Part shown: in pieces, positions 1 through 64,000 of the stretch
How the letters are laid out: the number at the start of each line of letters is the position of its first letter
Numbering within the stretch: position 1 is the stretch's first letter
Source: Tubiluchus corallicola
Lineage: Eukaryota; Priapulida; Priapulimorpha; Priapulimorphida; Tubiluchidae
Reading direction: 5' to 3'
NCBI GenBank assembly: GCA_030141605.1
Contig: JAQGDQ010000031.1
Coordinates: forward strand, 854,001-918,000
DNA: 64,000 nt
Notes under the pieces: model-generated
Databases searched by the model: none
What the model was told of the DNA's origin: nothing
The model's input: the letters and a program-made list of their open reading frames with translations, nothing else
Position numbers and translations under genes: made by a program

Positions 1-3000
1 TCATAATTTAAAAAACTGGGCTACTGCAGTTAGTGGAAGGACGTGTCAACACATTCTGAGCTCCTTGACCCTGGCAGTATTCTTGGGAAACAAATATTAA
101 ACTTTGATGCTTTTACAGACTTACCATATTTAAGGTCCAAGAAGAAAGTGCCTCCATTTGTCCCCGAGACATCGAATTGGTACGTTGTCTTTATCGCAGA
201 TACAAGTTCAGCAGTGAGGTGATTTTTAACAATCTGCAGCAGCCATTCAGGAGTGACTTCTGGAGCTGTGGTTGTGATGAGTGGCACCGAAGCATCGGAA
301 TGCAATGAATTTGATGCTAAAGTAAGTAAATAACAACAGAGTTTTTTACAGGTCGCTGCATTGCATCTTCCCTTTTCCTGCTCATATGTAAATAGCAGCA
401 CGCAGACTGTCAAAATTTAAAAAGAAGCAGCATGCATTTTTACACATAACTCAGCAGGCCCTTTGCAGAGGTGTGACATTGCAGTCTTTACTTTTGCAAA
501 CAGGTACTGCGCACGAAATTATGGTGACGTTATCACTTGGTGCATGCACTGTTAATTTTATAAGAATTTAACTTTTCTTACTTAAACATAAGAAACACTT
601 GGTATGTATGTAACAAAGACGTCTCATATTTACTGAGTGATTGCTCTTTGCTAATGACTAAATGCATATTTGCACAGCTACATATGGTCTACCAGTTTTA
701 GCAATTGTCAATTAGTTTATGCATAGTGTGATTATGTGGGTAATACTAAAATACTGTTCTGAGAAGCAAGTTATCTGTGTCAAGCATTGAGGTGCAAAAG
801 CTGGCCTAACAACATCTCAACAAAAGTCTACAACGGGTTTGTCAGCAACCCTAATAAATATTGTCAATGTTACATTGAAGTGCATGTGCCTAGCCAATCA
901 ACCATGTACTAGGTATAGGCTTACCCGCTGTTTGAAAATTCTTTGGTTTCTCAGCAAGTTCCGTCAACAGATTTGTCATAGGCGAACTACAGCCGCTACC
1001 TATCAAGTCCTGAAACAATGATACCAGTTTCTGGTGTGCAGGCGGTGGCTCTTTGATGATTTTTACATGTGACCTAGAAGATCAAAAAACAGAAAATTTG
1101 TTTAATATCATCCACCTTATCATTTATCATAAGCATTTGCAATAATATCTTACTGGGGACAACACTACAGATGCTTCGAGTATTTAAATATCTTCTTCTA
1201 TACTCCCTACTGCTTTGTTTACTGCCAACATCTGAGTTATGGTCAAACACAGAGTGTAAACCTTTTTGGCAAGGCTTAAAACTTGAATGCAATCAAAGTT
1301 TTCAGGAAAAATATGGTGCTCCGAATGCAGCACATCACAATATTCCGACAAGGTGCAGATCGTAAGTCTTGACAATACAGTGAACAAACAAATTTGACAA
1401 AAATAGTTTGAGGATATATTAACATAGTTATAGCATACTCCCACATTTCCAAAAAAAATGATATACTATAAGCACGAGAATTATAGTTAAAGGAAAATCG
1501 GACGATTGAGTAGACATGATCGCATTTTAATTTACTGTCCAAAATATACATTTTCTTGCATATAAAAGCTAGCAGTTGTTTCTAGTATTTGAACAATTGC
1601 TTTGGAAAGTTAATTAACGGGAACCGAACACAGCTATCACTTACATCACAAACTAACCACAGTTTGTGCAATGGTAAGCATGTTTGCGTAAGCGAAGATT
1701 GCTATAAGACGCTGATGTGATGTCATGAAAATGAGCTCTATGTTACACTGACGTCACAGATGAACACTGCAGCTCATGATCATGCTTATCACGGGACAGC
1801 ACCTATATGTCGGCCATGCAAGTTTGACAAACAGGCACCATTGCCAGTCTTAGAGGATTTGCTGAACCGCGCGTAGCTTTGAAAGTTCAACAAATTTTTA
1901 ACTATCCGAGGTAATTATTATTTAATCTAAGCTTTGATTTAAAAAAAGTTACTGTAGTTTTCAATATTTTAGAGCATATTTTATTTTGAACTAATGCCTA
2001 CGCAATCGTCCGGTTGTCCTTTAATGATATAATACTATATCTATGGTATAGCATTAGCAAATCATAAATTTGTTTGAACTGCAGCACTCACAGTTCTGCT
2101 CGTCCTATCTCCACTCCCCATGCTTTTGTTAGCTTATTCACTTCTTCTATAAGTTTTTGTGCTACAAGCATTTTCTCTGTCTCAATGTCAACGACAGACT
2201 TCTTTTGTAGGATGGAAGTGAGTGTGGTCTGAGCCAGAACACGCGTGGAATGATTGAGATCTTGCACAGTGTACGTGGAAAGTACAGCATCACTGATACG
2301 AAAGTACACGTCTGCACCAACTTCAATTATACCTTCATCATCTGTCAACACCTTAGTAGAAAATTACATAGACATAATTATATTTTTGTAATAACTATAA
2401 TGACTTTTGTTAAAAGAACTTTAAAGATTAGTTGCAAATGATGATGAACAACAAAAAATTCAAATAAGATGCGTAATTTACAGAATAAAGTAAAAACAGC
2501 AAAAAAACAAACAGCCACATAACTCCTTTAGCAAATAACAGATACCTCAAAAGTCACAATAAAATTTTCTTTCACACCCAAAACATGCACAATTTGGAAA
2601 TTTAAATTAATATGATGAATCTTAACATTTGTTTACCTGTTACTGTAAAGAAAAAAACAAAATTTTTGTACCTGCTGTGGAGGAATGTTAAACGCTCTAA
2701 CCCTGAGATCAACTTTTGACCATCGGTCTATTAACGGAAATATGACAATGTAGCCAGGACCCTTTGGTGGAGCTTTCAAGTGACCAAGTCTGTACACTAC
2801 AGCACGTTCATGTTGTTTTAATTTCTGCAAGGCATAAAAATCTAATATGCAACAAAACCATTATATCTTAGTAATTAATTAATACTAAATAAATTAATAA
2901 TAAGTTCAACAAACAAAGCAGATAACCAATTGAAATTAGATAATAATTATACTACTTATTATGCTAATTAATCATTTCAATATGTAACACACATTTTTTT

Positions 3001-5564
3001 TTTGTTAAAGTAATAAAACATATATATAAAGTACTAACATATATATTAACACACAAACCGTAACTTTAAAACTTCAAAAAAAAATGAAAAAAATTTTGTT
3101 CAGCAGTAACGGTTGGCTCACATGTAACTTAGTTACTTAGTTAGTTGTAATAAACTCACCTTCAGACAGAAGATTAAAGACAATGGAGCAACAGCAACTA
3201 ACAGAACGTAACAAGTAGCAGTGATAACAGTTTCAATGCATCGTATTGCAAATGAAGACTGAGCTGGAAATGGAATGAAAAAAACAAAACAGTAAAAGCG
3301 ATTTGGCATGGCAGCCAATCCAGTATAAATATGTTCACGTATCTCTATATTCCACAAGTCATGTTTAAGACATTTTGGTAAATATAAAAACAGCAGAACA
3401 AGAAACAAGCAAGAATTGCAGTTCATTTCGGAGTCACTTTTGGCAAATTGCTGACCAAAAATAAAAATTAATTAACTGACTTTTAATTTGCTTGGCCCAG
3501 CTCCTTATTCCTTACATAACTTTCATAGGCCCATCTTTTCCTGTGAGCTCCTTATTCCCTACATAACTTTCACAGGCCCATCTTTTCCTGTGACATACAA
3601 AGTGAATGGTTGATTTTTGTTTGTTTATTAATGAACAAAACCGTGCTGATATTAGCAATGATACTATCACATTTAACTTAAACTTAGTAAGCTGAAAATT
3701 TTGGCTACTTCCGCAGATTATCAACTACTAGTTGCAGTGTTTAGTTGGAATTTTTTATATGAAGTCAACTCACTGTTTGCTCCTCGGTTAAATAGAAGAC
3801 CCTTATAAAACCAAATTTTTAATTCCAAAAAAAACAGAAGCTTGCTGCTCAGACAAATGATACCTAATGATAGGTAATGACAAGTAACGTTTAGTCAATC
3901 AATCATCGAATAATAATTAAAAATTGACTATTGATCGATGTCTATAACCAATTACTGAAATATGCAAAATTTTACACAGAGTTTGCATGTAAATTTTTCC
4001 GACCATCTTTTCTAGAGTAGGGCTGCATTTTTGAAAGTGCACTTCTGAATATGTTAGGAGTCATAAAACTTTCTGTCATTTATCGATAGTTAAGGAATGC
4101 ACAGTAAAGTAGCATAGTATTAATTAACACTACGATAGGCTCTCAAAACCTCTGCCAAGATTACAGATGTTAAATGATACAAATTTGGCAATACGATATG
4201 ATACTTTTTTCCAACGATACGATAATGATAAACTATTTTTTAGACGATACGATATGATAAGATAGATACTGTAACTAAGACAATTTATGCAAAAACAGAA
4301 AAGTATTATTAATAATTAAAATTATTAAGCGCTTCAGAGCACTCAGTGTGCTGTATACTTAAGTGGCTGCTAGTTGTGAAACAAAAGTTTGTTTGTTATA
4401 ATTATTTATAAATAAGTAAGCCACGACAGATAAACATATTACTGCGATAAAAACATTGATTTATGCGAGCTGCACACAACCAGGAAAATGATACTAAAAA
4501 TACGGTATAGTATATTTGACATTCACTCGTCAGTATCAAAGTGTAAAAAGGGGTCTCTATACTTTGTCAGTATGATTCAGAATGAAAATAGCCATTATTG
4601 TAAAGCAAAAATACAAGAAAATGATTCGGCATCTGACAAGCTTATACGGCCCAATTTTAAACCATTATTTTTTCCACTTCTTTGCTTAATTACTGTAAAT
4701 AAGTGGAAAAGAAAGGTGAAACAATTTTATAAAGATACGTGATAAGCAACAATACGTGTCAAATTCAAAACTATAACGATATTCCTGAGAAAATATCGAT
4801 ATGATAACGATAAAAACAAATCAATAATTATTGATTATCACATCGATACAAAAAATTGTTTCATCGTTGTCGATACATACAGTTATTGTTAACATCCCTA
4901 ACCAAGATAACACTTTAAATGTGGAGATCCAAGGCACTGTAGCTTTATGTCTTCTACAGCCTTGTATATAATATATAGTCTAGACGTGTAAGTCCTAGTT
5001 ACCTTATATAAACTGCAACTCCATACCATACATAAACAACAATAAGGAATGATGGGCGGTCATATTTTGTCTGATGTAAATATAGGTTTTAACGTTATTA
5101 GTTTAGTTATTGATTATTTCACTTATTTGTACAAATACACATGTTAATTAATTGAAGTACTTTGCGTAATAGTTGTAGTTAAGTCATAACTCATTTTGCC
5201 AATGTATGTTTTCGTTATTAGTAATTCAATAATTCTGAAATAACATTCAAAAAGAAACAATAATCGACACACAACTTGTAATTCAGTACAATGCCTATTT
5301 AAATTTTGAATATCCAAACTTAAAAATGTAAATGCAAACTGTCTTACTTCTTTGGTAGCTTGTTGAACCTCTAGTTTCATTATCAATTCTACTGTATGAA
5401 AAAGCAGACTTGAATTCTCCACCTAGACTGCCAAACTTGCTCTTACTGCCATACGAGAATGACGAAGAAAAATCAGTTGAAGAGCCATAATCAAAAGAGA
5501 TTCTTTCCTCATCTGTAGAATTCTCTTCCGTTGGAATTCGGCTATACTTTACTTTCGGCAACAT
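1..5564 (-). CDS. STOML1: Stomatin-like protein 1 (SPFH + SCP2 domains), 3' end outside window
   Basis: This is a split gene read from high to low coordinates. Coding exons are 5564-5348, 3263-3160, 2824-2672, 2351-2092, about 986-925 and 316-125; at least one more lies before base 1. Exon phases agree (1, 0, 0, 2, 1, 1) and give about 329 residues so far, against roughly 400 in vertebrate STOML1. Residues 1-72 form a Ser/Gly/Tyr-rich cytosolic tail starting MLPKVKYSRIP, close to the family start. Residues 80-106 form the hydrophobic membrane hairpin. From 108 the SPFH/band 7 domain begins (HERAVVYRLG, then VDLRVRAFNIPP, VGADVYFRI, TVQDLN, AWGVEIGRAEL). From about 277 comes an SCP2 sterol-carrier domain (YQFDVSG..GGTFFLDLKYG). 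The SPFH plus SCP2 order is the hallmark of STOML1 (UNC-24 in worms), a membrane scaffold of late endosomes and neurons linked in the literature to ion channels and cholesterol. Intron 4 carries a TTAA-type MITE. Recognition is confident; the fifth exon is the least certain. Confidence 0.9.
125..316 (-). CDS. STOML1: STOML1 coding exon 6 (first part of SCP2 domain)
   Basis: This exon lies between acceptor ACTTTAG and donor GTAAGT, phase 1 in and out. It holds the start of a sterol-carrier protein 2 fold: WLLQIVKNHLTAELV helix, YQFDVSG strand, and GGTFFLDLKYG, the usual short hairpin of SCP2 domains. The rest of the fold must lie beyond the window start. Confidence 0.85.
925..986 (-). CDS. STOML1: Probable STOML1 coding exon 5 (linker)
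   Basis: An exon is needed here to join phase 2 of exon 4 to phase 1 of the SCP2 exon. This 62-base stretch has a GTAAGC donor, is open in the required frame, and encodes a linker read as SPMTNLLTELAEKPKNFQTA. Two acceptors nine bases apart (after 987 or after 996 on the minus strand) keep the same frame. No family motif confirms it, so it rests on phase, donor and open frame alone. Confidence 0.5.
1487..2024. mobile_element. TTAA-flanked MITE in STOML1 intron 4
   Basis: The ends are inverted copies: TTAAAGGAAAATCGGACGAT on the left and, read backwards, TTAAAGGACAACCGGACGAT on the right, about 22 bases with two or three differences. Both begin with TTAA, the target duplicated by piggyBac-type transposases. 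The 538-base interior has no protein. Its termini resemble those of the element at 41593 but the interiors differ, so the two look like subfamilies moved by one enzyme. Confidence 0.8.
2092..2824 (-). CDS. STOML1: STOML1 coding exons 3 and 4 (SPFH domain)
   Basis: Exon 3 (2824-2672, 51 codons, phase 0) follows a TTGCAG acceptor and ends at GTACAA. Exon 4 (2351-2092) follows CTACTAAG and ends at GTGAGT, phase 2. Together they encode nearly the whole band 7 domain: the strand HERAVVYRLGHL, the GPG turn, VDLRVRAFNIPPQQ, then VGADVYFRISDAVLSTY, the long helix with VDIETEKMLVAQKL, and the closing AWGVEIGRAEL. The 320-base intron between them is AT-rich with no recognisable element. Confidence 0.9.
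3160..3263 (-). CDS. STOML1: STOML1 coding exon 2 (membrane hairpin)
   Basis: Acceptor CATTTCCAG and donor GTGAGT bound a 104-base exon, phase 1 in and phase 0 out. It encodes one hydrophobic stretch of about 27 residues (IETVITATCYVLLVAVAPLS and following), with a proline in the middle, as in stomatins, whose hairpin dips into the inner leaflet and returns. Its place just before the SPFH domain fits STOML1. Confidence 0.85.
4162..4900. mobile_element. hAT-like non-autonomous element
   Basis: The left end TACAGATGTTAA and the right end (reverse complement TAGGGATGTTAA) are inverted repeats, flanked by an imperfect 8-base duplication, GCCAAGAT and ACCAAGAT. The inner flanks are packed with CGATAC or ATCGAT motifs near both ends, a common subterminal layout in hAT elements. 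The interior carries only a short chance open frame (4488-4742). A relative with the same GATGTTAAATGATAC start lies at 11735. Confidence 0.65.
5348..5564 (-). CDS. STOML1: STOML1 coding exon 1 (cytosolic N-terminal tail)
   Basis: The start at 5564 was chosen because the peptide MLPKVKYSRIP lines up with the conserved N-terminus of STOML1. The reading frame stays open upstream to another ATG at 5621, but the 19 residues between do not resemble the family, and splice-acceptor-like AGs lie between the two ATGs. The exon ends after codon 72 plus one base, at a GTAAGA donor. The tail is unusually rich in Ser, Tyr, Phe and Gly, with repeated FSYGSKS-like stretches, so it is probably disordered. 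Confidence 0.8.
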
Positions 5565-5621
5565 ACCCAGCTGTTTACATTCAGTTGTGCTTGAAAAATT
5601 AATACACCAGAACTTAATCAT

Positions 5622-6343
5622 TGTTGAACTGTTGCAGATCAGAATGTGGTATACATGAAATACATAAAAGTAATTACTATAACTACAGTATATGTAAACT
5701 AAGCATACAGGTAAATGTTAGAGTACAATTTAGCTTAATAACTATGCATTCAAGAAAGTCCGTCTATAGTGCATTTGTAATACAATAATTGCATGTCCAT
5801 ATTATTTTTTATCCTAAAAATGAGAAGTTGGCTATCTTATAGAAAGAGATGAGGGCATTGGTTATTCAGTGACACTATGTTCAGCTGACACTAAGTCTAA
5901 TTAACATTTATTTTGAGATAAGTTTAACTGACTTCCTTGACTAAGTGATTATTACCGTGACCCGAGAGACTTAATTCCATAACTCGCTTATTCACTCAAA
6001 ACCCTTGAGGTACATACAATTATTTGTGACCGTTATAGACGAGATATTTCAATAAAAAATACCCTAAACTGGGTGTACGAGGTAAAGATATAACGCAATG
6101 CATCTGGAACAAATCAAAATCAGACAAACAATTAACAGTCTAAAATAAACTGATGCAAAATGATCTAGGTAACAGATATAAATTATGTACACACAATCAG
6201 CAGATATTTGTATTGCTTGCAACTAAAATTACATGACTAAAGTGCCATCAATTAAAGTATTCACTCTCCTGAAACTCACCTGCCAATCTTAATTTACTGT
6301 TTTTGTTTTATAATTTATGTATAGGAGCTTACTCAGTTAATGT
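5622..6343. other. Unassigned AT-rich stretch
   Basis: No coding sequence, repeat or RNA was recognised. If the promoter near 9.4 kb is right, this is the 3' part of STOML1's first intron. Confidence 0.4.
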
Positions 6344-6350
6344 AATTAAT

Positions 6351-9062
6351 AGGCAGTGGCCAGAGGTACGGATCCGTACTCGTCTTTTCTGCGATATCGA
6401 ATACGGATCCGTAGCTATTTTTGCAACAAATACGGATCCGTGCTTTCTGTGACATTTACAAAACATATGGATTTTGACCATTTTTATGACATATGGCATT
6501 TGACCATGTGCCCTGCACATCATTGAAAAGTACATGACCACTTCATGAAAATAGTGATATGGAATTATAAAGCCTGTAGCCGTACCATTTTTCTTCGTGA
6601 TAAAATAGTTGCACTGTAAATATTAGTTGGTCTCCTTTCATTGTCTTGCAAATTGTTAGCTTTGATATAGTGCTGTGTGTTTTGATGTGCAGTAGGCCCA
6701 GTTAGCTGTAAGATTAGTTTAAATCTTAGAGTACTATGAATTTCTTATAGTGTTGTAATATGATGACCTACCAGCCAGTATTTTTTTTCTATAGAGTGTT
6801 TTGAATGTGATAACCTACTAAACTGCATTTTTCCTTAGTTTGGGTTGTGATTTATTTCGAACATACCAAAAATTTTTAGTCTTTATGTGATATACAATAG
6901 GTCCAATTTATAAGAGCTGCTAAACTGTTACATGCACCTGTTGCAAAATAATTTATGCTGTAAATATTATAGCGTGTCAGTATTACTTGCTTGATTTATT
7001 ATTTTGTTTGTCATTGTAAACATTTTAAAGCATCTTTATGTGAGCCAGGTTCCTTATTAATTAGTTATTTTAATATTTTGTTTATCAAAGCTGTACTACA
7101 ATCAATGACTGCCATATTCCAACTCAATTTTTGTAGTCTATTAAATAAGTCATTTCTATTAAAAAATAAAAAGGCCATTTTGCAAATTCGCATTTAACTA
7201 AAGGCTGCAATAAGTATAATTACGCTCGATTGTCACATTAATCCACTTTATATTGAGTTAAAACATCAAGTTAACTTGCACTCAGTCAGTCCAATGAACT
7301 TGTTTATGATCTATAATGAATTACCCATTTTTACATTATTAATTCTGCAGTTCTAAACTTTACTGAATACAAAATCACACTGTAAATAAATCTAGTTTGG
7401 TAAATTAATAAGACTGAGATTAATTAAACTAAAATGACCAGTTCATAATGATGCCAAACAATACAAAAATGATGTATTTACTTAGTATCTAGTATTTGCC
7501 AATATATCTGACAAAATATACCACTATCACTGTGAAAAACTACTCTGTCACTACCAAGGTAAAGAAACCTGTTAGCATCTACCAACTAACTCGCTTGCCC
7601 AGGTGAAAACAGATATGCACAGGCGAGTGACCGTGGTCACGTGACCCACAAGATACTTGACGAAATTCCCTACAAAAGCACTTTTATGCTATGTGAGTAG
7701 CAACAACTTAAATACCAATAAATGATATCATCACGAGTCATTCACATTTATTATTAGTCAAATCGTTCAAGGTGCTAACTGTAGCAATAATCCAGCAAAC
7801 ACTGACTTTATGGGCCAGACTGAATCGTTTGAGAATTGTGCTTCCCAATGTAGCAGTACTAAAAATTGTACCTGTTGTTTTTAAAATCTTTTATGAAGAC
7901 CTTGACTCGAGTTTTGAAGTCTTAGTGCATTTAACTCATTTAGTCATTCGTTATTCATTTAATGACAGTTATTGTTTGCAGTGCTGTAGTGTTTCAGCAT
8001 TAACTTTCTTAGGTGTAATATCAAACTGAGAGTGTATACAAAGCATTTATTAAACAAAATTTCTTAAAAAGTAAATAAAAATCTTATAAAATCAGCCTAT
8101 TATTTTTTTGCCAGGAAATTCCCAGACGCAAAACATTGCTCATGATTACAAATATTATGTTTTTTACTCAAGCCTATTTCTGATACTAATTACACAGACT
8201 CAACTTTCATCTACCCCACCCCTGATATACATAAAATGACTAAGAATATAAAATTTATGAAATGTAATGCGTGTCATGTTAATTATGTAATGTCAAATGT
8301 ATAAATAGTGTAAATGTAATGAGTATAAAATTTATGTAATATAAAGCGTGTTTTGTTAATTTGTCATGCCAAATGTATACACAGCGTAAATGTCATGTAA
8401 AATTTAATGTACATTTGTAATATTATTTTGTAAAAATATTTTAATAACGTGTTTGTAAATATGTCCATTTATTGTAAATAATTACACCTTAGTTTTGCAC
8501 TTTAATTTTTCTTAGTCTGCACTGGTCGCATTGGTCTTGAAAACTCAATTTTATTATAAGGAGTGAACATTTTAATGACAAATAAAGAATTAATATATAT
8601 GCAGTGTGAAGGGCATGATATGGTTGAACGATGTACTATGTACATCGTGCTGTGTGAGTTGTTGTTGAAGGTTTACAAGCAAAATTGGGGTCTGGCTAGC
8701 AATTTGTTATTGATTCGCGATTATATCTCCTAGCTTCACATTAAAAAATGGTTTTTAACAATAGGGCACACATACCAAGGCTAGTTAATTTGCTGCCCAC
8801 ATTTTTGCGGATACGAGGATATTCAATTTCACTCAATCTGCAGATTTTGCGGTTGCAGATCAAGAAAGTGACATTCGCCCGTCTCTGATGGCGATTCGTA
8901 GTAGTTTATCGTCAATATCATGGTACGGCGATCCGTATTTTCTCGTTAATATCTTTTGTGGTATGGATCGATCCGTACTTTCTAGTGAATGCTTTCGAGA
9001 CACAGATCCGTATTTTTAGTTGCTGCAGTCCGGATACGGATCCATACCTTTAGTCACTGCCT
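6351..9062. mobile_element. 2.7 kb hAT-like element with CGGATCCG subterminal sites
   Basis: The termini are inverted repeats of about 28 bases (AGGCAGTGGCCAGAGGTACG on the left; AGGCAGTGACTAAAGGTATG from the right), flanked by AATTAAT at 6344-6350 and 9063-9069. The palindrome TACGGATCCGTA or a close variant occurs three times in the first 100 bases (6367, 6402, 6431) and about four times in the last 150 (near 8923, 8961, 9001, 9034), at roughly 30-40 base spacing. No transposase is readable inside, so it is probably non-autonomous or fully decayed. A two-unit tandem repeat of about 78 bases lies at 8243-8398. Confidence 0.75.
8243..8398. repeat. Two-copy tandem repeat, about 78 bp
   Basis: Two diverged units begin GAATATAAAATTTATG and GAGTATAAAATTTATG and run through CAAATGTATA..AG.GTAAATGT. 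They lie inside the 2.7 kb hAT-like element. Confidence 0.7.
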
Positions 9063-9262
9063 AATTAATAACAGAGTACGCCCTAATGGGTAGATTACAG
9101 TTTAGGTGGTTTTTTTTAAGGCACTCTCACATCGCAAAAATCAGAAATATCACTGAAAGCAGGACTACAATAGAAAGATGCATCCTTTATCTGCACACTG
9201 ATGTAAAGAAAAGTTGAAACATACTTCCTATTTATGAAACATTTTTTTTTAAAAAAACTTAC

Positions 9263-9440
9263 TGTTAGCGTCGCAAGAACGGACTAAGATTGAGTGCTTT
9301 CATGAAATATTTTTTTGGGAGTTAGCAGAGAGAGCGATATTTTTTATCTACTACTGTGTGCGACAGCCTTCACAAAATAACAACGCTAACTGAAAAAGTT
9401 AAAAAGAACTACAAGCGAATTTTCTCAACGTGCGCCATTT
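9263..9440 (-). promoter_or_regulatory. Possible STOML1 promoter and untranslated first exon
   Basis: Reading on the minus strand, AAAATGGCGCAC near 9440 resembles a YY1 site of the kind that sits at start sites of housekeeping genes. About 170 bases on there is AACA followed by the strong donor GTAAGT (exon end 9263). If used, the intron to the coding exon at 5564 would contain the 2.7 kb hAT-like element. This is inference; there is no transcript to test it. Confidence 0.3.
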
Positions 9441-9846
9441 TGCGTGTGTGTGTGTGTGTGCCAGTAAGCCGTTTTGTAACTTTTGTTTCTCTTTTGAAAT
9501 GCGGCACAACCAGCAAAGCAGGGTTGTGGTTTATACAATAAAATAATTAATATTGGAACGTATGATAATTTGAGGCTTCGTACCATACAAAAAGGTGACT
9601 GTATCATATGAAGATTGTTAATTAGTTTGTTAGTTAGCTATCTAAGCTAGTCAGTCAATCAATTAGTTTTGGCGAGTTTGCGGTATGGCAGGTTGGGTGG
9701 ACAGCTTGGCGTTCTTGGCATTTTTGGCACTCTTGGCGGTGAGGCGAGAGAGGGAGGGGAGATTTGGAGTGGGAAGGACGTAGAGTGTCGGCAGCGGGAC
9801 TGATAAAAAAAAGTGATATAGGAAGGTAGTAGGGTGTGCGCCCCAC

Positions 9847-9960
9847 TTATAAATATTATCAGTACTAATATTGGGGTAGCTGACTAGATGACCATTGGTC
9901 TTTCGCTGGCTGTCCCTTCTTCACGACATTGTTCAAAAATAACTGTTACTAAGTGTTAGC
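9847..9960 (+). repeat. Fragment of a dispersed repeat (LINE or SINE 3' part)
   Basis: The segment with GACTAGATGAC, GTCTTTCGC and TGTCCCTTCTTC resembles the core of the insertion at 12932-13145 (same order: GACTAGATGAC, GTCTTTTGCC, CATCCCGTCCTTC). Family unknown. The preceding 9655-9845 is a purine-rich stretch with no recognised function. Confidence 0.4.
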
Positions 9961-10287
9961 ACATACCGTTAATGTTTTGTAATGTATGGCAAGAAAAATA
10001 AGGATTACGTTATGTTATTATTTGACCGTTTTGTTGACGTTTTTATAGTCTTCTGAGCAAATATGGCACTTATACATCAAATACTTCTCAACATTTATAT
10101 TGTTTAGCTATATAAATATTAGCTTTATATTTATATTTATAACACTTTGACAAAAACAATTGCCTTTTGGTAATATGGTTAGCCTTTGCATTTGCCTCAC
10201 AGTATGGTAGATCTTTGACAGTAACTGAGTAGTTTTTCCTAAGGTAAGTTCCTATACATACGCGAACTTTATAATCTGTAAAGGACC

Positions 10288-10536
<249 letters not shown>

Positions 10537-11163
10537 CACGTAGTATAAACCTGTGAGAAATTAAACAGAGCTGGCAAAGAGAAACCGATGAAGTGTGTAA
10601 CAGGCTTTTATTTGAAGGTAGAAAAAATCAAGCAATTAGTGATGGACATAATGGTAGAGATGAAGCACGATGACGATTTAACTTTAAACGGAAATTGTAA
10701 AGTAATAGCAATGTAGTATAATGTTCAGAATTGTGGGATGATACAGCATCTGTTACAAGTCTAATGTGTCTGCAGCTTATAATTTTAACACATGTTTCTG
10801 TACGAATATAAAATTATCCTTCTACATTAGCAAGTCTAAATTAAGATAAATAGCAGCCTAGCAATACAATGCTCAATTATGACCACCAATGAAGGATTAA
10901 ACATATGTTAAGTTCAGTTTTAATTATATTAACAGTAGTCCTCGTTGCTAAGGTCTAGATAGCACAAGCAGATACTGTAACTTCCATTAGAAAATCTCCC
11001 GTCGTGAAAAAACCAGGCTGCTGTAATAATTATGTATTTATCTACAAGCTAGCTGATGGACTTGCGTTAAGTAAAAAGCATCCTGATAACACGCATGATA
11101 CACATTTCATTGATTTGATTGAGCATTATTACTTTTTAGAGCAAGCTTAATTATTGCACACAC

Positions 11164-11443
11164 TGGGTGTGAGCATTCTCTGCCAGAAAGCGAATTTTAA
11201 TTAAATCGAATTTGTTGCTTTCGAAACTCGTATCAAAGTAAAAACACTAATAAGTTGTTAGATATTTTGCACACTAATGACAGCTAAACCCTACTGATTG
11301 CATAATGTTTCAAATGTTTTAATGATAAATAATGTATGTATTTGATGTACTGAATTATTTGAACTTATAATTTTAAATTTTAATCGAATTCCGACTAAAA
11401 AAACTTGTTCAAATAACATTCAAATATTCATTACTCACCCCTA
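11164..11443 (+). mobile_element. hAT-like MITE, copy 1 of the GGGTGAGCATTC family
   Basis: It starts GGGTGTGAGCATTCTC and ends ACTCACCCCTA, and matches the copy at 12657 over most of its length in the same orientation (GATTGCATAATGTTTCAAA, TTTTAATGATAAA, CGAATTCCGACTAAAAAAA). Target duplication not clear. The earlier 10540-11160 holds nothing I recognise. Confidence 0.65.
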
Positions 11444-11734
11444 ATACACATTTGCTGTCACCTATTTTTTTTACGTTTTTGACAACTAAACCTATAAAAT
11501 GATATTATTCTGTTCTTTTTGAACCATGTTTTTTGTTTTTATGTTATTTTTATGTTAGGACCCATATTGTGAATGTAATTTTTGTGTTTTTTGTTTACTT
11601 GATAATTATGCTCGTTTGTTATTTTTGCATAACAAATAAAAAGTTTCTGTACTGTAGAAGTGCAAGGTTTTCAAATTTGAGTCTTATCGTGGATTACATT
11701 ACTAAATTACAAAACATTTTGATGAAATTATTGT

Positions 11735-12375
11735 TAATGATGTTAAATGATACAGCATCGAATTGATAATTATTGATACCATTTCGTATCGTTTGGCATC
11801 AATAAGTCATTTTCCCCTGTTGTTATCATACCAATTTTCCACCCAAAAAATCACTATTGTGCTGATAAAATTGTGTGTCACAGTTGTATTCGTAGCCCTG
11901 TATTCACAATAAATATTTGCCAACACGTTTGAAAAACAAAACTGCACCCGAAGTTTTGAAGATTGAACATGACAGTGTCTATACAAAAGTAAGTTTGCTA
12001 CTCATATTTTTACGAAATTATTATTATGGTGAAATTCTTTGAAATTTTTTGGTGTGATTCTGATTGTAATAACATTAGTTTATTAATTTTTGGGGAACTT
12101 AGAGCAAGATTTTTTTCAAAAAGTTTTATTCAATTCAGTAAATATTATTTCGGTACTACTCCTATTATTATTAGTGTTTTGTCAGTTTCTGAAATACTTT
12201 GTTTATTGTTATAATTATGACAATTACAATAATCATAATGTTATATTGGTATGTAAATGAACACAGTTAAAAATTGTTTTGTATCGTTTTAAAAAGTGTA
12301 TTGAACGGTATTGTATCGCTGAACCTTTCTTGTATCAAAATTGAATCGAAATCGAAATGTATTGACTTATATCAT
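11735..12375 (+). mobile_element. Possible relative of the 4162 hAT-like element
   Basis: It shares GATGTTAAATGATAC with the left end of the 4162 element and has the same enrichment for GTATCG/CGATAC motifs near both ends. The right terminus and target duplication could not be placed, so the end coordinate is approximate. Confidence 0.35.
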
Positions 12376-12656
12376 TAATTATTATTATTATTATTTTTAT
12401 TTAGTACAAATTATCATTACTGATGTTATTTAAATGGTGTTTTGTTGTTTTGGTTATACAACATTCTAAAAAACATAGCATGTCCCACCTATTGATTTCA
12501 TGCATTCCTGTGCACTGCCCCTGCCCACAATGCAACATCCCTCAAATCTAGATTTGCTTTTGCTAAGTCTTTTTGCAGTATATCTATATACGTCAGTAGC
12601 CGACGAAATGGTGTATGGAAGTTTACAAATAAAATTAAGAATAACTAAATGATCAT

Positions 12657-13258
12657 TAGGGGTGAGCATTCTCTACCAGAGAGTGAATTCGAACCAAACT
12701 GAATATGTAACTGTTGAATTCAAATCGAACTGAACTTCAGTATTTCAAATTCGAATTGACATTGAAAAATTTTTGAACAAGTTTTCGAACCACCAGTAAA
12801 AATTTGTTTTACAGAGATCATGCATATTACTCGATTTTGTTCTGCAGTAAAACCATTAATAATTTGTTTAAAATTGTACACAGAAATCACAGCTGATTGC
12901 ATGATGTTTCAATCGTTTTAATGATAAAGATTCAGATTCATTTATTTTCCCTTTTGTTAGAGGGATGGAATTCCGGAAATGCTGAAATTAGTAGACTCAC
13001 TATATTGGGATGGCAGACTAGATGACTTTTTTGTCTTTTGCCATCCCGTCCTTCTCTAAGCTTTGTAACTCATTGTTAATTACTATCTATGATTGTTATT
13101 CTGAAGGCGAAACATAAATTATTATTATTATTATTATTGAAGGTATAAAGAACGTACGTGATTGAAATGCTGAATTACTCGAATCTATAATTTTAGGTCC
13201 GAATCGGATTTGAACTAAAAAAATTCGTTCGAACTGGCACGTTGGATACTCACCCTTA
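12657..13258 (+). mobile_element. hAT-like MITE, copy 2, with a nested insertion
   Basis: The ends TAGGGGTGAGCATTC and (from the right) TAAGGGTGAGTATC are inverted repeats, bounded by a perfect 8-base duplication ATGATCAT at 12649-12656 and 13259-13266. The body is rich in TTCGAA and GAATTC. Compared with copy 1 it holds about 210 extra bases (12932-13145), a later insertion. Confidence 0.85.
12932..13145 (+). mobile_element. Nested retroelement fragment with (ATT)n tail
   Basis: It interrupts the hAT-like copy, is flanked by ATAAAGA on both sides, and ends in a run of ATT units. The core resembles 9847-9960. This fits a SINE or a short LINE 3' end inserted by target-primed reverse transcription; no tRNA-like head is visible. 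Confidence 0.5.
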
Positions 13259-13276
13259 ATGATCATCACTCATCAA

Positions 13277-13612
13277 TATGGGTGAGCATCGAACGTTCGA
13301 GTTCGAACGTTCGAATCGAATTCGAACGAGTTTTTTTAGTTCGAACTCGATTCGAATCCAAATCTATAGATTCGAATAATTCAGCACTTAAATCACACGT
13401 GTTTTTCATCACTAAAACGATTGAAACATTATTGTAGAACAAAACCTAGTGATATGCATGGTCTTTGTAAGTCTTTGTAAGACTAATTTTTGCTGGTGGT
13501 TCGAAAACTTGTTCGAAAATCTTTCAATCTCAATTCGAATTTGGTTCGAATTCGAAACACTGAAGTTCGGTTCGATTCGAATTCGCTTTCTGGTTGAGAA
13601 TGCTTACCCCTA
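13277..13612 (-). mobile_element. hAT-like MITE, copy 3, inverted
   Basis: Same family as 11164 and 12657 but in reverse orientation. Perfect 8-base target duplication CTCATCAA at 13269-13276 and 13613-13620. It lies ten bases from the target duplication of copy 2, so the pair forms a large imperfect palindrome. Confidence 0.85.
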
Positions 13613-14329
13613 CTCATCAATCGCCATCCAGCAAGAGCAGGTTTGGAAGAAAATCATGTGAATAAAAATAAATACGTAAGAACGATGCGCCATCCTTGCG
13701 ATTTACAAATACAAAATTATTTGATAAATGGCTACCGTTAAATTATTTTGTTAGTGGTTTTATGTTATTGTTTTAAAATGACATTACGGATATGTCTTTC
13801 TGTCTTGCAATGAGGAAAAGATGTACGAACGATCTAATTGTGTAAAGTAAGTTATAATATACGTTATTGGTCTTAATAACACTTATAAGCTGGAAAAAAT
13901 GAATGTCTAGTGTTTAATCTACGAATACGAGTTTATTATCATGATTAACAATATTATGAATTGCAGCAGGTATCGTCGTTACAGCATTAACAAATTTTTA
14001 TTTGTTGCAGTTAAATGGCGCGTCTTAAGTATTTTACACGCAGATTTGCATGCTGTGAAATTTAATGCAGAGATGGAGTTGTGAACTTTTTTGAAGTTTT
14101 AAAAATATTTTTTTTCGACTTTTATGATTAATTTATTATTGTTGCTGGCGTTGTTGTTGTTGTCCTTTTCCTTGCCGTTGCTGCTATTAACTACTATTAT
14201 CAGGCATAATCTATCAGTTACAGTCACTGCAAATGAAAGAAACAACAGTTCTATTATGTCGTACACTTATATGGGTCATATCGTGTAACATTAGATATTT
14301 ATATTGTATTGGGCATAAGAAGCATAATT

Positions 14330-14724
14330 ACGCTTATTCAAACCCAATAGATCTGGAGTATTCTGGGTGTATGCAGTCATTGTTTGGGCTCTGCAATACG
14401 TATCTTTTAAAGAAAAGTTGGAAAAGGTTCAACGAAGATGTCTACGTCTTGCTAGCGATCTGGATATTAACAAAATATCTACCTTAGAGGAGAGACGACA
14501 CAATTGATCTTGTCACAGTTTTGAATCCGAATGATTTTTTTGAACGTCCTCATAGAGAGTTACTTGGTCGTGAACGGAAACTACATGTCAGATACCCTCG
14601 CACAAATATAAGGAAGCACTTTTTATCCAAACGTGCTGTGCGAAAGTGGAACAATCTAGGCAGTGATATTGTTAATGCCCCCAGTGTTGAGTGGTTTAAA
14701 CGAGCACTGAGGGGAGTGCGTTGA
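14330..14724 (+). pseudogene. LINE reverse transcriptase C-terminal remnant
   Basis: Three frames carry successive pieces of the C-terminal region of a CR1/jockey-like ORF2: a DLEYSGCMQSLFG segment, then LEKVQRRCLRLA followed by LEERR, then LLGRERKLHVRYPRTN, HFLSKRAVRKWNNL and APSVEWFKRAL. The frame changes show it is dead. The upstream limit is uncertain; 13621-14330 has nothing else I recognise. Confidence 0.75.
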
Positions 14725-17700
14725 AAGCATTTTTTATATGATAGGGCTTTTACAACTTTTGAAGTAAGAATCTACGGTAATATGCGGTAATGAGTGGAAA
14801 AAGAAAAAGGGTAAAAAAGATTTAATGGAAAAGAAATAATTCTAGTGGAATGATGTAAGATGAAAGAACAATTTATTTGACACATGCAAATCAGAAGAGT
14901 ATAATATACAATGCTGACAATAATAGTTGCTTAAGTGTGGGAGTAGCTTCATGACTGCAAGCAGTTTCAAGGAAGCTACCCTTCAGTAGAAAAGTGACAG
15001 GATCCATATTAAATTTGCTTACTTGGACGATTTTCCATCTTATGTTTCAGCAATGGAACTCAGTTTTTGCTTTAAAATTTGATTGAATTTTTAGTGACTA
15101 CATAGTTTGTTTTTTTTTTCTTAATTTTTTTCACTGTACTGTTACATAATCAATTATGGTTTCTGTTTTTCACTGAACTTGATACATTTATCAATGCTGA
15201 ATATTTGGTGCTTATATTTTTTTTAAATACTAGTATTCTTGTTTGATGAGATGCCATTGGCCTTTAAGACTGATTTTCAATCAGTTTAATTTACTTTGTC
15301 ATTGAAACCTTCATAATCACCACTATTATGCAGAGTGTGAGCAAACTTTCCTTGGTTCATATTTATAGCAAAATTTCTTGATTCTCACATAATGCAGAAC
15401 TTTATTTGTTTATTCTCCTTAAACATAATTATCTGGCTTAATAACTCGTTAGCCTTACAAGATTAGGTGACGAAACAGAAATGGTGCATAGCCCTGGGCA
15501 GGCTAGGGACAGCAGTTTGATGACCTCTAATCTCTGGTCAAGGGGTAGGGGCTGTGTCGTTCTGTTTTTCCATTACTTCGCATCTCCTTCACATGTATTT
15601 AGGTATTGTGGGGTAGGTGTCCAGCGGTGACTTTAAAAATTAGGGATTCCTTAACGGCCGGAGATATAACCCAAAATCAGAAAACAGGGCTATCTATGTC
15701 TGTAACTCCATAAGCATAAGACATATAACAAAATTTGCAGGGTAGACGCTTGAGTTAGGTGCTCAGAGAATAGTATAGGAAAGGCGACCTCTGGGTCAAA
15801 GGTCACAGCAAAGTACTGCAAATGACTTTGTCACTAAGCTGTTTTTATATTAGGAGACTGTTTTTGCATGTATGGATATCTAAGAAGAGGTAGATATGCA
15901 CTAAGAAAGTGGATGTGGCCAGGTCACATGACATGGGCATAAGTGTTAAAACAGGGCTTGTTAATAATTAGGAAACTAAATGAAATTTGTAGGTAGATAT
16001 CTGGGGCATGGGCTCAGACAACTGAACACTGCTTGGTGACCTAGGGTGTAAGGGTCAAGGACAGTAGATATATGTAAGTTTTTTGTCAGGCCCTCTCTCC
16101 TACTGTTTTTGGTACGTGACTAAATGGGCCTAAGCTAAGTTTTTTTGTACGGCAAATATGGGCCATTTGGATAGTGAAAAAATTTTCACTAGCAGCCAAA
16201 GTTGAAAATGGGCAGGTTGGCACAGATGTTTTTCCAGTCTTTAAGAATAGTAACTTGTAGTATGTCAAATGAAGGGTCTCAGTGAAACAAATTAATTGGT
16301 ATAAGTTAAGCAAAATTGATATCTCTAATCCCACAAGGGGCAAAATAGCGATCAGAGAGACAAATGCATTCCAGTGTCGACTGAAGCTTGTAGCATGTCA
16401 AATAAACTTTGGGTCTCAATGAGATGAATTGAATGGTATGATGGTAGGAGATCGGTTGTTCTTTTATTCACGGATCGAAAAGTCACAAGTTGCGATTTCA
16501 TTATAACTTTCAATAAAAAGTTGGCATCTTTTCAAGGCCTAATTCTTTAGCTATTAATTGTAAAAATCTTCAGTTTCTGATGTTGTCAGGAACATTGTCA
16601 ACTAGTAGATTCTAGTTTGTATCAAGTTTAAGTAGACATCTGTGCCGAGAAAGGATTGCTTGCCTCTGCTCGATTGATTAAGTCTGGATTACTCGTTATG
16701 ATTAGGTCGCTAATGTTGTTCTCTCTAGTTGGCTAGTTGATGAGCTGAGTCAAGTGGTTATTCTCCAGGGCATTTTGAAATATCTGCAGTTCCAGTTCCC
16801 TTTTAGCTAAATTTTGTTCTTATGTTGCAGTTAACCATAACAGTGCTCAGTATTATTGAGTCTGGCACAGAAATGATTTATTTGTATGTGGTACATTACA
16901 TAGTTTCCTTTTGTAGCTTCTTCAATGAAACGATTGATTTACCCTTCCATTTCTGCACCATTATGTAGCACTGCACAGATCTGTGGTAAACACAGAGTTC
17001 TGCTTGTGTCAACACTGCCTTTTACAAATGGTTATCGAACGTGTGCATCAAGTCACCATTTATATCTGTTTGCACAACGCTACTATTCCGAAATAATTTC
17101 ATGCTTTCTTGTATATTCGGACAGTAGCTCCCAAAATAACCTGGGTGATGAACCTTTATAGATCAAAGCTATTCGTTGTTTGTGCTGTAATGACAACGTC
17201 CACGAACACTACAAAAACATACATAATCGGTTGATCAAGTGCTGATATTTTTAGTGGAACTTACAATTCTGCAGTCACTTGCAACATCATTCATTTTTTG
17301 TGTATATGCATGTTTTATTGTATCTGCCACGTATGGCTTCTAATTAGTTATAAAATGCAATTAGTAAACTTATACAATGCAATTAGTAATGATAATTAAA
17401 CTCTTTGAAGGACACAACATTTAGTCCAGCTAACAGCATCTATGTATATAAAGTACCAAATCAAAATAAGGTTAGAAGTCATAAATAAATGTTAGGCACT
17501 TCCTAGGCTTAGTTGGTCGTAATCTCAATTGCAAGATTTTTGAAAATTAATAACGGGACAGTTCAATAGTTCTTTAAATTTTTGAATCCAGCTATAGTCT
17601 TATTGAAACTAGATTTGGACTAGCAACTTTTGAATTATGTGCTTGATGTATGAGATCGCTCTGCACCTTTCAACTAATGAAGACAGGATTTGATGCAATA

Positions 17701-20700
17701 CTAATAGAGCTCTCGCCAACTTCCTCCATTTCAAGTGCTAGTTTATCCTCAGTAGACTAATTAGTAAGTTATTCTAATTAATTTTGCGCCTAAGTGATCC
17801 AGTGGGTAGCTCAAAGATTCCTGGCTTAAAATCCACTTCATTAATTAAATGTGCATTAGCTTGATTGCAAGGTTACTAGTTATGCACGATTTATTGATTC
17901 TTTTGAAGGAAATATAGCGAAATGAAGGAAATCTAAAAATAATTGGCCGTGACCTCGGATATGCCTCTGATAACAAGGAACTTTTCGCCGCAGCCAAGAA
18001 TAAATGGTCTACAGATATTTTTTCTGCAAGTTTATGCTTTGCGTTATATATTAATTGTCTGACTTCGGTGAATTAGTAAGCTACTCGGCTTTTACCTTCA
18101 GAATTTTCATTATTGTTTGACTTCCTGCATAGGTTGCGCTAATGGTTGCTCGCCATCATTCGTATTATGTTCTTATTACATTTAGATGGTGGCGAGATGA
18201 GTTTTGTCCAATTCGATTATAAAGCGATGCTGTGCCACAAGGGTCTGCCCTAGATGCATTCCTAATGCAATCTGTGCTTGTTAAAGCCACCACTAGGGTG
18301 GCCTATTACCCGTAGATGGATTGAATCTTTTGGGGTGCGAAACGTTAATGATAATTTTGCTGCCAAGTATATAAGTAAATTTGCTGTATTATCAAAATCA
18401 CATTGCGTTTTAGGGTGCCTTTCAAAAGTTCCTTGTTATTTTTAAAAATACATTAAAAATCAATAAGAATTGTACCAGAAGCCAAATGACAATTTCCAGA
18501 GAGTCCCAGTGGCTTCAGACTTGGCTTCATAAATCTCGTGCAGTGATTTTGACATATGTATATCCACGCATCACACATTTTCTAAATCAATGCAGAGATA
18601 AATTTACAGTTTTCTAAAGAAACAGTGTGACATCATAAAAAAATGGTAAGTCCAAAAAATTATCAACTATTGTCCAAGAACTTACCACAAGACAAATGCT
18701 TTTGGTCAGTTAGCTGCAAAGAAAAATGAAAATGAAATTAGTGAGAGATTTCTGAAATGCTTGCATTATCAGGAATACAGGGATTCTCTCACGTCAAATC
18801 TGGTAGTGTTGTGAGATACTGCTACTTGTTTGAAGACCTGTCTGACTGCTTAGTTTTGGGTAAAAAAAATCCTGGCCGGTCAGTTATTGTTTTCTTCATC
18901 TGAGGTATCCTAAACTGAGAAAAGCGTTAAATTACCTGCTGCTTTGTGATTTTTCAATTACTAGATAAAACTGTTTTGATTGTGATCAGGGTCAGCAGGA
19001 GTATGTATGACGATTGTTTGTTTTAATGCGAAGCTTGTAAACGTTCAGCTGAAATTCGCTGGGAATCGAATGTTTTGGGCTGAAATATTGATGTTGTAAT
19101 CTGTGCATAGTTTGATTTGTCAGCAGCTTTTATCAAGGTGTCCTCTAATGAGTTAGTATGGAAAAGGGTTTATTTCTGGCTGATACTTGTAGTTTTTGTC
19201 TTCTCGTAAAGGTGATTGTGGTGACCGTGATGACATAGAGGACGCGTATTGACGAATGCTCTTGAGATTCACAAGAACTGCACGCATCACTGAAAAGGAA
19301 ATACTCAAAATATTAAGATTCTTATTCTCAGGAAACAATTTTTTATTAAAATGTATTTGCTCATAAATGTATTTTTATAATTTGTCGCCCCGAATGGGCT
19401 ACGGATAATATATTTTGTAGTTGGTATTAGTTCCTAAACTCCATTTCATGCTTGCGGTGATTCAGAAGTATTTGCTGTTTGCATAGAATTTGCTAAACGC
19501 TTTCCAGATGCCATTTTTCTTTCTGATGCAGCGTGTTTTATACGTAGGAGAGCAGTTGACAATGCAATAAGAACAACAACAATAATAACACTCAGATGAG
19601 TAGTGATCTAGGTCAGGTCCCTTGGTCCAGGTCCTTTGGTCGAGTTAGTTGACCAAAAAACATTTGTAGTCACTGTAATGTCGACCTGTACTTGTTAATG
19701 TAGTACCTAAAAAGTATCTTAAGGCTAATATTCAAACTAAACTAAATTAATTTTTAATTTCATTTCTTTTTTTTAATTTCGTAATTAAGGCAGAATGCAT
19801 TTAGTGTAAGGTATGTAGCAATGCGTAAGGCATGCGTGCATTTGGTAATATCTGAGTACCAATTATTGTCAGGGTACATAATGCATAATGAGAATTACAC
19901 AATAGATGTACCTCTATTGAAGATTAGAGTCTTGCCCATTAATATGATTGATTGCTTCGACAATCAGTGTGGCGCCATTGGGCGACCGATTTGGCAGTTG
20001 CTTCTGCGCTGTGATGTAAAGTGCCCAGGTACTAACGCAACGCTTATTTTTTTTATAATAAAAATAAAAACCGGCTTGGATTGAGCGGGAACATGAATGG
20101 AAACGGTAGTAATAGATGATACAACGAATTGTCTTAATTTTCATTTCTTGAGTTAAGCCTTGTGGCTAAATCAACTTTTGTTCAGTCAATCATGCTAAAT
20201 GTATAAAGATCATTGAATAGTCACCGTTCGAATTTTGCATAGAAATGAAAATCGTGCTAATATATTTGTGAGTCAGCAGGCCTATTTTATTCTATAATTG
20301 CTAACCTCAAAAGAAAAATACTCTTATGGGTGATAAGTGAGAGTACACAGTATATGTGCAAAGCATGATTGTACATATTTGTGAGGTTGCAAATTGCAAA
20401 ATAGGATTTTTGTGCCTGAACTTGTCTGTGTAGAAACAAACTGTGTCTGCCGTGTAAGTTTGTTTTCTGTCTATAAGAAAAATATACGTTTAGCAGCACG
20501 GGAGGACGAAACATCTGCTTGGATAAGGTCCTTGCATGTTTAAAAAACGAATTAAAGTTTTTTTAAATCAATATAATATGACTTAACTAAAACGTCTATT
20601 CTTCCGATAAATAGTTAAATAATTAAATTCAGAAATAATAGTTAAATAGATAACTAAACAAACATAATGTTTGTACAATTATACTTGTCTATAAAAAATC

Positions 20701-23590
20701 GGTATTTCCAGATCACTCGTTTTTTGCTCTTGCTTATACGTTAGCAGTTTGAAGATGAAGACTACAGCAATTTGATTGAGGAAGTTAAGTGATGTTGTTA
20801 TTTCGGTCGTGTCTGGCGCTTTTCCAGTCTCAATCTCTAATTAGTGCTTTTCATCTCTAAAAGCTTTCCAACAATAGACGAGTGATAAAATTGCTTAAGA
20901 GTGAAGAGCTGAAAGGGGAGGTCTTCGGAAGCATTTGCTGACTGCAGAAATGTTCGACGAATGCTATTTAAGAGCAGCGGAAAGATTTGAAATGAGTGGG
21001 CAGTACATTTGCTTGAAATGGATAGAATCAGCTGAAGTAGACGTGCCTAAAGTACATGTGCCTTCCTTAAATTCAGAATCTTTTTTGAGCATCGGAAAAT
21101 AGTAGAAACAAGAGACGCATTACAAACGGAAACGGAACCATGAATTGTGAGGGAGTCTATATTAATTGGAAATAGCTGCGTCAACAATGCAAGCAACGAT
21201 ACACATGCCGTGCCGAAGTTTTGGATGCTGCTGTCCGACTGGCGCCTGGTTTTCGAGGTGATTCGTCCAAAGTTGGCGTCCAAGCAGTGAGCGGTTAATG
21301 TAATAATCAATCAATAAGCAGCACCAGCGAGGAGTGGAGAGCGCTGGGCTTCATTACGACTCTCATTCATTCCCCACTATGCTGCACGTGATTACGCACT
21401 GAACTTCTGCTTCTGACAGAATGAAATGCATGCTGGTGTGTAAATAGGCTGTTGGTGTGTGATGAGAGAGACTTCCAACTGATTGTAATTGGGACCATTT
21501 TGAAGATCAGTGACTTATCCTGCTGAAAGACCCAGAGCTGAAGTTGGCTGTAAGTAGAATATCAGAAATCTCTCTCACTCGTTCCCATTCTCTCTCTTTT
21601 TCTCTCTCTTTCTGGTTCTCACCCGCCCTCTGTGTGTCGTCCCTTACCCTCTCTCCTGTTTTTTTTAATTTGCATGGTCAAATTGCTCTGCTTCCTTCTT
21701 TCTTGTTTGTCTTATTCTATAGATCACACTTGGTCATTTCTCCTGGCAGAAACATATAAAATCGCTTAGTGATAAATGCGATTATCAGCGGGACTAATTT
21801 CGCTGTTGTTTGTTTCCTCGGATACCGCATCAGTTACGTCACTGGAATGCGGTGGTGATCAACGCATGAAATTTCCAGAATTTCAACTTATCGTATGTGT
21901 GCTATTGCATCAGCAAATTACATGACACTGGCTGTGTGTGCTGTTTGCAAAATAGTTTTCTGTTGTAGATTCTAATTATAGCCATTAGTTTTCTATTCCA
22001 CGTATTCGTTTCTGATTTTTTACTTTTTTCTAATACTGATCGTGGAAAATTCTTGCTTGTACTGTTACCCGACCTACCGGATACATCTCACAAATCCTCA
22101 CAACATTTCGTATTAGATATCATTTTTATTTGTGATGCAGAATAAGTAAGATTTTCACCACACATTAACTATACGGACAAACCCTTCCAATATCAAATGA
22201 CTTTCGTAAATTTATATTGGGAATAAGATTTTACAAGTCGTTTTATGTGTTTGGAAACTAGTGACAAGCACTTCCAATTTATGTTGGAACAGATTTTACA
22301 AAATGTCTTCTGTAGTGTGACACAGACATTAGCAACGTTCATGACATGACATGACCAGCGGATGCAAGCCCCAACAGAAGAGGTGGAACTGTGTTGGAAT
22401 TCTTAATTTCCCAAATCGAATCTTTCAAAAACTGAAGAAGCAGCGGTTAACGGCTTTGCATTGAAACTGAAATTCATCAACGTTTCCTAACTGCTGGAGA
22501 TTATGGACCATGTTTTAAAACTTCTCGCTCTTGAACGTTTGGATACATTTCTTTAAAACACGTATGAATGAAAGTATAAAGAAATATAGAAGCGTATTAA
22601 CACAATTGCAGTCTTTAATAGTTAGTATGTCAGAGGTGTTACTCCATCTTCACCAAGGCAAAGTTGAAAAGTTGCAAAAATACCACCGAAACCATAACTT
22701 CGATAAAAGTTTGCAAAATTTTGCAGAAAGCGGATGTGCATTGGGTCGCCAACAAAATGCAATGACAAAGAACTCCCTGCATGTAAGCCTAGCACGAGAG
22801 GTGAAACTTCCCTAACAGCGGAGGCGGAAATGCAATATAACGATTATCAACAGCAAACCAAACCGACTAGATGATTGCCACCATTGATTATGTCAATATT
22901 GAATAAGATGACATCATCCATGCAATCATATTCATGATGGGAATTGCATTCACTGTTTTCCTGACGAGTTGTATGAGCAGTGTAGTCAAACATAATCCTG
23001 GTGAAATTAGACCACACTTGTACTGTGCAGCTGACTACGCTTTCATTATTCATCCACAAATCACATCTTCAGGGCTGACGGCTATTGTAAGATAAAGGCA
23101 TTGATCAATGATTTGTAAATGTCGATTGTCAGAAAACGAGACAATTTTGCTGTTCTTCGGTTTTCATACGTTTTTGTACAAACGTTTTGAGTTATGTGGA
23201 AGCAATTTCTGAGGATCGGTTAGTGTTTTTTGGATCAGATTTCATCTCATTGAAATTGCGTATCAAGTGAATTCCTTTGTTGACTGAAATGATTTCAAGT
23301 TTGTTGGTTTACACATTTCTAAATGGCACGATTAGATTTGTGTTGAACTTTTACTTATTTATCTAAAGCAATGGAAATTCAAATGGTACTTCCCAGAAAT
23401 GCTGTCTCACCAGCAGATCTTTTAGTCATTTCTGTAGCTAGCCAGCAGACAATTTTATTTTGCTCTAAATCGGTGTTTTGACTACGTTCCACATTTAGAT
23501 GTACATTCAGCTCAACGTTTCTAGCGATCAGCCATTTATTCAAATGATATCTGTCCACAGTTATATTGCTATTGCTGTGACTGGTACTAA
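14725..23590. other. Long stretch without recognisable genes
   Basis: No open frame resembles a known family. Notable only: diverged internal repetition around 15680-16460, for example the motif CTTGTAGTATGTCAAAT near 16254 and CTTGTAGCATGTCAAAT near 16387; and a possible untranslated exon at about 21420-21549 with a pyrimidine-rich acceptor and a GTAAGTAG donor, which could belong to the NDST 5' region but has no other support. A TCTCTCT-rich patch lies at about 21570-21660. Confidence 0.4.
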
Positions 23591-23597
23591 ATTCACA

Positions 23598-23692
23598 TGA
23601 AAAGAAAGTCACAGAAAAGTCACCTTTCAGTTTTTTCTGTGACTTTTTTCTGTGACTTTTTTACCTGTGACGTGTTTACCTGGATTCGCTAC
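23598..23692. repeat. GTGACTTTTTT block element, copy 1
   Basis: Two copies of GTCACAG/GTCACC separated by A-rich spacers face two copies of GTGACTTTTTTCT in inverted order, and it ends TTTACCTGGATTCG. That terminal sequence recurs at the end of copy 2 and, inverted, at the start of copy 3. Confidence 0.65.
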
Positions 23693-23822
23693 TGCATATT
23701 GAAAGTGTGACATTTGCATCACAACGTGACAAACAATAAACATAATAATTAATTACTATGATCATTCTACAAAATGTTGTGGTTGTAGAATATAGATTTT
23801 AGAAAGCAAAAACTGCATAAAC

Positions 23823-23982
23823 AGGTGAGTGGTAATGAAGTCATAGGAAAAAAGTCATGGAAAGAAGTCACAAATTTAGCTAGGAAAAGAAGTTACAGGA
23901 AAAACCCCTAACCCTAGCCAAAATTAATTATATCTTTTTTCCTATGACTTTTTTATCTGAGAATTTTTTACCTGAATTCGGG
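23823..23982. repeat. GTGACTTTTTT block element, copy 2, with telomere-like core
   Basis: AAGTCAT/AAGTCAC blocks separated by GGAAAAA lead into CCCCTAACCCTAGCC, then inverted CCTATGACTTTTTTA blocks, ending TTTACCTGAATTCG. The two halves make a long imperfect inverted repeat. Confidence 0.65.
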
Positions 23983-25527
23983 TCTATAGGGTTTGATGGA
24001 GTTTTTGCACTCTTATTTTCCCTGTCATAACCTTGCTGTTTTATCATTTTCCAGGAAATTGATGATCTGTCAGAGGTGACTTGCTCGTCAAGTAGAACAC
24101 TGTTCAGTGCAAAAAGGCATGCTCTTCTCGGGCACTCATGCTAGCATTCAATACAAATTTAATATTTTGACAGCCTGTATATTTAACTGTAACGTTTTTA
24201 ATGCCCTTCGTTGTTAATTTAATGTTTTTTGTTAAACGAAGGTCCATCTACAGTACAACAGGTGCTATGAAGCTTGCAAAGTTTATATTCTGCTGCAATT
24301 AATGTAACCAGTGGTACCAACCAAACTCAAATGAGCAAAAAAAAAACTTGTGTGTGGAAGTTGTTGACTCCGGTTTTGGTGCCGATGGGTTAAATTTATC
24401 GTTCAGATATAAAATGCACATAAAATTGTTATAAACCTCTGAAATTTGAAACGCAGAAAACGTGCACGTAGTGACATAGTGCACATGCGATCGTGCAGAA
24501 TTGAACGAATACCAGCAACGCCCTTGCACCAGGATGTAACTACAAAATAATCAAAAATTTAGCTTATTATAACCACGAATAACGTAAGTGGATGAATTGA
24601 TAATACAGTTGAATGTTAGGCCTAGGTCAACTGATAGTAATGTGTTAAAGAAAAAGAGCTTTTTCTCGCACAGCATGTACTCTTCTGGTTTGGTGTTTGA
24701 GGGTTAAATCTTGCTTTTTAATGCAGGCCTGTTGTAATCTAGTTTGTATTAATCAAAAGTAATCGATTGCTGGCCGACAAGGAGACGCCTTCCTGGATTT
24801 AATCAGTCCACAAGTCGGATAATAATTCATCATTCTTCTGAAATGAGCTGCAGTCTATCTAGTCACTGTATAATTCAGCGTAATTGAAGCCCGTGTGATT
24901 GAGTTATAGTAAGCGTGAAATACTTTTAGGATTTCGTAATCTGAACACTGAAGGTCTTGGTCGGTTTCTATTCTATAAAGAGGTTACATGAACATGAACT
25001 TGATGTTTGGACAGAATGTGCATGGTGTTCGATACTTCATCTGGTCTATCTGTGCATAAGTTTTATCTTGTAAGTTTTGACTTGTCCAGGTAGTAATGCA
25101 ACCTCAGACTTTTTAAATTAATGTGTCAACCTCAACCATATTTTTATTCGAACACTTTGCAAGTTACTTGTTCTTGTGTAGTTATAGTAATATGTTTTTA
25201 AGTGTATTGGAGAATATTTTCAATTTTGGAAGCATTAGCTCAAAATTTACTATTCAAAAAAGAAAAGAAGAATGGGAACAATCAAATTGTAATGATAAAT
25301 GTCTTTTATTAAACGGATGGACTTGAAGCTGACTAGCTGTGGCATGCTGTAGTTGTAAGAACTAGAAATATGCTAGATCAAAATTCAGCCTGTCGGTTTA
25401 GAATCAAATCGCACGGTAATATACATTAACTGGAGACCATCTTAAACCTCGGTGTCAGACAAACATACGAAGCAAAGAAGCTTTCAAAATATATCTAATT
25501 GCGTTTTATCTTGCGTTTTAAGCGTTG
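23983..25527. other. Stretch with nothing recognised
   Basis: AT-rich sequence with short chance open frames only. I saw no repeat boundary, RNA or coding homology. Confidence 0.4.
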
Positions 25528-25927
25528 TACCAAAAACAGGTGCTCTACCTCACAGCACAGACGTGTTCTGTTGAGACGTACTGCATGCGTTCGAGAGATC
25601 ACGCGTGAGTACTGTGGTAAATTTGAAATTTGAATTTTAAACTTTAAGTTTTCCGAATTTTTGTGTATCACACTGAATGTTTTACAGTAGTACTGTATTT
25701 CGCTTTCGCAGACACGTGCAACACGCTCGTGGAATGTTTGTGCTGTTGAAAATTATGTTCACTTGTGATGTCCGTCACTATTTGGGCTCGCCCGCCATTA
25801 ATTAAGTTTTTAACCTATCACTTAATTATCAGAAACGCTTTGGCATTATTATGGGTCATAAAATGTATACTTTATGCCGTACTTCAAAATAGAGTATAAT
25901 ATGAAAAATCATCCTGTTCTCGTTTAA
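25528..25927 (+). mobile_element. TTAA-family element, 5'-truncated copy
   Basis: From ACAGGTGCTCTACCTC to AAAAATCATCCTGTTCTC it aligns with the element at 41593, sharing CACGTGCAACAC, GCTGTTGAAAATTATGTTCA and TTGTGATGTC. It ends GTTTAA, consistent with a degraded TTAA terminus. The matching left end is missing. Confidence 0.7.
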
Positions 25928-26590
25928 GTGTATAATGGCTCAGTATAAACGGCGTCATTGAAACAACTTCACTTAAATCATTTATCTTGTTAAACTGCAT
26001 CAACAGCAAACTGCTTGAGTTTGAGTTATTATTTTGCAACACGGAATGTTGCGTGCTTATTCGTCGTTTAAATTCATTCAGGTCCACTTGCACACGCCAG
26101 GCTTACAAAAACTAATTACTGGCAACCTGTCATGCTATTTCAAACAACAACATCAATTTTAGCTTCATTTTGTACCTCTAGGGACGTAAAAATGCTTTCC
26201 AGGGCGACATTACGATTGTGCATAATAAGATATTGGTTTTACTCGTTTATAGGAACATTGTAAATATAGTGGCGTGCACACTTAAGAGGGCCTTCAGTAG
26301 AGGGACATCTTTGCTCCTAGTGGTTGGTGATTGTAGTAAATATATTTTTGCTCTATTATAATTGAAAGTAGGTGTTTAGTTTTACTATAAAGCTATTTGG
26401 AACTTGGAAGAGTTTTTCGTACAGCACTAGCTTACCATTTAGAAATAATTTTTCTAAGAATTTCTAATTTTGAAGTTACTATCAAAGTTCGTCTGTCGTA
26501 TTGCTCTTGATTATTTACCTCCTTCAGGCTGGATTAAGAGATTTATCTGAATTTGCACCCTACACCCTACTAAATATTGGTCATATATTT

Positions 26591-26946
26591 CAGGGCCGGA
26601 TTATAACCTTTTGGGGCCTCTAGGCTAATGAAATTATGGGTCCCACAGATCGAATATTTTCTCTTGAGATATATTTTATCAACATTTGCATAGTTGTGGG
26701 CTCCATATTTCAAATAAAGAGCTTTAAAGAGGGGCCCGTATCTCAAATAATCAAGGGCCTCAAACAAGGATCCTTTATCCCACTTGAGGAGCAACTTTAA
26801 AATTAGATTTTCAGACTTCCTGGTCTCTTTTTTAAAGTTGAAATTTTATTTTAAGTTATGAATTATTCAGTAATGCAGAGTAGGGGTCTCCAAGTTTGGG
26901 GGCCCTAGGCTGCACCTGTACTAGCTCATAGGGCAATCCAACCCTG
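26591..26946. mobile_element. hAT-like MITE with CAGGGCCGG ends
   Basis: Left end CAGGGCCGGATTATAACC and right end (reverse complement) CAGGGTTGGATTGCCC, with the 8-base duplication CATATATT at 26582-26589 and 26947-26954 (one extra T on the left). Ends of the form CAGGG(C/T)(C/T)GG are typical of hAT transposons. Confidence 0.8.
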
Positions 26947-27150
26947 CATATATTAGGCCGGAAAATTCACCTGGGCTCGCGCAAATGTGAAAAAATAATT
27001 TTAAATTTTTCAAGTGAAGTTGAAACTGTGACGTTTAAAGTTGAAACTTAAAAAATTTAATACTCTGCAGAAATTACGTGGAGACCGGATGATAAAACCG
27101 TACTTGGATTTCGTTTGACTGGATATCTTTATAGCAGGCGAGATCGGTGT

Positions 27151-28550
27151 TCCTTTGACTGATACTGCGGGCACACAGTATCTTTGACTGATACTGCGGG
27201 CACACAGTATCTTTGACTGATACTGCGGGCACACAGTACCTTTGACTGATACTGCAGGCACACAGTACCTTTGACTGATACTGCGGACATGACATACAGT
27301 ACCTTTGACTGCTATTGCGGACACACAGTATCTTTGACTGCTATTGCGGACACACAGTACCTTTGACTGATACTGCAGGCACACAGTACCTCTGATTGAT
27401 ATTGCGGACACACAGTACCTTTGACTGATACTGCAGGCACACAGTACCTTTGACTGATACTGCAGGCACACAGTACCTCTGATTGATATTGCGGACACAC
27501 AGTACCTTTGACTGATACTGCAGGCACATAGTGCCTTTGACTGCTATTGCGGACACACAGTACCTTTGACTGATACTGCAGGCACACAGTACCTTTGACT
27601 GATACTGCAGGCACACAGTACCTTTGACTGATACTGCAGGCACACAGTACCTTTGACTGATACTGCAGGCACACAGTACCTCTGATTGATATTGCGGACA
27701 CACAGTACCTTTGACTGATACTGCAGGCACACAGTACCTCTGATTGATATTGCGGACACACAGTACCTTTGACTGATACTGCAGGCACATAGTACCTTTG
27801 ACTGCTATTGCGGACACACAGTACCTTTGACTGATACTGCAGGCACACAGTACCTTTGACTGATACTGCGGGCACACAGTACCTTTGACTGATACTGCAG
27901 GCACACAGTACCTTTGACTGATACTGCGGACATGACTTGCATTATCATTGACTGATATTGCGGACACACAGTACCTTTGACTGCTATTGCGGACACACAG
28001 TATCTTTGACTGATACTGCGGACACACAGTACCTTTGACTGATACTGCAGGCACACAGTACCTTTGACTGATACTGCGGACACACAGTACCTTTGACTGA
28101 TACTGCGGGCACACAGTACCTTTGACTGATACTGCAGGCACACAGTACCTTTGACTGATACTGCAGGCACACAGTACCTCTGATTGATATTGCGGACACA
28201 CAGTACCTTTGACTGATACTGCAGGCACATAGTACCTTTGACTGCTATTGCGGACACACAGTACCTTTGACTGATACTGCAGGCACACAGTACCTTTGAC
28301 TGATACTGCAGGCACACAGTACCTTTGACTGATATTGCGGGCACACAGTACCTTTGACTGATACTGCAGGCACATAGTACCTTTGACTGCTATTGCGGAC
28401 ACACAGTATCTTTGACTGATACTGCGGGCACACAGTACCTTTGACTGATACTGCAGGCACACAGTACCTTTGACTGATACTGCGGGCACACAGTATCTTT
28501 GACTGCTATTGCGGACACACAGTATATCTTTGACTGATATTGCGGACATA
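27151..28550. repeat. Minisatellite, 29-bp unit, about 48 copies
   Basis: The unit is ACCTTTGACTGATACTGC followed by AGGCACACAGT. Variants carry CTATTGCGGACAC or CTCTGATTGATATTGCGG, and these recur in the same order (for example at 27389, 27475, 27679, 27737, 28179), so blocks of several units have been copied. Two units are interrupted near 27284 and 27925. Each unit has the inverted pair TACTG...CAGTA. The minus strand lacks stop codons in all three frames, which creates long cysteine-rich open frames of up to 402 codons that need not be genes. Confidence 0.97.
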
Positions 28551-29859
28551 CAGACAGACAGACACGAGGATGCAAATTCCAGTATGCTATTATGATATTG
28601 ATTATATAATGCAGTAACATTGTAGCGTGCAGCCGCCGTTTGTAATCTATATAAACCAAAGTTTATACAGCTACTATAGAGATGCTAAGTGCTTTTAAGT
28701 GTAAATTATGGCGAATATATTCCACGCAGCGCACATCATATTTCTCTCCGTTAGCGCATCCCAGATGATTCATTTGATGAACAGTGAAGTTTCGGCATAA
28801 AAGTGGATTTTTGTGGCTCGACTAAATCCCGGTCGAATCGTTTTCAGCGGTTTCTGCGAAACGTCTCTCAGAGAAGCGCGGAAATCTAATTTGTACGCAG
28901 TTTTGATCATGTGCGGGGAGGAAAGTTCTGAAGGGCAGTTTATCTAAACACAAATGCGTAAAAACAGCTAAGCTAAATAGGCAGCTGGTTTGATGTGTGC
29001 TTTTCTACATGTAATGAAGTTAAGTTCCTTGACCTGATGTCACTAGTTCAATAATAGCACACTGAAACGATCAAGAGTGCATTTAGCCATGCAGGGAGAG
29101 TTGGTCTGAGGGGGGCGTTTGAATGTGACAAATCGAGCAATGCTTTTGATATTCATCTTTTTAATTTAAACACGACTTTATTGGTTTAAATTACAGTTTT
29201 ACTACTTATTAAGTGATTTTCCCCTCTCCCATTGTACAGGTTCAAATATCGCAGAAGAAAGGACCCGTAAATCCTTACATTTTGTTGTAAAGGTCAAAGG
29301 TCAAGGCCGCAATATCAAAAGTATCGAAATAATAAATTTTCCCAATGGTGACCGTGCGTGAATCCGTCGGTCTGCACCTCTATTGAGTGCCCTCCTTCTA
29401 GCTGTACTGTCTTTGACAACAAATTACCTAAAAAAAATTCTGCACAAAGCAAAAGAATCATGAGAATAGTGGTTTCTGATTCACGCATCTGTTATGTGGA
29501 CCAACCAGTGTGATCAGCGTTAGTTTAAACATAATTTATTTAGGATTGGATCAGACAGTTTGTACAACATGATTTAGGATCCTCACCACAACAGACTTTA
29601 TACATTGTTTACAAGAACATTTACAGTAAGAATAGACTATACTTAGTTTTTAGTATGCTTTAGTATACTAAAGTTTTACTACAGTGATACATTAGACATT
29701 AGTAGAAAATGACGGTTAGTAAATATTAATGTACGATTATTTAAGAACGATGCATTTTATATGAGTTAGAAACTACTGGAAGCGTTTAGTACGTAATATA
29801 AAGTCATGTATACATTGGAATATTTTACAGTTAGTAACATAGTTAAATTCGTCTTTTCC
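28551..29859. other. Gene-free stretch with relatively CpG-rich part
   Basis: The interval 28690-28930 has more CG dinucleotides than its surroundings, and 29292-29304 reads AGGTCAAAGGTCA, a perfect DR1 nuclear receptor half-site pair. No coding sequence was recognised. Confidence 0.35.
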
Positions 29860-30970
29860 GAATAATAACAACTTCAACAGATCATTTTTCCTAAGGCAGC
29901 TATATTAAGGCTTTCGGGCAGAAGTATTGCATTAAATTTATCAAACATAACTACCATAGCTAGTTGATGCAATGGGCAGGGCAACAAAAAGTGTTCAACA
30001 GACTCAAATCGAAATCCACAGTTACAATTCGGCAATATTGGATTACCGTTATTATCTTTACAGCCTTTAGAGAAAAGGTCATAGTTTAGCTGAGAAAATC
30101 CGATTCTCATGCGCGTATGATGCACTGATATTGGAGCTTTACCAAATGAAAAATGTTTCTTACGCAACGAAAAACTTAAATGAGATTTGAGCTCTTGTTT
30201 GAACTGTGAAATGGATGTAATTTCACGAATGTTCTGTGGTAAGTTGTTCCACATGTTAATGGTCGATATGAAAAACGATTTTTCACAGCTAACAGAACGG
30301 CAATTAAAATTTCTGTATTTAGTACCACTGCGTATATAATAGGGGGTAACTTCGTTTACCTTTGGCGGCAGAATTGCACTTAAATAGTGGGGCACTAAGT
30401 AAGTCATTGATTATTTTGAAAAAAGGACATAGGCGATGATAATGGAAGCGTGTCACTAATTTAGTGTAGCCGCTATCAGACAAGATACTTGCAGGGGAAG
30501 ATCGAAACATATCGCCAGAACAGATTCTAGCAGCAGTTAGCTGAATATTTTCTAACAAACGTATACTGTTTTCACTGCATCCTGACCATACTACGTTACC
30601 ATATTCGATGGCAGGGAGAATAGTCGTAATGAATAATCGTTCACGCGTAGCTCTGGGCATATTAACTGACACGCGTCGAAAGTTGTTTAGCTTTAAAAAT
30701 GCTTTGTCTACCATTTTTGAGACGTGATAGTTCCAATTCAGGTCAGATGTAAGATGGATACCTAAATGTTTGTGAACATTTACAGTTTTCAGTGAGTATT
30801 AGATAAATATAGAGTAGGATATTGAGGAGCATTGGATTTACGGGAGAAAAGCATGACTTCGGTCTTATTAAGATTAAATTTAACCAACCAACGTTTGGCC
30901 CAGTTTTCAATTATTCTAAGATCTGCCTTTAAGCGATTTGCTGTGTGATCAGCATTGACAACAAACCCTG
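29860..30970 (-). pseudogene. 5'-truncated LINE, ORF2 C-terminal half
   Basis: On the minus strand the sequence runs from NADHTANRLKADLRIIENWA and FNLNKTEVMLFS (end of the reverse transcriptase palm and thumb) through HLGIHLTSDLNWNYHVSK, LPAIEYGNVVWSG and LLENIQLTAARI, to FISTINMWNNLPQNIR and a Cys/His tail HTRMRIGFSQL..CNCGF..VEHFLLPCP. A stop lies near 30800 and a frameshift near 30400. This is a CR1/jockey-like non-LTR element truncated at its 5' end. The 3' untranslated part may reach to about 29510. Confidence 0.88.
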
Positions 30971-31045
30971 AAAATAAGCGCGATTTTACAAGCCTTCACT
31001 TTGTTAGCACCCAAACAACGAAAAACAACTCAAACAGTAACTATG

Positions 31046-31353
31046 CTATCTCACTATTATACATATATCTTCGGTCTTACTGATTTTCAACTTTTAATAA
31101 ACCAATTTAGTCTGTTGATATCTTGATGCCTTCACTGCAGCACCCGAAATCGTTAACTGAAAAAAAAAATTATTGTAATCTTGATCCATTTACTTACATA
31201 TAACTACCTATATCACTATTATACATATATCTTGGGTCTTACTAATTTTCAACTTTTAATAAACCAATTTAATCTGTTGATGCCTTCACTGCAGCCCCCG
31301 AGAGCGGAATTTGCTCGTCCAGATCTTGATCTCTTTACTTACATATAACTTGC
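31046..31353. repeat. Tandem duplication, 162-bp period
   Basis: Two copies start CTATCTCACTATTATACATA and CTATATCACTATTATACATA, and both run through CAACTTTTAATAAACCAATT, GCCTTCACTGCAGC and TTTACTTACATATAACT. Not coding. Confidence 0.85.
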
Positions 31354-31806
31354 CTGGACCTAAGAAGCCATCTTTTGTTAATCATAATCCAATTTAAATG
31401 CAGCTTTGGGTAAATTGGCATTTATTATCACGGTGACAGTGAAAAATCGGTAATTTAAAATTCAACATTAATTAGCGACTGACATTTAATTAGTGCAGAA
31501 CTTGCATTAATTAGTGGATGCTGAACTTGAAATATGAAGATTTACTCGCTTAATTATTAATTGGTTTGGCTAGTATTTAACTATGTTGCTGCACGTTAAA
31601 GTTTGAAAAATTTTGCTGTTTTCATTAATCGTTTTTATGCAGCGTTTAGCAATTTATTTGCCAAGATTCACAGTTTCTTTTGTTATAGATTATAGTGAAT
31701 TTAGATTCTAGATCGTGGATTCGGGTCTTTGTCTTTTTGAATTCTGAATGCTTATTCAAATTATGGACGTCATAGCTTTTCGAAGTTACGCTATTCCAAT
31801 GGTAGT

Positions 31807-32178
31807 CAGAGCCGAGTTGTCTTATAGGCTAGTATTCCTTCCTAGAGCACCTCAAGCTTGAAGGGCCTCAGGCTTAGGTAACACTTGGGAAAAATTTTTT
31901 CACTATGGCTGCATTGAAATATGTGCTAATTTGGTGTTCAATAAATAGTAAAATATTTGTATTTCTTAAAGAATATTTTTATTGACAAACAGTAGATAGC
32001 CATTTTAGTTTATTTAAAGAAGTTGCAATAAGTTTACTTCCGTCTATATAATTGTCGCTAAAATATATCATGAGTAAAAAAATTTAAGACCGGTGCAGGC
32101 GAGTCGGAGAGTGGCTCCGCCTGACGGGTCCCTTAATTTTATTAGCTAGGGGCCCTAAAAGGTCATAGTCCGGCCCTG
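31807..32178. mobile_element. hAT-like MITE with CAGRGCCG ends
   Basis: Left end CAGAGCCGAGTTGTC and right end (reverse complement) CAGGGCCGGACTATGACC, with the perfect 8-base duplication ATGGTAGT at 31799-31806 and 32179-32186. The ends, with GGGGCCCTAAAAGG inside, relate it to the 26591 element. Confidence 0.85.
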
Positions 32179-32351
32179 ATGGTAGTATAATAAACTTTGC
32201 CTTAGTTTTTTTGCTATTACTAGCGTGGATTTATATTATACATATGTGTTATTCTATTCAGATATTCTTTTTGAGAACTGAACCTGAGAAGTTAAACATC
32301 TATCAATGTCGGTTTAATTCGTTAAAACGGAACTGTTCAGATTTAAAATAA

Positions 32352-32368
32352 GAAAGAGAGAGGGAGAG

Positions 32369-32401
<33 letters not shown>

Positions 32402-32419
32402 CAGAGAGAGAAAGAGCGA
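32352..32419. repeat. GA / CAGA simple repeat
   Basis: Runs of GAGAGA pass into CAGACAGACAGA and back to GAGA. Confidence 0.85.
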
Positions 32420-32450
32420 AGCATACAGTAACACACAATAAAGTTGTCTT

Positions 32451-32588
32451 GAGACTAGTCATCTTTAGCATCATTAAAACCTTGAATGCCCTTTATAGTC
32501 TTCTGAAAAAATAAATAATTTATTTTGAGACCATAAAACGGCATTCAGCATTTTATTTATTCATTTCATGCTAAAGATGACAAGTCTC
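32451..32588. repeat. Inverted repeat around GAGACTNGTCATCTTTAGCAT
   Basis: The left arm GAGACTAGTCATCTTTAGCA continues to CCTTGAATGCC; the right arm, reverse complemented, reads GAGACTTGTCATCTTTAGCA and continues to TGAATGCC. About 50 bases lie between the arms. No clear target duplication was found. Confidence 0.7.
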
Positions 32589-32879
32589 ACCAGAGCTCTC
32601 TCACATTTTAAGTGGTATGGTTACACTGCCCCTGGTGATCTATACAAATAAATAATCTACTGTGAAACCTATAAAGAGTATTCAACGTTTTATTCATGTA
32701 TTAGATTTACGCGATTTTCATCAGTCAAATAAGTGAAGTTGTGCCGTTGACTGCTTAAAGTACAAGAAAAACACTATTATCACATAAAGCTAAAAACTGT
32801 CTTGAAATTCTGGCATCACGTGCGTACTGCCTTATTGCGCTCAGAGCTTGTATTGGCAGCAACGCTGTAAAACTTGTAA

Positions 32880-32922
32880 ATTTAAACTCCCGCGATGATC
32901 GTTAGACACAGCCATTTTGGCG
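32880..32922 (+). promoter_or_regulatory. Possible NDST promoter or first exon end
   Basis: A small CpG-bearing block reads ACAGCCATTTTGGCG followed at once by the strong donor GTAAGT. GCCATTTTGGC contains a YY1-like core, as often found at transcription starts. The next plausible acceptor on this strand that leads to NDST is at 43150, giving a 10 kb first intron. This is inference. Confidence 0.3.
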
Positions 32923-35900
32923 GTAAGTCGTTTGAAATAAATTTAAATAACATTGCTTAAAGTTTCGAAAAGTAATAAGGGCATTCGCAGCGCGCGCCTA
33001 ATTAACTAGACAAAAGCATAAATTATTTAATCTTGTCAGCAAGAGTAATAATGTGTGAATCAGTGACGTTTTTTGATCACTGGTTAACATTCTTGAGCAC
33101 TGAATAAGAAATTTAATTTTCAGTTACACATGCCTTTCAACAGGTAAGCATAATGCAAAGTAATATAACTTTGTATTGAAAGTTTTTTGAGGCATACTTT
33201 AGAATTCTCTTTCTCTTCTACTTTAATCGCAGCTTCTTAGCGGTGATTATCTGTGAGTGAGGTCTTATTCTTTATCAAGGTTAATCTCATACTTGGCATT
33301 TGTTCTGTGTACATACTTGTGGGTGAAATACACAAAAGAAGTTTTTAGCTCGTTGTGTAAGTACAGGTTCTTTCCCTGAGAACTGGTATTATTGGGGAAG
33401 AATTCTTTTGAATACTTGTGGCTACTGTTAGCCGTCATATGGTGCCGTGTTCACGTCTACATGTATTCTGATCAGGTTTAACCCTTTCTAATTTGAGTTG
33501 CAATGAGTGGCTGTAATCTGCAGCTGTTGTGTGTTTGTGCTGCCAATCAGTCAGCTGTATGGTAGACAGCAGACAGACATATTCCCTCACTACGCAGGTG
33601 TTTATTGACAGTGATTGGTTATTGGTACCGTGCAGTCTGTTCTTTGATGGCATGATTAAGTGCACGTGGCATTTAGAAATAAATAAAATCAGCAATTGCG
33701 CCGTGTTATAAAGCGTGTTGCTGAAATTTGAAATCGCAGTGATTGTGTAGGTACGCATATTGGATCGCATGTATGTCAGCAACTTGTCTGTGTCCCCTGG
33801 TATACGCTTGCTTTGATTTTCAAAGGTAAAATGACTTATTATAGATCCATTATCGAATTTCGATCACATGTTTTTGTTTTAGCCGTCCAGTTTCGTGTTC
33901 GTTTCGTATTTACCGCTGTATTTGTCTGTGTAATGTCATCGGTTTTCTATTGTCTGAATCCAGTGTCTTGTATAATCGCGTAAGAAATCCGCGGAAATAT
34001 TCTCTTGTATGAAATGAAAATACCGCCGCGTCTTGAATGAGCTGTCAGATTTCGTCTGAAAACTGGCTTTTGTGCGCCTGAAATAACGTCAGAATTAGAT
34101 GATATGACGGTTTAATGCGAAAGGAGGTTTCGAACAAAAACGTACTGCCTGGTAATAGGCTTTCCGTGAAAGCCAATGAAATGTTGGAAGTAAAACGCGG
34201 AATTTCAATTTGCGATGATATTTATTGAGAAAACGCGCGTGCATTAGAATTTGTGTGTTTTCCGTTATGGGAAATTTGAGTAAGATTTCTTATTGATTTG
34301 ATCACTGAGAAAACTGTCTCCTTGGCTGAGCCTGTAGTAATTATTCCCACGCTAAAGGTACAAAACTGTGAGTATTCAAAAATTTTCCTCTTGCAAATTT
34401 GTTCATAGTCTGCGTTTACGATTTACTACTCATTTCTAATTGAGATGAACTTTAAATTCTTATCAGCTAGTCTTAGAAAAAAAAGGTATGCCAATTTAAC
34501 ATTATCGATGCAGTGAAAAGTAGCAATACTATTTTGAACAACAATTTTGTGCTGATTCTACAACAATACAGTAATGTTAGTCTAGTGCACCAGTAGATTA
34601 TTATTGCTATAATGTACAACGTGATTTTCTACAGCAATACAATAATGTTACTTTAATGCCTCAGTGAACGTCGTGATGTGCCATGTATGAAACTAACGTT
34701 ACTTTAGTACATCAGCACGTAATCACTGCATCAGTGAGCGTCATAAGTCGACTACAATTGTACATCAATAATGTAATGTAGCTAATATTATTTTTACAGT
34801 ATTGATATTGCTTGTTTGTGTCATCAATTATTACGAACTGTTTAGCCAAACTGTAAACATCAATTTTATAAAACACGCTGCTGGGGTACTTGAACAATCA
34901 TTGAAACCCGTGGGAGTCCTTTAAGCCAAAAGAATGTAAGGTCATTGGCAAGTGGAGACGTTTGTTTTTACTTTCCATGTGAATTAAAACTCTATACGAA
35001 CTCGTTGCAGTCAGCAAACACTTCGCACATAATACCGGCGAGGCTGCGAAAACCTGGAAAAATATTTATTCTCGCTTTGGGGTTTTGTTTTGTGCGGATA
35101 GTAGCGAATACGTTTTATTCGCGAAATTCTATAGCAGATTTGTAACATTACTTGCAAAACATAGGCCGCAAATTAATGTAACGTTTTGTAACGTATTAAA
35201 GATGATTATACTTTATCAGCATCATCATTGTGATCGTCATTGTAATCATTACCATAATTATCATGGTAAAAGAAATCATAATTATCGTCAAAATCTCGGT
35301 CTTCTTCGTTATAATCGGCATTACCATCGTCGTTACCATCGTCATTGTCGTCGTCATCGTCATCACCATTTCTGGCTAAGCTGCACCATGTGTTCTCGAG
35401 TTCTCTGTTTGCGAAGGGAAGTCACAGCAGCAGATTTTACAGCAATTGGTAACTGTGAGCTTCTGTATCTAATTAATGCTGACAGGGCGTGTTTACTCAC
35501 TGTATCGTCTTGTCAGTGTTTGTTTGCCTTAAGTTTAACAGTTGTAAACATTAGATACTCTGTACAGAGTATAGATAGGCACATACGCAGACTAGATTTT
35601 GTTCCACGTTAATTATTTGCTGAAGCACTTTGAAAATCCTCTCAACAATAACCTCTCTCCTTCCTCCTGTCATAAAATTTCGATGAAACCACGAAAGTCC
35701 ATAATAATGTTTTATTAACGATTGTTGCGCAGTTTTTGCGTTCGCGCTGATACGAAATTTTATAACGCGTCATGTTGTATGTTATAAATCGTCCAACTGC
35801 ATTTTATTTAATATATCAAAAGTCCTGGTTATTCGTCATAAGATTTTTTTCCTTTCTAGTGAAAAATATCTTTCTTGTTGTTCTTAACATCTACATGTGA

Positions 35901-38900
35901 TGAAATTTTTACAAGCATATGATGCGAGTCACTTCTATAGGCTTTGTGTGGATGTCAAATACAGCACGTGTTAAATTCTTTCTTAGAATTCAGGTAACTT
36001 AAGTCACATGTAAAAAAAAATCACAGGAAAAAGTCTCAGTAAAAAAGGAATAACCCTAACCCTAATCCTCACCCTGAGTGAAACGACATTTGCTAGAGAG
36101 CAGTTGAAACGTCATCTTAAAAAATATGTAAAAAAATCATTTATAAGTAACTTAAGTTTAGTTATCTTTCTTCTGTTTTTTATGACGTAATTGATTGGCA
36201 CAGATTATTTTTCATGAACTGCGTCTTAATCACGTGTTTGTGTACGTGCAATAAAACTATTTTATGTTTCTTGAACGGAAGCAGTTAAATTGTACCACTA
36301 ATGCGCTTACACCCTAAAATCTATTTCTAACACGTCTATTTATAATCTATAAAACGCCTCTAAAACGTGCAGCATTTAAGAACCAAAAATTCTCTTCAAA
36401 ATGTATACAAGTTTGCTTTTATTGTTACACTGTAGTACATCACTTTTATAAATGAAAATGAGTTAGGTTGAGTTGGAGTTAATTCCTTTTGTATGTTAGA
36501 GGGTAGTTTATGCTTATCCTTTTTTCAATGGATTTAGCTACCTGTATTAGTATTGGTGGGCTATGTGATAATACTTTTAAATATTCCTTGGTTCCTCTCT
36601 CCCCTCTTTTAGTTTCTCGCGTCTCTACCAGTTTCTGTTTGAATGTGTTTTGCCTTCATGGCGATTAAAGTTTAATCCGCATTGACTGCAGTCAGTCTGC
36701 TTACAGGGATTATTGACTGTAATCATCATAAAACGTTGTGCTTTCAAGTGGGCACAACCGGAATTTATAGACGTGTGTATTCAGTGGAGAACAGATGAGT
36801 AATATTTCTTTTGTATGTTCTTATAAATTTGGTGCATTTTGCACGGTAGATGAAGTGCTTCCGTAGGCAAAACGTGAGTTTATGAACTTAAGAAAAATCT
36901 GGTCTTTAACATTTAACATTAGGATGTTTAATTTTAACCAAGTTGTAGGCTTATCAAACCATGGTGTAGCTACGTCCTCTGCGTCAGACATATGCCAGCA
37001 ATTTTCCTTGCTAAGCGCATTACGTTTAGCTAACTGCTTTGAACGCAAATAAACTACTTTGTGAAAGAAAATACGCAGTAAGCGCCCCCACGTAGTGGCG
37101 TCAGGCGTTACACGCTTGTTTTACGCCGATTAGTAAACAAAACAAAGTTTATTTACGACATCGAGCGCGTAAATAATGTCCTAAACTTCTAAATGTTGAC
37201 AGTAGGAAACGATGCTGTTCACTTCGAAGTTGTTGAATTCTCTGTGGCTTAATTCAGAAGTGGTATTGGCTTACTGCATTTAAAATATTTTAAAAATGGC
37301 GTTATTTTATTGTATGAATTCGAAGGATACGAGTTTGTAGAGTCACTGCATTTTTCTGAAGTCCTCGGTTTGTTTGGAGATCGTGATCAACTTATCGTGT
37401 GCTGCTAAGGAAATGTCCATTTTTCTTAAAATCGCGCCTTGAAATGTGCGATAATACCTATCAGAGATGTTTCAGGTTGTCTGATATATAGCGTACTTCT
37501 AAACCTTACAGTAGATAGAGTGACATATTATATGTACATTTCTTGTATATCAGAACTCTACGTACTTAAATGTGCTATGTACTATGTGTTAGCTTCACCT
37601 TTGTACATATTTTTTTTTAATTTATTAATGAGCTTTATCTACTAACTCTTATTTATCTTTTATCATTTATTGTGTGCAACTAATGTCTGAAATAGAATTG
37701 AAATTGAATTGAATTGTTTATACAATTTTAATAAAATTGCCCTGTTTATGGATACCTTAAAAACACGTGTTTTGGTTTGCGAATCATGACCCCTCAGAAA
37801 TACACAAAATGGAGACAAGCTAACGTGATAAACCCCTATCATGATGGAGGTCAAAGGAAAAGAATTACATAGTACTATAGTGATACATAGCCAAAATATG
37901 CATATACGTGTATAAACAGAATTAAAGCGATAAGTTTATGCTGAGTATAAACATGCAAAGTATGAAGTAATGATGGTAATAAAATTAACAAAAATATCAA
38001 TAAAAATGGTAAAAAAATTATTTTAACTTTTTATTATTGTTTTTTGGCGGATGACCTACAGTCATTTTTTACTTCGTAATTTGGTAATTTTAGTTTTTAC
38101 AACAATTCTGGCTTTGGTTGTGTGCACTGTTATCAGTATGGCTGTGATTAATGTGTGGCAACAGTTTTAATGTGTTATCAATCAGCCTTGGACAGTGTAT
38201 ACACTGATGGATTAAGCAACCACATACATTTTCTGATTTCCTCGTACCACGTCTGTTCATCTCCTGAGCAGTAAATTATTGAGCGGCAACTCTGGAAGCC
38301 AAACGAGAATTATTGCTCTATTATTATCGTTAATTGCAGAAACGCACATATTTTTGCGCGTGTATTACTGGGTTGGCGTAATTTGAACAACGAATTCTTC
38401 GTTGTAGAAAGAATGTAACGTTATTAACGCTAATTCGTCATTTGTAAAGTGTCATTTGTAGGTCGTTCGAAGTGATTTGATAAGATTAGTAATGACAATG
38501 ACAGAATTACATTTAAAGTTCTGTTTCTGGTTTGTTAGCAAGCTGACAGAAATTGTCCTGGGACGCGTAGGATGCGAAATTGGGATAGTTTTGCGTGTAG
38601 GTAATCACGAAAAATAGTTACTGTTTGGCTGAATGAATGTCCGCCCGATTATTCGGTATTTTCGAACGCCGAGCATTGATTCGTTTTGTGCACGTGTTTT
38701 TAATTGTCTAGTTTACTAATAATTAATATTGACACAAAAAGACTTTACAGTCAGGTTAGTAGCTTTGGAGAACCCAAACTCATGTTTTTTGAAAATTGCG
38801 TACATAATGAAAATATACAAATTTATTTGTCAACATTTTTTGCATTGTGCAGCCCATAATGATGAGAGAAAGTTTCAGTATTGTATGTATGTGTGATGGT

Positions 38901-39570
38901 GCTGTATATAACGTCTAGATTTACTCGCAATTTAGAACTGCATTTTCTGTGGCTTTTGTGAATGACTTAAAGGAAAAAGTGATCTTTTAAAAAGTGTTTG
39001 TGCAGTCAATTAAACACGCGTGGTAGACTTAATTTTAGCCATAAGCGAGTGTTGAGAATGTAGATGAAGCCAAGTACTTGAACTACAGCTGCGTACACCT
39101 CAGCTGAAGTCATTTGTCACGCAGAAGAAGCCGACAACACTTAGCTGAGGAATCCCCAAGTTATATATAAATTATGCAGCATGACTAGCAGTTGCACTTA
39201 TATAATGCTTAAAGTATGTGTGTAACGCGAATATTGTAAATATTTCATTGCGTCCGTCTGCGGGCGTTCGTCTTATGTGCAAAAACAAAATCAATACGAA
39301 TTACGAAATGACGATATATTTTATAATCTGTTATTTATACTGATGTGTAAGATATGGCCATGTTTCGTTAAAATACACTCCCATTGCTAATTATTACTTC
39401 TAGAATGTAATTTTTCGTGTTTATTCCATTACCTACCAACCTATCAGAGTCCGCAGTTGCTTTTTTCCACTTCAGAACAAAAACAAATGAATGCAGTAAC
39501 GTTGAACGTGTGTTTGTTAATTACCCCTTTGTACAATATGTACTTTGTGCGTTTGGGTCTTTTATAAAGT
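32923..39570. other. Long non-coding stretch upstream of NDST
   Basis: No family-like protein was found. A degenerate CAT/CGT trinucleotide patch at about 35215-35375 creates a His-rich open frame that I reject. The interval 37440-37716 ends in ATTGAATTGAATTG and may be an old LINE 3' end. 43056-43080 and (inverted) 40857 end in the same pentamer run. Confidence 0.4.
35986..36078. repeat. GTGACTTTTTT block element, copy 3, partial
   Basis: It starts GAATTCAGGTAACTTAAGTC, the inverted form of the ends of the copies near 23.6-24.0 kb, and continues through ATCACAGGAAAAAGTCTCAG to AACCCTAACCCTAATCC. The second half is missing. Confidence 0.6.
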
Positions 39571-39575
39571 GAAAA

Positions 39576-39576
39576 T

Positions 39577-39655
<79 letters not shown>

Positions 39656-39741
39656 CAGTAGCAGTAGCAGTAGCAGTAGCAGTAGCAGTAGCAGTAGCAG
39701 TAGCAGTAGCAGTAGCAGTGGCAGTCGTCGTAGTCGTAGTA
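39576..39741. repeat. Trinucleotide array (GTA)n then (GTAGCA)n
   Basis: About 80 bases of GTA units change abruptly to about 70 bases of alternating GTA and GCA units, then a few GTC variants. Long open frames over it (poly-Thr, Thr-Ala, Tyr-Cys) are repeat artefacts. Confidence 0.95.
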
Positions 39742-40769
39742 GTAATAAAATTTTCTGTGTCTAGCTGTCTCAGGCGGCCGTGCAAACAACACGAAAATGC
39801 TGGTGAAATGGAACATTTAGAACATTGAACCAGTCTTGAATACTATTTACCAGTTAGTACAGTTTTATGTGGAGTATGAATATTCTGTGCGTGGTAATTT
39901 CATCATATTTTCAATAATAAGCAATTAATTAAGCATGTAGAATTTATTAACATGTTGCAATCACAAAGTACTCAAAGGTTGCAGTGAGTACTTATTCATT
40001 TCTTTATTTATTCGAAAATTTATTTCAAATAAATGTACGTAATATTATGTAAAAATAAATAAAATAATATTAGACTATACAAAAGGTAAAACCGAACAAT
40101 AAAGAGCACAGGTTAGTTTAATTTGCAAAAGAGGAGATAAATATATACATTTCACTATCTTACAGCAATGGTTGAACTTCAGTATAGACTTCATCTCTTC
40201 CCGTAATAAAAAACAGGAGCGGCAAGTTTCCGTTTTTCCCTGGGAACATTTCTGAAGCAGCTGCTGCTCTTGCCAGACTTTCTAACCCCATGGCTAATGT
40301 TAATAGCATAAATATTTTGCCTGCGGAACTATCACTATCCGTTTACTGTTCAAATGTCTGTAATATTTTCTTGGCCAGGTTTGATCTTATCTGAGTCAGC
40401 TAGTTGAGCGGTGTTTATAACGCTAAATCAGCCTGGATACAGCAAGAGGTAATGTAAACCAGTGATAGAGGTATCTACTATCTAATGGAGTTTGTGTCTA
40501 GCTAGGCGGCCGTGCAACAAAAGTTGGATTCGGGAAGTGGTGCTGGTGTTATTGAAAGTTTTGCATCATGTTATACACATGTGATTGTTTCCGATTTCTT
40601 AGAGGCGTAGTGGACATGGGAAAATGTAATTTTTGTCGATATTATTTTTCACAAAATTTTAGTTTACTTCTCCAGATGGAGCTTGACTGAGTGTCTCAGA
40701 CAGAAAGGGCTTCTTTACAGTCTAAATACGTATGAATATGATGGCTTGTCTTTTTTATTGTGTGTTTCG

Positions 40770-40773
<4 letters not shown>

Positions 40774-40800
<27 letters not shown>
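40774..40800. repeat. (TC)n microsatellite
   Basis: An uninterrupted run of TC dinucleotides. Confidence 0.95.
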
Positions 40801-40805
<5 letters not shown>

Positions 40806-40856
40806 CTCGCCTGATTAGCTGACTTTCTTCCCTGAAAACCTTACAGTCTTACCATT

Positions 40857-41262
40857 CAATCGAATTCAGTTCAATTCACCTTTTATTTCAACTAAAATTG
40901 CCACGAAATACACTAAAAAGCCAAATCCCTAAACCTACCCAAACGCAAAAAATACTAACTCTAGTAAATACACGCAACTACAAAAAAAGAAATATTAAAA
41001 GCTACTCACACCAAGTACGAAAAACGCCCGGAAACAAAAAAATTTAAGTATAAGTATACCGTACATCAGAGTCATTTTTAAAGTCACAGGGACCTAGAAT
41101 TGATCCCTAGAATAGAATCGGTTATGGACTTATGGTACTCCTGAAACACGATTTAAAACTAGTGACAGATGGTGCTTGAAGCCATTGTTTCAACTTTTTC
41201 AATTTCTTGGTTTCACAATTACAATTTGGAAATGATTGATAATAATTGTTTGTTTCATTTTT
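40857..41262 (-). pseudogene. LINE 3' fragment
   Basis: On the minus strand a short peptide ends in WLQAPSVTSFKSCFRS before a stop, like the APSV..FK..L ending of CR1/jockey-type ORF2. It is followed by about 250 bases of untranslated sequence ending in TTGAATTGAA-like units. It is strongly decayed. Confidence 0.5.
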
Positions 41263-41592
41263 CCATGCAGGGTCACTGTTGATAACCATTTTAATGAGCT
41301 CACAAAAATTACTAACAGAAATTTATGTCCTTGTCACAGGTATAACACTACATTTTCATTGGGGATACTGGCTGGTTTACCGTGACACATGATTTTATTG
41401 GTCAACAAAATTCGGACGATAAACGTCGGTTACGTGTCGGCGCTTTAAGATATTTTTATGTTCCAGATGCGTCTGATTTCATATTTTTAATTAGTTTGGG
41501 CGCGCAGCTGTTAATATCACCGAAGATCGAATGTAATCTGCAAACTCGCGTATGCGCAAAAGCTTAGAAGTTCTTATAATTACGAAATGCAA

Positions 41593-42188
41593 TTAAAGGA
41601 AAACCGGTCCCATTCTTAAACCCTAGGTCAAAACAGTTTACTCTTTAAAACATTGAAAGGGAACATACTGTTTTTTTTTTCAAGAATGACCAATTATCAC
41701 CACACAAACGCAATTTCGCGTTGGCAGCTAGTTCTTCGCTGTTACATGTTTTTCGTTAGTTAGATGGGAACTAGCTCCTTCAGAAACACGTAACTAAAAA
41801 CAGATGCTGTACCTCTCAGTTCAAAGATGTTCGTTTGTGAAGAATTGCGCGCTTTCAACAGCTTGTGCATGACAGCGGTAAATTTTAAATTTGAATTTTT
41901 ATATTAAACTCTGCCGAGTTTCAGTATAACACATTGAATGTTGTTCAGTAGCAGTGTACTTCAATTTTCGCGTTTGCAAACACGTGCAACACACTCTTGG
42001 AATTTTTTTGCTGTTGAAAATTATGTTCATTTGTGATGTCATCATTGGTTAGGCTTTCTCGCCGTTAACTAAGATTTTAATCTATTGTTTAATTATTAGA
42101 AATGCATTTGCAGTATTATTGGTGTTAAAATGTGTACTTTTTACTGCACTTCAGAGTGGGTAGGATGTGAAAAATCATCCTGTTTTCA
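41593..42188 (+). mobile_element. TTAA-family element, longest copy
   Basis: The left end TTAAAGGAAAACCGGTCC matches the terminal pattern of the MITE at 1487. The body aligns with the 25528 copy (right two thirds) and the 52037 copy (both ends). The right terminus is eroded. No open frame inside looks like a transposase. Confidence 0.75.
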
Positions 42189-43150
42189 GGCAACCATGCT
42201 TTCTTTATTTTATGCTGGTGTAACTCATCACCATCCTTGACAGCTTGCTTACTTTTGAACAGAGAGAAAACTGTTTTCCTCTGTGTGTGCGGAAAGCTTG
42301 TGTAGTTTTTTTTCTAAAAGTGCGATTAGATTATCCCTGTTGGTGGCGTGACGTGATTTATTTTAGAAGACTTGCTAGAAAGTTCAGGGAAGCTTTATGA
42401 ATCGCAAGAAATCCTGTTTAAATTAACTTTAGAAATGTCAAGAGACAGTGAATCTGTTGTGGACATAGATGCTTGTGAATTTTCGTATAATTGCGTCAAA
42501 GATTTCATTTAAAAACGGCAGTTTAAGTTGCAAGATACTTTTAAAGTTTAGGCATCAAAGACGGTACTAGCCACATTAGATGGGAAAATATTTTTTTGTT
42601 TGCTTAGCAGTTTCCGGATTCATATTCGTTTATTTGGTTATATTATACTATTTTGTTTTACTGCATTATGTTTCAAGAGCCTAGCCTATTTTTCAAGTAA
42701 AGGAAAATACAGTAATAAACACAGTGAAAACACACAGTTATTTAGAATTTATGCAAGTTAAGTAGCCAAAGAACTTATCGAACTTTGATGAGAACAGTGC
42801 TTTCACACAAATTGCTTTAGTATTTGAGTAAATTTACTGATCTGTACTCTTAGTTTCATAATGAGTTTGCACATGTTTTTATGGAAAATGTTTGCATTGC
42901 TATTGTCTTTAACACTGATGGCCTTACAGAAGTTCGCTTCCTAGGTCGCCAGAGCATTTACTGTTGTTTGAATTAATCATTGTAACTATTTGTTTTATTA
43001 CCGACTTGACGACTTATGAATACTCTGTAAAACTACTTTGCATTTATTGCCAGATAAAGTGAATTGAATTGAATTGAATACAGTGCTTGATGCAGGCAGC
43101 CGTATGTAATTTAGAAAGTTATTAACAAACGTTTCTGCTTATTTTTTCAG

Positions 43151-43343
43151 AAAATCTCACCGGATGCCTTACAGTGAACTGAAGCATTAACCATGTGTTT
43201 GGCAAAGTCATCTTACGTCATAGACTGTGGTTGAATTATACTTGTGTAAACTTGTGTACTTTCTTCTGGTAAATTGCGACTAAAATATGTAACATAAAAG
43301 AGTTTGAAATTTTTATAATATGTGAAATTTGGTAGCTTGCACA
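43151..43343 (+). other. NDST: NDST 5' untranslated part of first coding exon
   Basis: A pyrimidine-rich acceptor ATTTTTTCAG ends at 43150, and an in-frame TGA at 43323 closes the frame upstream of the ATG at 43344. So the coding start is within this exon and at least one untranslated exon lies upstream. Confidence 0.6.
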
Positions 43344-44254
43344 ATGTTCTGTCGAATACCCGGTTGTTTGCAGTTGAAGATGACATGTCGCCGTATCACC
43401 AAACATTTTACCCTCAAGGGGGCAGTAGTGCTTGTGCTTATATTAAGCACAGTGCTGCCAGCGGTGCTGATCTACCAAACATCTCGGAATCGTGTGCCCT
43501 TAGAAGCCACATTCAAATGCAATACCAGTCCGCAGATGTCAACCCGTCCGCCAAACTCTCACCATTCGAATGCCAAACTGAGGGTGGATGCGAAAGTGCT
43601 CGTGTTTACAGAGACTCCACTCTCTTCGCTCGGTCAGGAGATCAAGATGATACTGGAGTGGAATCGTTTCCGCTTTAAGATGGATGTCGCGGGTAAAAGT
43701 TTGCCAGTATTAACTAACTTAGACAAAGGCAGATATGCTGTTATTGTGTTTGAAAACATGGACCATTATTTTAGCTTGAATAAGTGGAATAGAGACTTGT
43801 TAGATAAATATTGCCTAGATTATGATGTAGGTATCCTGTATTTTGCCCCATATCGGGAGCAAACAATTATCGGATCACGACTGCGTGGCTATCCATTATC
43901 TGTATACACGAACGTTCCTATTCGAGATTATGAGCTGAACACATTTTCACAAGTGCTGCGAATTACGCGTGCTGGTGAAGTTCAGCATGGGTCCATTCCC
44001 GAACACGGGAGGTGGACGGTCTTCAAAACTAATCACTCGACATTTGAGCCAGTGGCATTTGCTCGTTCTAAGCACTATGTGGACACTGATGGCACTGAAG
44101 AACTTTTGACTACAGTGTTAGAAGACAAAGGATTCTTCGACGGTGTGCGTAGGATCTTTTTTGGGCAGGGTTTCAAGTTTTGGCTCCATCGCCCAATATT
44201 TCTAGATGCAATTTCTTATTTGTCGCACGGAAAGCTGTCAACACCATTTGTCAG
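43344..44254 (+). CDS. NDST: NDST coding exon 1 (tail, anchor, N-terminal deacetylase region)
   Basis: A single 911-base exon encodes a short basic cytosolic tail with several Cys and Arg, the anchor [18 protein letters not shown], a low-complexity stem, and then the conserved N-terminal domain ([60 protein letters not shown]). It ends two bases into an Arg codon at GTAAGA. One N-glycosylation sequon, NHS, falls in this conserved part. Confidence 0.95.
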
Positions 44255-45897
44255 GTAAGAAAATCCTGCTAAACAGAGACTGACTTTTTGCAAAGGATAT
44301 TACTTTAAAATGAATATTTGTTTCTGTACTGTACTGTAGTTATGAGCTGCCACATTCAAATTTCTGTGACTGGAGCCAACTGGCAATTGGACAAAATTAG
44401 TTATAAAATTTGAAATTGAAAAGTTCAATTGGAAGTTGAAAAGTTCCATGACTTGGTGACTGATATGTGGCATATACTGTAGGTATACAAGAATTTCTCA
44501 TGGTGTATTCAGACTAGCGAGTTTTCTTGTCTAGTTAACTCACCAAAAAACTCTTCAAGTAACTCGCAAGCGTATTCAGTTTAGAGAACAAAACTTGCTG
44601 TGAGCTACTCTCCGAGAGTAAGCGCGAGTTGACAGTCACCGAGGCATTCACACCTGGCAGGAGCTTGCTGGAAATCAACTCGCAGCAACTGTCAGTGAGT
44701 TTAAAATAACTTGCAAATAGTAGCTCGATAGTTCACATTTGCGAGTTTGATGTTAGAGAGAAAAATCGCGACAGAAAACTCACTAGTCTGAACGCGCCAT
44801 TAGTGTACAGTGTTACTATCTTACAGTAAATGTAAGGATGTGCTAAAAATTAATCCTGCATGTAATTGTTTCAGATACATCTTGGTTGATGTAGACGACA
44901 TTTTTGTTGGCGAGAAAGGAGTGAGAATGACCTCCAGTGATGTACGGGTTAGTATCAGTTGGATTCAGAATGCTGCACGATACATACATGTTTTTGGCGA
45001 ATTGATCTTTCTTATTTCGTAAATTTCATTTTTAAATGGAATTTTGATGTCCAAACTGTCAGACATTACAATTACATGTAGACAGTGAATGTTATTTAAA
45101 CTCAGTTAGTATAATTGTAATGCCAAGATTACTATTAAACTAAATTTTAAGATTAGATTTTGATCAATCTAGAAAAATAGGAAATCTGCAAAAGTTGGAA
45201 TACAGTCTGGATTTGAACCAGCGACATTCTACTTATGAGGCATATGCCTTAGATAACTTGGCCACTGTATTTCCCAGTAGTCAAGGTTGTCCAGACTTCA
45301 TCCCTTATGGTTGACAAACCAAATTCAGTAGTTCCATGTAAGCTTTCTCATGTATGTTATTTAATTTTTTACCCCTAAAGCAAAGCTTAGTCAATATTGC
45401 TACCAATGTTTCACAATGCTTGACTGCACAATTTGATGGAAACTAAAAAATTAATTTTGAGATTCCAGACCTAAATTGGTAAATGATTTTTCATTTGCAG
45501 TCCACTCAAATTACCCGAATGTAAGCTATCAGACTTTAGCATTTACGTCACACGGCAATTTTTCTGATATTTTCATCAGTTTATGGCTGATGCTCAATTA
45601 ATTTTCCTCGCTTTCATCATTTCTGCAGCCACAACGTCGTTATCGGCTGTTTTCGTAAACTACATCGACCGGCAAAATGGTTATTGCTTTCGAATGTCCG
45701 TAATTTAAAATGCAGTGGCAATCCGGAAAAGTAATGTTAGAAACTTGGATTAGAATTGCAGAACTGTTAAGCGTGAATAGTTTTTTTGGAATACAGCACA
45801 GCATGCAGAGTGCAATATTTGATTTAATATTGTGATGTGATGCATAGCTGTCTGGGAATATATTTCTAATGTTCAATTACCGCTTTAGTTGAATGGA

Positions 45898-45928
<31 letters not shown>

Positions 45929-48900
45929 GTTTAATATTATTAAACGTGGAATTTGTGATCGTGTTATTTTTTTGTACAGAACATTCTCTTCTTTGTGCAG
46001 GTCCCGGAATATTTTTTAGAGAGTAAAACCCCAAAATTTAAAATGTAAGTGTCCCAGATTTGTAGGCATTATTGCCTCATTGAAAATACTGAGTCTACTA
46101 AATAGAAAAAAGCTTAGATAAAAATTTAGTTGTTCAAACGTTTTAACAGTTAGTTATTCAAAACACTAGTGTTTCTGTGCTTTAGGTAAAACCATCTGGA
46201 AAAGATTGAATAGAATCTTGCATAGCATTGCGTTCAGAATAGGATAATTCACTGGCTCATTAGCGTATGCTAATTAGCGTGCATGTAAATTCATCATGCT
46301 TTTCTTTCTGCTTCCCGATATTAAATAATAACCAGCAATTGATTAATTTCATCTGACAACACAGCCGGCGGTTGTTTGGTAGTTTTTGTTGCCATGGTGA
46401 CGGATTAAAAATTAACCAGGCCTTTGTGGGTTCCCTCCTTGCCTACATTAGGGTTTGCAGTCAGTAAATTAACTTTCAAATTGGCGTTTTGCTGCATTCA
46501 TTTTGAACCCGTGTGCTTTGCTTTTTGTAACATTATCTACTAATTTGGGCAAACGTGTAAAACCACCGAAACATGCTATTTTTTTATATTTCAATTTAAT
46601 GACTGAAACTAATATGAAATTATGCCTCATTTAAAATGAATTACTAAAATAGCCACTTATCCAATAACATTTTTGACAGTATAGCTTAAGTTTCACTAGT
46701 TATCAGTTTCAGTGTTTAGCCATAGCAAATCCTGAAATTCTTAAATTTAAATGAAGAGCTTTCAGGTGTTAGTGAATAATTGACTAGTTATTTTTAAAAA
46801 CATGAACAGCATTGATATTTTTCACATTGTTTGTGTTCATATTTTTCAACCAAACTTTCATTTCCCACTTAAGAAAAGCCTATTAGGCTATTTTTCACTT
46901 TAATACGAGTATTTTTTGCTTCTCTTAAGGCTTTGGTTGACACCCAAGAAAGAATACGCCAGAGAGTTCCCGGTTTCACGTTCAACTTGGGTTTCTCTGG
47001 GAAATATTTTCATGCCGGTACCGAGGAGGAGAATCGAGGAGATGATGAATTAATAGGTAGGATTTGATTTACCAGCGAATTTAACTCATTATTTATTAGG
47101 ATCATCAATTATGATAATATGTTTTGTGATTATAATACAATTCAGAAAATAGGTATAATGAATGTGCTATATAAAAATCATCGTACAGCATTGATTTTAC
47201 TCTGAATATTCAGTTTATTTATGAAAGAATAGTAGGTAAAATTTTACTTCAACAGGGAAGCTAGGTTTGAAAGCCAGTTAATGCTAGACAAGGTGTCTTG
47301 CTTATTTAAACCTACAGCAGAAGACTGGCAACCTGCACAAAATCTGTGCTGCTGCATCGTGTGTCTAAAAACCCTGAAAAAAAGCAGAAGAGCTCTATTT
47401 CAGTTACTCTGGGTTGGTAATTTGGCATGACATTGTAATAAGCCGAGATCTGCATGAATTTTTATTGATCTCCACATCAGCATAAGATTTTACACAAGTC
47501 ATGCCCAGCAGAAGATGAATTTAAATAGTAATTTGAATTAAAAAATTAAGACATGTTAAACTTAATGGTCCCATGAATTACCATATTGTATGTAGATGTA
47601 GGCGTAACGTGAGTCTTTCCTTCTTTGTTTTTGCACATTTTACATTTTTTCAACTTAAAAGCTACAGCTTGCAAATCAATTACTATTTTTCTTTTTTTGA
47701 GGGTATTTAAAAAAATGTTTGGCTCAATCTGCTTGAATGCTTTAAATGTTTAAGCTAACAGTTTTACTAGCTTGTTTAAGTGAGCCCTGTTATATTGCAT
47801 CTAAACTTTAACAGCTGTTCCTTGAATAGTTAAGCTTGGTCATATACTTTCCAGTGTTTACCTTGTACAAAAGCAAATTTTATTGAGTTTTTATTGCTGT
47901 TTTCATTATGGTTTGAGCTGCAAATTGCTCTGTTTATTATAAGTAGCAATTTTCGCAAAGCTGTTACTTTAAGCGTGTGTTCTTATATTGCTTAAGTTAT
48001 GGAGACGAGGTCACGAGGGCTAGCCCACTTAAAACAATATATCAGCATTATGATTAGTTAATATCTCAAGCCAGAATTCGATGTTTTTTAAACATAAATA
48101 ATCATAAACTACAACAATAATGTAGCATTAATTACAACATGTTGCAAAACTGTTGTTGTTGATTGAGCACTCTATTTTTGGATGTTTTTTCAACTTTAAC
48201 ATTTTTGCTAATTTGATACTGCTCATGATTTAGCAAATGGACATTTCACTCAGTTTAACAAATAGACAGCCTGGAAACCTCAACAATTCCTTAATACTTT
48301 TATCATTGATTGCCCAGTTGCCTAAGTATTAGCAGTGCAAAAAATGAAGAGAATTGGTGACAAAGTGATGTTCTCCAAGCCGTAGTACTCGAATACAAAA
48401 TCGGTCAACGGAAAGCGAATGCGAAAAAATCAGGACTGTCGGCAGGGCTGTGGAGTTGGAGGCAGCAGTGCTAAAGGAGTCGGAGTTGCAGTTGTTAAAA
48501 GTTAAGACAGGAGTCAGGAGTCCTGAGTATACTTATTGTTAGAAGAATTGGAATAATCAGTAGAAAATAAACAAACTCAAACTCCAGTTACTTTGGACTT
48601 TGAACGAATTTATGCATAACGTCCCATTTTGGGATGCTTTTGCATTGGTGTCTATGCAGCTAGATTGTTTTTCGAGTATAAGAAGTAGTGACAAAATGAC
48701 ACTATATCTAAATATTGAGAGTGCTACAAACTATTACTTAAAGGCAGGAGTTGGGGTTCCTAAAATTTTACGAGTTGGAGTCGGAGTCAGAGTTGAATCT
48801 AAAATTTTAGGAGCTGGAGTCAGAGTCGGAGTTGGATCTTCTAAAATTCTAGGAGTCGGAGTCAGAGCCAGAGTCAGAAGTTTGATGTACCGACTCCGCA

Positions 48901-51417
48901 GTCCTGACTCGTTGCTTATGAGATGATGATGGATGTAAACGAAAGTCCTTGTTACAAACTTGAGTTCAGTCTTGGCTTTTCACAATTTTTATGTCAGTCA
49001 AGTTTGGTTTTAAAAATATAATAATTTTGAGTTTTTAGCGTAATATTTGGATCTGCTGTTATTTGGATTATTTGGACTATGACATCGTAACAGAGAGAGC
49101 CAGCTAATACATTGACTGTTTGAGTATCATCTGAAGGGTGTAGTTAAGGCGTGATAATAAAAATTCCCTTGACAACTTGCCTTAGTGCCTCTGCTTTAAA
49201 TTCTGGTTCATTTCATTAAGCCTTACTTTAACCAGTCGCAATTATGAGATAATTAAAACTAATTTGTAAACAATACGGAACCTGAACTGCTGGAGGTTTT
49301 TTTACAGATCATAAAGATCACTTCACGTGGTTTCCGCACATGTGGAGTCATTACAAACCCCACTCCCTTGAATCCTCCACCCTCCAAATTCACATGAAGA
49401 AGAATCTGCAGTTTGCACAGGTATTACAGGTGGCAGCACTCTCAGTTAGCTTTTTAGAGCTAAGATAGCTTTGGTGGCAGATATTGGCATAGTTACTTTG
49501 TCAGCATCCAGTATGGTTTTACTAGTTAGCATTGGCGACTTGGCGTTAGGTACGTACTAATTCGAACGTAATTTTTATTTACCAAATATCCACCCTAGAC
49601 TTCGTTGGCCAAGGTAAGTTTATTCGAACTAGATTATGTAGATTTGGTTTTTTCTTTACTCCATTCCGTATTACAGCACTTTATGCTGAAGGAAATGCAT
49701 TAAAGTACAAATTTCTGCATGAGAAGCTTTTAGAAGCCCATTACAATGTAAGTACATATTAATAATTTATAGTTAGTTCCCCAAACAACTAAGCCATTTA
49801 TTGTGTGTGAATTGGCGGCTAGACGTCATGTATGAACTGTTGCAAACCATACAAAGACTAGTTAAGTTAAGTAACTTTGGATAGGGAATGACTGTAAATT
49901 ACTATATTCAAAATATAATTGAACTACTTGGCTTTACTGCTAATTTTTGTAACAACCTTAGATGTGTAATTTATACATTTGTTTCTAGCATGAAAGTGAT
50001 GAAACAGCTTTCACACCGGGTCTAATTTCTGATCACAAAATGAAAAAATATAAAGTTGTTTGCTAACTTTGCTTTCTTGTAATCATTGGCATGCAGTATT
50101 GTTTTTGCTATTCTGCTATTGTGCCAAATACACATGTTAACTGAAATTTTCCATAATGGACATTTAGCCTAACTAATGTAAACAGTGGCTAGAGTTTATT
50201 TGCATCTAACACTCATTACGTGGTTCCAAAATATTAAAGTGCTAATTTATTGCCTTCAGGTCACGATTAAAAATCACAATTTTGTTTTGGAAGAGAATAG
50301 TGCATTTTAATTTTGAGTTCTGGTAAATAATAGAAAAATTCATGCAGTGTTCCCAGAAACCTCAAGGTACTGGGTACAAATCTTGGTTGGCTCACATTTT
50401 TCTCAAAGTCTTCTTCCTAAAATTTGACAATTGATTAATTTTTTCATTTTTTATTTCAAACTAGACTATGCATTTGACTTTTTGTTTCATTGAAATGCAT
50501 TATTTTTTAAGCAAGTTTGGTCAATCAATTTTGTTTATTTTACTTATTAGTTCTTTGAATTGAACTAAAACCAAGTGAATGCTTAGGATCATTTTTTGCA
50601 TTTCCTCAACTAGTAGAAAATATGTTCTGATACTAATTACTAAGTTGTAGCCAAGTTTTGCAGTATGTAGGCACAAGTAAATGTTATAGCTAAAATAGAT
50701 TCTGTTAGTACCTATAAATAATTTTTTTATATAGCAACAACGACACTATAAATAGTACTAGTAATACTGTAATATGTATAACGAGATACGTAAAAGTATC
50801 TATATATATAAGATAGAACAAAAATGCTTTGGGAAGCAAAGATGAAGCATTGAAACTCATGCGACTGTAATTAGCTCTTAAAAGGTAGGTATTTTTACTT
50901 TATTTATATAACTAACCTGGCCTTGTTCCTGTACCATTTCTGGAAAACATCCTTGTCTTTCCTCAAAATCCTTCTACCACAGAAGCACACGAGTTTGCAG
51001 GCAAACTGAACAGCAAAACAATGAAAGAAGAAACAATGACACAATGAAAACAAAGAACCAAATTTGTCTAATTACCATGCCTGTTAATCTTTCCTTGGCA
51101 GCGGTTAGTTATATTTTTTATTTCTCCAATTATTATTAGCACACTCGTCGAAGTTTTCTTGGTTTGGCCACATGTGGAGCCACAGTCAGCCACATCAGAT
51201 CCTTACAAGGGAGAGCTTGGAAAACGAGATGAACTTGAATGTGGCGTTCGCAAAGGTGAGAACATCTCGGCACCTGGGCTTTTATGCCGTTAGATATTCT
51301 TTCACTTCATGTTAGTCGGTTAGCTGGCATAGTTGACTAGATATGATAAGATTCTTTTTCTGCAAGTGTAGTAATAATATTAGCTTGACTATTTCATAAT
51401 AAACATTTGACTTTTAA

Positions 51418-51458
<41 letters not shown>

Positions 51459-54400
51459 TTAGTTATGTGTGATACCTCTTACTCATTTTGAAGTATAACA
51501 TAGAAAAAGTAAATATAATAAATATGCTACATTATTCTACCATTTATTATATTTTTCCAGAATATTTGGATTGTAATGGCTTTCCAGTAACTGATTGTTT
51601 CATTTTTACTTTAAAAATAGCATTACATTACTACATGTATTTTTAAATAATGCATTGATCTACTGGTTATAATTTATGTTATTTTTAATTTAGAAACATA
51701 ACATAAGTGCACAGACAGGATATTCAGTAGCACCACATCATTCTGGCGTGTACCCCGTGCATGAACCGTTGTACGATGCATGGAAGAAGGTAATTAATGG
51801 AGTGAAATTAGTGACATGTGAAAAACAATGCAAGTAACTAAGCCTGGATCATGAGCCAGACTTGCAGTTTATTCCTATTGTTTTGTTATTACTTTCGTTT
51901 CATTTTTTCAGTCTGTTTACTTACGTACTATCTAAAAAGCCAAACAAGGATTTTTTGAACTGCCACATTTTTTGAATGGCTGTAATAGTGTCTCATGTGT
52001 ATGTACTACATTACAGTGCATATTAGGCGTATAAACTTAAGGGAAAAGTGGACATATCTTAAACTGTAGGTCAAAACAATCTAGTCTTTAAAATATTGAA
52101 AGGAACTTGCTATTTTTTCAAGAATGATTTACATGAAGAAATTATTACCACACAAACGTAAGTTCGCATTCGCACTTCTAGTTTTTCGCTGTTGCATGCA
52201 TTGCACCATTCATTAGTTAGATGGGCAGTAGCGCCTGCATTTTGGAAATGCATTGCACAAAAAACGTGCAGTACATCTCAATTCAGATTCAGATGTGTTT
52301 GTTTGTGATGTGCTTTTGTAGTATTATTGGTGTTAAAATGTACATTTTTACAATACTTCAAATTGGGGTAGGCTATGGAAAATCAACTCAGTTTCCTTTA
52401 ATGATCAAGTTTACAAGCTGATGAATGGATATAAATATAAAGATTCGTTTCTTTCGCTTGCAGATTTGGGGTGTGCAAGTGACAAGCACGGAAGAATATC
52501 CTCATCTTCACCCTGCGAGGGCTCGTAGAGGCTTCATACATAGAGGCATTAAGGTGGGGTGATTTTTGCTTTTTTTGAAAGCCTTATGCATGTACTCTTG
52601 GCATTCTGCATAATAGCTTTATGCATTTGTGAGTGATATGAACTAAATTTAGTAATGAAAAGTTAAACAAAGTTTTTCTGTACAAACGAGTAAGAGCCTC
52701 TTAGCTTCATAAGTCTGTAAGAATTTTAGCGAGGCTTCAAGGATGTAGTGGCTGAGTTTCAGTTTCATTATTCTTGTACATTCATCAATGTAATGTTAAC
52801 CCTGCTTAAGAACATCTACGACATTAGTAACGTAGATTAATCACTTTGTATGATGTTCACACTCACTCGCAGTTATAGGTGTAGTTTAATCTACAGCCAA
52901 ATGTAGAAAATGGATATTGAAGTTTAGTGGTAAATACCGCTGTTTTTTGTTTTTAGCATTTTGCTTTTGTACAACGATTTAGCATGCCCTTTCTCGAGTT
53001 TACTGCAATTTACATTATTTATAATGTGTTTTATGTAAAATATTATAGCTGTGTAAAAATAAAAAATTCTCATCACATCTCCCTTGCAGATTCAAAATTC
53101 TTACACTATTTAATTCTTTCCTTACAGTAATATTATTGAGTTCTTTACTCCAGAAAAGTGAAAAGTCTCTGCTTTAGTGTGACGAGCTTCTTTAGCATTC
53201 AGACTTATCTTCCCAACTGATGTTATTGCTTACAGCAGAGCTAATTTGTCTACATTAGTTAGTTAATTACTTACTTACAGGTGTTACCCCGGCAACTATG
53301 TGGATTGTTTACACACACGGTTTTCCTGGATCGGTATCCTGGAGGAAAGCACAAACTACAAGCCAGTATTCACGGTGGTGAACTCTTCCAGACAATACTC
53401 AATAATCCTGTATGTATTATTGATTGCAAAGAGCTGTGAAATGTTTTCATTTTCGAACTCTGGGAATAAATTCTGTCACTGGGAGCTGTTGCGACAAATC
53501 CGCTTACAATGAAAATTTGTCAACTGAAATATTGTTTTTCCGCTTGAAAACGATGACCTTTCAAGAACGAAGGAAACAAGTTGTCATTGTCATACAGGGC
53601 CATCTAGAAAAAATGTTCCCCCATATTAACTGGTGATCCTTCATCCTATTAGAGGCATTTGTAATAGAGAGCCACATCGCAGTGTAGCTGCATTTTTCCT
53701 CCTTCCTAAGAGCTATAAATTTCCCTCCAAGACCCTCGCCAGGTGCCGCTAGAGCATTTTTTTATGCAGCATTGCAGTAGTGAATAAAAGCATAAAATGG
53801 CCAGTTTTGGAGATTTTTTACCTGCCATTCCTAGAGGAATGCTGTGTAGAAAAATGCTTTATCGTTACTTGTTCGGAGTTTTGGAGGGAAATTTATAGCT
53901 CGTTGGAAAGAGGGAAACGATGTTAAATGATAACGTGGACCTTTACAAATGCCTCTACCCAGGATAAAGGTTTACAAGTTTGTTGGGTGTTGGGGCAATG
54001 TTTCTGTGTGGACAAACCTGCAAATCGTTTTTACAGTTGCATAGTTATCCTTCAGTTGTGCTGCATGCTCTGGAAGCAATATTGAGAGTTGAGAAGTAGT
54101 TTTATATTGTGAATTTATAACTGTCTTTCAACTGTGTAATGTTTTCTAGACTCATTTGCCAGGTCATGTTTAAATCATCAATACATTGTGGCAAATTGAA
54201 ACCTAAATCGGTGGATTTTTTTGTTGCATAAATTTCACCTGAAAATAATGTGATGGACGAAAAGTTAGTGCTGTCTTGAACATAGTGACTAACATTGATG
54301 TAAACTGGTGAAACAGCCCCTTTCTTTTATATAAAAATGAATCAGATACATTGAGTGTGTATATTATCTTTGTACTCTGAATGCCACCTTCAGTTTACGT

Positions 54401-57400
54401 CATTTATCATTGTTATTTACTCGATTTTGGGTTTGTTACTAGTACCTTTGTTATTTGTTAAGTAAATTGTTAGTTAACATGTTAGTGCAATGCAAATGTT
54501 AATGTGTTTTTTGATCGAAAAAATACAACAAGTCGCTCTTTACATATTGCTTTTTCTATTAGTCACTACTGCTTTCTTAACATTATTTTATGTTTTTCCT
54601 ATTTCTTCAAACCACTAACCTTCATAGAGCTAAAAAAATACCAAGTTTCTAATTCTGAATGCATTTTAACTGGTTTAATTTGAAAGTTCCATTTTAAACT
54701 GCATATTTAAAGAAATTGCAGGCATTCTTTTTTCTTGCATAGCCACAAAAATGACCTCACTAACCAAGTGAACATAGAAAATAGCGTTAGCCAGTTCTTT
54801 GAGCAAAATGTGCATTGAGGACTGAAGTGACATCTGTGTTACTGTAAAAATACTGATTTTTAAAAAAGCAAAGTTACTCATTACTACATAACACTGGTTG
54901 TAACTGATGTCGTGTAGATGTTTTATGTAGTGGTAAACATGTAAGCTGATTTTTTTCACATACAGATTAACATCTTCATGACACACTTGTCCAACTACGG
55001 CAATGATCGACTCGCTCTTTACACGTTTGAGAACGTCATCAAGTTTACTCAATGCTGGACGAATCTGCAGCTGTTGTCTGAATCTCCTGTTAAGCTAGCT
55101 GATAGATACTTCAGAATGTTTCCAGATGAGGAGGATCCTGTATGGCAGGTGCGTTCAAGAGCAGACCGTAGGTGGGGTATGGACATGTGGGGGTTGATTT
55201 TTTAGTGGGGCAACATCTTATTTCTGATTTAGTATTCGCTCCTGCAGTTGAACTAAAATGGATATCGTAATTTATTAATACTTATTTTATATTCCCTTGC
55301 ATAAAGAAACAACCTTTGTTATTGACGTTGTAACTAATGCAGGTTATTTTTGTTCATGGAGGCCTGAACTATATCCAGAAATTCAATAGAATGTAATGAC
55401 CCTGATGTAGCTGATACTTTTTAATAGTGTTTGTTTATGTTTATGTTTGATATCTTATGTTTTTGCAACTCACATCAATTTCTTTGCACTACTGTAAACA
55501 TTTTTGCAATTTACCGCAGTCCCCAATTTTTTATGTTATCGAATCTTTCTAGTTTTTGAAACATTTTTTTCTCTAAATGTTTTATAGGTGTCACTAACCG
55601 ATATTTTATTTGCAATGTTTATGTCAGTCTTTGTAGTTCTAAAGCCATTTTTAAGCACAAGAGCTTTTAGTGCACCATAAAACACTATTCAGCCTTACTA
55701 AATCCGTAGACCCTTATCTTGTATGCCGATATCTGAGTATCATTAATCATCCACTTCAGTATCTCATCTATCATATCCTTATATTATCCGCCCCCAACTA
55801 ATTTTTGCCATCTTTTTCCTTGCACGTTTTACTTCCTGTTTTACCACCAATATATGAAGTTATGTTACATTTCTTATTGATTTTTAATACCGTGACTGCC
55901 TTCACGTGAGAGGCTTTCATATAGGCTTTTTATTATAGACCAGTTAGTCAATCACTTAGTAACGTTATAAGATTTCAGCTGTTCACGTATGTATTGTTTC
56001 AATTTTCTTTAAATACAGCCAATAAATCAAAGCCATTTATAATGATACCCTTACATGATCTTTGCTGTCAGTATTGTAGCTGTGACATCTGTAATTTATC
56101 TTATAGAATCCCTGTGATGACAAGCGACACCTAGCCATTTGGGCGAAAAACAAGACGTGTACCAGGTTACCCAGGTTTCTTGTGATTGGGCCACAGAAGA
56201 CAGGGACCACAGCACTCTATACATTCCTCTCCATGCATCCTTTGATCTTTAGCAATTTCATAACTCCATCATTTGAGGAAGTGCAGTTCTTCAATGGCAA
56301 TAATTACTATAAAGGCATAGACTGGTAGGTTCCCTCCCCTTCCTCCCCTTTTCTGATACTGCTTAAAGGCACACTTTTGCATAATAGATACTTCATAATA
56401 GGCACATTTTGCAATAATTCTGTTATTAATTAAAGTATTAGTGTTCACACTAGTGGTGGAAAAGTGGTTCATTCTCATAATGAGATACAAATACCGATTT
56501 GATAACCGATTATAATCACTTTTCAAGTACCATATTACTTGATTATACTGCAATGATGATTGTATTTATCGTACGATTTTTGTAAATTTTCCAAAAAAAT
56601 AAGTTGAACATGATCAATTGATAATATAATCGATAGGCATCTACTACTGGAAAAATCATTGAGGATCAGAAACAAAGCCCAAATCGATTTATAATTGATT
56701 TAATTGATTAATCAGACCCAGCACTATTTGACACCAACAAAATTATAATTTGTTTTGCGTTTTACTGAAATGATTAAACATTTAGTTGTGCAAACTTCAA
56801 AAACCAGTGCATTTTGGGAATTTTTAAAGTCAAAGATTATGCCCCCTAAAATAAACATTTCTGTAATCTTTGTTGCAATAGAATTTAATGTTGTCATGTG
56901 ATGTGATGTGCCACACACTAATTATTATTAACCACCTGAACTAGACATTTACTTGTTATAGATATTTGCCGTTTATGCCCAATTATAGAAACTCGGGTCA
57001 TGATAGTGTTATGTCACCTTGTGCAATAAAAAACCTTTTCAGTACATGTGAAGCAAACTGTTTGCTTTTGCTTATTCTTTGGTATAGTAGCAATGGTTTT
57101 TAAGCTAATACATCTGCAAAAATTGTACCTCAAACATTTATAGAATTAATGGATTAATGGGAATATTTCATTTTAAAATGGAATGCTTCTTTAACATCTT
57201 AAAATCCTTGCTAGTGCTATACTGATTTAATCCAACTTTAAATATTTAAAGTTCTTTACCAAGACATATGGCTTCTCCAGTGAAAAGAAATTCATTCTTT
57301 TGGAATTTGTAATAATTGGTAAATTTGAATAATAGTTCATGGGTTGTTAAGCTTCATAAAAGCCTCACGTTTCTTATTGCTGTATATTCATTGAGTGTTT

Positions 57401-60400
57401 TAGTTTTATTTTCAAAAGCCTTATCTCCAAAGTTGTTGGTGCTACACGTGCTGATTACTTTGTACTCAGGTAACAGTGCATTTTTATTTGTTTCTCTTTT
57501 TTTCATTTTCTCCTGTTTTTTACTTTTAACAGGTACATGGACAACTTTCCTTCTCCGCAGATCAACTCAACACCACACATTTATTTGTTTGAGAAAAGCG
57601 CTACATATTTCGATAAAGACATCGTGCCTAGTCGGGCTTACGCATTGTTACCTCATGCTAAGATAATCACAATACTCATCAATCCAGCTAGAAGAGCTTA
57701 CTCTTGGTACCAGGTATGTACATTCAAGTGACTGCAGGTAACGTGCATTGTTTTCATTTTATTGTCATTCATTGCTTATTGTTATTCATGTGGTGCTGTA
57801 CATCTGGCCATCCCAGACTGAGTTAAATGGTAGAGGAAAAACACCTGAAAGCCGAAGTGCACTCAGGTTTCCAGATGTGGTGTAAATGGTGTCTATTGAT
57901 TTGAAAAGTTTGTAGTTTTTTTGCTTAGTGCTGATTAATGTATCTGAAATATTTCTAGTATCAATTTATATCGTTTATTAAATATAGTTGTATGCTAATT
58001 CGTATTCAGTTTTTTATTAAATCACTGACTAGACATGCCAGGCATGTATTAAATTTCTTTAATAATTGTAGGTATTACATAAAAAAATTTCGTTAGGGTT
58101 AGAGTTAGGTCTAGGATTAGGGTTACAAGCAGAACAAGCAGTACTAATTTGTCTATTTTCTGACCAGTATAGCCATTTACCTGTTATACCTGTGTTTTAC
58201 TAGTGATGGTGAAAGTGAAAACATTATACTGCAGCTTCCTACTGCTAGAAAACTTGGGCAATGTGTTGCCAACGTATAAGTATTCAATGTAAAAACAACT
58301 TTTTTCATGCAGTATTTTCTTATTTTGAGTTTTCTGCTTGGAATAGCAATGATTTATTTAACTTATTGCACAGTATTTGTAGTAGCAGGCTGGCAGAAAA
58401 TGTGTTTTTCACTTACTGCACAATAACTGCTAATTCGTCGTCGTTCTGTTCACTTGCATTGTGAATTTCATAGTAAGTTAATATCTGCAGCTGTACAGAT
58501 GTATTGAACAGCTGTAAAGCTGCATTGCTTATCTGATTTAAGTGAGTTTTTTAACTATTTGCCCAGAAAAGAGCGCTGTATAACTTTTAGCAGAAACGGA
58601 CACTAACTGGATTTGGTGAGGGATTTGGATTATCAGAAAAATTTCCTTCGGATTTTTTATAAACATGTGCAGCACTAGAAATCAAATTCTCTTTCAAAAA
58701 ATTACTTTTATCTCTTGTGGCACAAAATGAAGATTATCGATTGTTTTATACACCACTGCCAAAACAATTTGTATGTTAGGAAAGAGTTAATGCAACATTA
58801 CATCAAGTACGATACTTTCTTTCTACAGCACCAAAGAGCTCACAGCGATCCCGTTGCATTAAACAACTCTTTCTACACCATTGTGTCAGCTGATGAAACA
58901 GCATCCAGAGTTGTACGCGATCTTCGCAATCGTTGTCTAGGTCCGGGAATGTACGCACAACATCTAGAACGTTGGCTGGCTTATTATCCACCTCATCAGG
59001 TAAGTAACCTCATAGCTGCTTCTGTCAGTTGAGAATTTAGCTTAAGCTTAGTGTAGTCTGAGTGTAGCTTTGTTTCTGTACCAGCCATAGAATGCCAGTC
59101 AAATTTATTTCAACTTGTTTTGCGGTTCTTTTGTGTTTTCTGTGCTGCACACGTGTGCAGATATTCATCTCCTCGTACACGAGAGAGAAAAACATACATA
59201 AAATTGAATTTTATAGTAGCCACAATACAAGCTGCTATTTTTTTTCAATCACGCGTAACTCGTCATTGGTTGGCTGTCGCATTGCAGTTGCTTAGTGTTT
59301 TATTGAACAACAGTTTTCATGTTAGGCAAACACTTCTTTCTGTTTCGCTAATCAAGCAGTGCTTGTTGTAGAAAAGGTTCCACAAAACAATATTTTTGTT
59401 GTCCGTTTCTGTTTTTTATTTTTTTCTAGCGCACATGGATGCCAAATTTCTTGTTTTCTGTTTAGTGTTTTTCTGGCTTTAGGTTGAGTTACATGGTAAA
59501 AGAATTAATAATTTTGTTTAAACTGTGCCTATTAAAGGGTAGTGTGTGACCATTGCCTCAATTTTAATAGTATGCCTACTACCTGGTAATTGATGAATAA
59601 TTTTTAAATTCTTTTTTGTCTGGTCGTTTGCTTCTTTGATGATTTAATATTTACGCTATTTTGCTTTGGATGTGGAATTATCTCAAAAATAATTGGATAA
59701 CAACAATTTCTATTTGATAGGCACGCACATACATAATTTTCTGCTCTAGGTTTTTGGCACCTGTTGAAAATGTACACTGAAAGTAAAATCATTAATATTA
59801 TTCAAAATAATTATTATAAATTAAATATTTTCACTGAAGCTTTTCGCAGTCAAAGAAATAATGTCGGCAAAGCTAAAAAAGGCATCTGTCACCATACTGT
59901 ACTGTAAAAGGCATAAAATAAACGTTATGATTGAAAGCCTATAGTTTTGCAACATTCATTTTAAGTATTTGTGATATTCTATAGATAATTTCTGTGCTTT
60001 TTTACCAAAGAGAATTGTATATTGCCTATTTTAGTGACGTATTTTTGTTTTTGTAGTTGCTGATTTTGGACGGGGAGCAGTTAAAAGTTAACCCAGTTCG
60101 AAGCATGGAGCGAGTGCAGCGCTTCTTGAAAACCAAGCCATATTTTTCTTATGAGAAATACCTCAAGTATGTATATTAGTATATGAGTAGTAAGTAATAC
60201 TAGCTTTTCCGCCGACAAACCATTTTTTCCAAAAACTAACATTCAGTAGCTAAAGCACCAATTTAGCAGATGTTTAGGAACAGATTATACCTATTCAATC
60301 AATGTGTGTGTTTGTTGTTAATTAATAGGTGTGTGTGTTTTATTGTTAATTACAGGTGTGTGTGTTTTGTTGTTAATTATAGGTATGATCCAAAGAAGGG

Positions 60401-62489
60401 GTTTTACTGTCAGGTGGTACATGATGACCATACAAAATGTCTTGGGCGGAGCAAGGGTCGCATGTATCCGCCCATGGAACAACGTGCAGAAAAATTCTTG
60501 TCTAATTATTATAGGTAATGATACGATATATTGAAGTATACTGAAACGTAAATTACAATATGTTCTGTGATATATTCTGAACTATATGCTAGCTTCCTAG
60601 AAATTTGTAGGGCCTGTATTTATAATAATGACAATAATAATTTCGTTCAGGACTTATTCCAGGTATAACACCTTAAGTAACTCAATACTTATTTCTAAGG
60701 TGGTCCTGATTATTAGTACCCCATGTTACTTCGATAATTCCGTGTGCTTGGTCGAAGAACCAGTGGTACCATTTTTTAAGTCCTTGGTATGACTCGGTTG
60801 GGAGTTGAACCTGCGACCTCCCTGGTGCGAAACGAGCACGCTACCACCGAGCTGTGCCACCCTATACCAAAGACATGAATGTATTTGAATGCAAAGCTTA
60901 AAATAACTGGTAATTCGATGGTTGAACTTTTGTTAGTATAGTTATTTGTAATTCTCAGTTCTCAGAAGATATGGCAAACTGTCTTTAACTGATTTTTTTG
61001 CGTAACTGGTCATAGATCTGCTGTGAATTGCATGCGCTGGTTGTCTGATTGTATTGTACTGCTTACTGGATGAATCAAATGTCATTGTTTAGTGGTATAA
61101 AGTGTTTTGAATGAGTGGGCATCAAAGGAGTTTTGACCAGACAGTTTAGCTAGTGGTAACGTGTCCATTTTCTGTCTGGGAGGTCGTGAGTTTGATACAG
61201 CGGCCGGGCCATACCTAAATCTTTAAAAGTGGTACCTGCTGTTGCTCTGCCTGGTGCATGGTATTTAGGGTAAAAGTGGGGTAATAATAGTCTCTGTTAT
61301 GTAGTTGTAGGTGCTATTTACAACCGGTGATAATAATTCTTCGAGCTAATGTTAATTGGTCACCCAATAGCCATCTTTAAATAAAGATTATTATTATATA
61401 TACAATTAAAAATATTGAAATTACCTCATAATATACACATATAAAATGCCTTGCTCAGAAGTCCGAAAGAAATTTAAATCATTCTTATCCTTGTTGTGGG
61501 CATATTTGAAAAAAATAATATAAGCAGGTGGACAGTGCAAAAGGCATAACAAAACTTCTGCAGTTCACTCAGAAGTTCCACTATTCTAGTTGATTAAATT
61601 TTTCTGTTTAATTGTGTTTATGTGAAAATTAGTCATCGGATTACGTAGCAACAACTTCTGAGTTCTTACATAGTTTTAATCCGTAGATATATATCTTAAA
61701 ATGCATAAGTACTATGTATATTCTAATTGCAGATAAGCATGAAATTCTGCGAGCCTGCGATCATATAGTAGGTGCCGGGTGTGTTACCTAGCTTGTAGAG
61801 CTCAGTTTTAGGTTGTTAGAATAATCCTTCTTTTACATTGTCGGCATTAACTAGCTGAGTTGAAGATTATTGTATTATTATCAGTAATTGGTTTTCTTTG
61901 AATAAGAGGCAATGGGATTTATTAACAGCAAAAAAATGATATTAATAATCTCTCATTTAACGTTTTGGATTGTTTATAGTTGATAATAGTAACCGCAGCT
62001 GCAAGATGTTTGTTCAAACATCTGGGGATAGGCGTTTATATTGCCTGGTAACCGAATTACATCACTTTTGGTCCTAAGTGAGCCCACATAAGTGTGAAGT
62101 GATCACGATTTTAAATTGATTTTACTAATTACACGAGGCTGTCATCAAAATTTTGCTGATGCAATTTTCTAGCATTTTTCTTAAATATTAAAATAAGCTT
62201 AACTTTCCAAGAGCCTTGACTGTGCTTTTAACACATTTTTTTTTACCAATATCCAAAAACTATTATCTATGGTAATGAAGTTACGAATTGACAAGCATAA
62301 GTGTAACAAACAGACAAATGAGCACTTGGATGATGATTTAGTTGTTTGTGTAAGTTGAGTTAGTGTTTCTCAGAAGTTGATTGTTGCTGCATTTATTTCA
62401 GGCCGTACAACATAGCACTTTCAAAGTTGCTGTCACGTCTAGGTGAGCAAAACATGGAATGGCTGGATGAGGAACTAAAGAAGCGGTAG
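43344..62489 (+). CDS. NDST: Heparan sulfate N-deacetylase/N-sulfotransferase
   Basis: Two-domain Golgi type II membrane enzyme that removes acetyl from GlcNAc of heparan sulfate and then sulfates the freed amine using PAPS. Coding exons: 43344-44254, 44875-44947, 46930-47056, 49308-49420 (4a) or 51140-51255 (4b), 51694-51789, 52464-52553, 53281-53409, 54966-55148, 56107-56324, 57533-57713, 58829-58999, 60057-60166, 60383-60514, 62402-62489. All introns are GT-AG. With 4a the sum is 2622 bases, 873 residues plus stop; vertebrate NDSTs have about 880. Residues 28-44 form the signal anchor. The deacetylase part carries DVDD (309-312), HMWSH (381-385) and APHHSGVYP (from 421). The sulfotransferase part carries GPQKTGTTA (catalytic Lys 605), [11 protein letters not shown] (3' phosphate loop) and the Cys 810/Cys 820 pair. 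An alternative start is the Met at 43380. No stop, frameshift or missing key residue was seen. Confidence 0.97.
44501..44799. mobile_element. TIR element in NDST intron 1
   Basis: The ends are inverted repeats of about 30 bases: TGGTGTATTCAGACTAGCGA on the left and TGGCGCGTTCAGACTAGTGA from the right, then AGTTTTCT in both. The interior repeats AACTCGC/GCGAGTT in both directions. No protein is encoded; target duplication was not resolved, so the superfamily is open (Harbinger-like ends are possible). Confidence 0.75.
45199..45272 (-). tRNA. tRNA-Met-like sequence (pseudogene or SINE head)
   Basis: On the minus strand it folds as a tRNA: acceptor arms AATACAG and CTGTATT pair perfectly; the D arm has GCC and GGC; the anticodon loop is CTCATAA (anticodon CAT); the T arm is CTGG, TTCAAAT, CCAG. 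The A box (TGGCCAAGTTATCTAAGG) and B box (GGTTCAAATCC) are close to consensus. The anticodon stem has one mismatch and one wobble and the sequence differs from usual tRNA-Met, so a functional gene is doubtful. Confidence 0.5.
45899..45928. repeat. (TAT)n microsatellite
   Basis: About ten uninterrupted TAT units in NDST intron 2. Confidence 0.9.
48443..48906. mobile_element. hAT-like element with CAGGGCTGTGGAGT ends
   Basis: It begins CAGGGCTGTGGAGTTGGAGG and ends CGACTCCGCAGTCCTG, inverted copies of each other. The body is made of GGAGTCGGAGTCAGAG-type units interleaved with TCTAAAATTTTAGGAG. Elements with CAGGGCTGTGGAGTCGG termini are known in many animals. The flanking 8-mers ACTGTCGG and ACTCGTTG match only partly. 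The open frame at 48600-48926 is a by-product. Confidence 0.7.
49308..49420 (+). CDS. NDST: NDST alternative exon 4a
   Basis: 113 bases, phase 1 in and 0 out, acceptor TTTTTTTACAG, donor GTATTA. It encodes [19 protein letters not shown] and then a helix ending [14 protein letters not shown] is the strictly conserved NDST motif whose two His residues are reported to bind the catalytic zinc together with an Asp of DVDD. It is the copy closer to the vertebrate sequence at the Pro before the first His. Confidence 0.92.
49677..49747 (+). other. Possible third cassette exon
   Basis: Bounded by a TATTACAG acceptor and a GTAAGT donor, 71 bases long. Like 4a and 4b it leaves 2 on division by 3, and it is open when entered in phase 1 ([20 protein letters not shown]). 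It lacks the HMWSH motif, so it could not replace 4a or 4b functionally. It may be a chance frame or a cassette that makes an inactive form. Confidence 0.2.
51140..51255 (+). CDS. NDST: NDST alternative exon 4b
   Basis: 116 bases, phase 1 in and 0 out, acceptor TTATTATTAG, donor GTGAGA. It encodes [19 protein letters not shown] and a helix ending NLNVAFAK. It matches exon 4a at about 16 of 38 positions, including both motif His residues. Splicing 4a to 4b shifts the frame and meets TGA within about 95 bases, so only one can be used. It keeps SQPH, nearer to the MQPH of vertebrate NDSTs, but has Gly where they have Pro. Confidence 0.85.
51423..51453. repeat. (TA)n microsatellite
   Basis: About fifteen TA units between exon 4b and exon 5. 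Confidence 0.95.
52037..52401 (+). mobile_element. TTAA-family element, internally deleted copy
   Basis: It begins TTAAGGGAAAAGTGG and ends CAGTTTCCTTTAA, so both TTAA termini survive. It follows the 41593 copy from GGTCAAAACA to the TCAATTCAGA region, then jumps to GTAGTATTATTGGTGTTAAAA, having lost about 250 internal bases. It lies in the intron between NDST exons 5 and 6. Confidence 0.8.
53638..53970. mobile_element. Foldback MITE in NDST intron
   Basis: Terminal inverted repeats CCTTCATCCTATTAGAGGCA and (from the right) CCTTTATCCTGGGTAGAGGC, then TTTGTAA. Inside, AGCTATAAATTTCCCTCCAA is repeated inverted as TTGGAGGGAAATTTATAGCT. Most of the element could fold into one hairpin. No protein is encoded. 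Confidence 0.75.
56107..56324 (+). CDS. NDST: NDST coding exon 9 (start of sulfotransferase, PAPS loop)
   Basis: It begins [12 protein letters not shown], the domain border, and contains [19 protein letters not shown], the 5'-phosphosulfate loop with catalytic Lys 605, then [10 protein letters not shown] and YYKGIDW. Phase 0 in and 2 out (donor GTAGGT). The split Trp codon is completed by the next exon. Confidence 0.95.
56451..56726. mobile_element. Probable hAT-like MITE
   Basis: Ends TAGTGGTGG and (from the right) TAGTGCTGG, flanking 8-mers GTTCACAC and TTTGACAC with six matches. The inner flanks contain several AATCGATT-like motifs. The short inverted repeats make this less secure than the other elements. 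Confidence 0.5.
58090..58125 (-). repeat. Degenerate TTAGGG-like run
   Basis: TTAGGGTTAGAGTTAGG, TCTAGGATTAGGGTT: short interstitial telomere-like sequence in an NDST intron. Confidence 0.6.
60383..62489 (+). CDS. NDST: NDST last two coding exons
   Basis: Exon 13 (60383-60514) encodes [10 protein letters not shown], then [14 protein letters not shown]: the two Cys form the conserved sulfotransferase disulfide around the substrate-binding loop. Exon 14 (62402-62489) encodes the C-terminal helix [20 protein letters not shown] and ends KKR before TAG at 62487. The intron between them holds both SINEs. Confidence 0.93.
60627..60876 (-). mobile_element. tRNA-derived SINE, minus orientation
   Basis: The head at about 60801-60872 has an A box (TGGCACAGCTCGGTGGTAGC) and a B box (GGTTCAACTCC) of an RNA polymerase III promoter. 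The body has GGTACCACTGGTTCTT and TGGGGTACTAATAATC, and the tail is ATTATTATT-like. It shares body order with the SINE at 61135. Confidence 0.8.
61135..61396 (+). mobile_element. tRNA-derived SINE, same family, plus orientation
   Basis: The head TTTAGCTAGTGGTAACGTG with GGTCGTGAGTTTGATAC resembles A and B boxes. The body has TTAAAAGTGGTACCTGCTGT and TGGGGTAATAATAGTC, matching the 60627 copy. The tail is AAATAAAGATTATTATTAT. It is more diverged in the B box than its neighbour. Confidence 0.75.
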
Positions 62490-64000
62490 CAGTGATAACG
62501 GGTAAAATTTGCCAGAATATGATCAGGTTATTTACTAGTCTGGTTTAAATGTTAGTAGTAGCTTATTAATTACTGCTGTTTACGTTTCACAGTGATAAAT
62601 CTCATGTCTTATCAAAATGAAAAAAAATTAAAATGTCGAGAGTATTAAGTAGTTCTAGTGTTTTTGTGTTGAGAACAGATTAGCTATGGAAGCTGGAAAA
62701 CTGCACAACTACAGCATTTGTGCATTAGTTAGTTTGGATGTATCACTGGATTTTTTCAAAATTTTATTAGTGTTATATTTTTCTAATTGTGAATCTGTAA
62801 CTATGACATTTCACTGTACAGCGCCTTTGAAAACACTTTGCTTGAAAGTGCACTTATAAAGTATGTTTTATCACTATTTATTAAAACTGAATAAAGTTGT
62901 TCTTATATGTGAGATGCACTTTTTATATTTGATCACATTTACAGGTTGAATATCTCTTGAGCGTAGAATTTAGCTGATCTGAATGACCGGGCACAAACAT
63001 TGAGACACCTAAATGAATGTTATTCCAGTTTCACTCATGTGACTCATAGGGAGATCAATTTACCTGAGAATCTCTGTGGAACAACATTTAACAAAGTAGT
63101 TCTCTAACGATACTGTGCTGATTTGTATTCAGAATGTTAATATCAAAGTGTATATTGGCAAGTGTCGCTTAATGAGAATGACGTCTGGAAACAGCTTGTT
63201 GCCTATATTGGAAGAAACCTGGTCAGTCCAAGTTCAGTTTTTTGTTCATTCAGTCGAAGAGATAGTACGTGGAAGGTCTAATAATGAAGCTATGCAAGCG
63301 TCTTGCATTCTGCAATTCGCTAGCGCTTTGTAAAATTTTCCAATATGGCGAATGGCAAAACCAATGTAGGAGAAACTCAGAGTCCCACTGACGACAAATG
63401 TAAAAAGTTAGATGTAAATTTATGAGTTTACATCAAAATTTCTTGGTGCTGATAAAATTTTAACAGTATTTCGTTCACCCAGTTTCATTACAAAACGGGT
63501 TGCATATATAGTCGTGAATCGTGCTTTTCTACAATTGTGCACTGAGTGCTACTCATTATCATGTATATATTGATAACAATAGACAATATTTAATTAAATT
63601 CCAAGGTATTCTGTAAATTTTATTTTGTAAATATAAAATGTACAGATGTGTAGATGATTGTAGATCAGTTAAAATAAACCATTTTAAGTAAGATGTTATG
63701 ATATGTTTCTTAGCTTCTAATTTTAAGAAGTAAAACATTGAAATTTTTATATTGTAAAATGTGTGAGAGAACAGCTTTTTTTCAAGAGATCCTGATTCGG
63801 CAAAATTTTCACAAACTAGTATTAATGTAAGTACATAGCATATATTTCTCTATGTCTCTATCATTGTAATTTAGGAAATCTGTTTTGTTTGTGCAATTTA
63901 GATACAAACTTATGTTTTGTACCTAAGTTGACAATTCTCTAATATACAAAATAGTCACACAAATAAATTTTTATGTAATTCTAATTATACTGATGTCTAG
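62490..64000 (+). other. NDST 3' untranslated region and downstream
   Basis: The first AATAAA after the stop is at 62890-62895, about 400 bases on, and is a plausible polyadenylation signal; a second AATAAA-like site lies near 63673. No further gene was recognised to the window end. Confidence 0.5.

Follow-up and report, generated by a model that had tools for sequence, protein, structure and literature searches.

NDST enzymes carry out the first, pattern-setting change on heparan sulfate and decide the places where growth factors and morphogens bind. The vertebrate enzymes NDST1 to NDST4 and the arthropod sulfateless protein share the same three domains, an Asp pair, a His-x3-His motif, an acid His and a sulfotransferase domain. 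Cryo-EM of NDST1 identified a metal triad of D320, H389 and H393, with D319 and H529 the likely base and acid, and alanine at any of these five positions abolished turnover; the metal is most likely Ca2+, although Zn was present in traces and the enzyme also works with other divalent ions (PMC10864358). In Drosophila sfl, the splice variants described are an exon of the 5' UTR together with a circular RNA (PMC7318944), and human NDST1 has alternative first exons (PMC5033324), in both cases outside the protein, and such NDST splicing as is described in the available text of PMC10864358, PMC4359090, PMC5740500, PMC9741552, PMC5033324, PMC7318944, PMC8698559, and PMC6071210 likewise lies outside the protein only. 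The gene described here, from Tubiluchus corallicola, differs from NDST1 to NDST4 and sfl in having a pair of coding exons, 4a and 4b, that are candidates for mutually exclusive use, in a genome with further NDST loci.

Exclusive tandem exons are generally neighbouring, homologous, nearly equal in length and of the same phase, with functional residues usually kept in both copies, and exons 4a and 4b resemble them in each of these respects. For human genes, 236 mutually exclusive tandem-duplicated exon events have been described (PMC9741552), and an atlas of human mutually exclusive exons rests on RNA reads (PMC5740500), whereas the 4a/4b pair is read from genome sequence. In KHK, the exchanged segment includes the catalytic Arg, which neither version has lost (PMC9741552). 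OGDH offers an enzyme in which exclusive exons, there also called 4a and 4b, change a metal-linked property, namely the sensitivity to Ca2+ (PMC7969005), whereas the segment swapped in the NDST gene carries the ligands of the catalytic metal, which are kept in both versions. The words NDST and sulfotransferase are absent from the main text of PMC9741552, and the main texts of PMC8442315 and PMC7268776 hold no mention of NDST.

The pair lies in a stretch of 64,000 nucleotides (the window) on contig C1338 of an assembly of 343.5 Mb in 2344 contigs, and a spliced gene for NDST is in itself a sign of an animal genome. A complete NDST gene, a relative of NDST and sulfateless, occupies 43344-60518 on the plus strand; all of its introns are GT-AG, and the spliced model gives a product of 845 amino acids with exon 4a and 846 with exon 4b. 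Human NDST1 (PDB 8cd0) matches the 4a form over residues 11-845 (E 4.7e-299), and Pfam families PF25119, PF12062, and PF00685 score above their cut-offs, in this order, in both forms, which have N-terminal, deacetylase and sulfotransferase domains. Exon 1 (43344-44254), bounded by its open frame and splice donor, holds the start codon, a hydrophobic stretch near the N terminus that was recognised by eye only and would be the anchor, and the N-terminal domain (HSNSD_N, residues 82-293). The catalytic Asp pair in VDVDDIF, equivalent to NDST1 D319/D320, is found in exon 2 (44875-44947), and exon 3 (46930-47056) ends in phase 1 after GDDELI. Exon 5 (51694-51789), which begins in phase 0, exon 6 (52464-52553) and exon 7 (53281-53409) come from the spliced model, and exon 8 (54966-55148) encodes the catalytic acid His in FMTHLSNYG, equivalent to NDST1 H529. 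The sulfotransferase domain starts in exon 9 (56107-56324) with GPQKTGTT, and the spliced model continues through exon 10 (57533-57713), exon 11 (58829-58999), exon 12 (60057-60166) and exon 13 (60383-60518), the last including the stop codon.

Two further features were seen within the gene. Intron 2 contains a tRNA-Met gene or tRNA-derived element on the opposite strand (45197-45271, minus strand, 41.9 bits), and a 27-bp unit is repeated three times at 60303-60384, directly before the last exon, so that three in-frame acceptors are present with AG ends at 60328, 60355, and 60382; splicing to either of the two upstream acceptors would lengthen the product by 18 or 9 residues and introduce no stop. 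Elsewhere in the window, a minisatellite in which a 29-bp unit recurs about 48 times (27152-28553) contains long minus-strand open frames, and by eye only, minus-strand open frames at 29877-30995 resemble pieces of a retroelement reverse transcriptase and those at 2091-2860 resemble exons of a stomatin-type gene.

Exons 4a (49308-49420, plus strand, 113 nt) and 4b (51140-51255, plus strand, 116 nt) are separated by an intron of 1719 nt. Both are entered in phase 1 and left in phase 0, both have GT-AG splice sites, and when aligned they share 16 of 38 residues (42%), so the coordinates, phases, splice sites, spacing of about 1.7 kb and identity of about 42% given in a sequence-only reading of this DNA were as described. 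The same reading had held that inclusion of both exons or of neither breaks the frame, which we could confirm, since a transcript with both reaches a stop after 438 amino acids and one with neither after 372. Single inclusion alone preserves the frame, a property that is common although not obligatory in mutually exclusive clusters, and because the other choices shift the frame, the gene would never productively use both exons or neither. When each exon was compared with the whole window by tblastn, 4a and 4b were each other's sole significant match (E 2.7e-07), the next match having E 0.24 or weaker. The repeat that links them lies within the exons (49328-49350 and 51160-51182), and no clear similarity was detected in the sequence flanking them, the sole long match between the compared stretches being their own overlap and all others having E of at least 0.045.

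Both exons encode the two metal-ligand His, which align with NDST1 389 and 393, just as the acid His of exon 8 aligns with 529 (counted along the 8cd0 chain), and the catalytic Asp pair, His pair and acid His stand at aligned positions with either exon. Since the Asp pair is encoded by exon 2 and the His pair by 4a or 4b, the choice of exon would swap two of the three metal ligands together with their surroundings. The ligands themselves are kept, whereas their neighbours differ, with Pro or Gly just before the first His and Tyr-Lys or Ser-Gln just after the second; the stretch beyond these is mostly different as well. The sequence-only reading had called these residues zinc ligands, an assignment at odds with the structural work on NDST1, in which Ca2+ is the likely metal and Zn only a trace (PMC10864358).

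Against the deacetylase profile the two forms score alike, at 340.6 and 341.4 bits, and taken as single exons 4a (35.9 bits) and 4b (39.2 bits) score higher against PF12062 than the exon 4 of either of two paralogous loci in the same genome (33 and 31.4 bits). A comparison of silent and replacement changes between the copies, which the sequence-only reading had suggested, gave pS 0.98 over 19.7 sites, a saturated value, and pN 0.40, figures that pool both branches and draw on few silent sites, so that a very recent death of one copy would escape them. Differences at codon positions 1, 2, and 3 number 20, 12, and 25 in 38 codons, and different codons are used for 8 of the 16 identical residues. 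We compared the segment with full-length homologues, the best 120 of 1242 and an arthropod-rich sample, to which the window protein is 56-64% identical, none among the matches listed being closer than 64%. Conservation across at least 118 of the 120 is seen at 13 columns of the segment, and all 13 are kept in 4a and in 4b; the probability that all would fall among the 16 columns identical between the two exons is 1e-07. Relaxing the cut-off to at least 117 of 120 raises the number of such columns to 16, and here 4a retains 14 and 4b 15. Of 20,000 neutral simulations that started from 4b and ran to the observed 50% nucleotide identity, not one ended with an open frame and all 16 shared residues still in place, and the best of them kept 10 of 16. 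The open frame taken by itself says little, as stops were absent from 19% of the simulations. Judged from these patterns, neither 4a nor 4b looks dead. With the 13 most conserved columns intact in each, it is more likely that both forms are working deacetylases than that one is active and the other inactive.

Taken together, these observations make it quite probable that 4a and 4b are a mutually exclusive pair that arose by an old tandem duplication, that both copies have been kept, and that the animal makes two full-length NDST forms. The exon carrying the metal-ligand His would have been duplicated in tandem long ago with both copies retained as coding exons, pre-mRNA splicing would join either 4a or 4b to exons 3 and 5, and the frame logic would remove splicing mistakes in which both or neither are included. 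The products would be two full-length Golgi enzymes that differ only in a segment of about 38 residues, in which both metal-ligand His and their surroundings lie; both enzymes would deacetylate, and the residues beside the ligands may alter the surroundings of the metal and hence the rate or the substrate window. A tuning of this kind fits the 4a/4b swap better than a switching off. The sequence-only reading had also proposed two NDST forms differing at the deacetylase active site, perhaps in activity or in preference for chain position; the tandem pair with the hallmarks of exclusive splicing, the intact gene and the constraint on both exons stand, while we infer the splicing of both exons in vivo, a regulated choice between them, and the tuning of substrate handling or rate rather than its loss.

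The pair reading has to be weighed against the unlikely case that one copy, most likely the more divergent 4a, has been dropped from productive mRNA and that the gene makes a single NDST. Exon 4a is indeed less typical of the family, with a mean identity to the 120 homologues of 43% compared to 48% for 4b, which counts against the pair reading; 4b is the closer exon in 105 of the homologues and 4a in 15. Scoring of the motif gave a similar picture, 4b being higher in 108 and 4a in 11 of 119 full-length homologues (the 120th, P0085 from Owenia, has no score because the motif's second Trp is missing), and in the two paralogous loci only a 4b-like exon was found. Among 30 proteins with short matches, a sample that leans towards 4a because the query carried it, 12 could be scored, eight being higher with 4a and four with 4b. 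However, a discarded 4a would not be expected to retain an open frame, intact splice sites and all of the 13 most conserved columns after its silent sites have become saturated, a degree of retention of the residues shared with 4b that the neutral simulations never reached, nor to outscore the paralogues' own exon 4 against the profile.

The early stops in transcripts with both exons or neither could also be read as a poison switch, in which mRNA decay lowers the NDST level, but an exon with no role beyond poisoning would be free to lose its protein sequence, whereas the 13 most conserved columns survive in both copies, and we regard this as very improbable. Even slightly less credible is an assembly error that misplaced an exon of another NDST gene into the intron. 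Other NDST loci do exist, and the assembly is redundant: contigs C1338 and C1677 both carry the exon pair and show 100% identity across 18,000 bases (C1677:897001-915000), and this identity led us to reject C1677 as an independent allele. Against a misplacement, the gene lies inside a contig of 519 kb, and the same order and identical spacing recur in C1677 (1058 kb). Moreover, a narrow DNA pattern search matched at these sites only and detected no other 4a-like exon, and a profile search found one 4b-like exon in each paralogous locus that spans the region, C1232 ending before exon 4, although a divergent copy could escape either search.

We looked for features that could enforce or direct the choice. 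Neither spliceosome incompatibility nor a too-short intron was found, as all introns are GT-AG (U12-type donors were sought by eye only) and the exons lie 1719 nt apart. Such enforcement is not obligatory for the mutually exclusive class. Two inverted repeats, 47418-47439/49740-49761 and 49733-49754/51563-51584, have a common arm, as in a docking-selector switch. We rejected this competing RNA pairing as evidence, since in a search of gap-free helices only, 145 of 150 dinucleotide shuffles reached the candidate; the best pairing site anywhere was reached by 23 of 150 shuffles under the same restriction. No regulatory element for the choice was found, the sole competing RNA pairing seen being no better than chance.

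A profile search of the genome returned 25 exon matches, on C1338, C1677, C2337, C1850, and C1232. A second type of NDST gene is found on C2337 and C1850, whose copies are 75-87% identical to each other over aligned DNA pieces and may be two separate genes or strongly diverged alleles. C1232 has a partial NDST-like locus that ends at the contig end before exon 4. C1850 also has a direct duplication with NDST exons 2 and 3, at approximately 121.0-122.8 and 128.9-130.7 kb, which is 99.9% identical over 1861 bases and may be either a young duplication or an error of the assembly. The genome thus has at least two further NDST loci beside the gene in the window. This departs from the statement that all invertebrates investigated in a study of zebrafish Ndst genes have a single Ndst gene (PMC4359090, as far as its available text goes), and horseshoe crabs, among the matches listed, also seem to carry several. 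The sequence-only reading had set exon choice here against vertebrates with their four genes, a contrast that fails because this genome has further NDST loci.

In each of the paralogous genes on C2337 and C1850 one exon 4 was found, with the same boundaries and phases as in the window gene, and it is 61-63% identical to 4b and 38-40% to 4a. A sensitive tblastn of the stretches from exon 3 to exon 5 found no second copy of exon 4 in either, which counts against the pair reading. In a tree of the exon segment (39 columns, 29 rows), 4b grouped with the paralogue exons (96) with 4a outside, but neither a tree in which 4a was held to 4b (p-AU 0.528) nor one in which 4a, 4b and both paralogue exons were held together (p-AU 0.712) was rejected. 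The protein fragment P0014 runs on past both ends of exon 4, apparently from intron, and as read from the protein this fits the same boundaries; exon 4 appears to be an ancient unit. In a tree of 32 rows, 31 of them chosen homologues, the window protein sits on a long branch (0.89) outside the side with the named arthropods, its companions being brachiopod, mollusc, worm, hemichordate and amphioxus rows. It is conceivable, though we hold it only tentatively and think it rather doubtful, that the pair predates the gene duplications, in which case an ancestral NDST would have spliced both exons, the paralogues would have frozen 4b, and the original gene would have kept the choice, with 4a giving a different substrate preference. 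If so, splice isoforms would have partly turned into separate genes.

Candidate isoforms and duplications were also met in other species. Two horseshoe crab entries named isoform X2 (P0072 and P0138, with a WFP-type segment) were not accepted as isoforms by exon choice; in Limulus, P0103 and P0138 look like paralogues, since they fall into separate clusters at 90% and P0103 groups with Tachypleus and not with P0138. In P0125 of Diaphorina citri, the end of the exon-4 segment is repeated, which might be a young exon duplication at the same place, but since the repeat is in identical letters and flanked by apparent intron read-through, it is probably an artefact of the gene model. P0125 was kept in the comparison with 120 homologues and left out of the exon tree.

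The sequence-only reading knew of no report of NDST exon choice, and likewise a search of open-access titles and abstract starts gave, among the matches listed, no report of an NDST or sulfateless gene with exclusive exons. Exclusive tandem exons at a functional site are well known, and the metal-ligand segment of a heparan sulfate deacetylase appears to be a new case. If both exons are used as proposed, T. corallicola would offer a compact natural experiment with two enzymes that differ around the active site only, which could reveal what fixes the rate and the spacing of N-sulfated domains, and the active site of this enzyme would join the segments that are tuned by mutually exclusive exons.
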